Positions 1 to 64,000 of a DNA stretch of 64,000 bases are shown in pieces. The DNA comes from Puccinia triticina (taxonomy: Eukaryota; Basidiomycota; Pucciniomycetes; Pucciniales; Pucciniaceae). Numbering within the stretch: the first letter of the stretch is position 1; each line of letters begins with the position of its first letter. Made by a program: the position numbers and the translations under genes. The notes below the pieces were generated by a model. The model was not told where the DNA came from. It searched no databases and saw nothing but the letters and a program-made list of their open reading frames with translations. The DNA lies in the NCBI RefSeq assembly GCF_026914185.1, contig NC_070567.1, forward strand, positions 5,296,001-5,360,000. Reading direction: 5' to 3'.

Positions 1-2744
1 CAACTGATCACATTGTGCCTGCTACATTTGGACCTTTTGAGGTCATTCAAGGTACGCAATGTTCCCTTGAGGGCATTTGATCATTTTTATACCAATATCA
101 TGGAAGAACTCCCACGCTGCGCTGAAATATAGTGGCAAACACCAAGAAACTAACAAATTAGTGATATTTGGCAACTGATCACATTGTGGCTGCTACATTT
201 GGGGGTTTTGTGGTCATTCAAGGTACACAATGAATCTTTGACCCCATTTGATCATTTTGGTACCAATATCATGGAAGAACTACCATGCTGCGCTGAGATA
301 TAGTGGCGGAAACACCAAGAACCTACCAAATTAGTGATATTTGGCAACTGATTACATTGTGGCTGCTACATTTGGGGGTTTTGTGGTCATTCACTGTACC
401 AATGAATCTCTGAGGGCATGTGAACATTTTTATTTCAATATCATGGAAGAACTCCCACGCTGCCCTGAGATATAGTGGCGGAAACACCAAGAACCTACCA
501 AATTAGCCATATTTGGCAACTGATCACATTGTGGCTGCTACATTTGGACGTTTTGAGGTCATTCAAGGTACACATTGATCCCTCGAGGCCATTTGATCAT
601 TTTTGTACCAATATCATGGAAGAACTCCCACACTGCGCTGAGATATAGTGGCAGAAACACCAAGAAACTACCAAATTAGTGATATTTGACAACTGATCAC
701 ATTGTGGCTGCTACATTTGGGGGTTTTGTGGTCATTCAAGGTAAACCATGATCCCTTGAAGCCATTTGATCATTTTTGTACCAATATCATGGAAGAACTC
801 CCATGCTGCGCTGAGATATAGTGGCAGAAACACCAAGAAACTACCACATTAGTGATATTTGGCAACTGACCACATTGTGGCTGCCACATTTGGGGGTTTT
901 GTGGTCATTCAAGGTAAACAATGAACCTTTGAGGGAATATGAACATTTTGGTACCAATATCGTGGAAGCACTCCCACGCTGCGCTCAGATATAGCGGCAG
1001 AAACACCAAGAAACTACCAAATTAGTGGTATTTGGCAACTGATCACATTGTGCCTGCTAGATTTGGACGTTTTGAGGTCATTCAAGGTACGCAATGTTCC
1101 CTTGAGGGCATTTGATCATTTTTATACCAATATCATGGAAGAACTCCCACGCTGCGCTGAAATATAGTGGCAAACACCAAGAAACTACCAAATTAGTGAT
1201 ATTTGGCAACTGATCACATTGTGGCTGCTACATTTGGGGGTTTTGTGGTTATTCAAGGTACACCATGAATCCTTGAGGGCATGTGAACATTTTGGTACCA
1301 ATATCGTGGAAGAACTCCCACGCTGCGCTCAGATATAGCGGCAGAAACACCAAGAAACTACCAAATTAGTGGTATTTGGCAACTGATCACATTGTGCCTG
1401 CTACATTTGGACCTTTTGAGGTCATTCAAGGTACGCAATGTTCCCTTGAGGGCATTTGCTCATTTTGTTACCAATATCATGGAAGAACTTCCACGCTGCG
1501 TTGAAATATAGTGGCAAACACCAAGAAACTACCAAATTAGTGATATTTGGCAACTGATCACATTGTGGCTGCTACATTTGGGGGTTTTGTGGTTATTCAA
1601 GGTACGCCATGAATCCTTGAGGGCATGTGAACATTTTGGTACCAATATTGTGGAAGAACTCCCACGCTGCGCTCAGATATAGCGGCAGAAACACCAAGAA
1701 ACTACCAAATTAGTGGTATTTGGCAACTGATCACATTGTGCCTGCTACATTTGGACGTTTTGAGGTCATTCAAGGTACGCAATGTTCCCTTGAGGGCATT
1801 TGATCATTTTTATACCAATATCATGGAAGAACTCCCACGCTGCACTGAAATATAGTGGCAAACACCAAGAAACTACCAAATTAGTGATATTTGGCAACTG
1901 ATCACATTGTGGCTGCTACATTTGGGGGTTTTGTGGTTATTCAAGGTACACCATGAATCTTTGAGGGCATGTGAACATTTTGGTACCAATATCGTGGAAG
2001 AACTCCCACGCTGGGCTCAGATATAGCGGCAGAAACACCAAGAAACTACCAAATTAGTGGTATTTGGCAACTGATCACATTGTGCCTGCTACATTTGGAC
2101 GTTTTGAGGTCATTCAAGGTACGCAATGTTCCCACGAGGCCATTTGATCATTTTTATACCAATATCATGGAAGAACTCCCACACTGCGCTGAGATATAGT
2201 GGCAGAAACACCAAGAAACTACGAAATTAGTGATATTTGGCAACTGATCACATTGTGGCTGCTACATTTGGGGGTTTTGTGGTCATTCACTGTATCAATG
2301 AATCTCTGAGGGCATGTAAAGATTTTTGTTTCAATATCATGGAAGAACTCCCACGCTGCCCTGAGATATAGTGGCGGAAACACCAAGAAACTACCAAATT
2401 AGTCATATTTGGCAACTGATCATATTGTGGCTGCTACATTTGGACCTTTTGAGGTCATTCAAGGTACAGCATGATCCCTTGAGGCCATTTGATCATTTTT
2501 GTACCAATATCATGGAAGAACTCCCATGCTGCGCTGAGATATAGTGGCAGAAACACCAAGAAACTACCAAATTAGTCATATTTGGCAACTGATCACATTG
2601 TGGCTGCTACATTTGGAGGTTTTGAGGTCATTCAAGGTAAGCCATGATCCCTTGAGGCCATTTGATCATTTTTGTACCAATATCATGGAGGAACTCCCAC
2701 GCTGCGCTCAGATATAGTGGGAGAAACATCAAGAAACTACCAAA
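1..2744 (+). repeat. 173-bp satellite array, forward block A
   Basis: Tandem copies of a unit of about 173 bp run head to tail. Each copy carries recognisable blocks such as 'caactgatcacattgtgg', 'accaatatcatggaagaact' and 'cagaaacaccaagaaact'. A variant block 'ggtacgcaatgttccc' recurs near 1087, 1431, 1774 and 2119, a spacing of about 344 bp, so copies are organised as dimers (a higher-order repeat). The array begins before the window. No gene is supported here: short ORFs repeat once per unit and are a by-product of the satellite. Whether it is centromeric, subtelomeric or a heterochromatic island cannot be told. Confidence 0.95.
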
Positions 2745-2749
2745 TTAGC

Positions 2750-3560
2750 TGTGAGCCTGAGTCTCTTATGTGACAACAGGACACAAGAAAAAAGGGGGAC
2801 ACTGATTGAATTTCTTGGGATAAAGAAATACAAGCAGTGGAGAGAAGAGAAATAGAAGAGTGAAACTTGATCTGTTTTAATTATGATTTAATATGGGCCA
2901 AGCTCTACCTGGAAAAGTAGGCTGCCAACTGTGCTAGAAATGCAACAGTCTCCACTCACACCAAGGAAACGGTGGTGGGATTCAGAAGTAGGATGACTAC
3001 TCTGCTCTGGTTTTAAAGGTCTTAACAAGAGATAACCTGTGAATCTTTTGATGCAGAAGAGAGAAACAGAAGCAGGGAGAGAGCAGTCAAGAGCAATAGA
3101 TTTTCCTCTGAGATAAACAAAGTCAGTAGAAGAGGTTACTTACTGTCAATATCCTGTGGTGATACTGGGAGTGAAGTGGCCTCTGGTTAGTGATCCTGGA
3201 TGTCTCTGGGGTATGGTTCTGGTGTGCTGAAGTCTGTAGATCCTCCTCAGGCAGTGGGGGATCCAGACTTCGAAAATTTTCAGAGTTTGCTTACATAATT
3301 ACATATGTACAAGTGGTTGGCGCGCCTGGTAGCGCTGCCACGTCACAACTGCGCATGCGCGCCATAACTCAACTACTCAGGGAAGGAGTAGAGTTACAAA
3401 GAAGTGGTAAGTTGTAACTAGGGTTAAAATTGCATGGGAAAACAGAATATGAAGTCAAAACAAGGTTATCTCTTAAGATGAAAAAGATATGAAGTAATTC
3501 ATTTGTAGAAAGGTAGAAAAGGCAGCTTTTAGGTCAGCTGTGTTGACTCTAAGGCTGACA
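2750..3560. mobile_element. Solo LTR inserted in the satellite
   Basis: The 811-bp non-satellite sequence begins TGTGAGCCTGAG and ends CTAAGGCTGACA, so it has TG...CA ends inside short inverted repeats. It is flanked by a perfect 5-bp target duplication TTAGC at 2745-2749 and 3561-3565. Removing the insert plus one TTAGC restores an uninterrupted satellite unit ('aaattagYgatatttggcaac'). There are no internal retrotransposon genes, so this is what remains after recombination between two LTRs. The orientation and family are not known. Confidence 0.9.
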
Positions 3561-3565
3561 TTAGC

Positions 3566-5315
3566 GATATTTGGCAACTGATCACATTGTGGCTGCTACA
3601 TTTGGGGGTTTTGTAGTCATTCAAGGTACAAAATGAATCTTTGAGGGCATGTGAACATTTTGGTACCAATATCATGGAAGAACTCCCATGCTGCGCTGAG
3701 ATATAGTGGCAGAAACACCAAGAAACTACCAAATTAGTAAGATTTGGCAACTGATCACATTGTGGCTGCTACATTTGGGGGTTTTGTGGTCATTCAAGGT
3801 AAACCGTGATCCGTTGAGGCCATTTGATCATTTTTGTACCAATATCATGGAAGAACTCCCATGCTGCGCTGAGATATAGTGGCAGAAACACCAAGAAACT
3901 ACCAAATTAATGATATTTGGCAACCGACCACATTGTGGCTGCTACATTTGGGGGTTTTGTGGTCATTCACTGTACCAATGAATCTCTGAGGGCATGTGAA
4001 CATTTTGGTTTCAATATCATGGAAGAACTCCCACGCTGCCCTGAGATATAGTGGCTGAAACACCAAGAAACTGCCTAATTAGTCATATTTGGCAACTGAT
4101 CACATTGTGGGTGCTACTTTTGGACGTTTTGAGGTCATTTAAGGTACTCCATGATCTCTTGAGGCCTTTTGATCATTTTTGTACCAATATCATGGAAGAA
4201 CTCTTATGCTGCGCTGAGATATATTGGCAGAAACGCCAAGGACTACCAAATTAGTGATATTTGGCAACTGATCCCATTGTGGCTGCTACATTTGGGGGTT
4301 TTGTAGTCATTTAAGGTAAACAATGAATCTTTGAGTGCATGTGAACATTTTGGTACCAATATCATGGAAGAAATCCCATGCTGCGCTGAGATATAGTGGC
4401 AGAAACACCAAGAAACTACCAAATTAGTGATATTTGGCAACTGTTCACATTGTGGCTGCTACATTTGGGGGTTTTGTGGTCATTCAAGGTACAAAATGAA
4501 TCTTTGTGGGCATGTGAACATTTTGGTACCAATATCATGGAAGAACTCCCATGCTGCGCTGAGATATAGTGGCAGAAACACCAAGAAACTACCAAATTAG
4601 TCATATTTGGCAACTGATCACATTTTGGCTGCTACGTTTGGAGGTTTTGAGGTCATTCAAGGTAAGCTATGATCCCTTGAGGCCATTTGATCATTTTTGT
4701 ACCAATATCATGGAAGAACTCCCATGCTGCGCTGAGATATAGTGGCAGAAACACCAAGAAACTACCAAATTAGTGATATTTGGCAACTGATCACATTGTG
4801 GCTGCTGCATTTAGGGGTTTTGTGGTCATTCAAGGTATACAAAGATCCCTTGAGGCCATTTGATCATTTTAGTACCAATATCATGCAAGAACTCCCACAT
4901 TGCGCTGAGATATAGTGGCAGAAACACCAAGAAACTACCAAATTAGTGATATTTGGCAACTGATCACATTGTGGCTGCTACATTTGGGGGTTTTGTGGTC
5001 ATTCAAGGTACACAATGAATCTTTGAGGGCATGTGAACATTTTGGTACCAATATCATGGAAGAACTCCCATGCTGCGCTGAGATATAGTGGCAGAAACAC
5101 CAGGAAACTACCAAATTAGTGAGATTTGGCAACTGATCACATTGCGGCTGCTACATTTGGGGGTTTTGTGGTCATTCAAGGTAAACTGTGATCCGTTGAG
5201 GCCATTTGATCATTTTTGTACCAATATCATGGAAGACTCCCATGCTGCGCTGAGATATAGTGGCAGAAAAACCGAGAAACTACCAAATTAGTCGTATTTT
5301 GGCAACAGATCACAA
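3566..5315 (+). repeat. 173-bp satellite array, forward block B
   Basis: This continues the forward satellite array after the solo LTR with the same unit length and blocks. It runs up to an orientation switch near 5310-5320, where 'ggcaacagatcacaa' is followed directly by inverted-unit sequence. Individual copies differ by scattered substitutions. No genes are supported. Confidence 0.93.
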
Positions 5316-8300
5316 CCGCAAAACGTCCAAATGTAGCAGCCACAATGTGATCAGTTGCCAGATATGACTAATTTGGTAGTTTCTTGGTGTTTCCGCCACT
5401 ATATCTCAGGGCAGTGTGGGAGTTCTTCCATAATATTGAAACCAAAATCTTCACATGCCCTCAGAGATTCATTGATACAGTGAATGACCACAAAACCCCC
5501 AAATGTAGCAGCCACAATGTGATCAGTTGCCAAATATCACTAATTTCGTAGTTTCTTGGTGTTTCTGCCACTATATCTCAGCGCAGTGTGGGAGTTCTTC
5601 CAAGATATTGGTATAAAAATGATCAAATGCCCTCAAGGGAACATTGTGTACCTTGAATGACCTCAAAACGCCCAAATCCCCTCAAGGGAACATTGCGTAC
5701 CTTGAATGACCTCAAAACGCCCAAATCTAGAATACCACTAATTTGGTAGTTTCTTGGTGTTTCTGCAGCTATATCTGAGCGCAGCGTGGGAGTTCTTCCA
5801 CTATATTGGTACCAAAATGTTCATATTCCCTCAAAGGTTCATTGTGTACCTTGAATGACCACAAAACACCCAAATGTAGCGGCCACAATGTGGTCAGTTG
5901 CCAAATATCACTAATGTGGTAGTTTCTTGGTGTTTCTGCCACTATATCTCAGCGCAGCATGGGAGTTCTTCCGTGATATTGGTACAAAAATGATCAAATG
6001 GCTTCAAGGGATCATGGTTTACCTTGAATGACCACAAAACCCCCAAATGTAGCAGCCACAATGTGATCAGTTGCCAAATATCACTAATTTGGTAGTTTCT
6101 TGGTGTTTCTGCCACTATATCTCAGCGCAGTGTGGGAGTTCTTCCATGATATTGGTACAAAAATGATCAAATGGCCTCGAGGGATCAATGTGTACCTTGA
6201 ATGACCTCAAAACGTCCAAATGTAGCAGCCACCAAGTGATCAGTTGCCAAATATCACTAATTTGGTAGTTTCTTGGTGTTTCTGCCACTATATCTCAGCG
6301 CAACATGGGAGTTCTTCCATGATATTGGTACCAAAATGTTCACATGCCCTAAAGGATTCCTTGGGTACCTTGAATGACCACAAAAACCCCAAATGGAGCA
6401 GCCACAATGTGATCAGTTGCCAAATATCACTAATTTGGCAGTTTCTTGGTGTTTCTGCCACTATATCTCAGCGCAGCATGGGAGTTCTTCCATGATATTA
6501 ATACAAAAATGATCAAATGGACTCAAGGGATCATGTTGTACCTTAAATGACCTCAAAACGTCCAAATGTAGCAGCCACAATGTGATCAGTTGCCAAATAT
6601 CACTAATTTGCTAGTTTCTTGGTGTTTCTGCCACTATATCTCAGCGCAGCATGGGAGTTCTTCCATGATATTGGTACCAAAATTTTCACATGCCCTCAAA
6701 GACTCCTTTTGTACCTTGAACGACCACAAAACCCCCAAATGTAGCAGCCACAATGTGATCAGTTGCCAAATATCACTAATTTGGTATTTTCTTGGTGTTT
6801 CTGCCACTATATCTCAGCGCACCATGGGAGTACTTCCATGATATTGGTACCAAAATGTTCACATGCCCTCAAAGACTCATTGTGTCCCTTGAATGACCAC
6901 AAAACCTCCAACTGTAGCAGCCACAATGTGATCAGTTGCCAAATATCACTAATTTGGTAGTTTCTTGGTGTTTCTGCCACTATATCTCAGCGCAGCATGG
7001 GATTTCTTCCATGATATTGGAACCAAAATGTTCACATGCCCTAAAGGATTCATTGGATACCTTGAATGACCACAAAAACCCCAAATGTAGCAGCCACAAT
7101 GTGATCAGTTGCCAAATATCACCAATGTGGTAGTTTCTTGGTGTTTCTGCCACTATATCTCAGCGCAGCATGGGAGTTCTTCCATGATATTTGTACAAAA
7201 GTGTTCATATTCCCTCAAAGGTTCATTGTGTACCTTGAATGACCACAAAACCCCGAAATGTAGCAGCCACAATGTGATCAGTTGCCAAATATCACTAATT
7301 GGCTAGTTAATTGGTGTTTCTGCCACTATATCTCAGCGCAGCATGGGAGTTATTCCATGATATTGGGACCAAAATGTTCACATGCCCTCAAAGATTTATT
7401 GTGTACCTTGAATGACCACAAAAACCCCAAATGTAGCAGTCACAATGTGATCAGTTGCCAAATATCACTAATTTGGCAGTTTCTTGGTGTTTCTGCCACT
7501 ATATCTCAGCGCAGCATGGGAGTTCTTCCATGATATTAATACAAAAATGATCAAATGGACTCAAGGGATCATGGTGTACCTTAAATGACCTCAAAACGTC
7601 CAAATGTAGCAGCCACAATGTGATCAGTTGCCAAATATCACTAATTTGCTAGTTTCTTGGTGTTTCTGCCACTATATCTCAGCGCAGCATGGGAGTTCTT
7701 CCATGATATTGGTACCAAAATGTTCACATTCCCTCAGAGATTCATTTTGTACCTTGAATGACCACAAAAACCCCAAATGTAGCAGCCACAATGTGATCAG
7801 TTGCCAAATATCACTAATTTGGTAGTTTCTTGGTGTTTCTGCCACTATATCTCAGCGCAGCATGGGATTCCTTCCATGATATTGGTACCAAAATGTTCAA
7901 ATTCCCTCAAAGGTTCATTGTGTACCTTGAATGACCACAAAACCCCCAAATGTAGCAGCCACAATGTGATCAGTTGCCAAATATCACTAATTTGGTAGTT
8001 TCTTGGTGTTTCTGCCACTATATCTCAGCACACCATGGGAGTTCTTCCATGATATTGGTACCAAAATGTTCACATGCCCTCAAAGATTTATTGTGTACCT
8101 TGAATGACCACAAAAACCCCAAATGTAGCAGCCACAATGTGATCAGTTGCCAAATATCACTAATTTGGCAGTTTCTTGGTGTTTCTGCCACTATATCTCA
8201 GCGCAGCATGGGAGTTCTTCCATGATATTGGTATAAAAATGATCAAATGGTCTCAAGGGATCATGGTGTACCTTGAATGACCTCAAAACCTCCAAATTTA

Positions 8301-10477
8301 GCAGCCACGATGTGATCAGTTGCCAAATATCACTAACTTGGTAGTTTCTTGGTGTTTCTGCCACGATATCTCAGCACACCATGGGAGTTCTTCCATGATA
8401 TTGGTACCCGAATTTTCACATGCCCTCAAAGATTCATTGGGTACCTTGAATGACCACAAAACCCCCAAATGTAGCAGCCACAATGTGATCAGTTGCCAAA
8501 TATCACTAATTTGGTAGTTTCTTGGTGTTTCTGCCACTATATCTCAGGGCAGCATGGGAGTTCTTCCATGATATTAGTACAAAAATGATCAAATGGACTC
8601 AAGGGATCATGGTGTACCTTAAATGACCTCAAAACGTCCAAATGTAGCAGCGACAATGTGATCAGTTGCCAAATATCACTAATTTGCCAGTTTCTTGGTG
8701 TTTCTGCCACTATATCTCAGCGCAGCATGGGAGTTCTTCCATGATATTTCTACAAAAATGTTCATATTCCCTCAAAGGTTCATTGTGTACCTTGAATGAC
8801 CACAAAACCCCCAAATGTAGCAGCCACAATGTGATCAGTTGCCAAATATCACTAATTGGCTAGTTAATTGGTGTTTCTGCCACTATATCTCAGCGCAGCA
8901 TGGGAGTTCTTCCATGATATTGGTACCAAAATGTTCACATGCCCTCAAAGATTTATTGTGTACCTTGAATGACCACAAAAACCCCAAATGTAGCAGCCAC
9001 AATGTGATCAGTTGCCAAATATCACTAATTTGGCAGTTTCTTGGTGTTTCTGCCACTATATCTCAGCGCAGCATGGGAGTTCTTCCATGATATTGGTATA
9101 AAAATGATCAAATGGTCTCAAGGGATCATGGTGTACCTTGAATGACCTCAAAACCTCCAAATTTAGCAGCCACAATGTGATCAGTTGCCAAATATGACTA
9201 ATTTGGCAGTTTCTTGGTGTTTCTGCCATTATATCTCAGCGCAGCGTGGAAGTTCTTCCATGATATTGGTAACAAAATGTTCACATTCCCTCAGAGATTC
9301 ATTTTGTACCTTGAATGACCACAAAACCCCCAAATGTAGCAGCCACAATGTGATCAGTTGCCAAATATCACTAATTTGGTAGTTTCTTGGTGTTTCTGCC
9401 ACTATATCTCAGCGCAGCATGGGAGTTCTTCCATGATATTGGTACCAAAATGTTCACATTCCCTCAAAGGTTCATTGTGTACCTTGAATGACCACAAAAA
9501 CCCCAAATGTAGCAGCCACAATGTGATCAGTTGCCAAATATCACTAATTTGGCAGTTTCTTGGTGTTTCTGCCACTATATCTCAGCGCAGCATGGGATTT
9601 TCTCCATGATATTGGTATAAAAATGATCAAATGGTCTCAAGGGATCATGGTGTACCTTGAATGACCTCAAAACCTCCCAATTTAGCAGCCACAATGTGAT
9701 CAGTTGCCAAATATGACTAATTTGGTAGTTTCTTGGTGTTTCTGCCATTATATCTCAGCGCAGCGCGGGAGTTCTTCCATGCTATTGGTACCAAAATGTT
9801 TACATTCCCTCAGAGATTCATTTTGTACCTTGAATGACCACGAAACCCCCAAATGTAGCAGCCACAATGTGATCAGTTGCCAAATATCACTAATTTGGTA
9901 GTTTCTTGGTGTTTCTGCCACTATATCTCAGCGCAGCATGGGAGTTCTTCCATGATATTGGTACCAAAATGTTCCCATTCCCTCAAAGGTTCATTGTGTA
10001 CCTTGAATGACCACAAAACCCCCAAATGTAGCAGCCACAATGTGATCAGTTGCCAAATATCACTAATTTGGTAGTTTCTTGGTGTTTCTGCCATTATATC
10101 TCAGCGCAGCATGGGAGTTCTTCCATGATATTGGTACAAAAATGATCAAATGGCATCAAGGGATCCTTGTTTACCTTGAATGACCTCAAAACCTTCAAAT
10201 GTAGCAGCCACAATGTGATCAGTTGCCAAATATGACTAATTTGGTAGTTTCTTGGTGTTTCTGCCACTATATCTCAGCGCAGCATGGGAGTTCTTCCATG
10301 ATATTGGTACAAAAATGATCAAATGGCCTCAAGGGATCATGCTGTACCTTGAATGACCTCAAAAGGTCCAAATGTAGCAGCCACAATATGATCAGTTGCC
10401 AAATATCACTGATTTGGTAGTTTCCTGGTGTTTCTCCCACTATATCTCAGTGCTGCGTGGGAGTTCTTCCATGATAT
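5316..10477 (-). repeat. 173-bp satellite array, inverted block
   Basis: This is the reverse complement of the same satellite. Equivalent positions recur at exactly 173-bp steps (for example 6590, 6763, 6936, 7109 and 7282). Longer periods are visible: the pair at 9185/9358 is closely repeated at 9704/9877 (519 bp, trimer), and the unit pair at 7109/7282 recurs at 8666/8839 (1557 bp, nine units). Near 5640-5740 a copy is damaged: about 63 bp around 'ccctcaagggaacattg' is duplicated and part of a unit is missing. The array ends sharply at 'gttcttccatgatat'. Confidence 0.95.
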
Positions 10478-10921
10478 AAGACACCTTACTCAAATCTGGT
10501 ACAAATGTTAAATCAATCCCAGGCCTAGTAGAAATTTATGATATTGGATATGATGAGTCATATATACAAGCCATTAAATATGAACAAAATTGATGTAGCA
10601 TGATATATTGAGACTGATTGTTTTTTTTTCTTTTTTGGAAAGTAGATTTCAACACTTCTGCAAGGTTCAAGTGACAATAATTCATGCCTCCCCATTCCTC
10701 CTCCCCCCTTCCCCTCCCTGCCTGACTTAACAGACTATTTTTTCTCAGGAATAATTCATATGAGTATGTAAAAATGACCTATTTGATCTGGCAACAAAAT
10801 GAAGCTTTTACTATGGTTGAAAACTAAGAAAGGAGGAAATCAAGAGAAAGAGAGATGATAGAAGGGTTATAATGTTGCAGGAAGGAAACAAACTAAAGGG
10901 AAATTTCAAAAAAAAAAAAAA
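10478..10921. other. Unannotated AT-rich spacer
   Basis: Non-satellite, AT-rich sequence between the satellite and the foldback element. It contains a T run near 10620, a C-rich stretch near 10700 and an A run just before 10922. I see no gene or repeat boundary here apart from the end of the satellite. Confidence 0.5.
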
Positions 10922-11665
10922 CGGACATACTTCGCGCACTGCGAAAAACACTTCGCGCACTGCACAGTGCGCGGATTCCCAAACACTTCGCGCACTGCGG
11001 GTAAAATACGCAACTTTTTGAAGATTTTTTTTGACCAATCAATAGACAGGCCTCTCATTGGCCTCTCTGAATTTTTTGGGAGTTTTTCGAAGCATTCTTC
11101 TATGTTAAAAAAAATCATTGAAAACCAGAAGAAATGTAGGATTTGGGCGCCTAAAAAACAAGGTTCCCATAGCCCAAAAATTTCAAATAATTTATTGAGT
11201 ACTGAAACATGTAAGAACAGCTACTTCAGAAGTTTTCAGCCACTTTGTGCAAGCATACGGGTCTGAAAAATAACAAACTTCACCACATATTAGCACATTG
11301 CATCTAAATTATCCTGATTTTTCAGACCTGTATTCTTGCAAAAAGTGGCTAAAAACTTCTGAAGTAGGTTTTCTTGCATGTTTCATTACTCAATAAATGA
11401 TTTGGAATTTTGGGGCTATGAGAACCTTGTTTTTTAGGCGCCCAAATCCTACATTTCTGCTGGTTTTTAATGATTTTTTTAACGTAGAAGAATGCTTCAA
11501 AAAACTCCCAAAAAATTCAGAGAGGCCAATGAGAAGCCTGTCTATTGATTGGTCAAAAAAAAACTTCAAAAAGTTGCGTATTTTACCCGCAGTGCGCGAA
11601 GTGTTTGGGAATTCGCGCACTGTGCAGTGCGCAAAGTGTTTTTCACAGTGCGCGAAGTATGTCCG
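10922..11665. mobile_element. Foldback (long inverted repeat) element
   Basis: The two halves are inverted copies of each other, each about 350 bp, with a short centre near 11290. Both outer ends read CGGACATACTTCGCGCACTG inwards, with 'ttcgcgcactgc' repeated several times near each tip. Further inside, both arms share the TTGACCAATCAATAGACAGG block and the 'aacaaggtt...' block. Poly-A runs flank both ends and may be the target duplication. No transposase is encoded, so it is a non-autonomous foldback or MITE-like element. A diverged relative lies at 27680-27860. Confidence 0.85.
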
Positions 11666-11691
11666 AAAAAAAAATGATCAATACAATACGA

Positions 11692-12568
11692 TCAATATAT
11701 GCCATATTGATCAATATATGCCTTCCCAAATTCATCCATGTTTGTAGTGACTTCGTCTATAGTGGGACAGTTGTATCGTTTTGGGTCCGCACCTGGTGTT
11801 GGAACGCCCTGAAGTTTTAGAGTCTTTGCGTTAGCTCGGTCGAGTACCTCGAGGGCCGAACGGAATCGCTGAGCATAGGGATTGATTTCGGTGAGGATGT
11901 TCATCAGTTCGAGGACAAGTTCCGGGTCCATCCGGGAGGCGTTTCAATTGTTCCCAGCTCTTCCTTGGGCTTGTGTAACCCGGAATTTTGCTTCGTCAAT
12001 ACCTTGATTCCCCACGACATAAATTTGACAGAAGCCCGCGTCGTTGGTCGTGGGTTCTAAGCTCGAGATTCGCTGGGTTAACGCTCCCGAGATTTTAAAC
12101 ACGTTAACACCCATTGGCCCGGCAACCAAGTAGTCGATGTTAGCCCCGAGAGAAGTGAAGGAGAGTGCGTTGTTGTACATTCTTGTCAGCTGTTGGAAGT
12201 CGATGGAACCTGATATAAGTTGGAACAACTGCATTAGTTCACGAGTCAGGTGTAGTTATACAAATACAAGACTAACGTTCATCTTTCTTTGTCAGTAAAT
12301 TTAGTAAGACGGTTGGGTATCTCATAGCACTTCGGTCGACGCAAGGTAAGGAAACTTTATTTTTTTGGCAGCACATGGTGTACAGTTTCGTTGACTTATT
12401 CCTGTCGGCAAGGGTAGATTCGTCGGTCCAGTGGAGCGCGTAACATCCATTACAGATCTTGTCACATCGTCCAAGCCTATGCGGAAATTTGTACTCAGCT
12501 ATCGTGGATTCAGTCGATTCGTAATCGGGCTGGGTGCTGGTTACAACCTTTCCCCGTTGACTTTTCAT
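11692..12568 (-). pseudogene. Truncated Helitron replicase/helicase N-terminal region
   Basis: This is the start of a Helitron Rep/helicase protein. The first exon (12568-12277) has a Cys/His-rich segment containing CDKICNGC, HWTDES and CCQKNKVSLP, matching the zinc-finger-like N-terminus of Helitron proteins. A GT-AG intron follows (acceptor near 12210). The second exon carries MYNNALSFTSLG, a GVNVFKISG block and CQIYVV, then INPYAQRFRSALEVLDRA, the order seen in the Helitron-like N-terminal domain. An in-frame TGA interrupts it at 11944-11946. The frame stops at the left in an AT-rich palindrome next to the foldback element. The HUH nuclease and helicase parts are absent from this window. 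I call it a dead 5' fragment; the exact start is uncertain. Confidence 0.8.
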
Positions 12569-13199
12569 ACTGGAGGGTGAGGGGAAGGCTAATTGGTTGC
12601 TCGCAGATATTAATATACTGCGAGGTAATCGCTCATTGCCCGAGGAGACCGGGGAAACCCCGTGGCCATATTTTAATATTTGCCGGCGGGATTAAGCAGG
12701 CTTCAGCAGAAGGATTAATCTTATTGATCTATTTTAATGTGTATCAGGAGATATCACTTTTGGCCTCCGGTGCAGTTTGTGCTTAGGCTAATCATTTAAG
12801 CCGGGAGGTCTGATGTATACACTCCCAGTTTAGATTACATTGAAGTAGGATTGACAGCATCTCCGCGTCCTATGTACATGAGAATTTTGCCTGAGTTCGC
12901 AGCTTAATCATTGGTTACAGACATTTTAGGTTTGGCTTCAGGTGAAAAGGATGAGCAGGCGAGATAAAGGTGTAAAATTTCTACAAGAAGGTTGGTAACT
13001 AAGGTTCAAACGCGATTGGAAAAAGTTCAAAAGACGATGTCGCAGACGCATGCGGCAAGAAATTTCGGATAGAAAAATGTTACAGGAAAATTGGATTGAT
13101 AGTAAGTCTTTGGATGCTAAAGGGACGATGGTCAAGACGGTCCTTGGTGGCTGCTTCGTTGATGGGTTCAAAGCGGTAATCAGGGGAGCACTTGCCCAA
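12569..13199. other. Spacer between Helitron fragment and OB-fold gene
   Basis: About 630 bp without a convincing coding region. It is probably 5' sequence of the Helitron fragment and 3' sequence of the OB-fold-like gene, since both read right to left. I see no clear promoter motif. Confidence 0.4.
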
Positions 13200-14629
13200 T
13201 CAGAATTTCTTCATCCTCTTTGCGGCTTCCTTCAGGAAATTTTTGCGGGGGCGGCCTTGCTTGGCTTTGGTTGGTGGCGTTATTTGTTCTTCGCCATCAG
13301 TATCTTCTTCGTCTTCAGTTGCGTCATCATTTGAGCTATGGTCCTCCTCGTCGGAGTCCTCAGGCGTTTTCCTGTTGACGGCTTTACCTTTTGAAGATAT
13401 GGTGGATTTTATAGCGGACCCTTCCGCATTTGGCTTCTTATGGTCACTACCAAATCTCCGGGATGAGATAGGACTTCCAGGTTCGCCGAGTTGTTCTTCA
13501 TCGTCGATTTTAGTGGCTTTGCGGGTGGCCGCAGTTGCATTCGCTGGTGATGATTCGGCGAGCCTGTCGCCCTTCCCAGTTGGACTTTGCTTGTATGAGG
13601 CTCGAGACGTAGTTGCTATAGGTTGTGGAGGCGATGATTGTTTGGTTGGGCTTGGAGTAAATTTCGTTCTGAAGTTGGGTAGCAGTTAAAACATGGGCCC
13701 AGGTATGCCATAAATCCAACTCAAATTAAACTAACAATTGTATTCCGGATCCTGAACCTAGGTTGGTCGGAGTATGGGAGACACTTCGGCCGACTTGATG
13801 GCCATTGGTCACGCTGACGGATGAGACCTGAAATGTAACGTTCTAAAATGAGAATGATGATTGTCCAGAGAAGAAAGTTGATGCGCCTCCATAACTTACG
13901 AGCACAACCGCAGTGTGAGTTTCCATCTCAAAATCAACCAGGCGGCCGATAATGCAAACCTCGCGGCCGACTTGATAAAGACTATGTGTTTTTATCAAGT
14001 TCTTCGTTCCAGGAACAACGTACTTAATGTTAAAGCGTCGGTGGCAACGGTTCTGTGAAAAATTGATCAATTAGCCGATTTTTATATTAGATTATCAAAT
14101 ATACTAACTTCACCATCCCAGTCGCAGTGGGCAACTGTGACCTCAAGGAAAACACGAGCATCGTTAGACTCCGAGACTACCTCACGACGTTCAACGACCA
14201 TCCCAAGACCGGTAACGTTTGTCTTATTATTGAAGTCTGGCTGCTCAGGTCCGGCTTCGCCGATCCGAGTAACGGTTTCATGCGCATAAGATAACACAGG
14301 GGTTGAACCGTTGTTCAGGGCTATGAACTTCCCACTGATTGAATAAATGGAATTTGCAGTTAAAGTATTGTTTAAGGCGGTGTTCGTGAGGAGTTGAACT
14401 TCGAAGTTTTCCTTCTTGTTGGTATGGATACCCCCGCACTGGAAGTAACTTGGGGTCTTGACGTATCTGTATTGATTTGCGCGGACAGAATCAACGCTCG
14501 ACTGGGAATCAAAAACTTAAGTAAGTAATCAGGTGCACATTAATGAACTTTAAATTAACTAACGTCTTCGACTGGGATGAAATGGCCAGTGAAAGCCGCT
14601 GGGTGGTTTGGTGTTCGGATGTTTGACAT
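13200..14629 (-). CDS. OB-fold-like protein with acidic AT-hook tail (390 aa)
   Basis: Five exons join in frame with GT-AG introns: 14629-14564, 14501-14109, 14052-13900, 13827-13736 and 13668-13200, giving 390 codons plus a stop. The start is the ATG of MSNIRTPNHP. Residues about 85-215 hold two beta-rich blocks, one with YSISGKFIALNNGS and one with YVVPGTKN, GREVCIIGRLVDF and TAVVLVSS, which resemble an oligonucleotide-binding fold. The tail (from about 235) is Ser/Thr/Pro-rich, then strongly acidic, and ends with a GRPRK AT-hook-like motif and a basic stretch. The role is unknown; DNA or RNA binding is inferred. It lies just upstream of, and reads the same way as, the Helitron fragment. 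Some Helitrons carry RPA-like OB-fold genes, so it may be Helitron cargo, but it could be an independent gene. Confidence 0.72.
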
Positions 14630-15695
14630 GTTCGTCTTGAGGCTGTAGTGTTCATGGAAGATTGGGTCAAAATAAAACGCGAGGGGAATTTGGCGGAGTT
14701 CTAGTAATAGTTGAAGAGATTGTGTCTTACAGCGATTGGCGGTCGGCTTGGTCGAGTATAAGGGGCTTTAGAGTGTTGTGGTCCTGGGAAGTGCGGCTGC
14801 GAGATATCAGAGGGGTGACGTCGCCTTTGGGGAATCGTTCGATGGTTGTATAATAAAATGCAAGCCTAGCAGGACGTGAGAAGTAGAAAAGGTGTAATTT
14901 GAACCGGGATTCTTGGACGTGCTGAGAGGTGAATTTGAGATTGTTCGGGGGATGACAAGAAAATCAATATGGCAAATAGAATGAGGTTTAGTGTGTGTGG
15001 GTGGTGTGGTGATGATCTGGGGGATGTGGTGATAATGGACCGCCTTTAAATATAAGTCGGGATAGGGGGGCATTTGACAGGGCCGGTGGGAATCAGCAAG
15101 TGTCCGTCGTCGAGCGCGATGCGGTACTGGGGGATTGGACTGGCCTGGTCAAGATTTGTATACCAGATGTACTGGCGAGGCAAAAGAAACTCAATTGGTG
15201 GCGAAGTTGGACCCCTGGTTACTGGGTAAACGGAACTCTTTGTCTGTTTTGGTTGCAACTCGAAATTTTCACTTGGCCGGCTATTAGTTTCGCGGAGGTA
15301 GGGGTGTGAAGGCTCGTTGGTAACAGTCGATAAGTAAATCCATTCGGCGTGGTGATAGACGATAGAGGGTCGAACGCGATGTTAATACTGCAAACAAATA
15401 TGGTGCTATCAGCCTGGGTCCGGGGGGTGTTTACTGTATCACTGCGATGATGGGTACGGGTCTACTACAGGTTTGGCATACCTGATTTGGGACGGGTGGA
15501 GGACGGATTGGAATACTGTCGTATTAGCTGCTGGTTCTTTGAGTACTGCTTACGGTGGCGGTGTTGACGTCGACGACGGGGGCCTTGTCCGTTACTGTCG
15601 ATAGAGTCGAGTGCTAAGGGTTGTTGGGTGTAATGAGGGCTTGTGGAGGTGGGTGCGGTCTAAGCGGCGGGGCAGGTCGCGCGTGAAATTGGTCA
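14630..15695. other. Upstream region of the OB-fold-like gene
   Basis: About 1 kb upstream of the preceding gene. Minus-strand ORFs here (15258-15046, 15073-14807) have no recognisable motif, and splicing the exon ending near 14741 onto the gene creates a stop. I see no supported gene. The region may hold the promoter. Confidence 0.4.
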
Positions 15696-15702
15696 ATTGA
15701 GT

Positions 15703-16110
15703 CAACACTGGGTCAGCTACGCTAACAATAGCTGTAGCGCAGCGTAGTGTTAGCTTTTTCAGCTACGCTACACCAAAGTTACTGTTAGCGCTCAAAATTG
15801 GCAGCTAACGCTTTTTTTTTCAAAAAAAAAAAAAAAAAACGTTAGCGTAGTGTTAGCTGACAAGAGGAGAAGGAAGTTAACGCTTAAAAAAATTGTTGTT
15901 TTCTGAATGTTAGCGGTGTTAGCGACTCAGAAAGTTACGCTATGTATCAGCTACGCTATATATCAGCTACGCTGAGTATTAACATAGTGATTATATCAGC
16001 TATGCTGAGTATTAGCCTAGCAATTATATCCGCTACGCTAAGTATTAGCGTAACTTTTGCTAAATCTGAGCGTAACTTGCGCTAAATCTTAGTGTAACTT
16101 GCACTAACTC
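15703..16110. repeat. Left subterminal repeats of the hAT element
   Basis: Dense short direct and inverted copies of motifs such as CAGCTACGCT, GTTAGCGTAG and TTAGCG, interrupted by an A/T run near 15810-15840. Subterminal repeats like these are transposase-binding sites in hAT elements. The matching zone is at the right end of the element. Confidence 0.75.
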
Positions 16111-16435
16111 TCAGTGAAACTTAGATAGGCAAATCTACCCAATCAATATTTTCAGGATACCAAACATGAAACCGGCACAATCAATTACTTGAAAAAAAAT
16201 ATTCAAAAAAAAACAAGTAATTGGGTGTGCAGGGGAGTAAATATGAACATAGAAAGGGAATTTTTTTGTGGGTGGGGGATATGGAAAAAGATGAAATAAG
16301 ACTAGTCGCAACATCAATTGATTTTTGTTTTAATATTTTACATAATTTTTTTAACTTTTTATGTGATCGTTTTTGGTAGGTAAGAAAAACTTGATTCAGA
16401 GGTGCAAAGCAGCAAGAAAAAATATTTGAAAAAGA

Positions 16436-19400
16436 TTACTTTTGTTTTTCACAAAATTCGGTATAAGCAGAAACGATACTTTGGGCTTTGGAAAACTTTC
16501 CTGTAACTTGTATGCCTTCTTTGAGCCACAGATGACTACTAACGCATCGCTCAATAGTACGGGGTATTAAGCTACCTCGCCCACTTGAGCAGACATCGGC
16601 AGCGGAAGAAAATATACGCTCAGCCGCACATGAAGATGCTGAGCAAGCTAGGTAGTCCTTCGCCAAGGATGCAAGAACAGGATAAGTTGATGAATGATCC
16701 TGTAGGTTATGAAACATGAGTGTCATTTCCAAATTGAAATGAGTTTATTACAAAAAACACACCTTCCACCATACCAACAGCGCTTTTGGATCTTTTGCCC
16801 TCGGTCCCGGTAGCTGATCCATGTTTTTGATGTAAACTTCAAGCTCTTTACTTTCTTCGACAGCTGAAGCGCTGAACAACTCAAAGATATCATCTTGATC
16901 AACAGTTGGATTCATTTTCTTTGAGTTGTTTTCATCTTCAGCTTTCTGTTTTTGTAGCATACTGTCTCGCTTGAAAAAGTGTCGCTCCAATAATTTCTTT
17001 GCCTCGTCAGCTTTTTCAGGCCAGCAATGCGTAAAAAGATTGAAGCGAAATGTTGGATGGAGAATCGTTGCCATGACAAGAGTTTCACATTCAAGCGCCT
17101 CGTCCTGGTAGGTCTTGAGCTTTTCAATCATTTTAATATACATCGGATGTAACGCATCTCCTCGGTCGGATCCTTCCTCTTTCTTTTTCAAATCGCTAAT
17201 TGTTTGATAATAATTTGGCAACACAAATGCACCTGTAGGCCCATCACCCTCCATCAATTTGGTGAGACGGTTGAAAGGCTGATAAAAAAAATAAGCTTCT
17301 TGAACAAAGTCATATATACGTCTTTTGAATTTTTTTTTCTCACTTCTAACTCCTCGTTTAATTCTTTAATCATCAACCATTCTTTATTTGAGAACTGAAT
17401 TTCCTTAAAGTGACCAAACTTCTTGCGATTTTCTTTACGACTGGATTTGGAAATTTGATCTTGGTATTTAACATACTCATCGTGGAGCATTGAATTGATA
17501 ACCTACAGTCAAAGCTATCAGTGATAAATTTTAATTGTAAAGCTAATTGAAGCGCAAATACTTACTTCTCTTGCCTCATAGGCACGCTGTCGGCTTTGAT
17601 ATTTTATGTTCCAGCGAATTCCGTAGCCTGCAATCAGACCCTTCAGGTTTTTTCCTGCTGCACAACGGTCAAATTCCTGTCTCCATACACACGAGCCAGT
17701 TATCTTTTTGACTACAAAGTCCAACTATTTTCTTATAGTTCAGTCAGTACGCAAAAAATAAAAGAAAAATACAAGATAGAAGATCGTAAACCTACTGCTT
17801 TAGTCAAATCATGCAACTCATTAGACTCATTCCTGTTTGTAGCAGATTTACTCTTATTTCCAGCATTCCTACTTCTTCTCGCCTTATCTTCTCTCTCAAC
17901 CGGTTCAGAATATTCATCGTCCTCTACCACGTCATCCTCATCCTCGTTATAAATATCGCTATCCGTATTGTCACCAGCATCGCTTTCCTCTACCAATCCA
18001 TCTGCAGCATCTTCATCCTCCTCTTCCAAGATTCGCTCCAGATTATCTGAGTAGGGGAAAGCGCCAAGAAAAGATTTCTTGATCTTTGGTGGTGGTGGGG
18101 CTTCAATACCTAATTCGTTCAAACCAGCATTAACAACCAATGCCATCTTGTGGCAAAAGCACTTAATGTGCATCGTATTGTAGTCCCATTCGATTTCATC
18201 GGTTCCTTCAAGGAGACGCAATTGGGATTGCATTGTTGAAGCCATTGTACCGTTGTTTGAGCCCGAATCTGTAGTCTGGCATAGCATGTATTTACAAGAA
18301 AAAGAAAACCAATTAGATTTTGGATATCTACCGTATAAGCAAGAAAACTTATCTTTCCCTGAAGTTGATGCTTCTTCAAAACGTTGATTACTGGCTCAGC
18401 CAACAAGCTCCCTCTGTGGTGACAAGCAACAAGTTTGAGACTCAGATGGAGTACGTTGTAGTTCCAATTGTTATCAACAAAAGAAACTGAAGCGCCGATA
18501 AATCCAAAACGGTTCCCTTTGGTTGTCCAAACATCATGTATAAGATTGAACTTGCTGTTAGTATCCTGATGATTGATAAATCATTTCAACAAGATAAGTC
18601 AGTAATTCTCCCAAAAAAATCAAATTAAATTACACACTTTTACACGTTTGATCATTGCAGCTTGTAAGTCCAAGTACACTGTTCTAGCCGAATCGGCCGC
18701 CCATCTTCGCTTAAACAAGTTGGCACTGGCTTGACAGTAGTGAAATGCTGCTCGCAGATAAGCGTCCTCAACTCGAGTCCAAGGGATTGCTTGACGTAAC
18801 AACCACAGAGATAAGATCTGATTGAGTACAACATTATTGAACTTTTCAACTGGGGCAAAATGGTGAGTGATTGTTCCAGGTTTTCCACCAGCCTTTTTCA
18901 GCCTGTCTTCTTCAAGCGTGGTCGGAGGCAGCTTGGCACCAGCAGCAATAGCATCACGACGTTTTGGGCATCCTTCCGAAATCCTTCCACCCTGACGAGA
19001 CCCATCACGATGCGCACAAAGATTTGAAAAGCTGCTTTGAGAAACTCGCACTTCTTTTTTACACCATTTACAGCTGTATGTCTGTGGTGGTTTATCAGAA
19101 GGCTTCAAATAAAAAAGAAAGATGATGAGTTATAGCATCATTCATAAAAAAAATTTCTTAGGACTTACATCATCCTTGCGACGGAATGGATCAGAAAAAA
19201 AATCCTTGGCATCGTCAAACTCAGGGTTGCGCCTTTTCCGTTTTGGTTGTGCCTTTGAATTTTCTTCATCGGAGTCTTGGATATAATCAGTAGCCTGGGA
19301 AGATTGAGCTTTGGAGTTGGCAGGATTTCTTTGAGAGCAACTTGAATTGTTTGGTTTCTTTCCATTTCGTTTGGTGGCAATAGGTGTGTCTTGGGAGATC

Positions 19401-19630
19401 GAATCTGAATCAAACTCTGAGGGTGCCTTTCGTTTTCTGGGTTGAGTTGTACTTGATTCTGTGGCAGTTCTATTGGACAAAAGGGGCTGGGTGATTGAAC
19501 AACGTGAATCTGGTGAAGGGTTGATCATTCCAGATCTCCTGATAGGGGTGGTGACTCTTGAGGATCGACAAACTTGACCCTCGGAAGCATCGCTTGTGTA
19601 TCCAGCTTGTTTGGTAGATTGAGCTGGCAT
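16436..19630 (-). CDS. hAT-family transposase (907 aa, 8 exons)
   Basis: Eight exons join in phase 0 with GT-AG introns and no stop: 19630-19169, 19102-18638, 18550-18332, 18275-17796, 17724-17566, 17502-17344, 17278-16763 and 16699-16436. The protein would cut and paste its own element. In order it has a low-complexity Ser/Lys N-terminus (1-154); a BED-type zinc finger with CKWCKKEV and a later His/Cys pair (about 160-215); the first catalytic Asp in HDVWTTKGN; the second Asp in TTDSGSNN; CFCHKMAL; a long acidic insertion (about 440-500); GLIAGYGIRWNIKYQSRQRA; and a C-terminal hAT dimerisation domain with DYLACSASSCAAERIFSSA. The length is within the range for hAT. It looks intact, so the element could be autonomous. 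Confidence 0.88.
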
Positions 19631-20630
19631 GAATTTTCAGAACGGAGTGATGGTTTTAAGAAAAAGTAGGACTTGGAGGAGCTGAATTTGTTTGTGGTGA
19701 ATGGTATGTATTGGACAGCAAACAACTTGCGAGTTTGGGAAAAAAATGTATGCAAGAGAACTCTGCATAGCTTGGACTGACCGGTGACCCGTAGTTTTTT
19801 GCGGGCGCTCAAATTAATATCTGTGACCCACACCAGAAAATATAGTCTGATCTGAAGGCTCAATTTCACCTCACAGCCATGTATCTGTTTGCATGGCTCA
19901 AACCAATGCCTTATTTAATTCCAAATGTGCACTCTTCTCATTAATCTTTTGCTGGTCCATTGATATGAATTCTTGATTATAATTCTTCTATAAATTATGT
20001 GGTTATTGTAACTGGCCTTCCTAGCTTAGTCTAATCTATCATGATTCTATTGCAAAGATATTTTGAAAGTAAATTTTCTTTGAAACTTTTAGAATTTTAA
20101 GATTCAATTTCTGTGCACACACATTCAACAAATCAAACCTCTGGCAGTTAAAACTTGATTTCTTGGCTAATTCATATGCTACTATTTATTGAATGAAAAT
20201 GGTCTTTTGAATTCATGTTCTGATTGATATGAATAAAATCCACTATGTATGAATATTCATTCTAATATTTCTGAGTTTCACTATGCTCTATCCAGTCAAT
20301 TCAGATCAATTCAAGTCCTGAATCTAGTTGTTTGATTGTATATCCTTTGTAATCATGATAATTACTAGTTTTTAAGAGTTAATTGCTTAGATGGCTATTT
20401 GTATGCTAATAGAGGTCATGGCTGCTTTTACGCCACATTCTCATTTGTGTACTATTTCATTGAATCAATTCCAACTCAGAAAACATGCAAAATCAAGGCT
20501 CTCTCTCATAACTCAAGTCACCCTTTTCCTGAATTGTTGATACATATATATTTTCTTGAGGCTCAAATTGTGTTGAAAGAGGATTTTGTAATTAAATCAG
20601 AACATGGTTGGGGATAACAAGTGTAAAATC
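19631..20630. other. AT-rich spacer between the two hAT-element genes
   Basis: About 1 kb of AT-rich sequence upstream of the transposase and downstream of the oxygenase. I see no supported gene; it presumably contains the transposase promoter. Confidence 0.4.
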
Positions 20631-21725
20631 TTAGAAAGAGAAGAAAAGCGTAAAGTAAAACAAAATTGTGACTGAAGTAGCTATTAAAGTACTTCTACCC
20701 ATACTACGAAACATATAAAAAAAATGATTGCCAAAATAATGGGCTATGCTAGTGTAAAAACCCTTCATATATTTATCACAAGTATGTGCTAAAGCAGAGT
20801 TTATTTGTATGGACATTCCAAGACGAGTAAATTGAGAGCTCTTAGAGTGAGGCATAGTGCAGTGAGTATATTTATTCGCTTGCCATATCATCTTGACAAT
20901 CCCATGCTGATGATCAAAATCAATACCAATACGGTGATCAGGGAAAATAAAAGGCCCCGATTTGATGTCATACTTGGAAGAGTCTACTAAATTGTAATCA
21001 GAAGTGCAAGTTGGAAGAAACAAGACGAAAGCAAATTGAGAGATATCCTCGGTGTCTTTGTGCGGAGGATTAAAAAAACCATTGGTAGTAAACGTAATAT
21101 GAGGAGTGCAGGTAGACTCTTGTGGAAGTTCACCGTAAGCAAGGTCTGGAAAGGAGGGGATATTATACTTCTTCATGAGGTCTTGATTGTCTTGGAATGG
21201 AGTGTGAGCAAGATCCTTGAAGAGATTTCCGATTATTTGACCAACTTTAGAAGACTTGACGTAATGTTCATCAAAGGCCCGCATTTCAGTTTCATTGAAT
21301 GCCTTGATGTATCGGCCTACAATCTGGTCCTCATCATATGACTTCCTCCAGCCAATGGCCCACATGAGACCACCCCAAACTCGAGAACAAGAGTGAACAC
21401 CATTGATAAAACGTTTAGACTTATGAAGAAAATTGGAAACGTAGTTGAGATCTTTGATTTGAGAACTAGTGAGCTCTTCGACGGGTGTGAATTCGACAAT
21501 GGCTATCACAGACTTTTTGTCAAGAGGATCCTTGATCACGTTGAGTCCGGAGGTGAGAAATCGGTATGATCTGACTTGTTTGTGTGCGGATGCGATTTCG
21601 GCGGCAGTTGGAATACGGGTTGGTTTGTCATTGACCCAAGGGATGTTTGGATAGAGGTTGTGAGGTTCGTATTTGACCCGATGCCAAATCACGGACCCGT
21701 CCTTCCACTCAAGTTGTTCCTGCAT
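20631..21725 (-). CDS. Tet-like 2OG-Fe(II) oxygenase (TET/JBP type)
   Basis: A predicted iron- and 2-oxoglutarate-dependent dioxygenase of the Tet-like family common in rust fungi; TET/JBP enzymes oxidise methylated bases in DNA. The open frame is 364 aa from the ATG at 21725. The iron-binding His-x-Asp is in PPHKDTED, the distal His in NKYTHCTMP, and the 2-oxoglutarate-binding Arg probably in SQFTRLGMSIQ. VWGGLMWAIGWRKS and FAFVLFLPTCTSDYN are further family-like blocks. A basic Lys/Ser-rich stretch is readable in frame just upstream, so an extra 5' exon is likely and the true start is uncertain. The last 40 residues are hydrophobic. It lies within the TIRs of the hAT element and reads the same way as its transposase. 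The residues needed for catalysis look present. Substrate and activity are not known. Confidence 0.8.
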   Translation of the reverse strand: MQEQLEWKDGSVIWHRVKYEPHNLYPNIPWVNDKPTRIPTAAEIASAHKQVRSYRFLTSGLNVIKDPLDKKSVIAIVEFTPVEELTSSQIKDLNYVSNFLHKSKRFINGVHSCSRVWGGLMWAIGWRKSYDEDQIVGRYIKAFNETEMRAFDEHYVKSSKVGQIIGNLFKDLAHTPFQDNQDLMKKYNIPSFPDLAYGELPQESTCTPHITFTTNGFFNPPHKDTEDISQFAFVLFLPTCTSDYNLVDSSKYDIKSGPFIFPDHRIGIDFDHQHGIVKMIWQANKYTHCTMPHSKSSQFTRLGMSIQINSALAHTCDKYMKGFYTSIAHYFGNHFFYMFRSMGRSTLIATSVTILFYFTLFFSF

Positions 21726-22139
21726 CAAAGCGTTGTTTTCCCTTGATTGCTTTGCCTTATTTCTTTGGCAAGATGCTTTACTGCTCTTATTTTTATGACT
21801 AGAAGAATAATTTCAAGTCCCCGGGAGAATGTCCGCCCGAGATCAATCATTTCATCAACATAGTCATTATAATAATTTGCAAGACAGTCAACCAACAAAG
21901 AAAAAGGCAAAAGTGACAAGAGAAATATTGATCAGTATCAATGTCCCTCTGAATAGATGTGAGTCCATACCTTTTCTTTTTTCCCATGATGACACACTCC
22001 AATGATCTCGCTGTTTGATACTGTTACCAAGTGAAATTGGAGTGGTAAGCACCACGCTCTTGTGAAGAAATTTATTGAATTTGTGAACAGCCCAAAGGCT
22101 TGACTTACGTCTGGAAGTTGATTAATTGGCTGCTTAGTC

Positions 22140-22650
22140 GTTGCAGAGCGTCTGAAAGGATTGGCGGGGTTTCTGAATGGGTTGGGGGCGTCTTAACGGG
22201 TGGGCGAGCGTCTGAGCGGGTCGGCGACCGTCTGAGCGGGTCGGTGAGCGTCTGAGCCGGTCGGCGAGCGTCTGAGCGGATCGGCGCGCGTCTGAATGGG
22301 TCGGGGGCGTCTGAACGGGTCGGCGAGCGTTTAAACGGGTCGGCGAGCGTCTGAATGGGCCGGTGTGAGTCTGAACGTATTGGTGGAGCATTTAAAAAGG
22401 TGTGGTGTCAACAACAAGGAACACGATCGCAGAGCTGCAAAGAGGAAAAATAGCAGCGAGGAGGGTTGGCATACCTCTTGAAGTCAATTGGGGTTAGCGG
22501 GCGTCTGAACGGGTTGGAGGACGTCTAAACAGGTCGGAGGGCGTCTGAACGGGTCGGCAGGCGTCTGAAAGGGTGGGTGGGGCTTCTGAAAGGGTCGGTG
22601 GAGTGTCTAAAAGGTTGGCGGGGTGTCAGCAAGCAGAAACAGGCAACCCT
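22140..22650. repeat. GC-rich minisatellite (GCGTCTGAxxGGGTCGG)
   Basis: Two clusters, about 22140-22400 and 22495-22640, of a variable unit near 'gagcgtctgagcgggtcggc', about 20-30 bp long. Looser copies follow to about 22870. The sequence is far more GC-rich than its AT-rich surroundings and lies inside the hAT element between the oxygenase and the right end. No gene is supported. Confidence 0.8.
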
Positions 22651-23411
22651 AGAGCTGCAATGGGCAAATGAGCAGCGCGGATGGTCGGCTTACCTCTTGA
22701 TCAAGTAAGCTGGACGGTTGCTCGGCGCTTGCGCAGATTTTGTAAGCCTATCGGCAGGGTGTCACCAAGGGGCATGCAAGCGATTCAACTTCCAAGAGAG
22801 AACGTACCTTTGTAAATCAATTGGTCGGTTTCTGCGTGCTTCCCAGGCGTCTAAACAAATCGGAAGCGCACACCATCAGCATTAAGAGAAAGGTGCAATT
22901 TCCAATGCAGTTCACAGGGTTGACTTACCTCTGTGAGTCAATCGGTTAGGCGCTGGGCACGTAAAGAGTGTCAGTACCAATGATCAGGTTGTCAGAAAGC
23001 AGAAAAAGGCCCCTTGGCAGCTCTGCAAGCTGCAAAGGGGCACAAGGGCAGTTCGGAGGTTGGCTTACTTTTTTAATTTAATCGCTCGGCTGCTGGGCAC
23101 TCAAAAAGCGTCTGAACAGTTGCGAGGTCGTGAAGTGATAGTAGAGCAGTGAGCATTTGAGGGGAAAAGATGCTATAGGGGCTTGGGATTGGTGAATAAA
23201 TACTAATTTGTGGATTGCGCTGAGCAGTTAGCGCATATGCAAGAGTTGATTGAAAGGGGCAATGCGAAAAGAGCCAAGAGGTGTATTTGGATACCAACTC
23301 TGAAACGGGTCTGGGAACATGCCACGGCAGCCCAAGCATCCACGGGGTTGCATACAATAATACCAGATGAGAGCGTATGGATAACCCATTCTCACGGCCG
23401 CTGTAAACTCA

Positions 23412-23495
23412 GGCCTAGCGCAGTGGTAAACACGTGCGATATCCCGGTCCTGTATCAGGCACTCGTGTGGGTTCGATCCCCAAAAGGGACTGAGC
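23412..23495 (+). repeat. tRNA-derived SINE-like head (A and B boxes)
   Basis: The stretch has an A-box-like 'tagcgcagtggtaaacac' and a B-box 'ggttcgatccc', spaced as in RNA polymerase III internal promoters. A T-arm of the form tggg-ttcgat-cccca can be drawn. The acceptor ends do not pair well, so it is more likely a tRNA-derived SINE head or tRNA relic than a working tRNA. It sits inside the hAT element. Confidence 0.45.
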
Positions 23496-23559
23496 TGCCC
23501 TAGTTTGGCGTGCTTTTATTTCATTCTGCACGGATCCCATCTCCTGTCACACTAGCGCA

Positions 23560-23888
23560 GCGGGAAAAGCTGCACGTTACGCTAACTGTTAGCGTAAACT
23601 CAGCTACGCTGTTTAGCAATTAAAAGGTTGTTAGCGATGATTAAACTACGCTGTGTAGGGATCACAAACGTGTTAGCGGTGAGAAAACTACGCTGACAGC
23701 TATTTTAGCGGTGATTAGTCCAAGCTAGCGCAAGAAAAAATTGAGAGGCAAAATGATTCCGCTACGCTGCTGTTAGTTTAACTGAAATTAACTGTAACTA
23801 ACACTATGGAGATCTTGGGTGACAATCTCGTCGCTACGCTGAGGATTATCAGGCAAATAGTGTAGCTTAGCGTAGCGACCCAGTGTTG
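23560..23888. repeat. Right subterminal repeats of the hAT element
   Basis: Repeated CAGCTACGCT, GTTAGCG, ACTACGCTG and CGCTACGCTG motifs run up to the terminal inverted repeat. They mirror the left zone in inverted orientation. Confidence 0.75.
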
Positions 23889-24044
23889 ATTGAGTCAGGC
23901 GAAAGCGTGGCGGTCGTGGTGGCAGCGGCAGTATCGATGTCAAGGGTGCATGGGCCTTCATAGGTGTGATCGGGCGAGGTCTTGAGAGTGCGTCCTTATA
24001 TAAAGTAGGTGGGTTGTGCTTGTTCAACCCCCAGAGCGTCCTCT

Positions 24045-24465
24045 GCCGCTGTACTTCCAGCGTGCGGTTCGTCCTCACCCCCCTCCGCTGTTGCACTTGC
24101 GCAGTCAGAGGGGCTAAAGAGTGGCCCCCCCCGGGTTCTGCAGCCTTTGCTGTGGGATGGGGGCCTTCAACGCCCTTCCTTTTTGACCATGCGCTTGACG
24201 CTGGCTGGAGGTTGGCCCAGATGTGACAGCCATTGCTGTCCACAACACCTTTGGTGTTGTTTGGGGGCATTTAATATTTCACTTTTTTATTTACCTTGTA
24301 TTTAGAATTTAGACTAAGCCTGTTATTTTTTTTTGTTTTTTTGTTGTATTAAGGGGAAGCCCTTGTATTTTTTTTTGTATTTTGACCAGTTGTAAGGGGG
24401 AACCCATGACATTTTTTTTTTCTGTTGTTGAAAAACTGTGTCTTTAATAAACTTGGATAAATAAA
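24045..24465 (+). repeat. Dispersed repeat, copy 1
   Basis: Sequence related to 27035-27410, in the same direction. Shared blocks are 'ctccgctgttgc', 'gcagcctttgctg', 'gcgcttgacgc' and the end 'tgtctttaataaacttgga', which contains an AATAAA polyadenylation-type signal. A TATATAAA-like motif lies upstream at about 23997. The family is not recognised; an LTR piece or a transcribed non-coding repeat is possible. Confidence 0.6.
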
Positions 24466-24479
24466 TTTTGAGCTGCGTT

Positions 24480-27030
24480 TGTACATAAATCATGCATTAG
24501 GGTGGAGAAGTGACAGGCCCACTGTCACCCTGGTGGGGTATTTGACAAATTTTTAAATGACCAATAATATGGACACCCAAAGCATGTCTTCAAACTTCCC
24601 TGTTATCAATAATCAAAACTTAACTGGTGGAAAAAGGGCCCATAGTTGGTTTTTAAATTTCCATGGGCAAACTCAGCTCATTCTCCACCCCATTATCCAT
24701 ATATATGTTCATGGCAGAAGAAGTAATAAATAAACCCAGATTTAAAAATGTATGGCTGTCAAAGGATGAGCCACTCAACAATACACAGTGATGGATTAGA
24801 AGAGGACATGAAATGAAACAGTGTATTTCAACAATATTTCATCTTGGGCAAAACATATGCCTATCAAAATCAATCAGCATTGAATTTTCTCCCTTGGTTT
24901 AGACTGCATTATTCAAACCAGGTTGGATTTTTATTTTCAAAAAGAAAGTTTTCAGTAAAGCAGGACCCTGTTCTCTCTGGACTCAATTTTTTTGAAACAT
25001 TTATCCAAATTTGCACAAAAGCTGCAGATTTGGTTTGTTGAATCAGTCATGCCAAACTGGGAGATTTCCATTACAACTGAGCAGGAATATACATGAGAGG
25101 AAGAAAAATATGAAAAAGAGTCTTCCTGTTGAACATGAAACATCTCCACACATTGATACAATGGAAGTTTAATACTACAGCTCAAGTACAGATGTTCATT
25201 GCAATAATTAGAGAGAAGAAAGGAAAATTAAAGAAAGCTGTGTGTGTGGCCTGGGCCTCCAGAATCTGATCTTCAAGGGCCATGCCACTGGCGCTGAGGA
25301 TGGAGGTGTGTCTCTGGGGGGCAATGTGGGTTATGGTGAGGGACAAAGCAACCAACCCGCATGATGGCCCCCCAGCCCCCAAACACACTCAGGATGTTCC
25401 CCACAGATGTGTAGCCGCGCGCTCATGTCAAGGCAAAAACCAGCCAGTACATATTGGTCTTAGCGACCTTGATGAGCTTACGCACAAAAAAATGTGTGGG
25501 GGGTGTTCCAGTAGACGGCCCAAGGCACTGATGCCTAGCTCCTGGGCCTCCTTGAGCTCTTTGGGTGAGTGGCCCAGGATTGCCCAAGAGCTATAGCAAT
25601 GGTGACTGCTAGCGAACAGCCCTTTGGGAAGCAGGCCGGGCCTGGGAGTTTGAAGTCGAGGAAGTGGCGAAAAGCAATCAATGATGACCGGCCGGAGGGA
25701 GAAAATTCAGTGGAGGTTTAGAGACCATACGCGTTGGTGACTTAATGACTTGTTTGGGTTGCAGGGCCCCTGTGGCGGGCAACGTGGCCGGACCAACACC
25801 GAGGTCGGCTGGAACTCTAAAGCCCACTCCATCTACCTCAGCTGGTGGTTTTTGGGAAGCCTTGAACGCTTCGGCCACCGTTTTGAAGGCTGATTTCAAT
25901 AGTCTTGTGCCAAACAAATGAATCCACTCGGTACGGGTTTATAACTGCCAGCTATGATTGATCTTTTCAGATAATTCCTCCCCATTTACTTTTTTTCTCT
26001 CTTTGCGGGCGACTTGCCTGCGCTCTTGGGCCCGGTGGCAAACAGTCCGTTTCTCAAGAACAACCACAAGCCTCCGCCACCCTGTCTGAGGGAATGGTCA
26101 AGTATGTTGGGTTCACATTGATAGGGAGAGGTTTGGGGGGAAAGAGAAACCAACTGATATCCAACTGCAGACTTGGCAACGCCAACGGTGGTCAACACAA
26201 GGACTCATAGCGGCCATTAAACCCCCTGCATGCCACCCTTATATAGAATGATGACGCGGATCTTATATCGATGGGGTCAAGGGTGGGGCAAGTGTAGCCG
26301 ACGACGCCAGGGGAGCTGCATAGAACTGAATGGAGCCTGAGGCCAAGTCAGCCCGCCGAGCGCATGAACTCCGCTCGCGTCGTCCGCCGCCGCTTCCTCC
26401 CTGTTTGACACTTGGGAGAACGTTCTTTTGACTATGCCGTCCAGTGGAGGTTATGGCTGAAATTGAAGCCAAGCAGAGTGAGTCTCTTGTCGTCATGGAA
26501 GAAGGCCGCATATCAGAATATCAAACCTGGTGAGGACGGTAAAAGGAGGGATAATCTTGGTCCTGATAAGTATAAAAACACATACTTAATAGGTTTCAAG
26601 TTTCAAGGATTCAAGTCAGTAGAGCGCGAGGGAAATCGGAACCGTTGGCGGGGTCACTGACGATCTTGAGCAGCTGTGAGTAGTCCTGACTCATGCACTG
26701 TGGCGTAATTTCCGGGCAAAGGGATGATCTAGGCCAGTCAAAGTGTAGTCAAGAATGGTTGCGAGGCCCGCGGCGTAGGCTGTATGAAGTAGGCGAAGCC
26801 AAATGAATGCAGGAGTCAAGGGTATCCATTGGTCTCTCATCCGGATCCGAAGTGGCTGGCGCGGTTGGAATGGAATCAGATACCGTTACGAGGGCCACGG
26901 CGTGTCGTAGGCATAGGCAGGAGGAAATTTCTGGTGGCCTGGGGGTCTGAGAATTGAGTCGAGTGTTTGAGCAGAGAGCTTAAAAGGCAGGTAGTTGGGT
27001 GTTGAGCTGAATCCCCAGGCAATTGGAGAT
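24480..27030. other. Region without a supported gene
   Basis: About 2.5 kb with ORF fragments but no recognisable domain and no convincing spliced gene on either strand. Minus-strand fragments at 25182-25917 and 25986-26198 could be exons of a decayed gene, but frames break repeatedly and I cannot name a family. Confidence 0.35.
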
Positions 27031-27034
27031 GCTG

Positions 27035-27410
27035 CACTTCCAGCTATCCGTTGTCCTCAACCCCTCCGCTGTTGCGCGTGCGCAGTCTGAGGGGCAAAGA
27101 GTGGGCCCCCCACGGGTCTGCAGCCTTTGCTGCGGGCCAGGGGCCTTCATGTCCATCACTTTTGACCCGTGCGCTTGACGCGGGCTGGGTGTTGAGCCTG
27201 TGGGCACGGCTTTGCCGCTGTTGGAAGGCTAGCTTGAAAACTTGCTTGTGTCTTTTTTGTGATGGGGAAACCCAGCATTTTTTTTTTTGAGATTTTGTTA
27301 ATGGGGAAACCCATGATTTTTTTCTTCTTCATTTTGTGTAATTGTAAGGACCTTGATCTTGATTTTTTTGATTTTGTCAAAACTGTGTCTTTAATAAACT
27401 TGGATTATCT
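27035..27410 (+). repeat. Dispersed repeat, copy 2
   Basis: The second copy of the repeat seen at 24045-24465, with the same order of blocks and the same 3' end 'gtgtctttaataaacttgga'. The two copies differ by substitutions and small indels. Confidence 0.6.
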
Positions 27411-27679
27411 TGTGAAATTCACATGTGTTGGTTGTGTTGAGCTTGCTTCAGAAAGAACATCATGGATGCACCATATATATCTAAAAAAAACTTGAGAACC
27501 ATACCAATTAATGAATAGAGTTGCTATGCAGGGACATTAAAGTGCACTGGGAAATTTTGCAACTAGATTTGATCTTAAGCTGTCAAATAAAACTGTTCAA
27601 TTTCAACCTCCAGTTTAATAATCTGCTATTGTTTCAAAAATGGAATTTATGCTCCATTTGTTAGCATTATATATTTACA

Positions 27680-27860
27680 GACTTACTTCGGGCACTGCGG
27701 AAAACTCTTTGCGCACTGTGGGGGTTGTTGTCTCAACGTCCAGCCCCCAGTGCGCGCTTCTGTCATGGCTCTTCGCGCACTGCATTTTCCCCCAAAGAAT
27801 TGGCTTGCATTTCTTGAGATATTTTTTTGATGAATCAATAGAATGGCTTTTGATTATCCC
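27680..27860. repeat. Diverged relative of the foldback element
   Basis: Contains 'acttacttcgggcactgcgg', 'ctttgcgcactgtgg', 'cttcgcgcactgc' and 'gatgaatcaatagaatggc'. These parallel the tip repeats and the CAATCAATAGACAGG block of the foldback element at 10922-11665. It is short and degraded. Confidence 0.6.
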
Positions 27861-28244
27861 CCAAAAAAATAATCAAGTCATTTAGGGGTCTCCTTGAGCC
27901 TAGAGAAAATTGACATGAAAAAATCATATTTTAACGCAATAAGCAGTTAAAAAGCCACTGCCTGCGACCCAGTAGCCACAAAAACTTCACAGTACAATAG
28001 TGCATGTGCAATTTCACAGCCTGATAATTTTCAGAATTTTCACCAGCTTTCCTGTAGCTCAAATAGGTATTGCGTTTATTATTTTGCATATATGTATAGC
28101 TTTTTTGTTAAACACACCAAAGGCACAAAATATTGAGAGCACAGAGAAATATGCTTCAAATTAATTCCCTGAAATTCCTAGCAAGGTTGGGCTGTGACAA
28201 TCAAGTGACGGTCAAAATGACCCCAACCGCCTGCTATGTAACCC

Positions 28245-28458
28245 AATCCAGTCATCCAGGGGAGTACATTCCTCTCAATGACCGGAACAATCCAGTCATT
28301 GAGGGGAGTACACTCCTCTCAAAGACCGGAACAATCCAGTCATTGAGGGGAGTACACTCCTCTCAATGACTGTACTCCCCTCGATGACCAGAACAATCCA
28401 GTCATCAATGGGAGTACACCCCTCTCAAAGACCGGAACAATCCAGTCATCGAGGGGAG
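28245..28458. repeat. 44-bp hairpin minisatellite, copy 1
   Basis: Tandem imperfect copies of a 44-bp unit of the form 'ggaacaatccagtcattgag' + 'gggagtacactcctctcaaa' + 'gacc'. The core 'cattgaggggagtac' / 'actcctctcaatg' is itself palindromic. Partial copies occur at 31735-31775 and a second array lies at 35728-35890. Confidence 0.85.
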
Positions 28459-28600
28459 TACAGCTATTGTGTAAACGGTTGCGGTTTTGCACCTTTTCAA
28501 TTTTTTTTTTTGCCCCCAATCTCATTTTCCCCCCCGGCGCACAGACGCAGGAATCCCCCGCTCAGCCACTTTGGTCGTTGCTGCTGCCACGTCACATCCT

Positions 28601-30372
28601 CATCCAATCTGATCACAACAGTTTGCTACCGACGGCGCGATGGAACCAGAAGGTTTTTATTTCTTCATCTTGTCCTTTCCTTCATTTACCTGGTGCTAAT
28701 ATGTGTAAGATTTAATTTTTGTTTCAGATTTCTCCAGTCAACTTGATTGCTTGCAAACACTAGACGAAGTCAGTGAATATTTGGATCAGGATCAATCCAG
28801 TGCATTGACAGGCACTGCCACACCAAGCTTGCAAAACAATTCCAATAGAAACGGTGGCAATGAACAGACTGGAGAAGAAGATGATGCTGACAAGTTCAAG
28901 GTTAACTTGGAGTACAAACTTTATGTTTGTAAACCCAAGCCCACCACCTGCAATACCCGTAATGCAAACAGACGCAAGGCAAATGCCGTTGGACCCAAGG
29001 ATAAGTATTAAAAACTTGATTCAAAACCGCGTCAGCTTTTCTTTCATTGGAAGGCTTCAGAAACCAGTCTCTTCGCTTTCAAACGGTCGGCACTTGCTGT
29101 GCTTCGTGCCAAGGAACCGAGCGTCGTTGCTCGACACGCACAAGAACAAGAGCAAGAAGGCGAACTCTCCTGGTACGCGATAATTCAAAATGGCGAACAA
29201 TTCCTTGAAATAAACAAGACCGACTTGGATAACTCGGAAATCTTTGCCGAGTTTCTTGAGATGGCTGATTGTAAGGGGGGACTAAAATCTACATTGTCCA
29301 GAATGATCCTAAACTCGTCGCGGAGGTGGGTAATTTCCTTGTTCACTGAGATTGAACCTCTAATTTGGCTGATTATTTCGACACACATCAGAGGAACGAA
29401 GCATTGAGACACTTAGCCAAGAGAAACAGAGAAGGAAATGAGGCATCAACCGAACCACAGCCCACCGCTGGCGCTAAGAAGAACTCTGATATCTTGAATA
29501 ACATCTGGATAATCCGGGCAACTCATATGCCCTGTGAGCGACTGACCTGCTCAATGGAACTTCCTGTGATGATTGACCCCAAGGATCCGGCTCGATTTAT
29601 TGCACTCAGCCCTGATAGAATTGCCCTTTGGGCAAGAGCTATGGTGAGTTTTGAGCAGTTGAAAAGAAATGTGAATGTTTTTTAATCTTGTGTCCTCTCT
29701 TCAGGCCCAGAATCCAGAGATCACCAAGCACAAACCACCATCATCTCTGGCATTCAAATTTCAAACCAAAGCCGAGTTCAATGGTTCTTCCAGCCGCGAG
29801 TCAGAGAATAGGGAATGCGAATCTAGTCCCGTCAATCAACATCAATCTAGTCCGATCAATCGGACTCGGGAAGCAAATTCGGATTCACCTGCATCATGCA
29901 GAGCCCGCAGGAACGCTAGAACCCCTCCGAACATCTCGCCAATGGCAGCCGCTTATGCGGGAATGGGTGGACATATTGCACCACCCATGGCTTGGCAAAA
30001 CTCACCCTGGGCATGGCCGGCTGCCTTGCCGATCCCGTTTAATGCATACCCTGGAATGCCAAACTTCGGCATGAACAGCTTGGTTCCCCCGGTTCCTCAA
30101 CCTGACTTTGCTCAAGAGAACCCTGCGCCTGTTTCCTCACCGCCCCCCTCAGATGTAACTGTTGACATCACCGACTACTTGACGTTCTGTCACGTTGATG
30201 TGAACTGCAAACAGGTCCAAAATGCTCTACTCGAATATGGAATCACACACTACGCCTAGTTTGAAAACTTCCAGGCACAAGAGTTTGAAGACATTGGCGT
30301 CAAAAGGAGTCATGCTCGTTTGCTTGTCAACAACATTAAAAAATACGAACATAGTCTCAAAAAGCGCTGTTG
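28601..30372 (+). pseudogene. Broken SAM-domain protein gene
   Basis: A plus-strand gene with at least one clear intron: 'gctatg|gtgagt' near 29643 to 'ctcttcag|gcccag' near 29705 joins WARAM to AQNPEITKH. The C-terminal part (30140-30372) reads as a SAM-like helical domain with VDITDYLTFC, FENFQAQEFEDIGV and LVNNIKKYEHSL. The middle is Pro/Ala/Met-rich. It is disrupted by an in-frame TAA (29009-29011), a TAG inside the SAM domain (30257-30259) and an apparent frameshift at the G run near 29275, after which KIYIVQNDPKLVAE is readable. I recall similar SAM-domain proteins from rust fungi but could not search. The function is unknown; here it is probably dead transposon-borne sequence. Confidence 0.65.
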
Positions 30373-30602
30373 ATTGTGTCTCATGAAATAGTCTGCTATC
30401 ATTCATATCGATCTCAATAAACACAAGAGATCTAAAACAAAATCCTGTTTTTTTTTTCAGTCTGTGTCTGACCAATTGGTCTCTACTTGGTCTCTACTCT
30501 AGCTTCTCAAATAAATAGTCTAGCTTCTCAAATAAATAGTCACATTTTTTTTTTCTTACTTTATCGATCTCAATAAACACGAGAGATCTAAAACAAAGTC
30601 TG

Positions 30603-31325
30603 GTGAGATCAAGCTGTGTGATCGGAAGGATGGACTCAAGCTTCTGGTTGACAAGATTGCAGCCGAACTGACCCATCTGGGCAACATGCGAGAGAAGGTG
30701 CTTCTGGAAACCAAGTCCTTAGAATCGGTTTACAAGACCATTGGCGACCACAACAACTATCTTTGCTCGCAACTTGAACAGTATAAGGCTTATCTCCAGA
30801 ACGTCCGGATCACGAGCACGGCCAACCAGAAGAGAAAAACCGTTGGCGGCGGCGTCGGCGTCGTCAGCGTTGACGGCAAGGAGAAGAAAATCCCAAAGGC
30901 TCAGGCCCTGGGGCCCTACAAATTCAGCCATGCCCAGTTCGAGAAGGAAGGTGTGATCGTCAACACTAACGTCCCTGAAAACCGGTCCGTCTCTTCCTCC
31001 TTGTCCCTCTCTCTCTGCGTGTGTGGTTTCAAAAAGCTGGTTGAGTTAGCTTTGTTTTGGGGTGTAGACGGGCCAATATCTTCTTCCAGATCGTCTCGCC
31101 CTCGCCTGGCACATTCATCATTGCATTGCACTATAAAGGCCGAGAGAAGGCGATCTTGGAGATGGACCTGAAGATCAACGACCTCTTCCGTCACTCTCTC
31201 TCCCTTGCCCCTCTCTTTATATACTCAGGTCTGAGATTGTCTCTGTTCTTTTTGGTAGTTGGAAAAACAGAAAGATAATGTGCCGACTCTTGATTTGGAG
31301 TACGTCCAATTATTGGTGCCTAAGA
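30603..31325 (+). pseudogene. Captured RasGAP/IQGAP C-terminal fragment
   Basis: The fragment matches the RasGAP C-terminal domain of IQGAP-type proteins, which regulate small GTPases and the actin ring. The readable order is LLVDKIAAELTHLGNMREKV, a helical stretch with DHNNYLCSQLEQYKAYLQ, a Lys/Gly linker, GPYKFSHAQFEKEGVIV, then after a GT-AG intron (about 30983-31069) ANIFFQIVSPSPGTFIIALHY, and after a second one EKQKDNVPTLDLEYVQLLV. It has no start, no GAP or calponin domain, and ends abruptly near 31325. The retained introns mean it was copied as DNA. The left junction coincides with the second copy of a 38-bp direct repeat (30407-30445 and 30563-30600). Confidence 0.72.
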
Positions 31326-31739
31326 CTGACCCGCCGCCAGCCAAATGCTCATTTGCGAATCGATCCAGTCTATCTAAGATTGGTGAATAGCACACTTCCC
31401 GCTCAGCCGAACCCTGAAGTAATAAAGATAACCAGTGTGTAACTTGTCCTAGCTGGCGGACAACAATTCCAAAACCTTCACCAAAAGATACACTCACCAG
31501 AGTTAAAACTCTCAATTTGACGACCTTGACTTGGACGGACGAGAGATTTGACGGGGTTAAGGGTTGGTGAGCTGATTGTAAGGCAGCACCCACAGCGGCA
31601 GGCTCAGGGGATTCCTGCGTCTGTGCGCCGGGGGGGGGGGGGGGGGAAATGAGATCGGGGGCAAAAAAAAAGGTTGCACGCAAAAAAAAAAATTGAAAAG
31701 GTGCAAAACCGCAATCGTTTACACAATAGCTGTACATTC

Positions 31740-32055
31740 CTCTTGATGACCGGAACAATCCAGTAATTGAGGTGTGAAGCCCCCGCGCTCCGCAGGGTTT
31801 CACATGAAGTGTCACAAGGACAAACCTTGCTCAAGTATATCATTTTACCCTTCTTCCACCTCCCTAGCCGGTAGAGATCCCTGCCCCCATATCTCTCCCA
31901 GCTAGGTAAGCCTTTTCCTTCTCCCAGTTACTTCCTCCTCCTCTCCTACTGTTCATGTACTTACTGAGAGATCCCTGCCCCCATATCTCTCCCGGCTAGA
32001 TTGTTCCTCCCTTTGCAATATACAGCCTGTGAACTAGAATCTTGACTCAAGGTTC
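31740..32055. other. Sequence between two mobile elements
   Basis: Begins 'tgtgaagcccccgcgc' after the hairpin repeat and contains a direct repeat 'agagatccctgcccccatatctctccc' (about 31875 and 31967). It may be part of an older LTR into which the next element jumped. No gene is supported. Confidence 0.4.
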
Positions 32056-32060
32056 CCCCC

Positions 32061-32314
32061 TGTAAGGGCTTCACCCTTACTGAAGCTAGGATGCATATGC
32101 ATATGCAATTACATTGTAGGACTCTCTATAAAGCTTGTAGTACTCAACCTCTCTTCTTTTCTTCTCAAGCGGGTCTTCAACCTAGGTTTTCCTTCTTCTT
32201 GTTTCTCCTTGACAACTCACGATACATAGTGAAATACCATTCTTTTGATAGACTCTTGGCCTTTGGCCCCTTGTTTCTCCAACCCTTCTAGTGAGGGTTC
32301 ACTGAACCCTTACA
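32061..32314 (+). repeat. 5' LTR (254 bp)
   Basis: Begins TGTAAGGGCTTCACCC and ends GAACCCTTACA. It is nearly identical to 35420-35673 and in the same direction. CCCCC lies immediately before it and also after the 3' LTR, a 5-bp target duplication. Confidence 0.92.
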
Positions 32315-32978
32315 CTATTTTTTTCTATCAAAGACCTCTTTTCACTCAACCTTACTCCCTCTGAACCTCGATCACCTCGTCTCTCGGAGCATTTTGGCTC
32401 ATCGACCCAACATATTCTTCCTCGTTTGCTTCACACGGAAGCTTGATGTCCGAACTCTTCTTTTCTTCGAACGCTTCAGACGGAAGCGCCTGGACGCTTC
32501 AATCGGAACCGCCCAGGATCGACAGACTAGAGTCTCATCCTCCACCTATCCCGCTCGGCCAACCACGCAATCCCCGCGAACTCGCCCGCCTCCTCGCTCA
32601 CGCCCTCCGCATCCCCTCCCTCGCGCTCATCGCCTTCATCTCGCCACCCCTCGCTCATAGGATATTCGATCCTCTATGCTTTCCTGGACAACTCGGCCCG
32701 GCTCAACGCTCTCATCATCTTCTCTGGCCGCCTTCGTTGGCTGATCATTGGACGCTCGCCCCGACCTGCTCCTCGCTGTACCATGACTGAGACAATCAGC
32801 GATCATCCGGCTTTCACCCAGCCATCCGCCTACGCCAGCCCTCGCTGGCTCACTTGCCACGCGCCCCCCCCTGATGACTGCTCGACCTCGCCTGCTCCTC
32901 ATCTCCGCCATCGACACCCTCCTCTGACTCCATCTCGCCCACGCACTCACACCCTACACACCCGCCTCGATCTCCTTT

Positions 32979-34198
32979 CACTTCAAGGATAATTAAATTT
33001 CCCAAAAAAAATACTCAAAGTTTGAGGTTAGGAAAATCATTGAAAAAAAATCACTCCGTACTGAAAAAAAAATGCAAACTGAGCGTGCTCAGCCAAAAAG
33101 ATAAAAATGTGTCAGACTGAGTAAAAAACAATGGGGCACATTTTTGGGGTGATTTATTGGACGGGCCTGCACAAGGCCCGCATGGGCCCCTAAAAGGCCC
33201 GTTGGGCCCATTGAAAAAGTAGTATTTGTTTGGAATTCCAATGCTCTGCTAAAATGTGAAATGGGCCAAACTGAATAAAAAACATGGGGGTACATTTTTG
33301 GGGAGATTTTTTGGACGGGCCTGAATGAGGCCCACATGGCCCCCACAAAGCCCACTGGGCCCATTGAAAGAGTAGCCTTGGTCAAGAATGCCTATGCTCA
33401 GCTAAGAAGCAAAAATGTGTCAACCTGAGTAAAAAACATGGGGCCACACTTTTGGGGAGGGCTTATTGACAGACCTGCATCAGGCCCGTCAGGGCCCACC
33501 CAAAGCTGGTTCGGCCAACCCAGAAGTATTCTTGGTCAAGAATGCCCATATATGATGTTTCAGAACAGCACCAATTGACCACTAATCAACAGAAGATATT
33601 GAAGGGCTTCTGACATCTGTATTACATTTGTGCACTCACAGAATGTATGTCCAGGCCCTTTCCTTTTCCTTGGAACCCTGTTGGCCCATACGGGCCTGCT
33701 GTAGGCCCGTCCAAAAAGCCTCCCCAACAATGTGCCCCTGGGGGTTTTACTCAGTCTGACACATTTTATTTCTTAGCTGAGCATATGCTTTCTTAACCAA
33801 GGCTACTCTTTCAATGGGCCCAGTGGGCTTTGTGGGGGCCATGTGGGCCTCATTCAGGCCCGTCCAAAAAATCTCACCAAAAATGTACCCCCATGTTTGT
33901 TATTCAGTTTGACCCATTTCACATTTTAGCAGAGCATCAGAATTCCAAACAAATACTACTTTTTCAATGGGCCCAACGGGCCTGTTAGGGGCCCATGCGG
34001 GCCTTGTGCAGGCCCCTCCAAAAAATCACCCCAAAAATGTGCCCCATTGTTTTTTACTCAGTCTGACAAATTTTTATTTTTTTGGCTGAGCACGCTCAGT
34101 TTGCATTTTTTTTCAGCACCGAGTGATTTTTTTTCAATGATTTTCCCAACCTCAAACTTTGAGTATTTTTTTTGGGAAATTTAATTATCCTTGAAGTG
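32979..34198. mobile_element. CACTA-like palindromic element, copy 1
   Basis: The ends are perfect inverted repeats beginning CACTTCAAGGATAATTAAAT, flanked by TTT on both sides as a 3-bp target duplication. Almost the whole 1220 bp is palindromic: each arm contains repeated 'gggcctgcacaaggcccgcatgggcc'-type blocks, around an asymmetric centre of about 100 bp near 33590. CACT ends and a 3-bp duplication fit the CACTA/EnSpm superfamily. It has no coding capacity and is inserted in the LTR element. Confidence 0.85.
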
Positions 34199-35419
34199 TT
34201 TAGGCTGCCCTCGCCGTCCCCTCGACCCTGCTCATCTTCGCCGCCCGCTTCCCCTCCCCCCAGCGCAGACCCCTTCCCGTCTTTGCTCGCCGGCCGATGC
34301 ACCCCTCGTAATTAGGACACGGCCAGACTCCTTCTCACTGCCCTAGCACGACTGCCTGCCCTGATCATCTTCGCCCTCTCTCTCTCCCCATCGCCTCGCC
34401 AGCCCCACCGACCCCTTGATCACCTCAGCAAAATCGTCGTCCTGATCGCAGCTTACGACAACTTCCTCAGCCCTCGATCTCCTCTCTCTTAGCCCTCAAT
34501 CTCGCCCTCACATGCCACCATCTCCTTAGCCAGGAGTGTCTCCGACAGGCACACCAGCTCACACCATCCTCCACATCCGGTCACCACCCTCGTCGTCCCC
34601 ACAAGGTTCTGCGCCTTCCGTGCTGCCCTTGCTTCCTCTTTCGACCCCATCGCCTCCGGCTAATTATTGTTGCCTCAGCCTCATCGTCTTTGCCTCTAGC
34701 CCCTCGCCTCTCTCAAGCTCATCATAGACCTCATTCTTGCTCGCCGCTTCCCTTGCACACCTTTGCGCCACCAGACTCCAGAAAAATTTCCCCGTCTATT
34801 GGCCTTTCCGCTGCTCTATCATCCCTCAACAGCTCAACCGCGACGCTATGGATGCCACATCCTCATCATTATCTCTGACCCCGACCCCATTGTTCTCAGC
34901 TCTCTCTTTGAATGTGTCTTTTGACACTCGGTCCATTTGGGACACTCGGTCTGGTCCACTCGGGACACTCGGTCCACTCGGGACACTTGGTCCATTGGGG
35001 ACACTCGGTCTGCTCAGGACACTCAGTCATTTCAGCTTGTCATTGCCTCCAGCCCTTGTCATCGCCCCCTGCTCCCTCACCTACACTACTACCCAGCCAC
35101 CCTCATGAAAAAGAAACTCTCAAAAGCTTTGTTATCAACATCCTCCACCCACCACCTTGCAAGCAAATCTCAACATGGATATCCCTTCGACTCAACAAAC
35201 AATTCTCGGTTCCTTGGTATTGACCCTTGAACAAATCCTTTGCAAACGCATGATCCTTCAGGTTGAGAGCACGGTGGAATCGGGGTGGAATCGAAGAAAT
35301 CAGATTCCTCTCAAGACAATTTTTTTTTTTGGATTAAACTGATGTAATAGTGGTGCAAAGATTTAGCAGGGTTTCCTTTTTTCTTTCATTTTCTCTTTTT
35401 ATTTTACAGGAGGGGAGAC

Positions 35420-35673
35420 TGTAAGGGCTTCACCCTTACTGAAGCTAGGATGCATATGCATATGCAATTACATTGTAGGACTCTCTATAAAGCTTGTAGT
35501 ACTCGACCTCTCTTCTCTTCTTCTCAAGCTGGTCTTCAACCTAGGTTTTCCTTCTTCTTGTTTCTCCTTGACAACTCACGATACATGGTGAAATACCATT
35601 CTTTTGATAGACTCTTGGCCTTTGGCCCCTCGTCTCTCCGACCCTTCTAGTGAGGGTTCACCAAACCCTTACA
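35420..35673 (+). repeat. 3' LTR (254 bp)
   Basis: A direct repeat of 32061-32314 with only scattered differences. It follows a purine-rich tract and is followed by CCCCC, the second copy of the target duplication. Confidence 0.92.
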
Positions 35674-35727
35674 CCCCCTCTGTGCCCCCACTTGACGGAC
35701 AGTGAAGGACTCCCCAACTGGAGTCCT

Positions 35728-35890
35728 TATTCAAGGGGAGTACACTCCTCTCGAAGAACGGAACAACCCAGTCATCGAGAGGAGTACACTCCTCTCAATG
35801 ACTGGAACAATCCAGTCATTGAGGGGAGTACACTCTTCTCAAAGACCGGAAAAATCCAGTCATTGAGGGGAGTACACTCCTCTCGATGAC
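35728..35890. repeat. 44-bp hairpin minisatellite, copy 2
   Basis: The same 44-bp palindromic unit as at 28245-28458, in about three and a half copies. It lies just beyond the end of the LTR retrotransposon. Confidence 0.85.
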
Positions 35891-36480
35891 GGAAGAGTCA
35901 GCCCAACCATTAATTGATACCAGGGCTTGATCCTCTGTTGCCAAATGGCTGTCTGCAACAACACTGCCTCCAAGCTAACTCACCCTTTTTTGATTTTTAT
36001 GTTCTCCTGGGTGTTATGCATTTTTATTTTTAGGATTGTTGTTGGATTATGTTGGATTGTAAAATCAGCCCTCATGGACCTGGTGTGGGCAAAGTAATCT
36101 GAGGCTTCTGGGATGTGCCTTCCTTCTGTCTATTCTGCACTGCAGCAAAAACACTGACTGTTTTGTTTATTTTGGTTGGAGGAACCCTGTTTGAAGAGAA
36201 AGAGAAAGGCTACAAGTCCCAATTCCTGCACTCAATACCCAATGTGTTCCAAGCAGCCTGGGAGAAGCAGATGCTGCTCAAGGTGCACTTGCTTGCAGAT
36301 AAGTTACTGTCTCAACCCAATAAAGTCTACCAAAAGCAGCAGATGAAGAATGGAGCTGGGCCAGCTGGATGCATGATTGATTCCTTGGCCTGCTCCTCCT
36401 ACCTCCCTCTGGAGAGATCACTAATGTTGTGTCATATTCATAATATGCAGCCATTTATCTATTGAAATTGAACATTTAAT
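35891..36480. other. Region without a recognised gene
   Basis: Contains an open frame of 116 codons at 36115-36465 (+) with no recognisable motif and mostly ordinary composition. It could be a coding remnant, but I cannot support a function. Confidence 0.35.
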
Positions 36481-36689
36481 GTGACATAATGCTCCCCACC
36501 TATGTCAATTTTGTACATATCTTAAAGTGGATACAGGTTCAGTTGAGGAATAGCTTTTCATCTCATATCACAATCACGCAAAAAGAGACTGCAAGGTTGA
36601 GTTGGTGGTTGGAACACCTGGGGCCAGTATAGTGGGGGTATCTTGGGGGTTTTTAAGGTGGGTTTGGTGGGGCGGGTGGAGAAGTTGTT

Positions 36690-36757
36690 ACAATTTTCAG
36701 CTAGCAGAGGTTGAGTGGCCTTGGGCGCTGCAGCGGCGAAGCCGCCTTGGCCTCTAG
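36690..36757 (+). mobile_element. Helitron 3' terminus, copy 1
   Basis: Ends 'cggcgaagccgccttggcctctag' followed by T. A short hairpin CGGC-GAA-GCCG lies about 10 nt before a terminal CTAG, and the next base is T, as expected for Helitron insertion between A and T. The same 3' end occurs at 44730. The 5' boundary was not found. Confidence 0.68.
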
Positions 36758-37089
36758 TAACCACAATAAACAGACCTTCCTAGGCTGCTCGAACTAGAAC
36801 TAACCACAGTGACCAAACCTATACACCACGGGCAGTCGTGGACATTGGTTGGACATGCATTTGGACATTTTCGGGGGTGTCCAGCTCTGGCCCTGCAGAA
36901 AACATCTGCTGGATGCCACTTGCAGTGCGCGATGGCGGAATTTTCCCCAGAATACATCTGCTGGATGGAATGCTAAACGTCCGCCAGATATCAAACGCTA
37001 TCCCCAGGCACTGCCAACACAATCACATCAGATGGCTTCATCCGCGCTTACATTGGAAGTTTTGCACCAATGTTACGTTGGTACAAGCA

Positions 37090-37500
37090 TCCAATGCAAT
37101 CACTACCAAGATGGATGAATTTGTGATGTTGTATATTGATCAATATAGCGTATATTGATCAATTTGTATTGATCAATATAGCGTATATTGATTAATTTGT
37201 ATTGATAAATATAGCATATATTGATCAATTTGCATTGATCAATATAGCGTATATTGATCAATTTGTATTGATCAATATAGTGTATATTGATCAATTTTTT
37301 ATTATTATTCCTCTTGATACCTTTGTCTGTGTGCCATGTCTCCTTAATACTCTTCTATCATCTCTCTCCTTCCCCCTTTGTTAGCTTGAAGCCACATGAA
37401 TCTTTTTTTTTTGCCTGATAACATTCATAAATTTCTACATACACCATTCAGCTCTTCCTGAAAAAAAGAGATTGCAAGTTTGAGGATTAATCCACCAGGA
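37090..37500 (+). repeat. Dispersed repeat with TTGATCAATATA minisatellite, copy 1
   Basis: Starts near 'accaagatggatgaatttgtgatg'. It then has a 33-bp tandem palindromic minisatellite built on TATATTGATCAATATAGCG (37130-37300), followed by a tail through 'cttgatacctttgtctgtg' to 'agattgcaagtttgagg'. The whole series recurs in inverted orientation, with a shorter minisatellite, at 45448-45723. Confidence 0.8.
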
Positions 37501-37639
37501 AAATAAAATAGTCAGTTGATGACAAGTGACATTACACCAGCTCCAGCCAGCTACCCACCATCTATCCAATATCTATCCACTATCTAACCCAATCTCCCAA
37601 CCATCTCCTCAACTTCCAAAATTTACCAAGGAGGTCCTG

Positions 37640-38215
37640 TTCAGTTTTTGATGAGCCCAACTGATCCTCAGTTCTTTCCAGCTGATATTCAGCTTTGGCA
37701 CCCAGCTCATACTCAGCTTTTCTGCCCAGCTCATACTCAGCTTTTTCACGCAGCTCACTCTCAGAATTGGAATAAAGCCGTTTGACCATTCCTTGCCCAG
37801 GTGATGCTCAGCTTTGTACTAGTCCTGGTGCAGCTGATGCTCAGCTTTGTACCAGTCCTTGCTCAGCCTTCTCCTAGTCTTGTTCCAGCTGATGCTCAGC
37901 TTTGGACCAGTCCTGGGCTAGCTGGCCAGCTGATGCTCAGCTTGCTGAGTATCAGCTGAGCCAGGCCAGGGAAAAAGATGGGAATCAGCTTGTACAGGAC
38001 CAGAGCTGAAAATCAGCTAGGCTAGGGCCAAAGCTGAGCATCAGCTGAGCCATGGACAAGGCTGAGCATCAGCTGTGCCAGGGCCAAAGATGATCATCAG
38101 GTGGCCAGTTCCAAAGCTGAGCATCAGCTGGGCCAGGGGAAAAACTGAGCATCAGCTGAGCCAGGGTAAAAGTTGAGTATCAGCTGGGCCAGGCCCAAAG
38201 CTGAGCATCATCTGG
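37640..38215. repeat. CAGCTGATGCTCAGC imperfect minisatellite with central inversion
   Basis: Left of about 37945 the copies read 'cagctgatgctcagctttg'; right of it they read 'aaagctgagcatcagctg', the reverse complement. The repeats are interspersed and diverged. The block is palindromic overall around 'ctcagcttgctgagtatcagctg'. No gene is supported. Confidence 0.8.
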
Positions 38216-38549
38216 TTTTTTCACATTGGGTGCTTTGATCCTGACACCTATCATGTGAACCCCAGATGTGCTGGTGGAGAGGAGCAGCATTGGAGCAGTG
38301 TTGGAGCTCCAAGCCGTCTCCACTCGTCCGTCTCTGCACGCGTTTCCGGGATGACCTTTGCCGCAGCCGCAGCAGCCAATGGTCTTCCCGTAGGCCTCAG
38401 TGGTCCCTTCCTGTCGGTAGGTTTTCACTGGGGCCGGTGTCCGGGTCTTGGTGGAGAGTCTCGAGTGTACTAGGTCTCACTACCTGCGGGGCTTCGCGAC
38501 CTGTTAGGAAGGAGCCCCTAGGTGGGTAGTAACCCAACTCGACGACCCT

Positions 38550-39249
38550 CCCCCTGAAGCAAAGAGGAAAGAGTGGGAATGGCTTCCCTTGGCCGAAGTT
38601 GAAGTTGAGAAGGGGTTCGGGCTATGCCCATAACTCAGGGAGAAGCCTGAGCCTGCCGAACCCCCAAACTTCGACCCTCAATCCTCCCGGAACACCAGAT
38701 TGGTTCTCAAGAACAAGCAGAGCGTCTAAACACGCGATTATCTCCGTAAGTCTAAAGATCCTAAAGCTGCAAGAGTTCTGTTTGGGCGCTTTTGTTTTCT
38801 TCTGTGTAGCGTAGAGGGCATCGCGCTTCGCCCAACTCTCCAAAGCAGTTATGTTTTCTTTCCGCAAGCCGGTGAGTACCCGGCGTCGTGATAAAGGTGC
38901 TAAGTTTTAAACCGCAAAGGTGTTTTCCCAGTGTCCCCGAGTAGATTTCGTGAGCAAAGCAGTAGCCACCTCCAGAATCGGTGGACGCCTGTTGTAGTAG
39001 CCGGAAGCTTAAAGTGCACGTTGCTGTTTTCCTTATGAAGGAGAGGAACTGTCTAAACCGCGCTAGTCATAGCCGCGCAGGGTACTTGCTTCCCAGCCTT
39101 GTAGTACCAGGATATCCGATTTTGAGGGCTTTTGAAGGGTGTGACCCGAGGAAGTGAGGTCTGTTAAAATCACTGAAGCTGTCTTCATCGTGAATAAGCA
39201 TAAACAAGGGAGGTAACACACGTTGATAGGGGCAAGACGGCAGAGACAA
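38550..39249 (-). pseudogene. DIRS/Ngaro tyrosine recombinase remnant
   Basis: Minus-strand frames read RFRQFLSFIRKTATC and IYSGTLGKHLCGLKL, then, after a frame change, ESWAKRDALYATQKKTKAP and LTEIIACLDALLVL, ending with a FWGFGRL-like tract. This order fits the N-terminal and early catalytic part of the tyrosine recombinase of DIRS/Ngaro retroelements. Several frameshifts and stops break it. It follows the RT frame in the expected order. The catalytic R-H-R-Y residues were not located. Confidence 0.55.
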
Positions 39250-39309
39250 TTAGATCACAAAGATTATCTGCGATAACAAATGTTTCAGGTCATCCGGAAT
39301 AGGAACAAT

Positions 39310-40528
39310 CACTTCAAGGATAATTAAATTTCCCAAAAAAAATACTCAAAGTTTGAGGTTGGGAAAAATCATTGAAAAAAAATCACTCCGTACTGAAAAA
39401 AAATGCAAACTGAGCATGCTCAGCCAAAAAAATTAAAAATGTGTCAGACTGAGTAAAAAATAATGGGGCACATTTTTGGGGTGATTTGTTGGACGGGCCT
39501 GCACAAGGCCCGCATGGGCCACTGACAGGCCCGTTGGGCCCATTGAAAAATTAGTATTTGTTTGGAATTCCGATGCTCTGCTAAAATGTGAAATGGGTCA
39601 AACTGAATAAAAAACATGGGGATACATTTTTGGGGAGATTTTTTGGACGGGCCTGAATGAGGCCCACATGGCCCCCACAAAGCCCACTGGGTCCATTGAA
39701 AGAGTAGCCTTGGTTAAGAAAGCATATGCTCAGCTAAGAAATAAAATGTGTCAGACTGAGTAAAAACCCTAGGGGCACATTGTTGGGGAGGCTTTTTGGA
39801 CGGGCCTGCATCAGGCCCGTACGGGCCAACAGGGTTCCAAGGAAAAGGAAAGGGCCTGGAAATACATTCTGTGAGTGCACAAATGTCATACAGATGGCAG
39901 AAGCCCTTCAATATCTTCTGTTGATTAGTGGTCAATTGGTGCTGTTCTGAAACATCATATGGGCATTATTAACCAAGACTACTTCTGGGTTGGCCAAACC
40001 AGCTTTGGGTGGGCCCTGACGGGCCTGATTCAGGTCTGTCAATAATCCCTCCCCAAAAGTGTGGCCCCATGTTTTTTACTTGGGTTGACACATTTTTGCT
40101 TCTTAGCTGAGCATAGGCATTCTTGACCAAGGCTACTCTTTCAATGGGCCCAGTGGGCTTTGTGAGGGCCATGTGTGCCTCATTCAGGCCCGTCCAAAAA
40201 ATCTCCCCAAAAATGTACCCCCATTTCTTTTATTCAGTTTGACCCATTTCACATTTTAGCAGAGCATCGGAATTCCAAACAAATACTACTTTTTCAATGG
40301 GCCCAACGGGCCTGTTAGGGGCCCATGTGGGCCTTGTGCAGGCCCGTCCAAAAAATCATCCCAAAAATGTGCCCCATTGTTTTTTACTCAGTCTGACACA
40401 TTTTTATTTTTTTGGCTGAGCACGCTCAGTTTGCATTTTTTTTCAGTATGGAGTGATTTTTTTTCAATGATTTTCCCAACCTCAAACTTTGAGTATTTTT
40501 TTTGGGAAATTTAATTATCCTTGAAGTG
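39310..40528. mobile_element. CACTA-like palindromic element, copy 2
   Basis: 1219 bp with the same perfect terminal inverted repeats (CACTTCAAGG...) as the element at 32979-34198, flanked by AAT on both sides (39307-39309 and 40529-40531). Its asymmetric centre is inverted relative to copy 1, so the two copies face opposite ways. It interrupts a DIRS-type reverse transcriptase frame; removing it with one AAT restores the frame to a stop at 39250. Confidence 0.88.
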
Positions 40529-42245
40529 AATCAGCTGATGTTTCACCGCCTGGCCAGACCGCACCCCCCGCAACAAGGCATCCGCTTTATTGTCTTTGGA
40601 TGTCACCCTCCTTGCTACTAACTCCACCCCTTCCTTAAGTAGGATCTGCTGAATCATGATCCACTCCCCATTTGAGGGTATGTCTTGCGATTTCTTATTG
40701 TTGATTCTGTATTCAGTTGTTGTATTATCGGTCCATACCACCAAGGATTTACCCCGCTGGTTGCGTAGCTTCAGGACCATCAGGAGTCCCAGGCAAATCG
40801 CAACCGTTTCTAGATACGATATCCAAGTCACACCGTCACCAGGGTTGTGAAGTTTGAATTGCGCCCAGTGCTTCCCTACCAATACACCAATCCCAAAGGA
40901 TGTTGAAGCATCGCCTACCCACCCGATATCAAGAGGAGGCCCGTAATTAATTATCCTAGTGTGCTCGAAATTTTCTAAAGTTGACTTCCACAGTTCTAAG
41001 TCAGCACGGACGTCCGGTGGTGTATCGCGTAGCGCTCTCCTGTATTGCCAAGACATGAGCCACCTGTACAGAGAGTTCAGGTGGCATTGTAAATGGGGTA
41101 GGATGTATGACACATGATTAAGTCGCCCAACCAAAACCTTGACGTCATTGTAGTCGAATCGACCGCCCTTTGCTAAGTATGGTTCAATCTGGTCTAGGCG
41201 TTTTTTGATCTTCCCGTCCGGTAGGCGTACCGTCTTTTCCACTCCATTCCAAACGAAGCCAACGAATTTTTGCTCATCGCTAAACGGTGAATATTTAGTT
41301 TTATTTGTTAGGACAGCTAGTTTGGAAGATTTTTCGACCACTTCTTCCATCGTCACGGCCCCGCCATGAACCTTGACAAACAAATTGTCATCTACCCAAC
41401 GAAAGATCTTTACTAGCTCAAAGTGATTCATCATCACGTGTTTCCAAGCGTCCGCTGGTCGACCGAAGGATCCGCATCCTGCCACCCCGCCAAAAGTGAT
41501 CCGTGTGTCAACTAGAAAGTTCCCATCAAAGTCCTTCACCGTCAAGTATTTCCATTGCCGTATCTTCGTAGGAATTTGCCGGTAAGCTTTTTCCCAATCG
41601 AATAGCGCCAACTGTAGCGGACAAGACTCTTCTGCAAAAAATTTTGACACACGGTTGAAGTCATCCCACGTCGTTTCAAAATCTGCCTTATCCACAAAGG
41701 AGTTTACGGAAGGAACTAGCGGGTCGTTCCTGGGGTAAGACAAGTCGTTAATTGGACGAATTGCTCCATCGCTGTTAACTACTGCTCCTGAGGGGTTAGA
41801 TCTGAAAAAAAACGAAAGCGTTGATCATTTGTTCTCTAGTGAAGGGGCTGAACATTCGTTTGGCTTTCAATTCTTTAGCAATTGACTCCTCAATCTTGGG
41901 TCTCGCTTTCTCGGAAGATGCGTGATTATTGGGTGTGAAGCAATCTAGTACCCCTAAATCATGATCCGGTATACCTTGATCAAAACCGGAAGCAAAACCT
42001 TGTAGCACATCTTCATATTCTGGGAGCAACTGGTTCTCCCTCAATGCAATCTCCCATTCCTGTAAATCCATCTCACACTTGACCATCGTTGGCAAGACCG
42101 CTACGCTCGGCAATTGTGATACACAACTGGCACTGGCTCCTGGGGCGCATGCCAAGGATTGCGTACGTGATGAGCTAAAATTCCACGGACGCAAGTTCAT
42201 AGGAAAGAACATTGATAGACCAAAAAAGATAAAGTGAAAAAACAT
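40529..42245 (-). pseudogene. DIRS/Ngaro reverse transcriptase-RNase H, frameshifted and split
   Basis: The protein would copy the element's RNA into DNA. The N-terminal part is 42245-41796 and the main part 41743-40529. The two are joined only by correcting one base in a T8 run near 41810, after which RSNPSGAVVNSDGAIRP reads through. RT motifs include FDWEKAYRQIP, RITFGGVAGCGSFGR and the catalytic box RWVDDNLF. The RNase H-like part has VGDASTSFGIGVLVG and VVWTDNTTTEYR. The frame is cut after VKHQLI by a CACTA-like insertion and resumes at 39309 (VPIPDDLKHLLSQ) to a stop at 39250. It lies between gag-like and recombinase segments, as in DIRS-type elements. The T-run shift may be mutation or sequencing error. 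Confidence 0.82.
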
Positions 42246-42374
42246 AGTAGTTAGGACCCTATGTTATTCGTTCACCATAACATTGCTTCAAAAAGAAAGA
42301 AAACAACAGGAGTTGAACCGTCTACACAGAGACAAGTAGACCTCCACGTAAGAGAAACAGGGAAAGAAAGCCCA

Positions 42375-43724
42375 CTAAGTTTCTTTATCTTTAGCTGAAG
42401 AAGAGACATCTTTCTTCTTGAAGCTTCTTGAGGGACCCTGGTCTCTATATCCGCCACAATCTCTATTGTGACCACCTTGATAACCTCCGTAATCGGTGCC
42501 TCTTTGATACTGATTGTCAGAGTACCCTTGATCCCTTTGTCGCTTGTTGTACGACTCCTCATTACCGTAGTCGCGATAGCCACCGTAATCTGAATTTTGC
42601 CTCTCTTGACCCCATCTATTGCCTCTCCCTCGATAGCCCCCTCTGCCTCGTCCTGAACTAGACTCCGGTTTCGCTTGATCATCGACCGCTTTGTTCGCTT
42701 TCACGCGCTGCTTGCCCGTATTTGGATTGTAACCAAATTTCTCGCCACCAATAGCATAAGGGTTATCGGTCTCTTCGTTTTCGCCCAGCGTTAAAGTGAT
42801 TCTCCACGCTTCACGCTTGACTTCTTCTCTAAAAATCGAAATATCAACCGCTGAGATCTCGCCTGATTTAGTCGTGACTTGATAGGAAAACGCGTTCTGG
42901 CAAACAATCATATCATATCTGAAGGCCGTCATGAATCCTTCTTCGCCGACAATCTTATCCACGTTCTCCTTATGTAACAAGATCCAGTTGGCGAACTCTG
43001 TGTAGCCATACATATCCTTAAAGGTTATGTAGAAGTTACGATGATTGGTCGTCAACTTGCTGAAGGTTTGCGTCCATTCATTTGGATACTCGAAATCAAT
43101 GTAATTTCCATCTTTTTCGTCACCTCTAGATCTTCTATTAGTGTAATAATGAAATGCATCACTTTGCCAGTTTTTGTCAAAAATGGTCAACGGAATCGGA
43201 CCTCTGAATTTTCTGATGTTTTTGTCGAAGTACGGAGTAAAGCCTACATCAAAATGGTTAGGCAGGGACCCCTTGATGAACACTATGGTCGATTTATTCG
43301 CCGGCCTTTTAGCCACGTTAACAGCTGGGTTTATCGCGTCGCTTGAAGAGGATCTAAGGATGTCCGGCTTGTCCGGTGCCGACAGAGATGTCGCGTCACC
43401 CATCTTCCCATAGAGCCTTAAAAAGAAGTCCGTCAATTTCTTATCACCCCTTGCGAAGGCCTCTGATGCTCTGTCCCAGACCTCTTGACGATTGGTTTTG
43501 TGTTGAACAGATTTATCGGAGATTGAACCTGATGCGTTGACAGTCTTGGAAATTTCTAACAGCGTCCCAGTACTCCCATCAACCTCGGTTTCCTTAGGAG
43601 GCTCCGTAACGGTCACCGCTCCTGGTTGGACGATCAATGGCAAGTTCGATAAGATGGCTTTGTATCTGGACGCCGTGTCTTGATCTTGACCGTCTTTTAA
43701 CGGGTTAGGGATTTCTAGATGCAA
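42375..43724 (-). CDS. DIRS/Ngaro gag-like protein with RGG tail
   Basis: An open frame of up to 449 codons upstream of the RT, of the size and place of a gag-like ORF. The middle has an aromatic-rich globular region (PNHFDVGFTPYFDKNIRKF, NEWTQTFSKLTTNHRNFY). The C-terminus is rich in Arg, Gly and Tyr with GRGRGGYRGRGNR and YGGYRDYG-type repeats, a likely RNA-binding tail. An acceptor at 'catctag|aaatccc' near 43716 suggests that the frame starts in an upstream exon. A good candidate is the ATG at 44176, whose exon (MVEEMVKQTNKKNNK) ends at a GT donor near 44022 in matching phase. No stop interrupts it. It is probably defective as an element, because the RT is broken. Confidence 0.65.
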   Translation of the reverse strand: MHLEIPNPLKDGQDQDTASRYKAILSNLPLIVQPGAVTVTEPPKETEVDGSTGTLLEISKTVNASGSISDKSVQHKTNRQEVWDRASEAFARGDKKLTDFFLRLYGKMGDATSLSAPDKPDILRSSSSDAINPAVNVAKRPANKSTIVFIKGSLPNHFDVGFTPYFDKNIRKFRGPIPLTIFDKNWQSDAFHYYTNRRSRGDEKDGNYIDFEYPNEWTQTFSKLTTNHRNFYITFKDMYGYTEFANWILLHKENVDKIVGEEGFMTAFRYDMIVCQNAFSYQVTTKSGEISAVDISIFREEVKREAWRITLTLGENEETDNPYAIGGEKFGYNPNTGKQRVKANKAVDDQAKPESSSGRGRGGYRGRGNRWGQERQNSDYGGYRDYGNEESYNKRQRDQGYSDNQYQRGTDYGGYQGGHNRDCGGYRDQGPSRSFKKKDVSSSAKDKET

Positions 43725-44021
43725 TCGAGCAAATTACGATTCATCAAGCAAATTATGATCCAATATTATATCAACATCATATCATGAAGCAATTTACGAT
43801 TGATTATGCATCGGATAGACCATCTCAGCAACTTTGAGAGCGGCTAACCTTTGAAGCTATCTTCACTGTCTGTGTCATGGGACAACGCAGTATCTTTCTC
43901 GGCGGTCTCTTTCCCGAGTGCTTCTCCTTAAATCACGTGACGAATGCGGTAGAATCAAAAACGGATGTAAGCGCTAACCATCTACTTAGGTTGCATGAAT
44001 ATTCACTAGGAGAACTAACGA

Positions 44022-44176
44022 CTCAAGTTATCCTGTATTATGATGGACGGCTTGCGTCTCTCTTCATCGGTAGGTATCGCAGACATTTCAGATGCGCCAG
44101 TAATCGGTCCTGCTGTCGCGGCCTCAGGTGTCTTGTTGTTCTTCTTGTTTGTTTGCTTAACCATCTCTTCAACCAT
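44022..44176 (-). CDS. Probable first exon of the DIRS gag-like gene
   Basis: Starts ATG GTT GAA GAG and encodes a Lys/Asn-rich then Glu-rich N-terminus (MVEEMVKQTNKK...). It ends at 'agtc|gttagt', leaving one base that joins in frame to 'aa atc cct' at 43716. The implied intron of about 300 bp is long for this window, so an additional exon is possible. Confidence 0.4.
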
Positions 44177-44199
44177 GTCCTCGGTAACTTACGAATTCG

Positions 44200-44690
44200 A
44201 ATGTGATAGCTGAGAGGAATCAAAAGTAGTATGATTGTGAAAAAATTTTGAAAAGGAAACTGCCGGTGCAGAGCCGATGAGTTTCAGAGAGATGATGGAG
44301 AGAGCTTGGGAGGAGTCTTCGTGCGGGGACAGGCGAGTCTCAAGGAGCTTGATTATGAGGGTTGCTGTGACTGGCGCATGAGCCCGGTCTCAAACCTAAT
44401 TGCTCATAATCAAGCCTCGACTCCCCCGGCCTGGCCTGGGCCCCCTCCTTCGCGTGCTTGGACCTAGGCGACCTCCCCCTGCAGGTCCGGTCTCTGTCCA
44501 TGAAAACAAAGCTATGTCATGTCACTTGCCATCAAGTGACTACTTTTTAGCACTTTTTAACTTAGAAATAATATCATAATTTTCTTCAAATGAATATCAA
44601 CTGCAGTGCAATGAGTCAGGTCCCAATCCATTACTGGAAAATTGGGCCTAGACTCTTTGAAGCAGTTCATACACAGGGCTTGGAGATTCA
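44200..44690. other. DIRS 5' flank and Helitron tail region
   Basis: A GC-rich stretch (44240-44510) probably belongs to the DIRS terminal region. Its terminal repeats could not be matched to the other end. From about 44510 the sequence turns AT-rich and leads into a Helitron 3' end. No gene is supported. Confidence 0.35.
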
Positions 44691-44730
44691 AACCTGGTAT
44701 TTGCAACGGCGAAGCCGCCTTGGCCTCTAG
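44690..44730 (+). mobile_element. Helitron 3' terminus, copy 2
   Basis: Ends 'aacggcgaagccgccttggcctctag' followed by T, identical over the last 25 bases to the end at 36757. The CGGC-GAA-GCCG hairpin and terminal CTAG are the same. Sequence further upstream differs between the copies, as expected for Helitrons that share only their ends. Confidence 0.68.
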
Positions 44731-45029
44731 TACTTATCATTAATCTGTGGTTGATAACAAAAATAGATAAAAAAAAGAATGTGACAAAAATATGCTAAAC
44801 CATGTTAAACTAATTTCAAAAAGGCCTTCTATGCATGTAGCACTTCAAGTATGATGTGCAATATCTTCAGGAAGTTCAACCAACCAAATTAACAATGTGT
44901 GCAGCATGGTATCATGAGAGAGGTCAGGGGTCAATGTTTTTCCTTTTTTGAAAAAAAGTAGATTTGGAGACTTCTGATAACATCAATTGTTGAAGTAAAA
45001 AAAAAGAAAAAAAAATTGAGACCCCTCAG

Positions 45030-45440
45030 CAATGGTGGGTAGTTACGTTATGTTGTGTTATCCGCGCTATTTGTGTAACGTAACTACCTCCGTTATCCAC
45101 CGCACCCCGTTACGTTATGAGTAACGGGCCTTTTAAGCGCCATATGGTTAGCGTAACGGGTCTTCTTCAGACGTCGTTACGCTGCGTTGTTGCTTGGATA
45201 ACGCAATAACAAGCCCTTAAGGGCTGTTTTGGCGCTGAAATCTGTGCATTATCTGGCGCGCCACGGGCCCCAATAACATAACGAGCAGAAAAAAATGGTG
45301 CGAGCAGTGGCGAGATAACATAGCGCACCACTGTTACAAGTAACTGTAACGATAACGGCTTAAAACCGTTACGTTACCGTTACGTTACCGTTACGTTACC
45401 GTTACGTTACCGTTATTGGTAACGTAACTACCCACCGCTG
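45030..45440. mobile_element. hAT-like MITE
   Basis: Terminal inverted repeats CAATGGTGGGTAGTTACG (left) and CAGCGGTGGGTAGTTACG (right, read inwards) flank 411 bp of non-coding sequence rich in 'ccgttacgtta' tandem copies (45365-45420). The 7-bp flanks CCCTCAG match exactly on both sides (45023-45029 and 45441-45447). CAG(N)GGTGG-type ends are typical of hAT elements. It is non-autonomous. Confidence 0.82.
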
Positions 45441-45447
45441 CCCTCAG

Positions 45448-45723
45448 CCACCCTGGATCAATCCTAAAACTTGCAATGTTTTTTTTCATGAAGAATTGAA
45501 TGCAGGTGTATGTAGAAATTTATGAATGTTATCAGGCAAAAAAAAAGATTCCTGTGGCTTGAAGCTAACACAGGGGGAAGGACAGAGATTACAGAAGATT
45601 ATTAAGGAGACACGGAACACAGACAAAGGTATCAAGAGGAATAAAAAAATTTTTGATCAATATATGCTATATTGATCAATATACAACATCACAAATCCAT
45701 CCATCTTGGAAGTGAATTGCCCT
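45448..45723 (-). repeat. Dispersed repeat with TTGATCAATATA motif, copy 2
   Basis: This is the reverse complement of the repeat at 37090-37500, with the minisatellite reduced to about one unit (45655-45685). It ends at 'ccatccatcttgg'. Beyond that the two loci differ. The adjoining sequence was later split by the LINE. Confidence 0.8.
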
Positions 45724-45735
45724 CTGATGTTACAT
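45724..45735. repeat. LINE target-site duplication, 3' side
   Basis: CTGATGTTACAT, identical to 51190-51201 at the other end of the LINE. Next to it is a T9-C-T9 tract, the poly-A tail of the minus-strand element. Confidence 0.9.
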
Positions 45736-45945
45736 TTTTTTTTCTTTTTTTTTAGTGTAATTTTGCCCTTAGCATTGCACACTATGAATCTTAAGTAGCT
45801 AACTACATATGAGTAAAAGAAGGCCAGATGTTAACATAAAAGGTAGTTAAAATCTTAGGGATACGCGGCAATCAACATTGTCTAACAGATCAGATAGAAA
45901 ATAGAGAAAAAGAAAAGAAAGGAAAGGACCGGGCAATTCAATAAT

Positions 45946-48900
45946 TTAATCCAGGAAATTGAAGCGTCCAGATTTCATGATAAATTCAAAGACCAGGCTA
46001 TGGGCCTTTGGGATGTTTAAGAGCAGATGTGGTCTGTTTGAGTCAACCTTCAGTTTTTTTGATCTAGCCTTCTGTATGAGGATTTGTCGAAGGTGTCGGT
46101 ATTTTGGGCAAAAATCAAAGAAATGAATTGTTGTTTCTCGGCCGTTGCAAAATTGGCAGGTAGGGTCGAGTCTTCTTTTGACCTTGAAGAGATAACTGTT
46201 GAGAGGCGAGTGACCCAATCGCAGTTGATTAATCAAAGCTGATTGGAGGATAGGGAGGTCAGAGATTTTCTTTCCCAGTTCCAATCGAGAAGGGGAAAAG
46301 AGCTGATTTTTGAGATGTCTGGTGAGCTTGGAAGCGCTAGCGTGTAATTGTCTGTCCAGGTTTTCATTTCTGTTCGTTGCCTCTTTAGCTAGCAGATCGG
46401 CTGCCTCGTTGCCACGAATACCCCCATGACCGGGGCACCAGACAAAATGAATGTTCAAATCAGCAGGGAGTATGCGCCAAATTCCGAAGATTTCATAGAA
46501 GAGATACTGCCCCGATTCAGCCAATCCACAGTTCCCCAACCTTTTTAAGACACCGATATTATCCGTTAGGATGAACACTTTTGATATCCTACGCTTCCCT
46601 ATTGCTTGTTCGATCAATCTGAATGCAAGGAGCACACCGACGGTTTCACATTTGTGGTTTGAAATTAGGGTATTTCTGCCCAAAGCCATTGATAGAGCCG
46701 TGTCAAGCGCGGGGCATATGGCTGCACCAGCACCCCCCTTGACTGTGTCATAAGATCCGTCAGTATAAATGATAATAGAATCTGGAACATTAGAAAGAGA
46801 ATCTACTAAGCTAATTGTGGCACTTATGGCTTCCTCCTTTGTCAAACCAGCGTTCTCAATGGGTGGCTTTGAAACGACTATTTCCCCCTCGTATTCGATG
46901 AAAATCTTTTCCGGATTCAGCTTTACAAGTTGATCTAGTTGGTCATGGGCAACAGGGATGTGATTCCCGATCCAAGCCTCCCAGCAGAGACCTTGCTTCA
47001 CCAGAATGTCTTGGATACTGCAATCAAACCGTTGGCGTATCAGTTTTTGGGTGAAAAATCCTACGCTTACACCTTTGCATACTGCGGCAACATCCCCGAC
47101 AGCAGTTCTAGTCCGATGCCACTGTGTGGGGGTAGACCGGAAGGTGCCTAACGTATAAATGGCAGCCAGATTATTGACTTTATCAGCTAAATTTTGCAAC
47201 TTCGTAGTGTTATACTTGGTTGCCCAAACGGGGGCACCATACGATACCCTGGGAATAAGAACCGCATTCATCAATCGGACCCTATCCTTCTCTCTGAGGC
47301 CCCACCGCGAGTTACCCAGCGGCTTGAGTTGTGCTATTGTTGCTGAAGCCTTACGTTCTAGAAGTTTAAACATAGCCGTGTACGTCAGCTTGTTTTCAAG
47401 AAGGACCCCTAACCACTTAACCTCCTTGCAGGGCGGGAGGACTTGATTTCCAAAAGTAAAGGATTCAGGAGGATGGACTCTCCTGGTTAACCAGAGGAAC
47501 TGGGCCTTCTTCTTGTCAAAAACCGCTCCAAACTTTGTCCCCCACTGCAGGGATCGGGTGCCCTGTTTGCTCAGTTTCCTCACGGTCTCCACCGGCGTTT
47601 TCGCAGCTGTTAGGTGAACCACATCGTCCACATATCCTATTGAGACTTCATCATCTTCCAGTTTAAAGGACTTGATCAGCAGTGAATTATTGTATAGAAT
47701 ATAGAGAATAACTGAGAGAGGTGACCCTTGGGGAAGGCCAATGTCAATGGCGAAGGGGGAGGATACATAATCATCCATCCTGATGGTCGTGCGACGGTTT
47801 GACAAGAAGGATTCGATGATCCCAACTAGATAAGCTGGGTATTTCAAATTTAACAAGTAGTGAATCAGTCTCCGAGGATGAACCGAGGGATAGGCAGATT
47901 TCACGTCCAGAAATAATCCCGCAACATATTTCTTCTCTTGCCATTTTCGCCGGACCCATGTGTCAAGCAGGACCAAAGCGTCTTCTGTCCCCAATCCTTT
48001 TCGGCCTCCTAAATGCCCATCCGCCAGGACACCGGTCTTCTCTGCCCATGTGGATAATCGTCGAGCTATGATGAGTTCAAAGAGTTTCCCCATGCCACTG
48101 AGCAGGGCAATGGGTCTATAAGCTTTGGGGTCAGTGTAATCGTCTTTTCCTGCCTTGGGGATGATGGCCGTAACAGCGCATTTCCAGGTGTTGGGGTAAG
48201 AACTATTTGCAAGCGCATTGTTGAAAGCATCTGAAAGAGTTGGGGCCAAGAACTTAGCTCCCAGTTTAATCATCTCGTTCGCAATTCCATCAACCCCAGG
48301 GGCCTTTTTTGGTGCGATCTTCTTGATTCCTTCTAGAACTTCGGCTTCATTTATTGTTGGGTAGCAAACAATTCGGCAAGCAGGCCTGCTGGGGACATCA
48401 GAAAGATCAATAGGGGCCTCAATGCACGATGTGCCATTGAACAGTAACTCAGCTTGCTCAAGTTTGTCGGTGGTGATTGTGCCATCTGGGCGTTTCAGGG
48501 GGAGAATCGTATGAGCTGAGGACTTTTTTGTAAATTTGAAGGCCTTGAACAGTGCTTTGTCTGAAGGATCATCCAGGAATCGCCACCATGCGTTCCTTTC
48601 GAGGATCCGGATAGTATCCCGAAAGTAGGTGTTCCACTGCCTGTAGCATTCAGAAGCTTCATCACTTTTGGTCAGGATCATCCATTGCCCGGCTCTATTT
48701 CTTTTCTCAATAATGGGGTCAAGGGTAGTTTTGCACCACCAAGACTTAGCTCTATCCGTTGTACAAGAAGTGAGTCGCTCAAAGCTTTTTTGAACTTCAA
48801 TCACATCCTTTGTGATGGCCTTGACTTGCTCTTCAGTTGAGCTAAAGTTGGCAAAAGGACGTTTATCAGCTAGCTTCTGAAGTCTGTTACAAACAGTGTT

Positions 48901-49818
48901 GGGGTTAATGACTGCCCAGTTAAGTTTTGCGGGTCTCAATTCCTTCCGTGGGCACTGCAGATTGAGATGCAGGATGATGGCCTGATGATCAGAGCCATGA
49001 TTTTCAACTGAGATCTCGGTTCGAAAAATCAGCTTGGAGGCCAGAAAGTTGGCCCAGGCCAGGTCAATGGTGTATCCCATTCCTTTAGTTGAGTGAAAAG
49101 TAGGGATATGCTTAGGAGATGACACGCGGAAGCCATGACTGCCACAAATCTCAAGGAGTTCGCGTGCCTGTTGGTTATTGTTTCGGATTCCCTGTGGGTT
49201 CCAATGTGGGTGGTGTAGATTGGCGTCCATACAGATGACAGTTGGGATTGCTCGAGAATTGTGGATTGAAAGCCAGCGTCGAAGAATCTCCAGCGCTGGA
49301 AAAGTTCTAGGGGTGTTATAAACATTGATCAGTCGAAGGGTTTTGCTTTGGGGGAGGGAAATGTCCAGGCCTAATAGAAATTGGCCACCATCACTTAGCT
49401 GTTTAATGTTACCGGATGGGATCCATTGTTTTACATAGATACATGTTCGGTGTCGATCATTCCAGGTGTTTGGTCGATGCTCAAAAGCTGTGAATACTTT
49501 CCAGTCCTGATGCTCAGGTGGGGAAAGGGTCGAAGAGTTAATCCACGGTTCTTGCAAGATCAGGAAAGTAAAATCAGAAGATTGATGTAAGACACTTAGC
49601 GTGATTTCTCGGGAGACATGACAATTCAATTGTAGTATCTTCATTTGGTTGGCTTGGTTCTGAATGACATCAGAAAAGGTCTTCATTGCACTGGTAATAG
49701 GTCTATCAACAAAATGTGAGTTAATATCGGGGGGAGGGGGGAGGAAGGAAGGGGGAAAATGGGAAGAAGAGGAAGAAGAGGAATGTGATACAGGGGTTAC
49801 TTGAGGTTGTATTATCAT
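45946..49818 (-). CDS. LINE ORF2: endonuclease-RT-RNase H (1290 aa)
   Basis: Nicks the target and reverse-transcribes the LINE RNA. The start is the ATG at 49818, which overlaps the ORF1 stop as ATGA. Residues about 45-270 are an APE-type endonuclease (MKILQLNCHVSRE, LQEPWI, INVYNTPRTF, NHGSDHQAI). The RT (about 480-760) has KAPGVDGIANEMIK, YRPIALLSGMGKLFE, LFLDVKSAYPSVHP, GLPQGSPLSVILY and the catalytic GYVDDVV. A type I RNase H (about 1000-1130) has IYTDGSYDTVKGG, CETVGVLLAFR, ILTDNIGVL and GHGGIRGNEAADLLAKEA. A C-terminal CQFCNGRETTIHFFDFC knuckle follows. All core residues are present and the frame is open, so the protein looks intact. Confidence 0.93.
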   Translation of the reverse strand: MIIQPQVTPVSHSSSSSSSHFPPSFLPPPPDINSHFVDRPITSAMKTFSDVIQNQANQMKILQLNCHVSREITLSVLHQSSDFTFLILQEPWINSSTLSPPEHQDWKVFTAFEHRPNTWNDRHRTCIYVKQWIPSGNIKQLSDGGQFLLGLDISLPQSKTLRLINVYNTPRTFPALEILRRWLSIHNSRAIPTVICMDANLHHPHWNPQGIRNNNQQARELLEICGSHGFRVSSPKHIPTFHSTKGMGYTIDLAWANFLASKLIFRTEISVENHGSDHQAIILHLNLQCPRKELRPAKLNWAVINPNTVCNRLQKLADKRPFANFSSTEEQVKAITKDVIEVQKSFERLTSCTTDRAKSWWCKTTLDPIIEKRNRAGQWMILTKSDEASECYRQWNTYFRDTIRILERNAWWRFLDDPSDKALFKAFKFTKKSSAHTILPLKRPDGTITTDKLEQAELLFNGTSCIEAPIDLSDVPSRPACRIVCYPTINEAEVLEGIKKIAPKKAPGVDGIANEMIKLGAKFLAPTLSDAFNNALANSSYPNTWKCAVTAIIPKAGKDDYTDPKAYRPIALLSGMGKLFELIIARRLSTWAEKTGVLADGHLGGRKGLGTEDALVLLDTWVRRKWQEKKYVAGLFLDVKSAYPSVHPRRLIHYLLNLKYPAYLVGIIESFLSNRRTTIRMDDYVSSPFAIDIGLPQGSPLSVILYILYNNSLLIKSFKLEDDEVSIGYVDDVVHLTAAKTPVETVRKLSKQGTRSLQWGTKFGAVFDKKKAQFLWLTRRVHPPESFTFGNQVLPPCKEVKWLGVLLENKLTYTAMFKLLERKASATIAQLKPLGNSRWGLREKDRVRLMNAVLIPRVSYGAPVWATKYNTTKLQNLADKVNNLAAIYTLGTFRSTPTQWHRTRTAVGDVAAVCKGVSVGFFTQKLIRQRFDCSIQDILVKQGLCWEAWIGNHIPVAHDQLDQLVKLNPEKIFIEYEGEIVVSKPPIENAGLTKEEAISATISLVDSLSNVPDSIIIYTDGSYDTVKGGAGAAICPALDTALSMALGRNTLISNHKCETVGVLLAFRLIEQAIGKRRISKVFILTDNIGVLKRLGNCGLAESGQYLFYEIFGIWRILPADLNIHFVWCPGHGGIRGNEAADLLAKEATNRNENLDRQLHASASKLTRHLKNQLFSPSRLELGKKISDLPILQSALINQLRLGHSPLNSYLFKVKRRLDPTCQFCNGRETTIHFFDFCPKYRHLRQILIQKARSKKLKVDSNRPHLLLNIPKAHSLVFEFIMKSGRFNFLD

Positions 49819-51080
49819 TGGAAGTTGGTGTGTTTCTTCTCGAGCCACACTTTCTTGAAGAAGCAAGTGACATTAAAAGGTGTATGATCGACTGTTTCAA
49901 TTCCTTCAATTTTCATCTTAAGGCCTTCTTTGCAGAGGACGCATGATTTAATACCTCCTAACCCTTCAGGGCAATCCTTTGTCACATGCTCGTCACCACA
50001 TTTGCCGCACTTGGCCTTCTCCCTGCACCACTGTCCAAAGTGCCCCATTTTCAGGCACTTGAAACATTGGGGGGGTCGGGGTTTGAATCTTGCTGTTCGA
50101 TGATAATTGTAGTTGAGGAATAGACCAGTTTTCTCAACTCGGGCAGCTAGTTGCTTGTTCTTGAAGGCAAGAATGATCGACCCTGCTTGCTTGGGGGTTG
50201 CTGAGTTATCCGCTAGCCACTTGACCCGGACAAGATCACCTTCTGGGAAGTTGTTTTCGCTCGAAAGTTGTTTGATCGCTGATACGGCAAGAGGGTTGAA
50301 GGTTTTTGGAATGCCGTGCGCAATAATAGAGAAGGGGCTCGGCGTAGCTTCTAGATCGGGGTGGACTTCTTTCGACCAGTTGTGTTTGTTTTCCATCAGC
50401 CACTTTTGGTGAGCCTTATTTTTCGAGAAGAAACAAACGTCGCCCGACTTCAAGACTTGGGCTGCTCGGATCGAGATTCGTTCGCCTTCAACTTGTGCAT
50501 CAAGCTTCTGTAAGACCTCATTTGCACGTTGGACTAGGAACCCTCGCGCGAGGTTCTGGACTTCAGATTTGTCGGGGGCTGAGTGGATAATGGCCTTCCC
50601 AGGCTTGAGTGACTTGAGGATTGTCTTCTGGGGGGGAGCGATCGTCGGAGGTCTGACAGCAGGCGCCGGTCCAGTGGCACGCGCGTACGATTGCTTTGTA
50701 GGTTGATTCTGGGGGGCCGTTGTTGACACGCGACTGCCTTCAAGCGCCTGTAAACGACCTTCGAAAGTTTCAACCATCTTCGACATCTGATCCATACGTT
50801 TGTCCATTTCTCTGAGACGCTTCGCTTCCGCGTCCATCATCATTCGGATTGCTCCGAGCGAGGCCGGATCAATAATTAACGCTCCTTCAGACGAGTGGTT
50901 TTGGGGGTTGCCGATGTAGTTGGTCAGGAACGCGAGGAACACCGAGGAGGGTGGCGCGACGTTCGGCCTGTCAGGCAGACGCGTCGAGGGCGCGTCGTCC
51001 AGCTCTGCAATATCGTTCATGGTCGCGTCACACGCGACGTTGGGTCGGTTGGGGGGGTCGGGTGGAGGAGGAGCGGCCAT
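49815..51080 (-). CDS. LINE ORF1: gag-like RNA-binding protein (421 aa)
   Basis: ORF1 proteins coat the LINE RNA and assist reverse transcription. The N-terminus is Pro-rich, and a helical region near 75-130 could form a coiled coil. Residues about 200-330 look like an RNA-binding fold, and near 345-400 are CCHC-type knuckles: CFKCLKMGHFGQWC, CGKCGDEHVTKDC and a final CVLC. The start MAAPPPPDPPN is the first in-frame ATG. The stop TGA shares bases with the ORF2 start (ATGA), which suggests termination-reinitiation as the way ORF2 is made. The frame is intact. Confidence 0.88.
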   Translation of the reverse strand: MAAPPPPDPPNRPNVACDATMNDIAELDDAPSTRLPDRPNVAPPSSVFLAFLTNYIGNPQNHSSEGALIIDPASLGAIRMMMDAEAKRLREMDKRMDQMSKMVETFEGRLQALEGSRVSTTAPQNQPTKQSYARATGPAPAVRPPTIAPPQKTILKSLKPGKAIIHSAPDKSEVQNLARGFLVQRANEVLQKLDAQVEGERISIRAAQVLKSGDVCFFSKNKAHQKWLMENKHNWSKEVHPDLEATPSPFSIIAHGIPKTFNPLAVSAIKQLSSENNFPEGDLVRVKWLADNSATPKQAGSIILAFKNKQLAARVEKTGLFLNYNYHRTARFKPRPPQCFKCLKMGHFGQWCREKAKCGKCGDEHVTKDCPEGLGGIKSCVLCKEGLKMKIEGIETVDHTPFNVTCFFKKVWLEKKHTNFQ

Positions 51081-51189
51081 AGGGCCAGGGGGAGGGGGAT
51101 TAAGTTGGATTCTGGGTGTGTAGGGGTGAGTTGGGTTATTCGAGGGTGTTGGGTAAAAAGGTGGTGACTCTTTGGTTGCGGACAGAATC

Positions 51190-51201
51190 CTGATGTTACA
51201 T
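51190..51201. repeat. LINE target-site duplication, 5' side
   Basis: CTGATGTTACAT, an exact copy of 45724-45735, adjoining the 5' end of the LINE. Confidence 0.9.
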
Positions 51202-51790
51202 TGTGATGGTCAATATTATATTGCGGGGGTCCAATTTGAAAAGAACCCATGGTGATGTTACATTGCCGGACATCCCACCGATGCAACCCTGGGGCGATGT
51301 GGTGTCAACTAGGGTAAACCCAATGCAAAGGCCCCCGGACTCAACATCAGCCCAAACCGACCTGGCATCGGCCATCAACGACGGAATGGTCGACTCAAAA
51401 TTGTGTTGCACCAATGCAACCACGGCTTTGGTCAACACAAAGCCGGCTTTGCTCTATGCAATCTTGGTCTGCGTCGATGCAATCTTGGCCATCGTCAATG
51501 CAATATTGGTCGGAGCACCCAATGCAATCAGTATGTACATGCACAAGCTCTCTCCAAGGTTTCAGCAACATCATGGCCCTTCCACAGAAGTTGAATCCAG
51601 CTCTTGCCGGAGCAAAATTCACTCTCCTGTGAAATTGAACCATTTAAACTGGCGTACATTGAGCGCAACTTTCAACCTCCAATCTTATTTTGACATGTTT
51701 GCAAGCTGGGAGAAGACAAAGCCACAACTGCTTACGGTGCAAAACTCCCTGTGCCAACTGATGTTGACAGGTTAGTGGCGGGTACTCGAC
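51202..51790 (+). repeat. LTR-like leader with primer-binding site
   Basis: Contains spaced 'caatgcaat..ttgg' repeats (51400-51530). Near 51774 is TGGCGGGTACTCGACCC, which is complementary to a possible tRNA 3' end (GGGTCGAGTACCCG-CCA) and would serve as a primer-binding site. It lies a few bases after a TGACA LTR-type end (about 51768). The LTR start is not defined; the sequence left of the LINE may be its other part. Confidence 0.5.
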
Positions 51791-51940
51791 CCATCGTCTC
51801 AACCCCACTATCCACACATCTACTTCCGATCCATCGTCTCGACCGCTCTATACACACTGCTTCCGAATTTGAACTCGGCCAAACCACCTTCTTCAGTACT
51901 CTCTTCTCCCCCCCTATTCTATCTCATTGGTCTACATAAG

Positions 51941-53791
51941 TCCATGACAACCAGAAACACAAACAACAAGCCTCTATTACCAATCACTGATCCCAAAGAA
52001 ATCCTCCAAGCGGCCTGCCGCCGAGCCCAACTTGACGCTGCACTGGCCGCGACGAACCCGATCTCGGTTCCCCTCCCTCGTTCACCGGTACTGCCACACA
52101 ATACTAACCTACCAACGGTAGCCCCATTCACAAACCCAGAACTGCCCGGTACTTATTCTCAACCGACCCTGTTTGACGAGCCCAATGCTATGCAACAACC
52201 TTCAGGAAGCCCGGGCGCGCAAAACCTACTTGCCCCCCCAGTTCCACCAAACAAGGAGGTAGAAGGCGAGCTGAGTATCACGGACTGTTTCAAAACCTTG
52301 TTAACGATCCAGAAGAACAAGGACTTACAATTCCAAGCCGCCCAACTCCAAGCCGAGCAAGCACAGACTTGAGTGGACGAACAACGTCGCCATGATGCAG
52401 AACAACTTGCCGCGGTTGAAGAACAACAAATGCTTGACAATGAGAGGTTCACCAAGCAACGCCGCCTGGATGCTGAAAGGATTGCTGCCATCGGTGAGCA
52501 GCGTAGACTGGACAACACTAGATTCAAGGAACAACACCGCATCAATACCAAAAAACTCGCACTTCTGGAGGAGATCGCCAAGAACAGTGTCACCAGACAG
52601 GAGCCAAACCCAATCTCTGTCACCCGAGCGGACGGTTGCATCAATCTCACCCGGTTCCGAACCTCTGACGGCCCGTTCCAGGTTTTGGAGCCCTTCCTCA
52701 CTTGGATGCAAGGGGTGAAGATTTTCTTTTCAACCCGCAACGTCACCCATTTGGATGACAAGATGTTGATCCTTGGTGCGCTGATTACCGAGACCAATCT
52801 ATTATTGTATTATGGCAATGTATCAGCTTCGTACAAAGGGAAAACCTGGGACGAATTCAGGGGTTGTCTCTTCAAATTCTGCCTACCCAAAGACTGGCGC
52901 ACAGAGCTCCGACAGACCATCAAGCACCTTGAGATGTCAGACTCTGAATCGTTCATGGAGTACAGCGGACAAGCCCGCACTCTCCAGAGCCTAGTAAATT
53001 TTGACAAAGACTTGTTCTCTGACTTTGATCTCGCTGAGTTTGTCATGTTTGGATTACCACACGCACTCAAGACAAAGGTCAAAGACTTCCAATTACTCGC
53101 CGCCAAGAATTTCAACTATAGCAAATTCAAAAGCCGCACCAACAGTTTGTACACCACCCTCCCACAACCAAGATCTACCGCCACTCAAGCACCATCCACG
53201 TTCTCCTCCAACCCCATGGAGCAATTGGACCCTGAAGCGTACCTGTGGAAGCTGCTCTCTTATCTTGATTTGGTCGGTAAGTGCCATTTCTGCAAGAAGC
53301 ACTGCGGGAACTTAGCCGGCGCCTGCCCGGGTCCCCAAGAACAACGCATCTTCATTCCGCCCTCCTTCGTGGTCCCGCCGGGACCGGCAAACTGTTTCGC
53401 CCCCCAAGCTTGGAAGAAAGCCCAGGGACCGTTGGCTTCATCCGCTGGCAAGGCAACGGGACGACCAGCAGGGGTAGCCACAGCGAGTGTAGAGGCCCCA
53501 GCTTTTGATGAAGCTGGCATATCCGCCGTCGCTGTGATTGAAGGTCACATGGAGGCCAAAGCACTTAACTATGCGGATGATCCGTTAACCTTTATTGAAT
53601 GAGACAGGGAAGATTCGGAACCCTCACACACCAAAGACACCCCGTTCAACGCCAAAACTCTTTCACTGGCCAACGTTCAAATGACCAACGCCTCACAATC
53701 GGGATATCAAGAGGACCTCCTTGATTTCTTAGATAACCCCACTGCAGCGGGTGTAGACGATAAGTATGTCTCAGCCCGCCACACGCTGTAA
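51941..53791 (+). pseudogene. LTR retrotransposon gag with two nonsense codons
   Basis: Gag protein of a probable Ty3-type element. One frame from MTTRNTNNKPLLP to the TAA at 53789 is interrupted by TGA at 52370-52372 and TGA at 53600-53602. In order: a Pro/Asn-rich N-terminus; a Gln/Glu/Arg coiled coil with repeated RRLDAERIAAIGEQRRLDN; the retrotransposon gag core (PFLTWMQGVKIFFS, LILGALITETNLLLYY, WDEFRGCLFKFC); and a knuckle-like CHFCKKHCGNLAGAC. No protease, RT or integrase follows. Both stops could come from CGA by one C-to-T change. The copy is dead or depends on others. Confidence 0.75.
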
Positions 53792-55019
53792 GACTCAAAA
53801 GGTGTCATGAGACCCTTTTGCTGAATGGTAAAAGGTATGGCTGAGGTGCTGGCTCTGCCTTTCTGTATATTGGAAAACAAGACCACCAAGGTAAGCTTGG
53901 CAATTTATTTTGTGATAGGATATGTTCAAAGATGAGATATATAAGAGGATTGTTGTCAATGTCTGAGGTTGATCGAGTTTTGATGTATGAGATAGGCAAC
54001 GGTGACTTGATGTCTTGAGTGGGGCTTGAACCTAGGTCCTTGGGCTGGGGGTATATAAGTTCAAAAAGTGGGAGGTGATGAGGGTGAGAGGGAGGTAAGC
54101 TCAACCAGGAGTGGAACCGGAGACTGGTTACTGGTGAAAGGTGTGTGAACTGAGTGGTGATATAAATTTCAAATATAGTGTGAAAGGTATGTGAACTGAG
54201 TGGTGATATGAACTGATAACTGTGATATGGATAGAGGATAATATGAGTGGTGATAAGTGAGTAGGGAATATAGACCGCTGGATGGCATGAGGATCTGAGG
54301 GGGAATGTCCCCTGATGGGATGGGGAGAAAACAACTGGCAGGCAGAGGCCTCCTTATATAGACAATGATGAGGGAATTTAGCTCCAGGGGAGCAGCTTTG
54401 AGGGAATTTGGCTGGTGAGAAAGTACAACTGAGGGAATTTAGCTAGACTATCTACAATGTGTCCCTTTGATATGCAAACAGGATCATATATATTCATACA
54501 AGGATTTTCCAAGACCAAAGATATGCAATTGTGAAACAAACATATGCAAAGAGAAAATAGGAGGTGAGGACTGATAAAAGGAAGGAAGAAAAGTAATTCA
54601 TGTGCTGTATGCGCACATTTATGCCAAGTATAATAGCCGAGAGTTGAGTCTGTGTGTGAACCCACTCGGACTGGTGCGTGAAAGGGGTGATTTGCGTATC
54701 TTCTGATCTGGTAGAGATATGAGGTTGGTTTCAGTGGGTGCCTAGGGGTTATTTTGGTCCTAGATTCCATTTCTGATGCACATTTGGCCGTATCTTGAGG
54801 TGTTTTGTGAGTACACATAAAAGTTTGAATTTTTCTCCTACAAACACAGAAATAATGACCACAACACTCTGATCAAGAGGGAGAGATCAGGCGCACAGGG
54901 ACACTGTAGATGGACAGAAGTTCTAACTTCTATACCACACAATCCACCTTGATAGTCTTCCTCATCCACATAAGGTGTGCTTTGGCACACTGCTATTATG
55001 GACTGTGCTTCCAGTGGTG
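53792..55019. other. Region after the gag remnant, no supported gene
   Basis: Sequence with a local direct repeat 'gtgtgaactgagtggtgatat' (about 54145 and 54190) and no recognisable coding domain. It is probably decayed retroelement sequence. Confidence 0.4.
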
Positions 55020-55570
55020 TCTTGTCATCTGTCTAGGAGTTTACAAGTTGGTTGTGTGTGAAATAGCCCCAAAACTTGACTGATAGTCCTGAAGCAATCA
55101 GAGCCGTTCAAGCAATTTGACCAACTGTACTTTGGTGTAAGTGTTCCGCCACACCATTCTGCCCCCCCCCCGTTGGTCCGGAAACGCTTCAGTTTCTTTC
55201 TTGTGAGAATTTCCATGTGTTTGATGTACCTCTTGAAATTAAGGCAAACCTCACTCTTGGCTTTGGGCAAGAATACCTCAGAATATTAGCTCGCCAAATG
55301 ATGCAAGACAGCAAGGTACTTGAATCCGTTGAAGCCCTCCACAAAGGGTCCTAGGAAATCCAAAACAATCATATCTATTGGAAAGAGCGCTGGCTCATTG
55401 GTGAGACAATTACCTCAAACATATTTGCTTTTGCTGACCAAACAATCTTCACAAATTAAATCCTTATTGGTTAACTTATCTGGCAAACCCAGTATTTCCC
55501 CAAAGCACACATCTTTAAATAGTGGTGTGGTAGGAAAGAGCGGTGCTCCGGTACAAAAGAGTCCGGTCCG
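55020..55570 (-). pseudogene. Ty1/copia integrase remnant
   Basis: Minus-strand reading gives LICEDCLVSKSK (end of the integrase zinc-binding domain), then FPIDMIVLDFLGPFVEGFNG, the region of the first catalytic Asp. It continues with FKYLAVLHH, then KAKSEVCLNFKRYIKHMEIL and KLKRFRTNGGG, where copia integrases usually have RTDNGGE, so the second catalytic Asp is lost. Stops and small shifts break it into pieces. No other pol domain is left nearby. Confidence 0.72.
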
Positions 55571-55912
55571 CAACTCTCCCTACAAGATTATCCCAAGAGT
55601 TGAGTGGTTCTTTCAAAATATGGTTTTGCTCTGCAAGTTTCCGTTGTGTATCCTTGGTGCAAAGAGTAAATGAAGCAAATAATAGTAATAGCAATAATCA
55701 CCCGCAAAACAACCCCAAAGATATATAACAAGCCCTTGTCCTCTGAGTTTAATTCCCAACCCATCCATCAGATCTTGTGTCAAGCTTATCTTAAAATTAC
55801 AGCTCTTGAGTTCATGAGATAGGCTATGAATAACGAGAATCATATTTTATAACATGTCTGGTTGCCAGCAAAAGTGGTATTCTATAGGGTACTTGCTGTG
55901 GTTTGGTATTTA
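55571..55912. other. Spacer, nothing recognised
   Basis: Between the copia remnant and the RING gene. It contains the likely 3' region of the RING gene and no coding motif that I can support. Confidence 0.4.
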
Positions 55913-56552
55913 TTATCTGGCCGATAGCTGTAAGAGTCTCGTCATCAACATAGTAAGGAAAATGCTTATCACTATCAATATAAAATATGATGGATCTCTG
56001 CCATACACAAGATAGATTCTTGGGTTCTGTTGATTGAGTTCAAAAGCCGGGGGTTTTTCTCCTGAGACCGATCGTCGACAAACCGGGCAACGTTTCTGTG
56101 TATTCATGGTACGCATTTCGTGCTCGAAACAAGGTACGTGGAATTCATGGCCACATCTACTCCATCGTATTGTTTCTTCGCCTGGTACCCATTCTCCCCA
56201 ACAGGTTGGACAGGATTTCTGTCTTCTCCTCCTTATTGCATGATCTGATATATTAATACGAATTTCCTTGTCGAGTCCCGGATAAGCTGGGCTCTTGGTC
56301 AACGTTTCTCGGCTTCTTTCTGCATTCTATGAATAATGCCACATGGTTCAGTCACAACTAATCTTTGATAAGGATGAATCAACGCATCCGACTTACCCCA
56401 TGATTCAGATTGGACGTCCCAGCTAAACCCGTAACTTGTCCTTGTCGCTCATGATCAGGAATTGATATAGTCGGTTCCAAGCGTTGTGAGCTAGACAAAT
56501 CTTGGGGTCCTTCCCGATCACCAACCGGACCCAACCGATCAAAAGAATCCAT
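55913..56552 (-). CDS. Tail-anchored RING-H2 finger protein (189 aa)
   Basis: A predicted E3 ubiquitin ligase of an internal membrane. Two exons join in phase 0: 56552-56397 and 56326-55913, with intron 'ggg|gtaagt' to 'catag|aat'. Start MDSFDRLGPVG. The N-terminus (1-85) is polar and probably disordered. The RING-H2 finger is at about 90-140: CPTCWGEW, then CGHEFHVPCFEHEM, then CPVCRRSV, with all metal ligands in C3H2C3 order. A single hydrophobic segment near the C-terminus (YFILIVISIFLTMLMTRLL) suggests a tail anchor with the RING in the cytosol. Substrate and compartment are unknown. It looks like an intact cellular gene next to transposon debris. Confidence 0.85.
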
Positions 56553-58098
56553 CGCGAAGCATCTTCCAACAAAGATCTATTGAAAGGTAAAATATCGGAC
56601 ATTGTCTCAGTTTCGATAAAACAAAGGAAAAGTGATGAACGGACTCATATACCAGGTGAAGAATTATCCGGGCCGCCATAAGTGATATTGAATCACGGCT
56701 TGAACAGCGCCAAATGGTTTGGGTTGAATGGTCGGATTAAAAGCCAGGGGATTTGTCAAAGAGCCCAAGCGTGGTTGGGAATATTTGGTCTTCGATTCCA
56801 AGGGCACAGAATATGGGTACATAGATTAGGATTGTCTTGGAGCGGGAGGAACATTTTGGTGAACTGACGGGATAACTTATCAACCCACATGGAGACGAAA
56901 CCAATTTTTTGACACATTCCACTTCTGATAAACAGTTTTATTGAACAAGAGGCGAATGAGTATTCTCTGTACAGACTTGCCAATCCCCAGCTGGTTGGTG
57001 CAGACTGTATCAACCGGCCAAGGAGAAATCCTCGTCGCCAAGGACAAATCCTCTTCAGCCGTCGGTACAGGCTTTAACTTAGCTAAGTCCCCCCTCTAAC
57101 TTAACACAAGACCCTCTCCTGGTGCAGCCTGGCTGGCGCGGAGCGCCCCTCGCGAAGCCAGCCTCCCCTTTGGAGGGTCCCTGCGGCTCGGGGAGGGGAG
57201 GGGAAATTTCCGCAGGGAGAGGCGGCCGGCTCCCAAAAAAAAAACAAGCAGAAAAAAATTAAAGCCGGCTGGATCATTTGGACGACCGCTATCCCCGGCA
57301 CGGGACGGTTTTTTAAGCGTCCAAATGTGGTTCTCCCAACGTTCCGGATATTCGGGTGTTATTTTCCTGACTTGGGATGTCAAGGGTGGGTCCGTAGTGT
57401 CCTGGTCGCACTGACGCATCTGGCGGCCGGCCATCCAGACAGCACAGACTTGATGGCCGGGCCAGCTACCTCCCGACCGGCCGGCCAAGGAGATCGTACT
57501 ACAACAAGTCTCGATAGCCGAGAGGATTCCTTGCGGCCATCAAGAATGTACGATTGATAGGATTGGATTTGGCCGAAAGGATGCCCTCCCGACCCGACCC
57601 TTAAGACTACATTTACAGGCTTGACGGCCGCCAGGTGTGTCCGACAGTGCACGCCTTTTGACTCTTGAGGCGTGCTTCTCAACATGTCGGGGGTGCGGTT
57701 AGCCGGCCGCTTGACAAGAGCCGGCCCGAAGGGTAGCGTGTGATCCAAGCAATGAACTTGTTATAATATTAGTTTTCTTCTCATTTGTGTAGGGCATTCA
57801 TCCTTGAAATGAGATCATACTTCGGCCCAATCGAGATGAGGGAGACGGGGGTAGTGGTTTGATGCTGCTTACTTTAACGATGAGGCGGAGAAATCAATGC
57901 GCGTCGGGTGGATAAACAGTATAAGAAGCCCAATATAAGTAAGTGACGACAACAGAAAGGAAGCCAGAAGAGGCTGTCAAATAAGTATGCTACAAAGAAA
58001 CAAAAAAAAAAAACAGTGCAGCGAGAGAGAGAAAGAGAGAAAGAGGATTAAGAAGATTTTAAAGGGTATAGAAGTGTTGTGGGGGAGTGTGGGGTGGG
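56553..58098. other. Intergenic region, partly GC-rich
   Basis: 1.5 kb without a gene I can support. 57100-57300 is GC-rich with 'ggaggggaggggaaatttcc' and an A run, and 57420-57730 is rich in 'gccggcc' blocks; both may be repeat pieces. Purine-rich 'gagagagagaaagagag' lies near 58025. ORFs here overlap on opposite strands and have no domains. Confidence 0.4.
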
Positions 58099-59291
58099 TC
58101 ACTGTTGATTGCATTTCTCGGATTCGTCTTCGGAGAAGAGCTTGGGATCTGGGGATTGAGCTGTGGGGCGACGAAGGAGGAGTCTGGTGGGATCGGGGTC
58201 GGCAGTAGTACTATTGGGAGGGGCGGCTCGGGTGGGAGTAAGGGAGGGGAAGTTAGGGATCTGCTTCGCGGCGAGTTGTTCGAGTTGGAGGATGCGAGGT
58301 TCGAAGCGAGCGATGAAGTCACGGATGAGCTGGGCGAGCCGGTCGTGTCCGCTGGTCAGAGCGCTCTGGACGGTAGCGTTGACGTCCTGCTGCATGAACT
58401 GGACGGACTGGTGGAGGTTGACGGGGATCTCCTTGGTGAGGATGGTCTGGACGCTCGACTTGAGCTCGCTGACCCGCCGGTCCATCCGGTCGAGCTCCTC
58501 GCGCAGCTCGACGAGTTGATGGTCGGTGTGGCTCGACGCGGCTCGGTCTGCTGACTTGGGGCGGTTGATCGGGGGGGCTGTCTCGTTACTACAGGTGCTT
58601 TTCTGGTGATCGTCTAGTGCTGCTGCTGCTGCTGACCGGGATGGGGATGGCTCGGGCAGCAACTGTCGTAGTGTTTGGATGGCCTCCTTGTGTGCGCCGA
58701 TCTGCTGATGTAGTCCATCGATGGCTACTTGGTGTTCGCAATCGATCCGCTCGACCTCGTGGGCATGTTTGCCTATCCGCTTATGCAGGATCTTGAGATC
58801 ATTGGCCAAGTCGACCGCGGGCTGCAGCTTGCAGGCTTCGGCACGCTCGAGGCTGGAGTCGGGCTCAGCTTTACAGAGCCAAGCAGGGTTTCTGCCACCA
58901 GACGCGCCTTGCTGTAGCAGGCTAGCGTTTTTTTCGTGGCTGAGTTTGGAGTGGAGATCGGCGGCGATGCCGATGGCCAGGCCTTCGATCGCCTTCAGAG
59001 ACTCGTCCCGGGCTGCAATCTTGAGCGTTTTCTCGGCCTGCAGACGCGAGCTGCTGGGATCCTGGCTGAGCTGCTCGGCATTCTTATCGACCAGCTTGTC
59101 CAAGGCTTTGAGGTCGATGCCATGGCGGGTCCCCTCGACAAGCACGCGTCTGCGGAATGTGGAAACAGTCGTCTCGGTGAAAAGCCATGCAGATGGACCC
59201 TTTGATAGACTCACTCGATGGCAGATTGGATGGCCGAGCAGAAGATATCCCTGAACGGGTCGGATGGGGGCTGGTGGTCTTCTGGGTGCAT
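58099..59291 (-). CDS. Coiled-coil protein of unknown function (375 aa)
   Basis: Two exons: 59291-59215 and 59149-58099, joined by a GT-AG intron ('atcga|gtgagt' to 'ccgcag|acgcg'), keep the frame from MHPEDHQPPSDPF to a TGA at 58099. The N-terminal 60 residues could form a small helical domain (FRDIFCSAIQSAIERVLVEG). Two long heptad-like stretches follow (about 60-190 and 230-320; for example LVELREELDRMDRRVSELKS), separated by an Ala/Ser-rich linker. The tail is Pro/Thr-rich and ends in acidic residues. I do not recognise the family; a structural or complex-forming role is a guess. It is divergent from glucosidase I with only 178 bp between the start codons. Confidence 0.75.
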
Positions 59292-59469
59292 CGGATGGCG
59301 ATCTCTTTTGTTGCGGTGTGGAGTGGTGAGTCTTCGTCTGTGGGGAGGAGGTAATGGCTCCTCCGGCGGGCCCCTGGTGGCGCGGGGGCTCGGCTGGACC
59401 TTGGTGGTCCGCCGGCGACTACCGAGGCCCACTGCCAGCCACACCGAAAACCGCAGACCACTGGACCAG
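59292..59469. promoter_or_regulatory. Shared divergent promoter region
   Basis: Only 178 bp separate the start codons of the coiled-coil gene (minus) and glucosidase I (plus), so both 5' leaders and the core promoters must lie here or overlap the coding parts. No clear TATA box is visible; the segment is GC-rich with CT-rich patches. Confidence 0.55.
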
Positions 59470-62400
59470 ATGCGCCTGCCCATCCCCGCACAGCCGGGCC
59501 CACTCGCCGTCATCGCCAGCCTGCTCTCAGCCGCCGCCGCCGAGCCCGAACCCACCTTCCATGCCCTCCAGCGAGCTACCAACCAGTCCCTCCTATGGGG
59601 CACCTACCGCCCAAACCTCTACTTCGGCCTCAGGCCCCGCCAGCCGCACTCCCTCATGACCGGAATGGTCTGGTTCGGAACCCAGGACTTCCAAAGCTTC
59701 GGCCGTAAGTCGCTCCCCGCCCACCAGCCCCTCCCTCTGGCAGCTAACCGCCACTCTCCCTCCGCAGGAGCCCGGCACTCGTGCGAACAATCCGACGAAC
59801 TCATGGGCTACGGGTTCGATAAGCACGACGGAAGGAACTTTGCATCGCACTACTTGAAGGACCAGCTCAACAACGTCGAACTGCGCGTGCAGATGCTCAA
59901 GGTGCCCGGCGGCCAACACGGTTCGTCCCGGAAATCCTATCCATCCATCCTGCTACTCTAGACGGCCAGATTGACCTCAAATCACTCACTGGCTTGCTCT
60001 GGCTCTCAAGGCGGATCCTGGGCCCTGAGAATCAATGGAAAGAAATTGGATGAAGGTACGACTACGTATCAGTCATCTCTTGATCGGCTCAGTATACTAA
60101 GCAGCATGTTTATGTTTAGCGCGGCCTTCGAAAATCAGTCTAATCAACTACTTCGGATTGGACGGCCTGGGCTCTTTCCAAATAGAAAATGAGGAAGACG
60201 AAGAGGTGCGCATTTCCAGCTTACTCCTTTATCCTGTTCAGTGTTGAGAGTGGTGTTTTTTTTTTTTTTAAAAAAAAAAATGTCTTTTTTGATGACTTAT
60301 TAACAGGGAATTGATGGGGAAGTCAAGATATCTGGGTCAACGACTCAGTTGGGGGACTTCACGATCCGCATTAAAGATAGTCAGCATGCACATCCCTACA
60401 CTTAATTCAAATTTGAAAAAAAAATTAAACGTTGACCCTTCGTTTCTGATAAAGGTCCCACAAACAAACCAGCTGCCGCGCTTCGCCACGCGGAGGACTT
60501 TGGCGAAAGACTCTCGAGAACCCAGTTCCTAGGCGTTCAAGTTCCAGCGGGCTCGGTTTGGAAAGCCAAGGGTGAGCGATTTGGCACACAGCCCTACCCC
60601 AGTGTCATCATCGATGGGTACCAGTTTGACAGAAGCATCTGCACCTGGCAAATCCTTAAACAGACTCCATCATCTCCGCCATCAACGAATATGTCCAACC
60701 CTTGATCGAGAAGTATACCGTCCAAGACATGCCTGATCCATGTCTAGCTCTCAGTCTACCCAACGAGATCAACTACGGAAGCAATCTATACGCTCTCCAA
60801 CGGATGTACGAGTCGCCCTTCGAGCTAGATATCTACTTCGATGGCGACGGGGCGCCTCGGATCGATTCGGCAGCTTTATCGGCTGGCTTGCTGGCCGCCT
60901 CCACCGCCTTCGACCAACGCTTTAAGGCCACGTTCCCCAAGATCGCCTCTGAATACTCGGCCGAGGAACAGGCGATGGCCATGGAGATGCTTTCTAGTAT
61001 GATCGGTGGGATCGGGTACTTTTACGGCTCATCAATCGTCGACCGTAACTTTGCTCACGATTATGACGATGACGGGCTTCTGTTGACGGGGAATTCCGAG
61101 GACGATGAGGGAGGAAGCGATCGCAAGCGTCAGCCGCAGCTCACAGAGGACCGCGAGCTGTTTACGGCCACCCCTAGTCGCTCATTTTTCCCCAGGGGTT
61201 TCTATTGGGATGAAGGCTTCCACTTGGCTCTGATTGGGGCCTGGGATAATGACCTGAGGTGAGCTAAGACGTCACATCGAACACTCAAGCCTTACGGTCT
61301 AATTCCGACACCCCTTTTCTTGTAGCTTGGAAATCCTCCAAAGTTGGATTAATTTGATTGATCGGGATGGTTGGGTCGGTCGAGAACAGATCTTGGGAGA
61401 AGAGGCGCGCAGTAAAGTGCCCCAGGAGTTTCAGGTTCAATATTCCAACCATGCCAATCCGCCCACGTTGACGATGGCAGTAACCTCGTACCTCAAACGA
61501 TTGATGCGTTACCAAGGAGCCGATGGACTCAAAGATACGCTTACAGATGCCGACCTGGGCATGGGCACCGGACAGCAGATCTTCGAGACAGCAGCACGGG
61601 ACGGCGGGAGGATTTCGGATAAGCTTCTGGAGGACGTTGGACTGGCCAGATCCTTCCTAGGCTCAATCTACCCCAAGCTGAAGCTCCACTACGAATGGTT
61701 CCGGGAAACCCAAGTCGGCCAGATCAGGGAGTGGGGCCGAGAGTCGCGCAGCAAGACCGAAGGCTATCGATGGAGGGGCCGGACCGCGGAGCATGTACTC
61801 ACGTCTGGGATCGACGACTATCCCAGAGGACTGCCCCATGTCGGAGAGTTGCATCTTGATCTGTTGTGTTGGGTCGGCTTCTTCACTCGGACGATGAAGT
61901 CTATTGCCGAGTTTATTGGGGAGACCGACGATGTTTTGGAGTATGAGAAGAACTACGAGGCGATTGTTGACAACATCGATGGTGAGTAGCATCCACTCCC
62001 CCATGTCTATTGTGTCGAGGACTAAGATGTTTGCGCTCGATTCGATGCTAGATTTGCATTGGAATGAGGAGAAAAAGATGCATTGCGATGTCAGTGTAGA
62101 CGCCGAAGGTGGGTATCATTCCATATCGCAAATCTGGCAAGCTCGGCGTTCTTGAGCAGAGGAGATCTAACTTCCGGCCACTTTACACATAGACGAATCC
62201 TATTTCGTGTGCCACAAAGGCTACATCTCGATCTTCCCCTTCCTGCTAGGCCTTGTCCCCCACGATTCGCCGAAGCTGAAGTACATCCTGGACGACATCC
62301 GCGATCCGACCGGGATATGGTCCGAGTTCGGGCTCAGAAGCTTATCCAAATCGGACGAGTTCTTCGGCAAGAACGAGAATTACTGGCGAGGTCCGATCTG

Positions 62401-62835
62401 GATTCCGATGAACTACATGGCCTTGAACTCTCTCTACACCGTCAGTCCTTTTCTGCTCCATTCAGAAGGCCATTTTTTGGGGGAAGGGTGGTTTTGGGAG
62501 AAACTTGCTGATCCGGGGGATTGGGATGTTCTAGATCTATGCCAAGCAAAGCGGGCCCCACCAGACCCAAGCGGCCGAGCTGTACGAGGAACTGAAGACA
62601 AATGTGGTCAAGAACGTGTTCAAAGTGAGTGGACTCTCTCAGCAGCGTCTCTGGGCGACAGCCAAACCTTTTTCCTCTTTTTTCTTTCTTTCTTGGTGCA
62701 TCACAGGAATGGAAACGGACCGGATTCACCTGGGAACAGTATGACCCTATCACCGGCGAGGGCAGACGGTCCAAGCCGTTCACCGGCTGGACGAGCTTGG
62801 TGGCTATGATCATGGCCGAGGAGTACGACATGTAA
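59470..62835 (+). CDS. CWH41/GCS1: Mannosyl-oligosaccharide glucosidase (glucosidase I, GH63)
   Basis: Trims the outermost alpha-1,2-linked glucose from the N-glycan precursor in the ER lumen, the first step of N-glycan processing. Twelve exons join in frame: 59470-59704, 59768-59921, 60011-60055, 60120-60205, 60307-60379, 60455-60571, 60664-61260, 61326-61981, 62052-62108, 62193-62440, 62535-62624 and 62707-62835, giving 828 aa, normal for the family. The start MRLPIPAQPGPLAVI gives a short hydrophobic signal. Family motifs: LLWGTYRPNLYFGLRPR, SCEQSDELMGYGF, SFFPRGFYWDEGFHLALIGAW (GH63 catalytic domain), GELHLDLLCW, YWRGPIWIPMNY and the end GWTSLVAMIMAEEYDM. No stop interrupts it. The donors GTTCGT (exon 2) and GTCAGC (exon 5) are weak, so those two boundaries are least sure. 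Confidence 0.93.
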
Positions 62836-64000
62836 GCTCCTCAATTTTTCTTCCACAACGCACTTTTTGTTTTCTCAGACGGAACAATTTTTTTCCCGTT
62901 TGTTTTTGTTCTCCCTCATTATTACTTTTTTGATGCACATCGATTGATCGATAATCTATCAGGTGAATAAACGTGAAGCAAAACAAGCAAAAGCAGCCGT
63001 TCTGGTTTTCTCTGTCCTCCCATGAAAAAAAAAAAGAAAATGAAAAAAGAAAACCGCCGTGCGGCAATTTCCCCGATGCTTGTCTATTGGATGGCGTGCC
63101 TCTCAGAGTCACATGTCAATAAAAAAAACCCCTATTTTTTGTGCCTTTCGGTGTGGTGCTTGGTGAGCCGGGTGCTCGGAAATGCCTGTGCTCAATCGCC
63201 ACAGCGTCTGAGCGAAAAATGAACCGCAAAATGCAACTCGTTTTGGAAAAGTCCTTTTCGCCTCAGGCCAGGAATTTGCTTGGCGTACTCCGCGTAAGCC
63301 TCTCCGCCAGGCCTATGATCCAGTGGTTTTACTTGCCACCATGAGAACCTCAAAGGCGCGCGTTGTAGCAAAGGTGAATCTGCGTAGCTGATGAGCTTCT
63401 GACCGGTGAGTTGTTCAAGTGGTGGATGACCGGTCGGGCCGCGCCGACGGTCGATAGTGCATACAACATACGCGACCGGCCAAACTAATTTACACACCGA
63501 AAACTGTCCGGTATACCTCTGGTTGTATCTGGGACTCGGAGACCGTGGGCCGGTTGGCGGTCAAAGAAGGCTTCTGGCCATCGCCCCCGCGGTGTAGGGC
63601 TGCAATGAGATCGGCCTCAGCGGTGTGAAAACCAGGTGGAGGCTTGGAAGTCCCTCTCTATTCCCTGCTGCGAGCGGTGTTGGCATGCAAACGGCCTCCT
63701 CCTTACCGGCCCTCCCCGGCTCCCACTGATCAGGCGCTTCGTTAGGCTCGGTCGCCCATGAGATCGGGCGACCTTGGCGTGCTATACCCACGAGAAGCTC
63801 CGTCCATCAGAACATTCGATACGGCTTGAGAAAAACCAAGCTCGCCGGGGCTTCGTTTTGGAAAAGATGACCTTGATTCCTCGCAGGTGTGTAGTGATGG
63901 CTCCCGGAGGCAACAAAAAAGGGTTCCCGGGGTTGGTGACCGGTCTTTTAGCTGGCGGTGCACCATTCCATCACGATCATCTGTTACTGGGGAAACACAA
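62836..64000. other. 3' flank of glucosidase I, no further gene seen
   Basis: T-rich sequence after the stop (62850-63000) is probably the 3' UTR. The remainder has ORFs on both strands without recognisable domains. A gene running out of the window cannot be excluded. Confidence 0.4.

What the first reader, a model, noticed from the sequence alone, without database searches (positions are those of the whole stretch)
15703..23888. A hAT transposon carrying a TET/JBP-like DNA-modifying oxygenase
Matching TIRs (CAACACTGGGTC...) and identical outer flanks ATTGAGT enclose an intact-looking hAT transposase and a Tet-like 2OG-Fe(II) oxygenase on the same strand. Fungal TET/JBP genes are known to travel with KDZ-type transposons (work of Iyer and colleagues), so a hAT carrier would be a different pairing. 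An element carrying an enzyme that could oxidise methylated cytosine might counter silencing of its own DNA; that part is inference.
Basis: partly seen in the sequence, partly recalled or inferred. Interest (0 to 1): 0.87.

Follow-up and report, generated by a model that had tools for sequence, protein, structure and literature searches.

The report
Jumping gene carrying TET-like DNA oxidase
A rust-fungus jumping gene of the hAT type carries, besides its transposition enzyme, an enzyme that looks able to oxidise methylated DNA; this pairing was published in 2025, but the copies here are still mutated like copies without the enzyme, and the enzyme ends in an unexpected membrane-anchor-like tail.

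Summary
Observation confirmed. Window 15703-23888 is a complete 8186-bp hAT element with a spliced 912-aa transposase and a 394-aa TET-like oxygenase, both on the minus strand. Seven complete family copies plus one sister-family copy carry both genes between matching ends with perfect 7-bp target duplications. For 2 of 3 insertions tested, the genome holds matching empty sites. Nesting or a host gene is thereby excluded. Contig length and an annotated homolog point to Puccinia triticina Pt15, chromosome 10A. The supposed novelty fails: Kojima 2025 (PMC12730594) described TET-carrying 'hAT7' elements with 7-bp duplications in six Puccinia species, P. triticina included. What I add: (1) TET sits beside 12 of 14 close hATs and 0 of 127 more distant ones. 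(2) It is under purifying selection, dN/dS about 0.14. (3) Young TET+ copies suffer TCG C>T hypermutation no less than TET- hATs, which argues against simple protection of the element's own DNA. (4) The 9 hAT-linked TETs examined have a hydrophobic C-terminal tail; 7 of 7 other TETs examined lack it. Enzyme activity is inferred, not shown.

The parts
15703..23888 (.). Complete TET+ hAT7 transposon, 8186 bp
   Evidence: TIRs and 7-bp duplication; four further copies 99.29-99.39% identical pairwise
15696..15702 (.). Left target-site duplication ATTGAGT
23889..23895 (.). Right target-site duplication ATTGAGT
15703..16180 (+). Left terminal and subterminal region with repeated AGCTACGCTA-like motifs
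23551..23888 (-). Right terminal and subterminal region, inverted relative to the left
16436..19630 (-). hAT transposase gene, 8 exons, 912 aa; exons 19169-19630, 18638-19102, 18332-18565, 17796-18275, 17566-17724, 17344-17502, 16763-17278, 16436-16699 (splice sites predicted by me)
   Evidence: PF05699 2e-14; Hermes match
20631..21987 (-). TET/JBP-like 2OG-Fe(II) oxygenase gene, 394 aa; exons 21971-21987 and 20631-21798 (short first exon predicted by me)
   Evidence: PF20515 1.3e-65; TET-like fold
20631..20690 (-). Codons of the hydrophobic C-terminal tail (residues 375-394 and stop)
   Evidence: 19-residue mean hydropathy 1.83, next best elsewhere 0.86
22141..22620 (.). CpG-rich minisatellite block upstream of the oxygenase gene, free of C>T changes in the five young copies
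   Evidence: 0 of 480 CpG site-copies

Best explanation
This is an autonomous two-gene cut-and-paste transposon of the TET+ hAT7 kind. Its hAT transposase acts on the TIRs and inserts the whole unit with a 7-bp target duplication. The TET-like oxygenase is a long-standing, selected cargo of one hAT clade. Most likely it oxidises 5-methylcytosine and so relieves transcriptional silencing of the element family while the transposase is made; it does not keep inserted copies free of methylation-linked C>T mutation. Shown: the unit moves as one piece, both genes travel together, both are under purifying selection, the oxygenase has a TET-type fold, and its copies are hypermutated. Inferred: enzyme activity, substrate and the anti-silencing role (about 0.6 for anti-silencing in some form).
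Against: No activity data. Three relatives break the pairing: transposase without detected TET at C4:3938220 and C8:195004, and TET without detected transposase in the fetched 3.75 kb at C5:578389. Only 1 of 5 near-identical copies has both frames open. dS is 2.5-fold higher in TET than in transposase between the same elements (0.64-0.65 vs 0.25-0.26), so the two halves do not have one simple shared history. TCG hypermutation is not reduced.
Confidence: 0.85

Rival explanations
1. The oxygenase protects the element's own copies from C>T hypermutation (the Puccinia TCG process named in Kojima 2025), acting locally on the DNA that encodes it.
For: It is the published speculation. The CpG-rich block upstream of TET has 0 of 480 CpG site-copies mutated, against 74 of 1538 in the genes.
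Against: TCG C>T per site-copy is 0.110 in TET+ genes, against 0.096, 0.079 and 0.053 in three TET- hAT families; relative to all other substitutions 74 against 37 pooled. Other CpG C>T is higher, not lower, in TET+ (21/1054 vs 9/1341, p 0.005, post hoc).
Confidence: 0.1
2. The TET gene is a nested insertion or a host gene caught between TIRs by chance.
For: Many other TET-like loci exist in this genome (107 matches, a lower bound).
Against: Same place and strand in 8 of 8 complete copies of two families about 55% identical in TET protein; precise empty sites of the whole unit; clade-restricted linkage.
Confidence: 0.02
3. The oxygenase makes another base change (CMD1-like hypermodification, or 6-methyladenine oxidation) with a regulatory role, not 5mC removal.
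Confidence: 0.25

Closest known systems
TET+ hAT7 DNA transposons of Puccinia (Kojima 2025, PMC12730594)
   Same: hAT transposase, 7-bp target duplications, TET/JBP gene inside the TIRs; the gene order, TET upstream of transposase in the same orientation, is reported there for hAT7-1_PCor, hAT7-2_PCor and hAT7-1_PHor; P. triticina is among the six species
   Different: Nothing that I could test. Whether this exact family is one of the twenty published ones could not be checked, because the supplement with the sequences was not readable here. The paper's main text holds no occurrence of membrane, hydrophobic, MITE or selection.
KDZ transposons with TET/JBP genes (Iyer et al. 2014, not held here; known to me by recall and through Kojima's introduction)
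   Same: TET/JBP gene beside a transposase in fungi
   Different: The transposase here is hAT by Pfam and Hermes matches; target duplication 7 bp
CMD1, TET2, NgTET1 and CcTET DNA oxygenases
   Same: Double-stranded beta-helix fold with HxD
   Different: No sequence match in the PDB; a hydrophobic C-terminal tail lies outside the aligned core

Membership tests
TET+ hAT7 transposons | hAT-type transposase | tested here: met
   PF05699 2e-14 and Hermes transposase 1.2e-05
TET+ hAT7 transposons | 7-bp target-site duplication | tested here: met
   8 of 8 complete copies
TET+ hAT7 transposons | TET/JBP gene between the TIRs | tested here: met
TET+ hAT7 transposons | Transposase falls in the published hAT7 clade | not tested
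   No tree with the published or Repbase sequences was built
TET+ hAT7 transposons | Identity with a published P. triticina family | not testable with these tools
hAT with the usual 8-bp duplication | 8-bp target-site duplication | tested here: not met
   7 bp in 8 of 8 copies; hence filed under hAT7, not canonical hAT
TET/JBP dioxygenases | TET-type double-stranded beta-helix fold | tested here: met
TET/JBP dioxygenases | Iron-binding HxD and distal H, and 2-oxoglutarate-binding R | tested here: met
   H252/D254 (nearly invariant), H318 and R331 in the 394-aa numbering; which residues are the distal H and the R is my reading from the pattern, not from a liganded model
TET/JBP dioxygenases | Oxidises 5-methylcytosine in DNA | not testable with these tools
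   Needs an assay or base-resolution modification data
KDZ transposons | KDZ-type transposase | tested here: inconclusive
   One search lists hAT families and no KDZ family for this transposase; whether the library holds a KDZ model was not checked

The most novel reading that the evidence does not exclude
The hAT7-borne TET enzymes are tail-anchored membrane proteins, perhaps of the inner nuclear membrane: a basic N-terminus, a TET core and a hydrophobic C-terminal segment that drifts in sequence but stays hydrophobic. They would then act on silenced chromatin at the nuclear edge, which would be a new way of placing a DNA-demethylating enzyme.
Probability: 0.4. Interest if true: 0.7.

Novelty: already known. 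Interest (0 to 1): 0.42.

Why it matters
The pairing itself is published. The use of this locus is that it makes the open question, what transposon-borne TET enzymes do, more testable. A set of five 99.3%-identical TET+ copies with TET- hAT controls in one genome shows that hypermutation still hits TET+ copies. If the hydrophobic tail is a true membrane anchor, the enzyme's place of action would need rethinking.

Tried and rejected
Nested or host TET gene: rejected. Frameshift in the A-run near 17330: first suspected, then rejected because the run lies in a predicted intron. Empty site for the window copy: none found; the joined 300-base flanks matched only the two flanks themselves. tRNA-like stretch near 23410-23490: ARAGORN found no tRNA in the window. 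PDB sequence matches for the oxygenase: none. Projecting the window's transposase exons on the C16b copy gave a meaningless reading because of an insert; that row was dropped, and its exons were compared one by one, where one stop was seen in exon 1. The hAT and TET lists are capped (150 of 342 and 105 of 214 candidates scored), so counts of elements are lower bounds and 'TET-' means no listed TET within 20 kb. Literature on a tail-anchored TET or on P. triticina methylation: searches failed by time-out, so I do not claim that the tail is unreported. Searches that ran: 0 papers; 2; 4; 1. Homolog tails: of 51 proteins, 23 lack the motif that marks the tail start and 2 have tails too short to score; they were dropped before the count of 26.

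Full report
What is there. The window is part of G000 contig C10, 7,045,429 bases. A protein identical to the oxygenase over 75% of the query, P0002, is recorded as PtA15_10A524 of Puccinia triticina on a contig of the same length, so the window is most likely P. triticina isolate Pt15, chromosome 10A (the isolate and chromosome are read from the locus tag). The element runs from 15703 to 23888, 8186 bp, with TIRs beginning CAACACTGGGTC and the 7-bp duplication ATTGAGT.

Genes. The transposase reads open through 8 exons, 912 aa. It matches PF05699 (2e-14) and Hermes transposase (1.2e-05). The single RNase-H exon matches PF14372 just above its cut-off, the spliced protein just below it. The oxygenase, 394 aa in two exons, matches PF20515 at 1.3e-65. 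Splice sites are my predictions; in the four near-identical copies the internal boundaries keep GT and AG.

Copies. Five copies on C10, C4, C16, C6 and C11 are 99.29-99.39% identical in all ten pairs. Two more, C16:1360463-1370175 and C2:8944580-8957560, are about 78-89% identical by DNA segment; C16b carries a nested 477-bp short copy with its own 7-bp duplication, and the middle 4.3 kb of the C2 copy were not fetched. All 7 have perfect 7-bp duplications. A sister family member, C8:7230400-7238525, has TIRs matching at 11 of 14 positions and the perfect duplication CTCAATT. So 8 of 8 complete copies whose ends I read have 7-bp duplications and both genes. C4:3938220 has the left end and transposase but no TET detected. 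Of the five near-identical copies, 1 has both frames open by my exon model; the others carry a stop or a shifted frame in one gene or both.

It moves as one unit. With the element and one duplication removed from the C16 insertion, the joined flanks match C16:487428-487727 at 100% over 300 of 300 bases. The joined flanks of the C11 insertion match 40 scored places, the best at 97% over 300. The window's own site has no empty relative in this genome.

Cargo of one hAT clade. Of 141 hAT matches compared (of 150 listed), the 14 with 56% identity or more to the window's second exon region have a TET within 2.0-2.9 kb on the same strand in 12 cases. The 127 with 50% or less have none within 5 kb; the nearest is 8.3 kb away. 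The exceptions are C4:3938220 and C8:195004; 4.1 kb beside the latter showed no TET. A TET at C5:578389 had no transposase exon in the 3.75 kb fetched beside it.

Selection and a patchwork history. Against C16b and C2, dN/dS is 0.143 and 0.148 for TET and 0.195 and 0.184 for the transposase. dS, however, is 0.64-0.65 in TET and 0.25-0.26 in the transposase. Non-coding ends also differ: 0.115-0.118 divergence at the left and about 0.20 at the right, and 22.0-23.6 kb has no match in these copies. Either the right half was exchanged between subfamilies or the halves evolve at different rates; I favour exchange, as inference. C>T hypermutation inflates such estimates, but leaving out CpG transitions the left 3.9 kb (mostly transposase) differs by 0.065-0.068 and TET by 0.126-0.127.

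Hypermutation. Among the five young copies, 90 of 145 substitutions against the majority base are C>T at CpG, 62 of these at TCG. In the genes, TCG C>T is 53/484 site-copies, other CpG 21/1054, all remaining substitutions 40/26885. Three TET- hAT families give TCG 31/324, 15/190 and 6/113. Pooled TET- values are TCG 52/627, other CpG 9/1341, remaining 55/24612; TCG rates do not differ (p 0.15), and other CpG changes are more frequent in TET+ (p 0.005, a test chosen after seeing the data). A further TET family of unidentified carrier gives TCG 30/234. So carrying TET does not spare the copies. Controls are 1.5-1.6-kb slices with 9, 4 and 3 copies. An unexplained contrast: the CpG-rich block 22141-22620 has 0 of 480 CpG site-copies changed, against 74 of 1538 in the genes (p 1.8e-9), while its other substitutions are 1 of 2400, not significantly fewer. 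Gene conversion in the repeat, or an unmethylated island, could explain it.

Short non-autonomous copies. The 12-base terminus occurs 537 times (275 + 262) in the genome. Of the first 20 listed close pairs, 19 have perfect 7-bp duplications; four of these share one duplication, so they are not all independent insertions. Their CpG C>T rate is 36/2579, against 16/2614 for non-CpG C>T, so hypermutation is weak there. That they are moved by this transposase is inference.

The tail. The window oxygenase ends in a hydrophobic stretch (19-residue mean hydropathy 1.83 at residue 376; next best elsewhere 0.86), predicted as part of a long helix, 352-388. All 9 hAT-linked TET loci examined have such a tail (C10, C4, C6, C16b, two on C2, C8, C18, C3), as does C5; by the same scan 1.63-2.13. 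The C16 copy, the second C2:3913990 locus and the frame-shifted C11 copy were not scored. Among 26 homologs with a scorable tail, 23 reach 1.6, and in 25 of 26 the tail exceeds the rest of the protein. Seven other TETs of this genome, chosen from the list, lack it: -1.47 to 0.30. Homologs share ancestry, so these are not independent events, and their carriers are unknown.

Known work. Kojima 2025 (PMC12730594; I saw the outline and abstract, sections 1, 2, 3.1.2, 3.4, 4 and the figure legends, and passages; not the supplement or the figures) describes twenty TET+ hAT7 families with 7-bp duplications from six Puccinia species including P. triticina, and proposes that transposon TETs counter methylation and C>T hypermutation. 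The kind is therefore already known. Iyer et al. 2014 is not held and is cited from recall and through Kojima. In Sci Rep 2019 (PMC6416283) I saw two passages; its only TET/JBP mention is that citation.

Noticed in passing
window 4242-10528: A 173-bp tandem satellite array (28 copies of the 300-nt reference in register, spacing 173) with an inverted block at 4242-5236.
   Followed up: no
window 22141-22620: CpG-rich 20-bp minisatellite upstream of the oxygenase gene: 0 of 480 CpG site-copies changed in five copies whose genes are strongly hypermutated.
   Followed up: partly
P0002 (PtA15_10A524), window about 20900-22400: The public gene model reads the minisatellite as coding and stops before the distal histidine, arginine and tail, so the annotated protein looks catalytically incomplete although the genomic frame is open.
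   Followed up: partly
genome-wide; L046-L065: A swarm of 385-485-bp CpG-rich elements (CpG observed/expected 1.77) with the same TIRs; 19 of 20 sampled have perfect 7-bp duplications.
   Followed up: partly
L079-L085: TETs outside the hAT clade end in mostly hydrophilic tails; at least L079, L080 and L084 are rich in lysine or arginine at the end, unlike the hydrophobic tails of hAT-linked TETs.
   Followed up: partly
window element vs C16:1360463-1370175 and C2:8944580-8957560: TET half diverged about 2.5 times more at synonymous sites than the transposase half, suggesting exchange of the TET half between hAT7 subfamilies.
   Followed up: partly
five TET+ copies vs three TET- hAT families: C>T at CpG sites other than TCG is more frequent in TET+ genes (21/1054 vs 9/1341); post hoc and unexplained.
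   Followed up: partly
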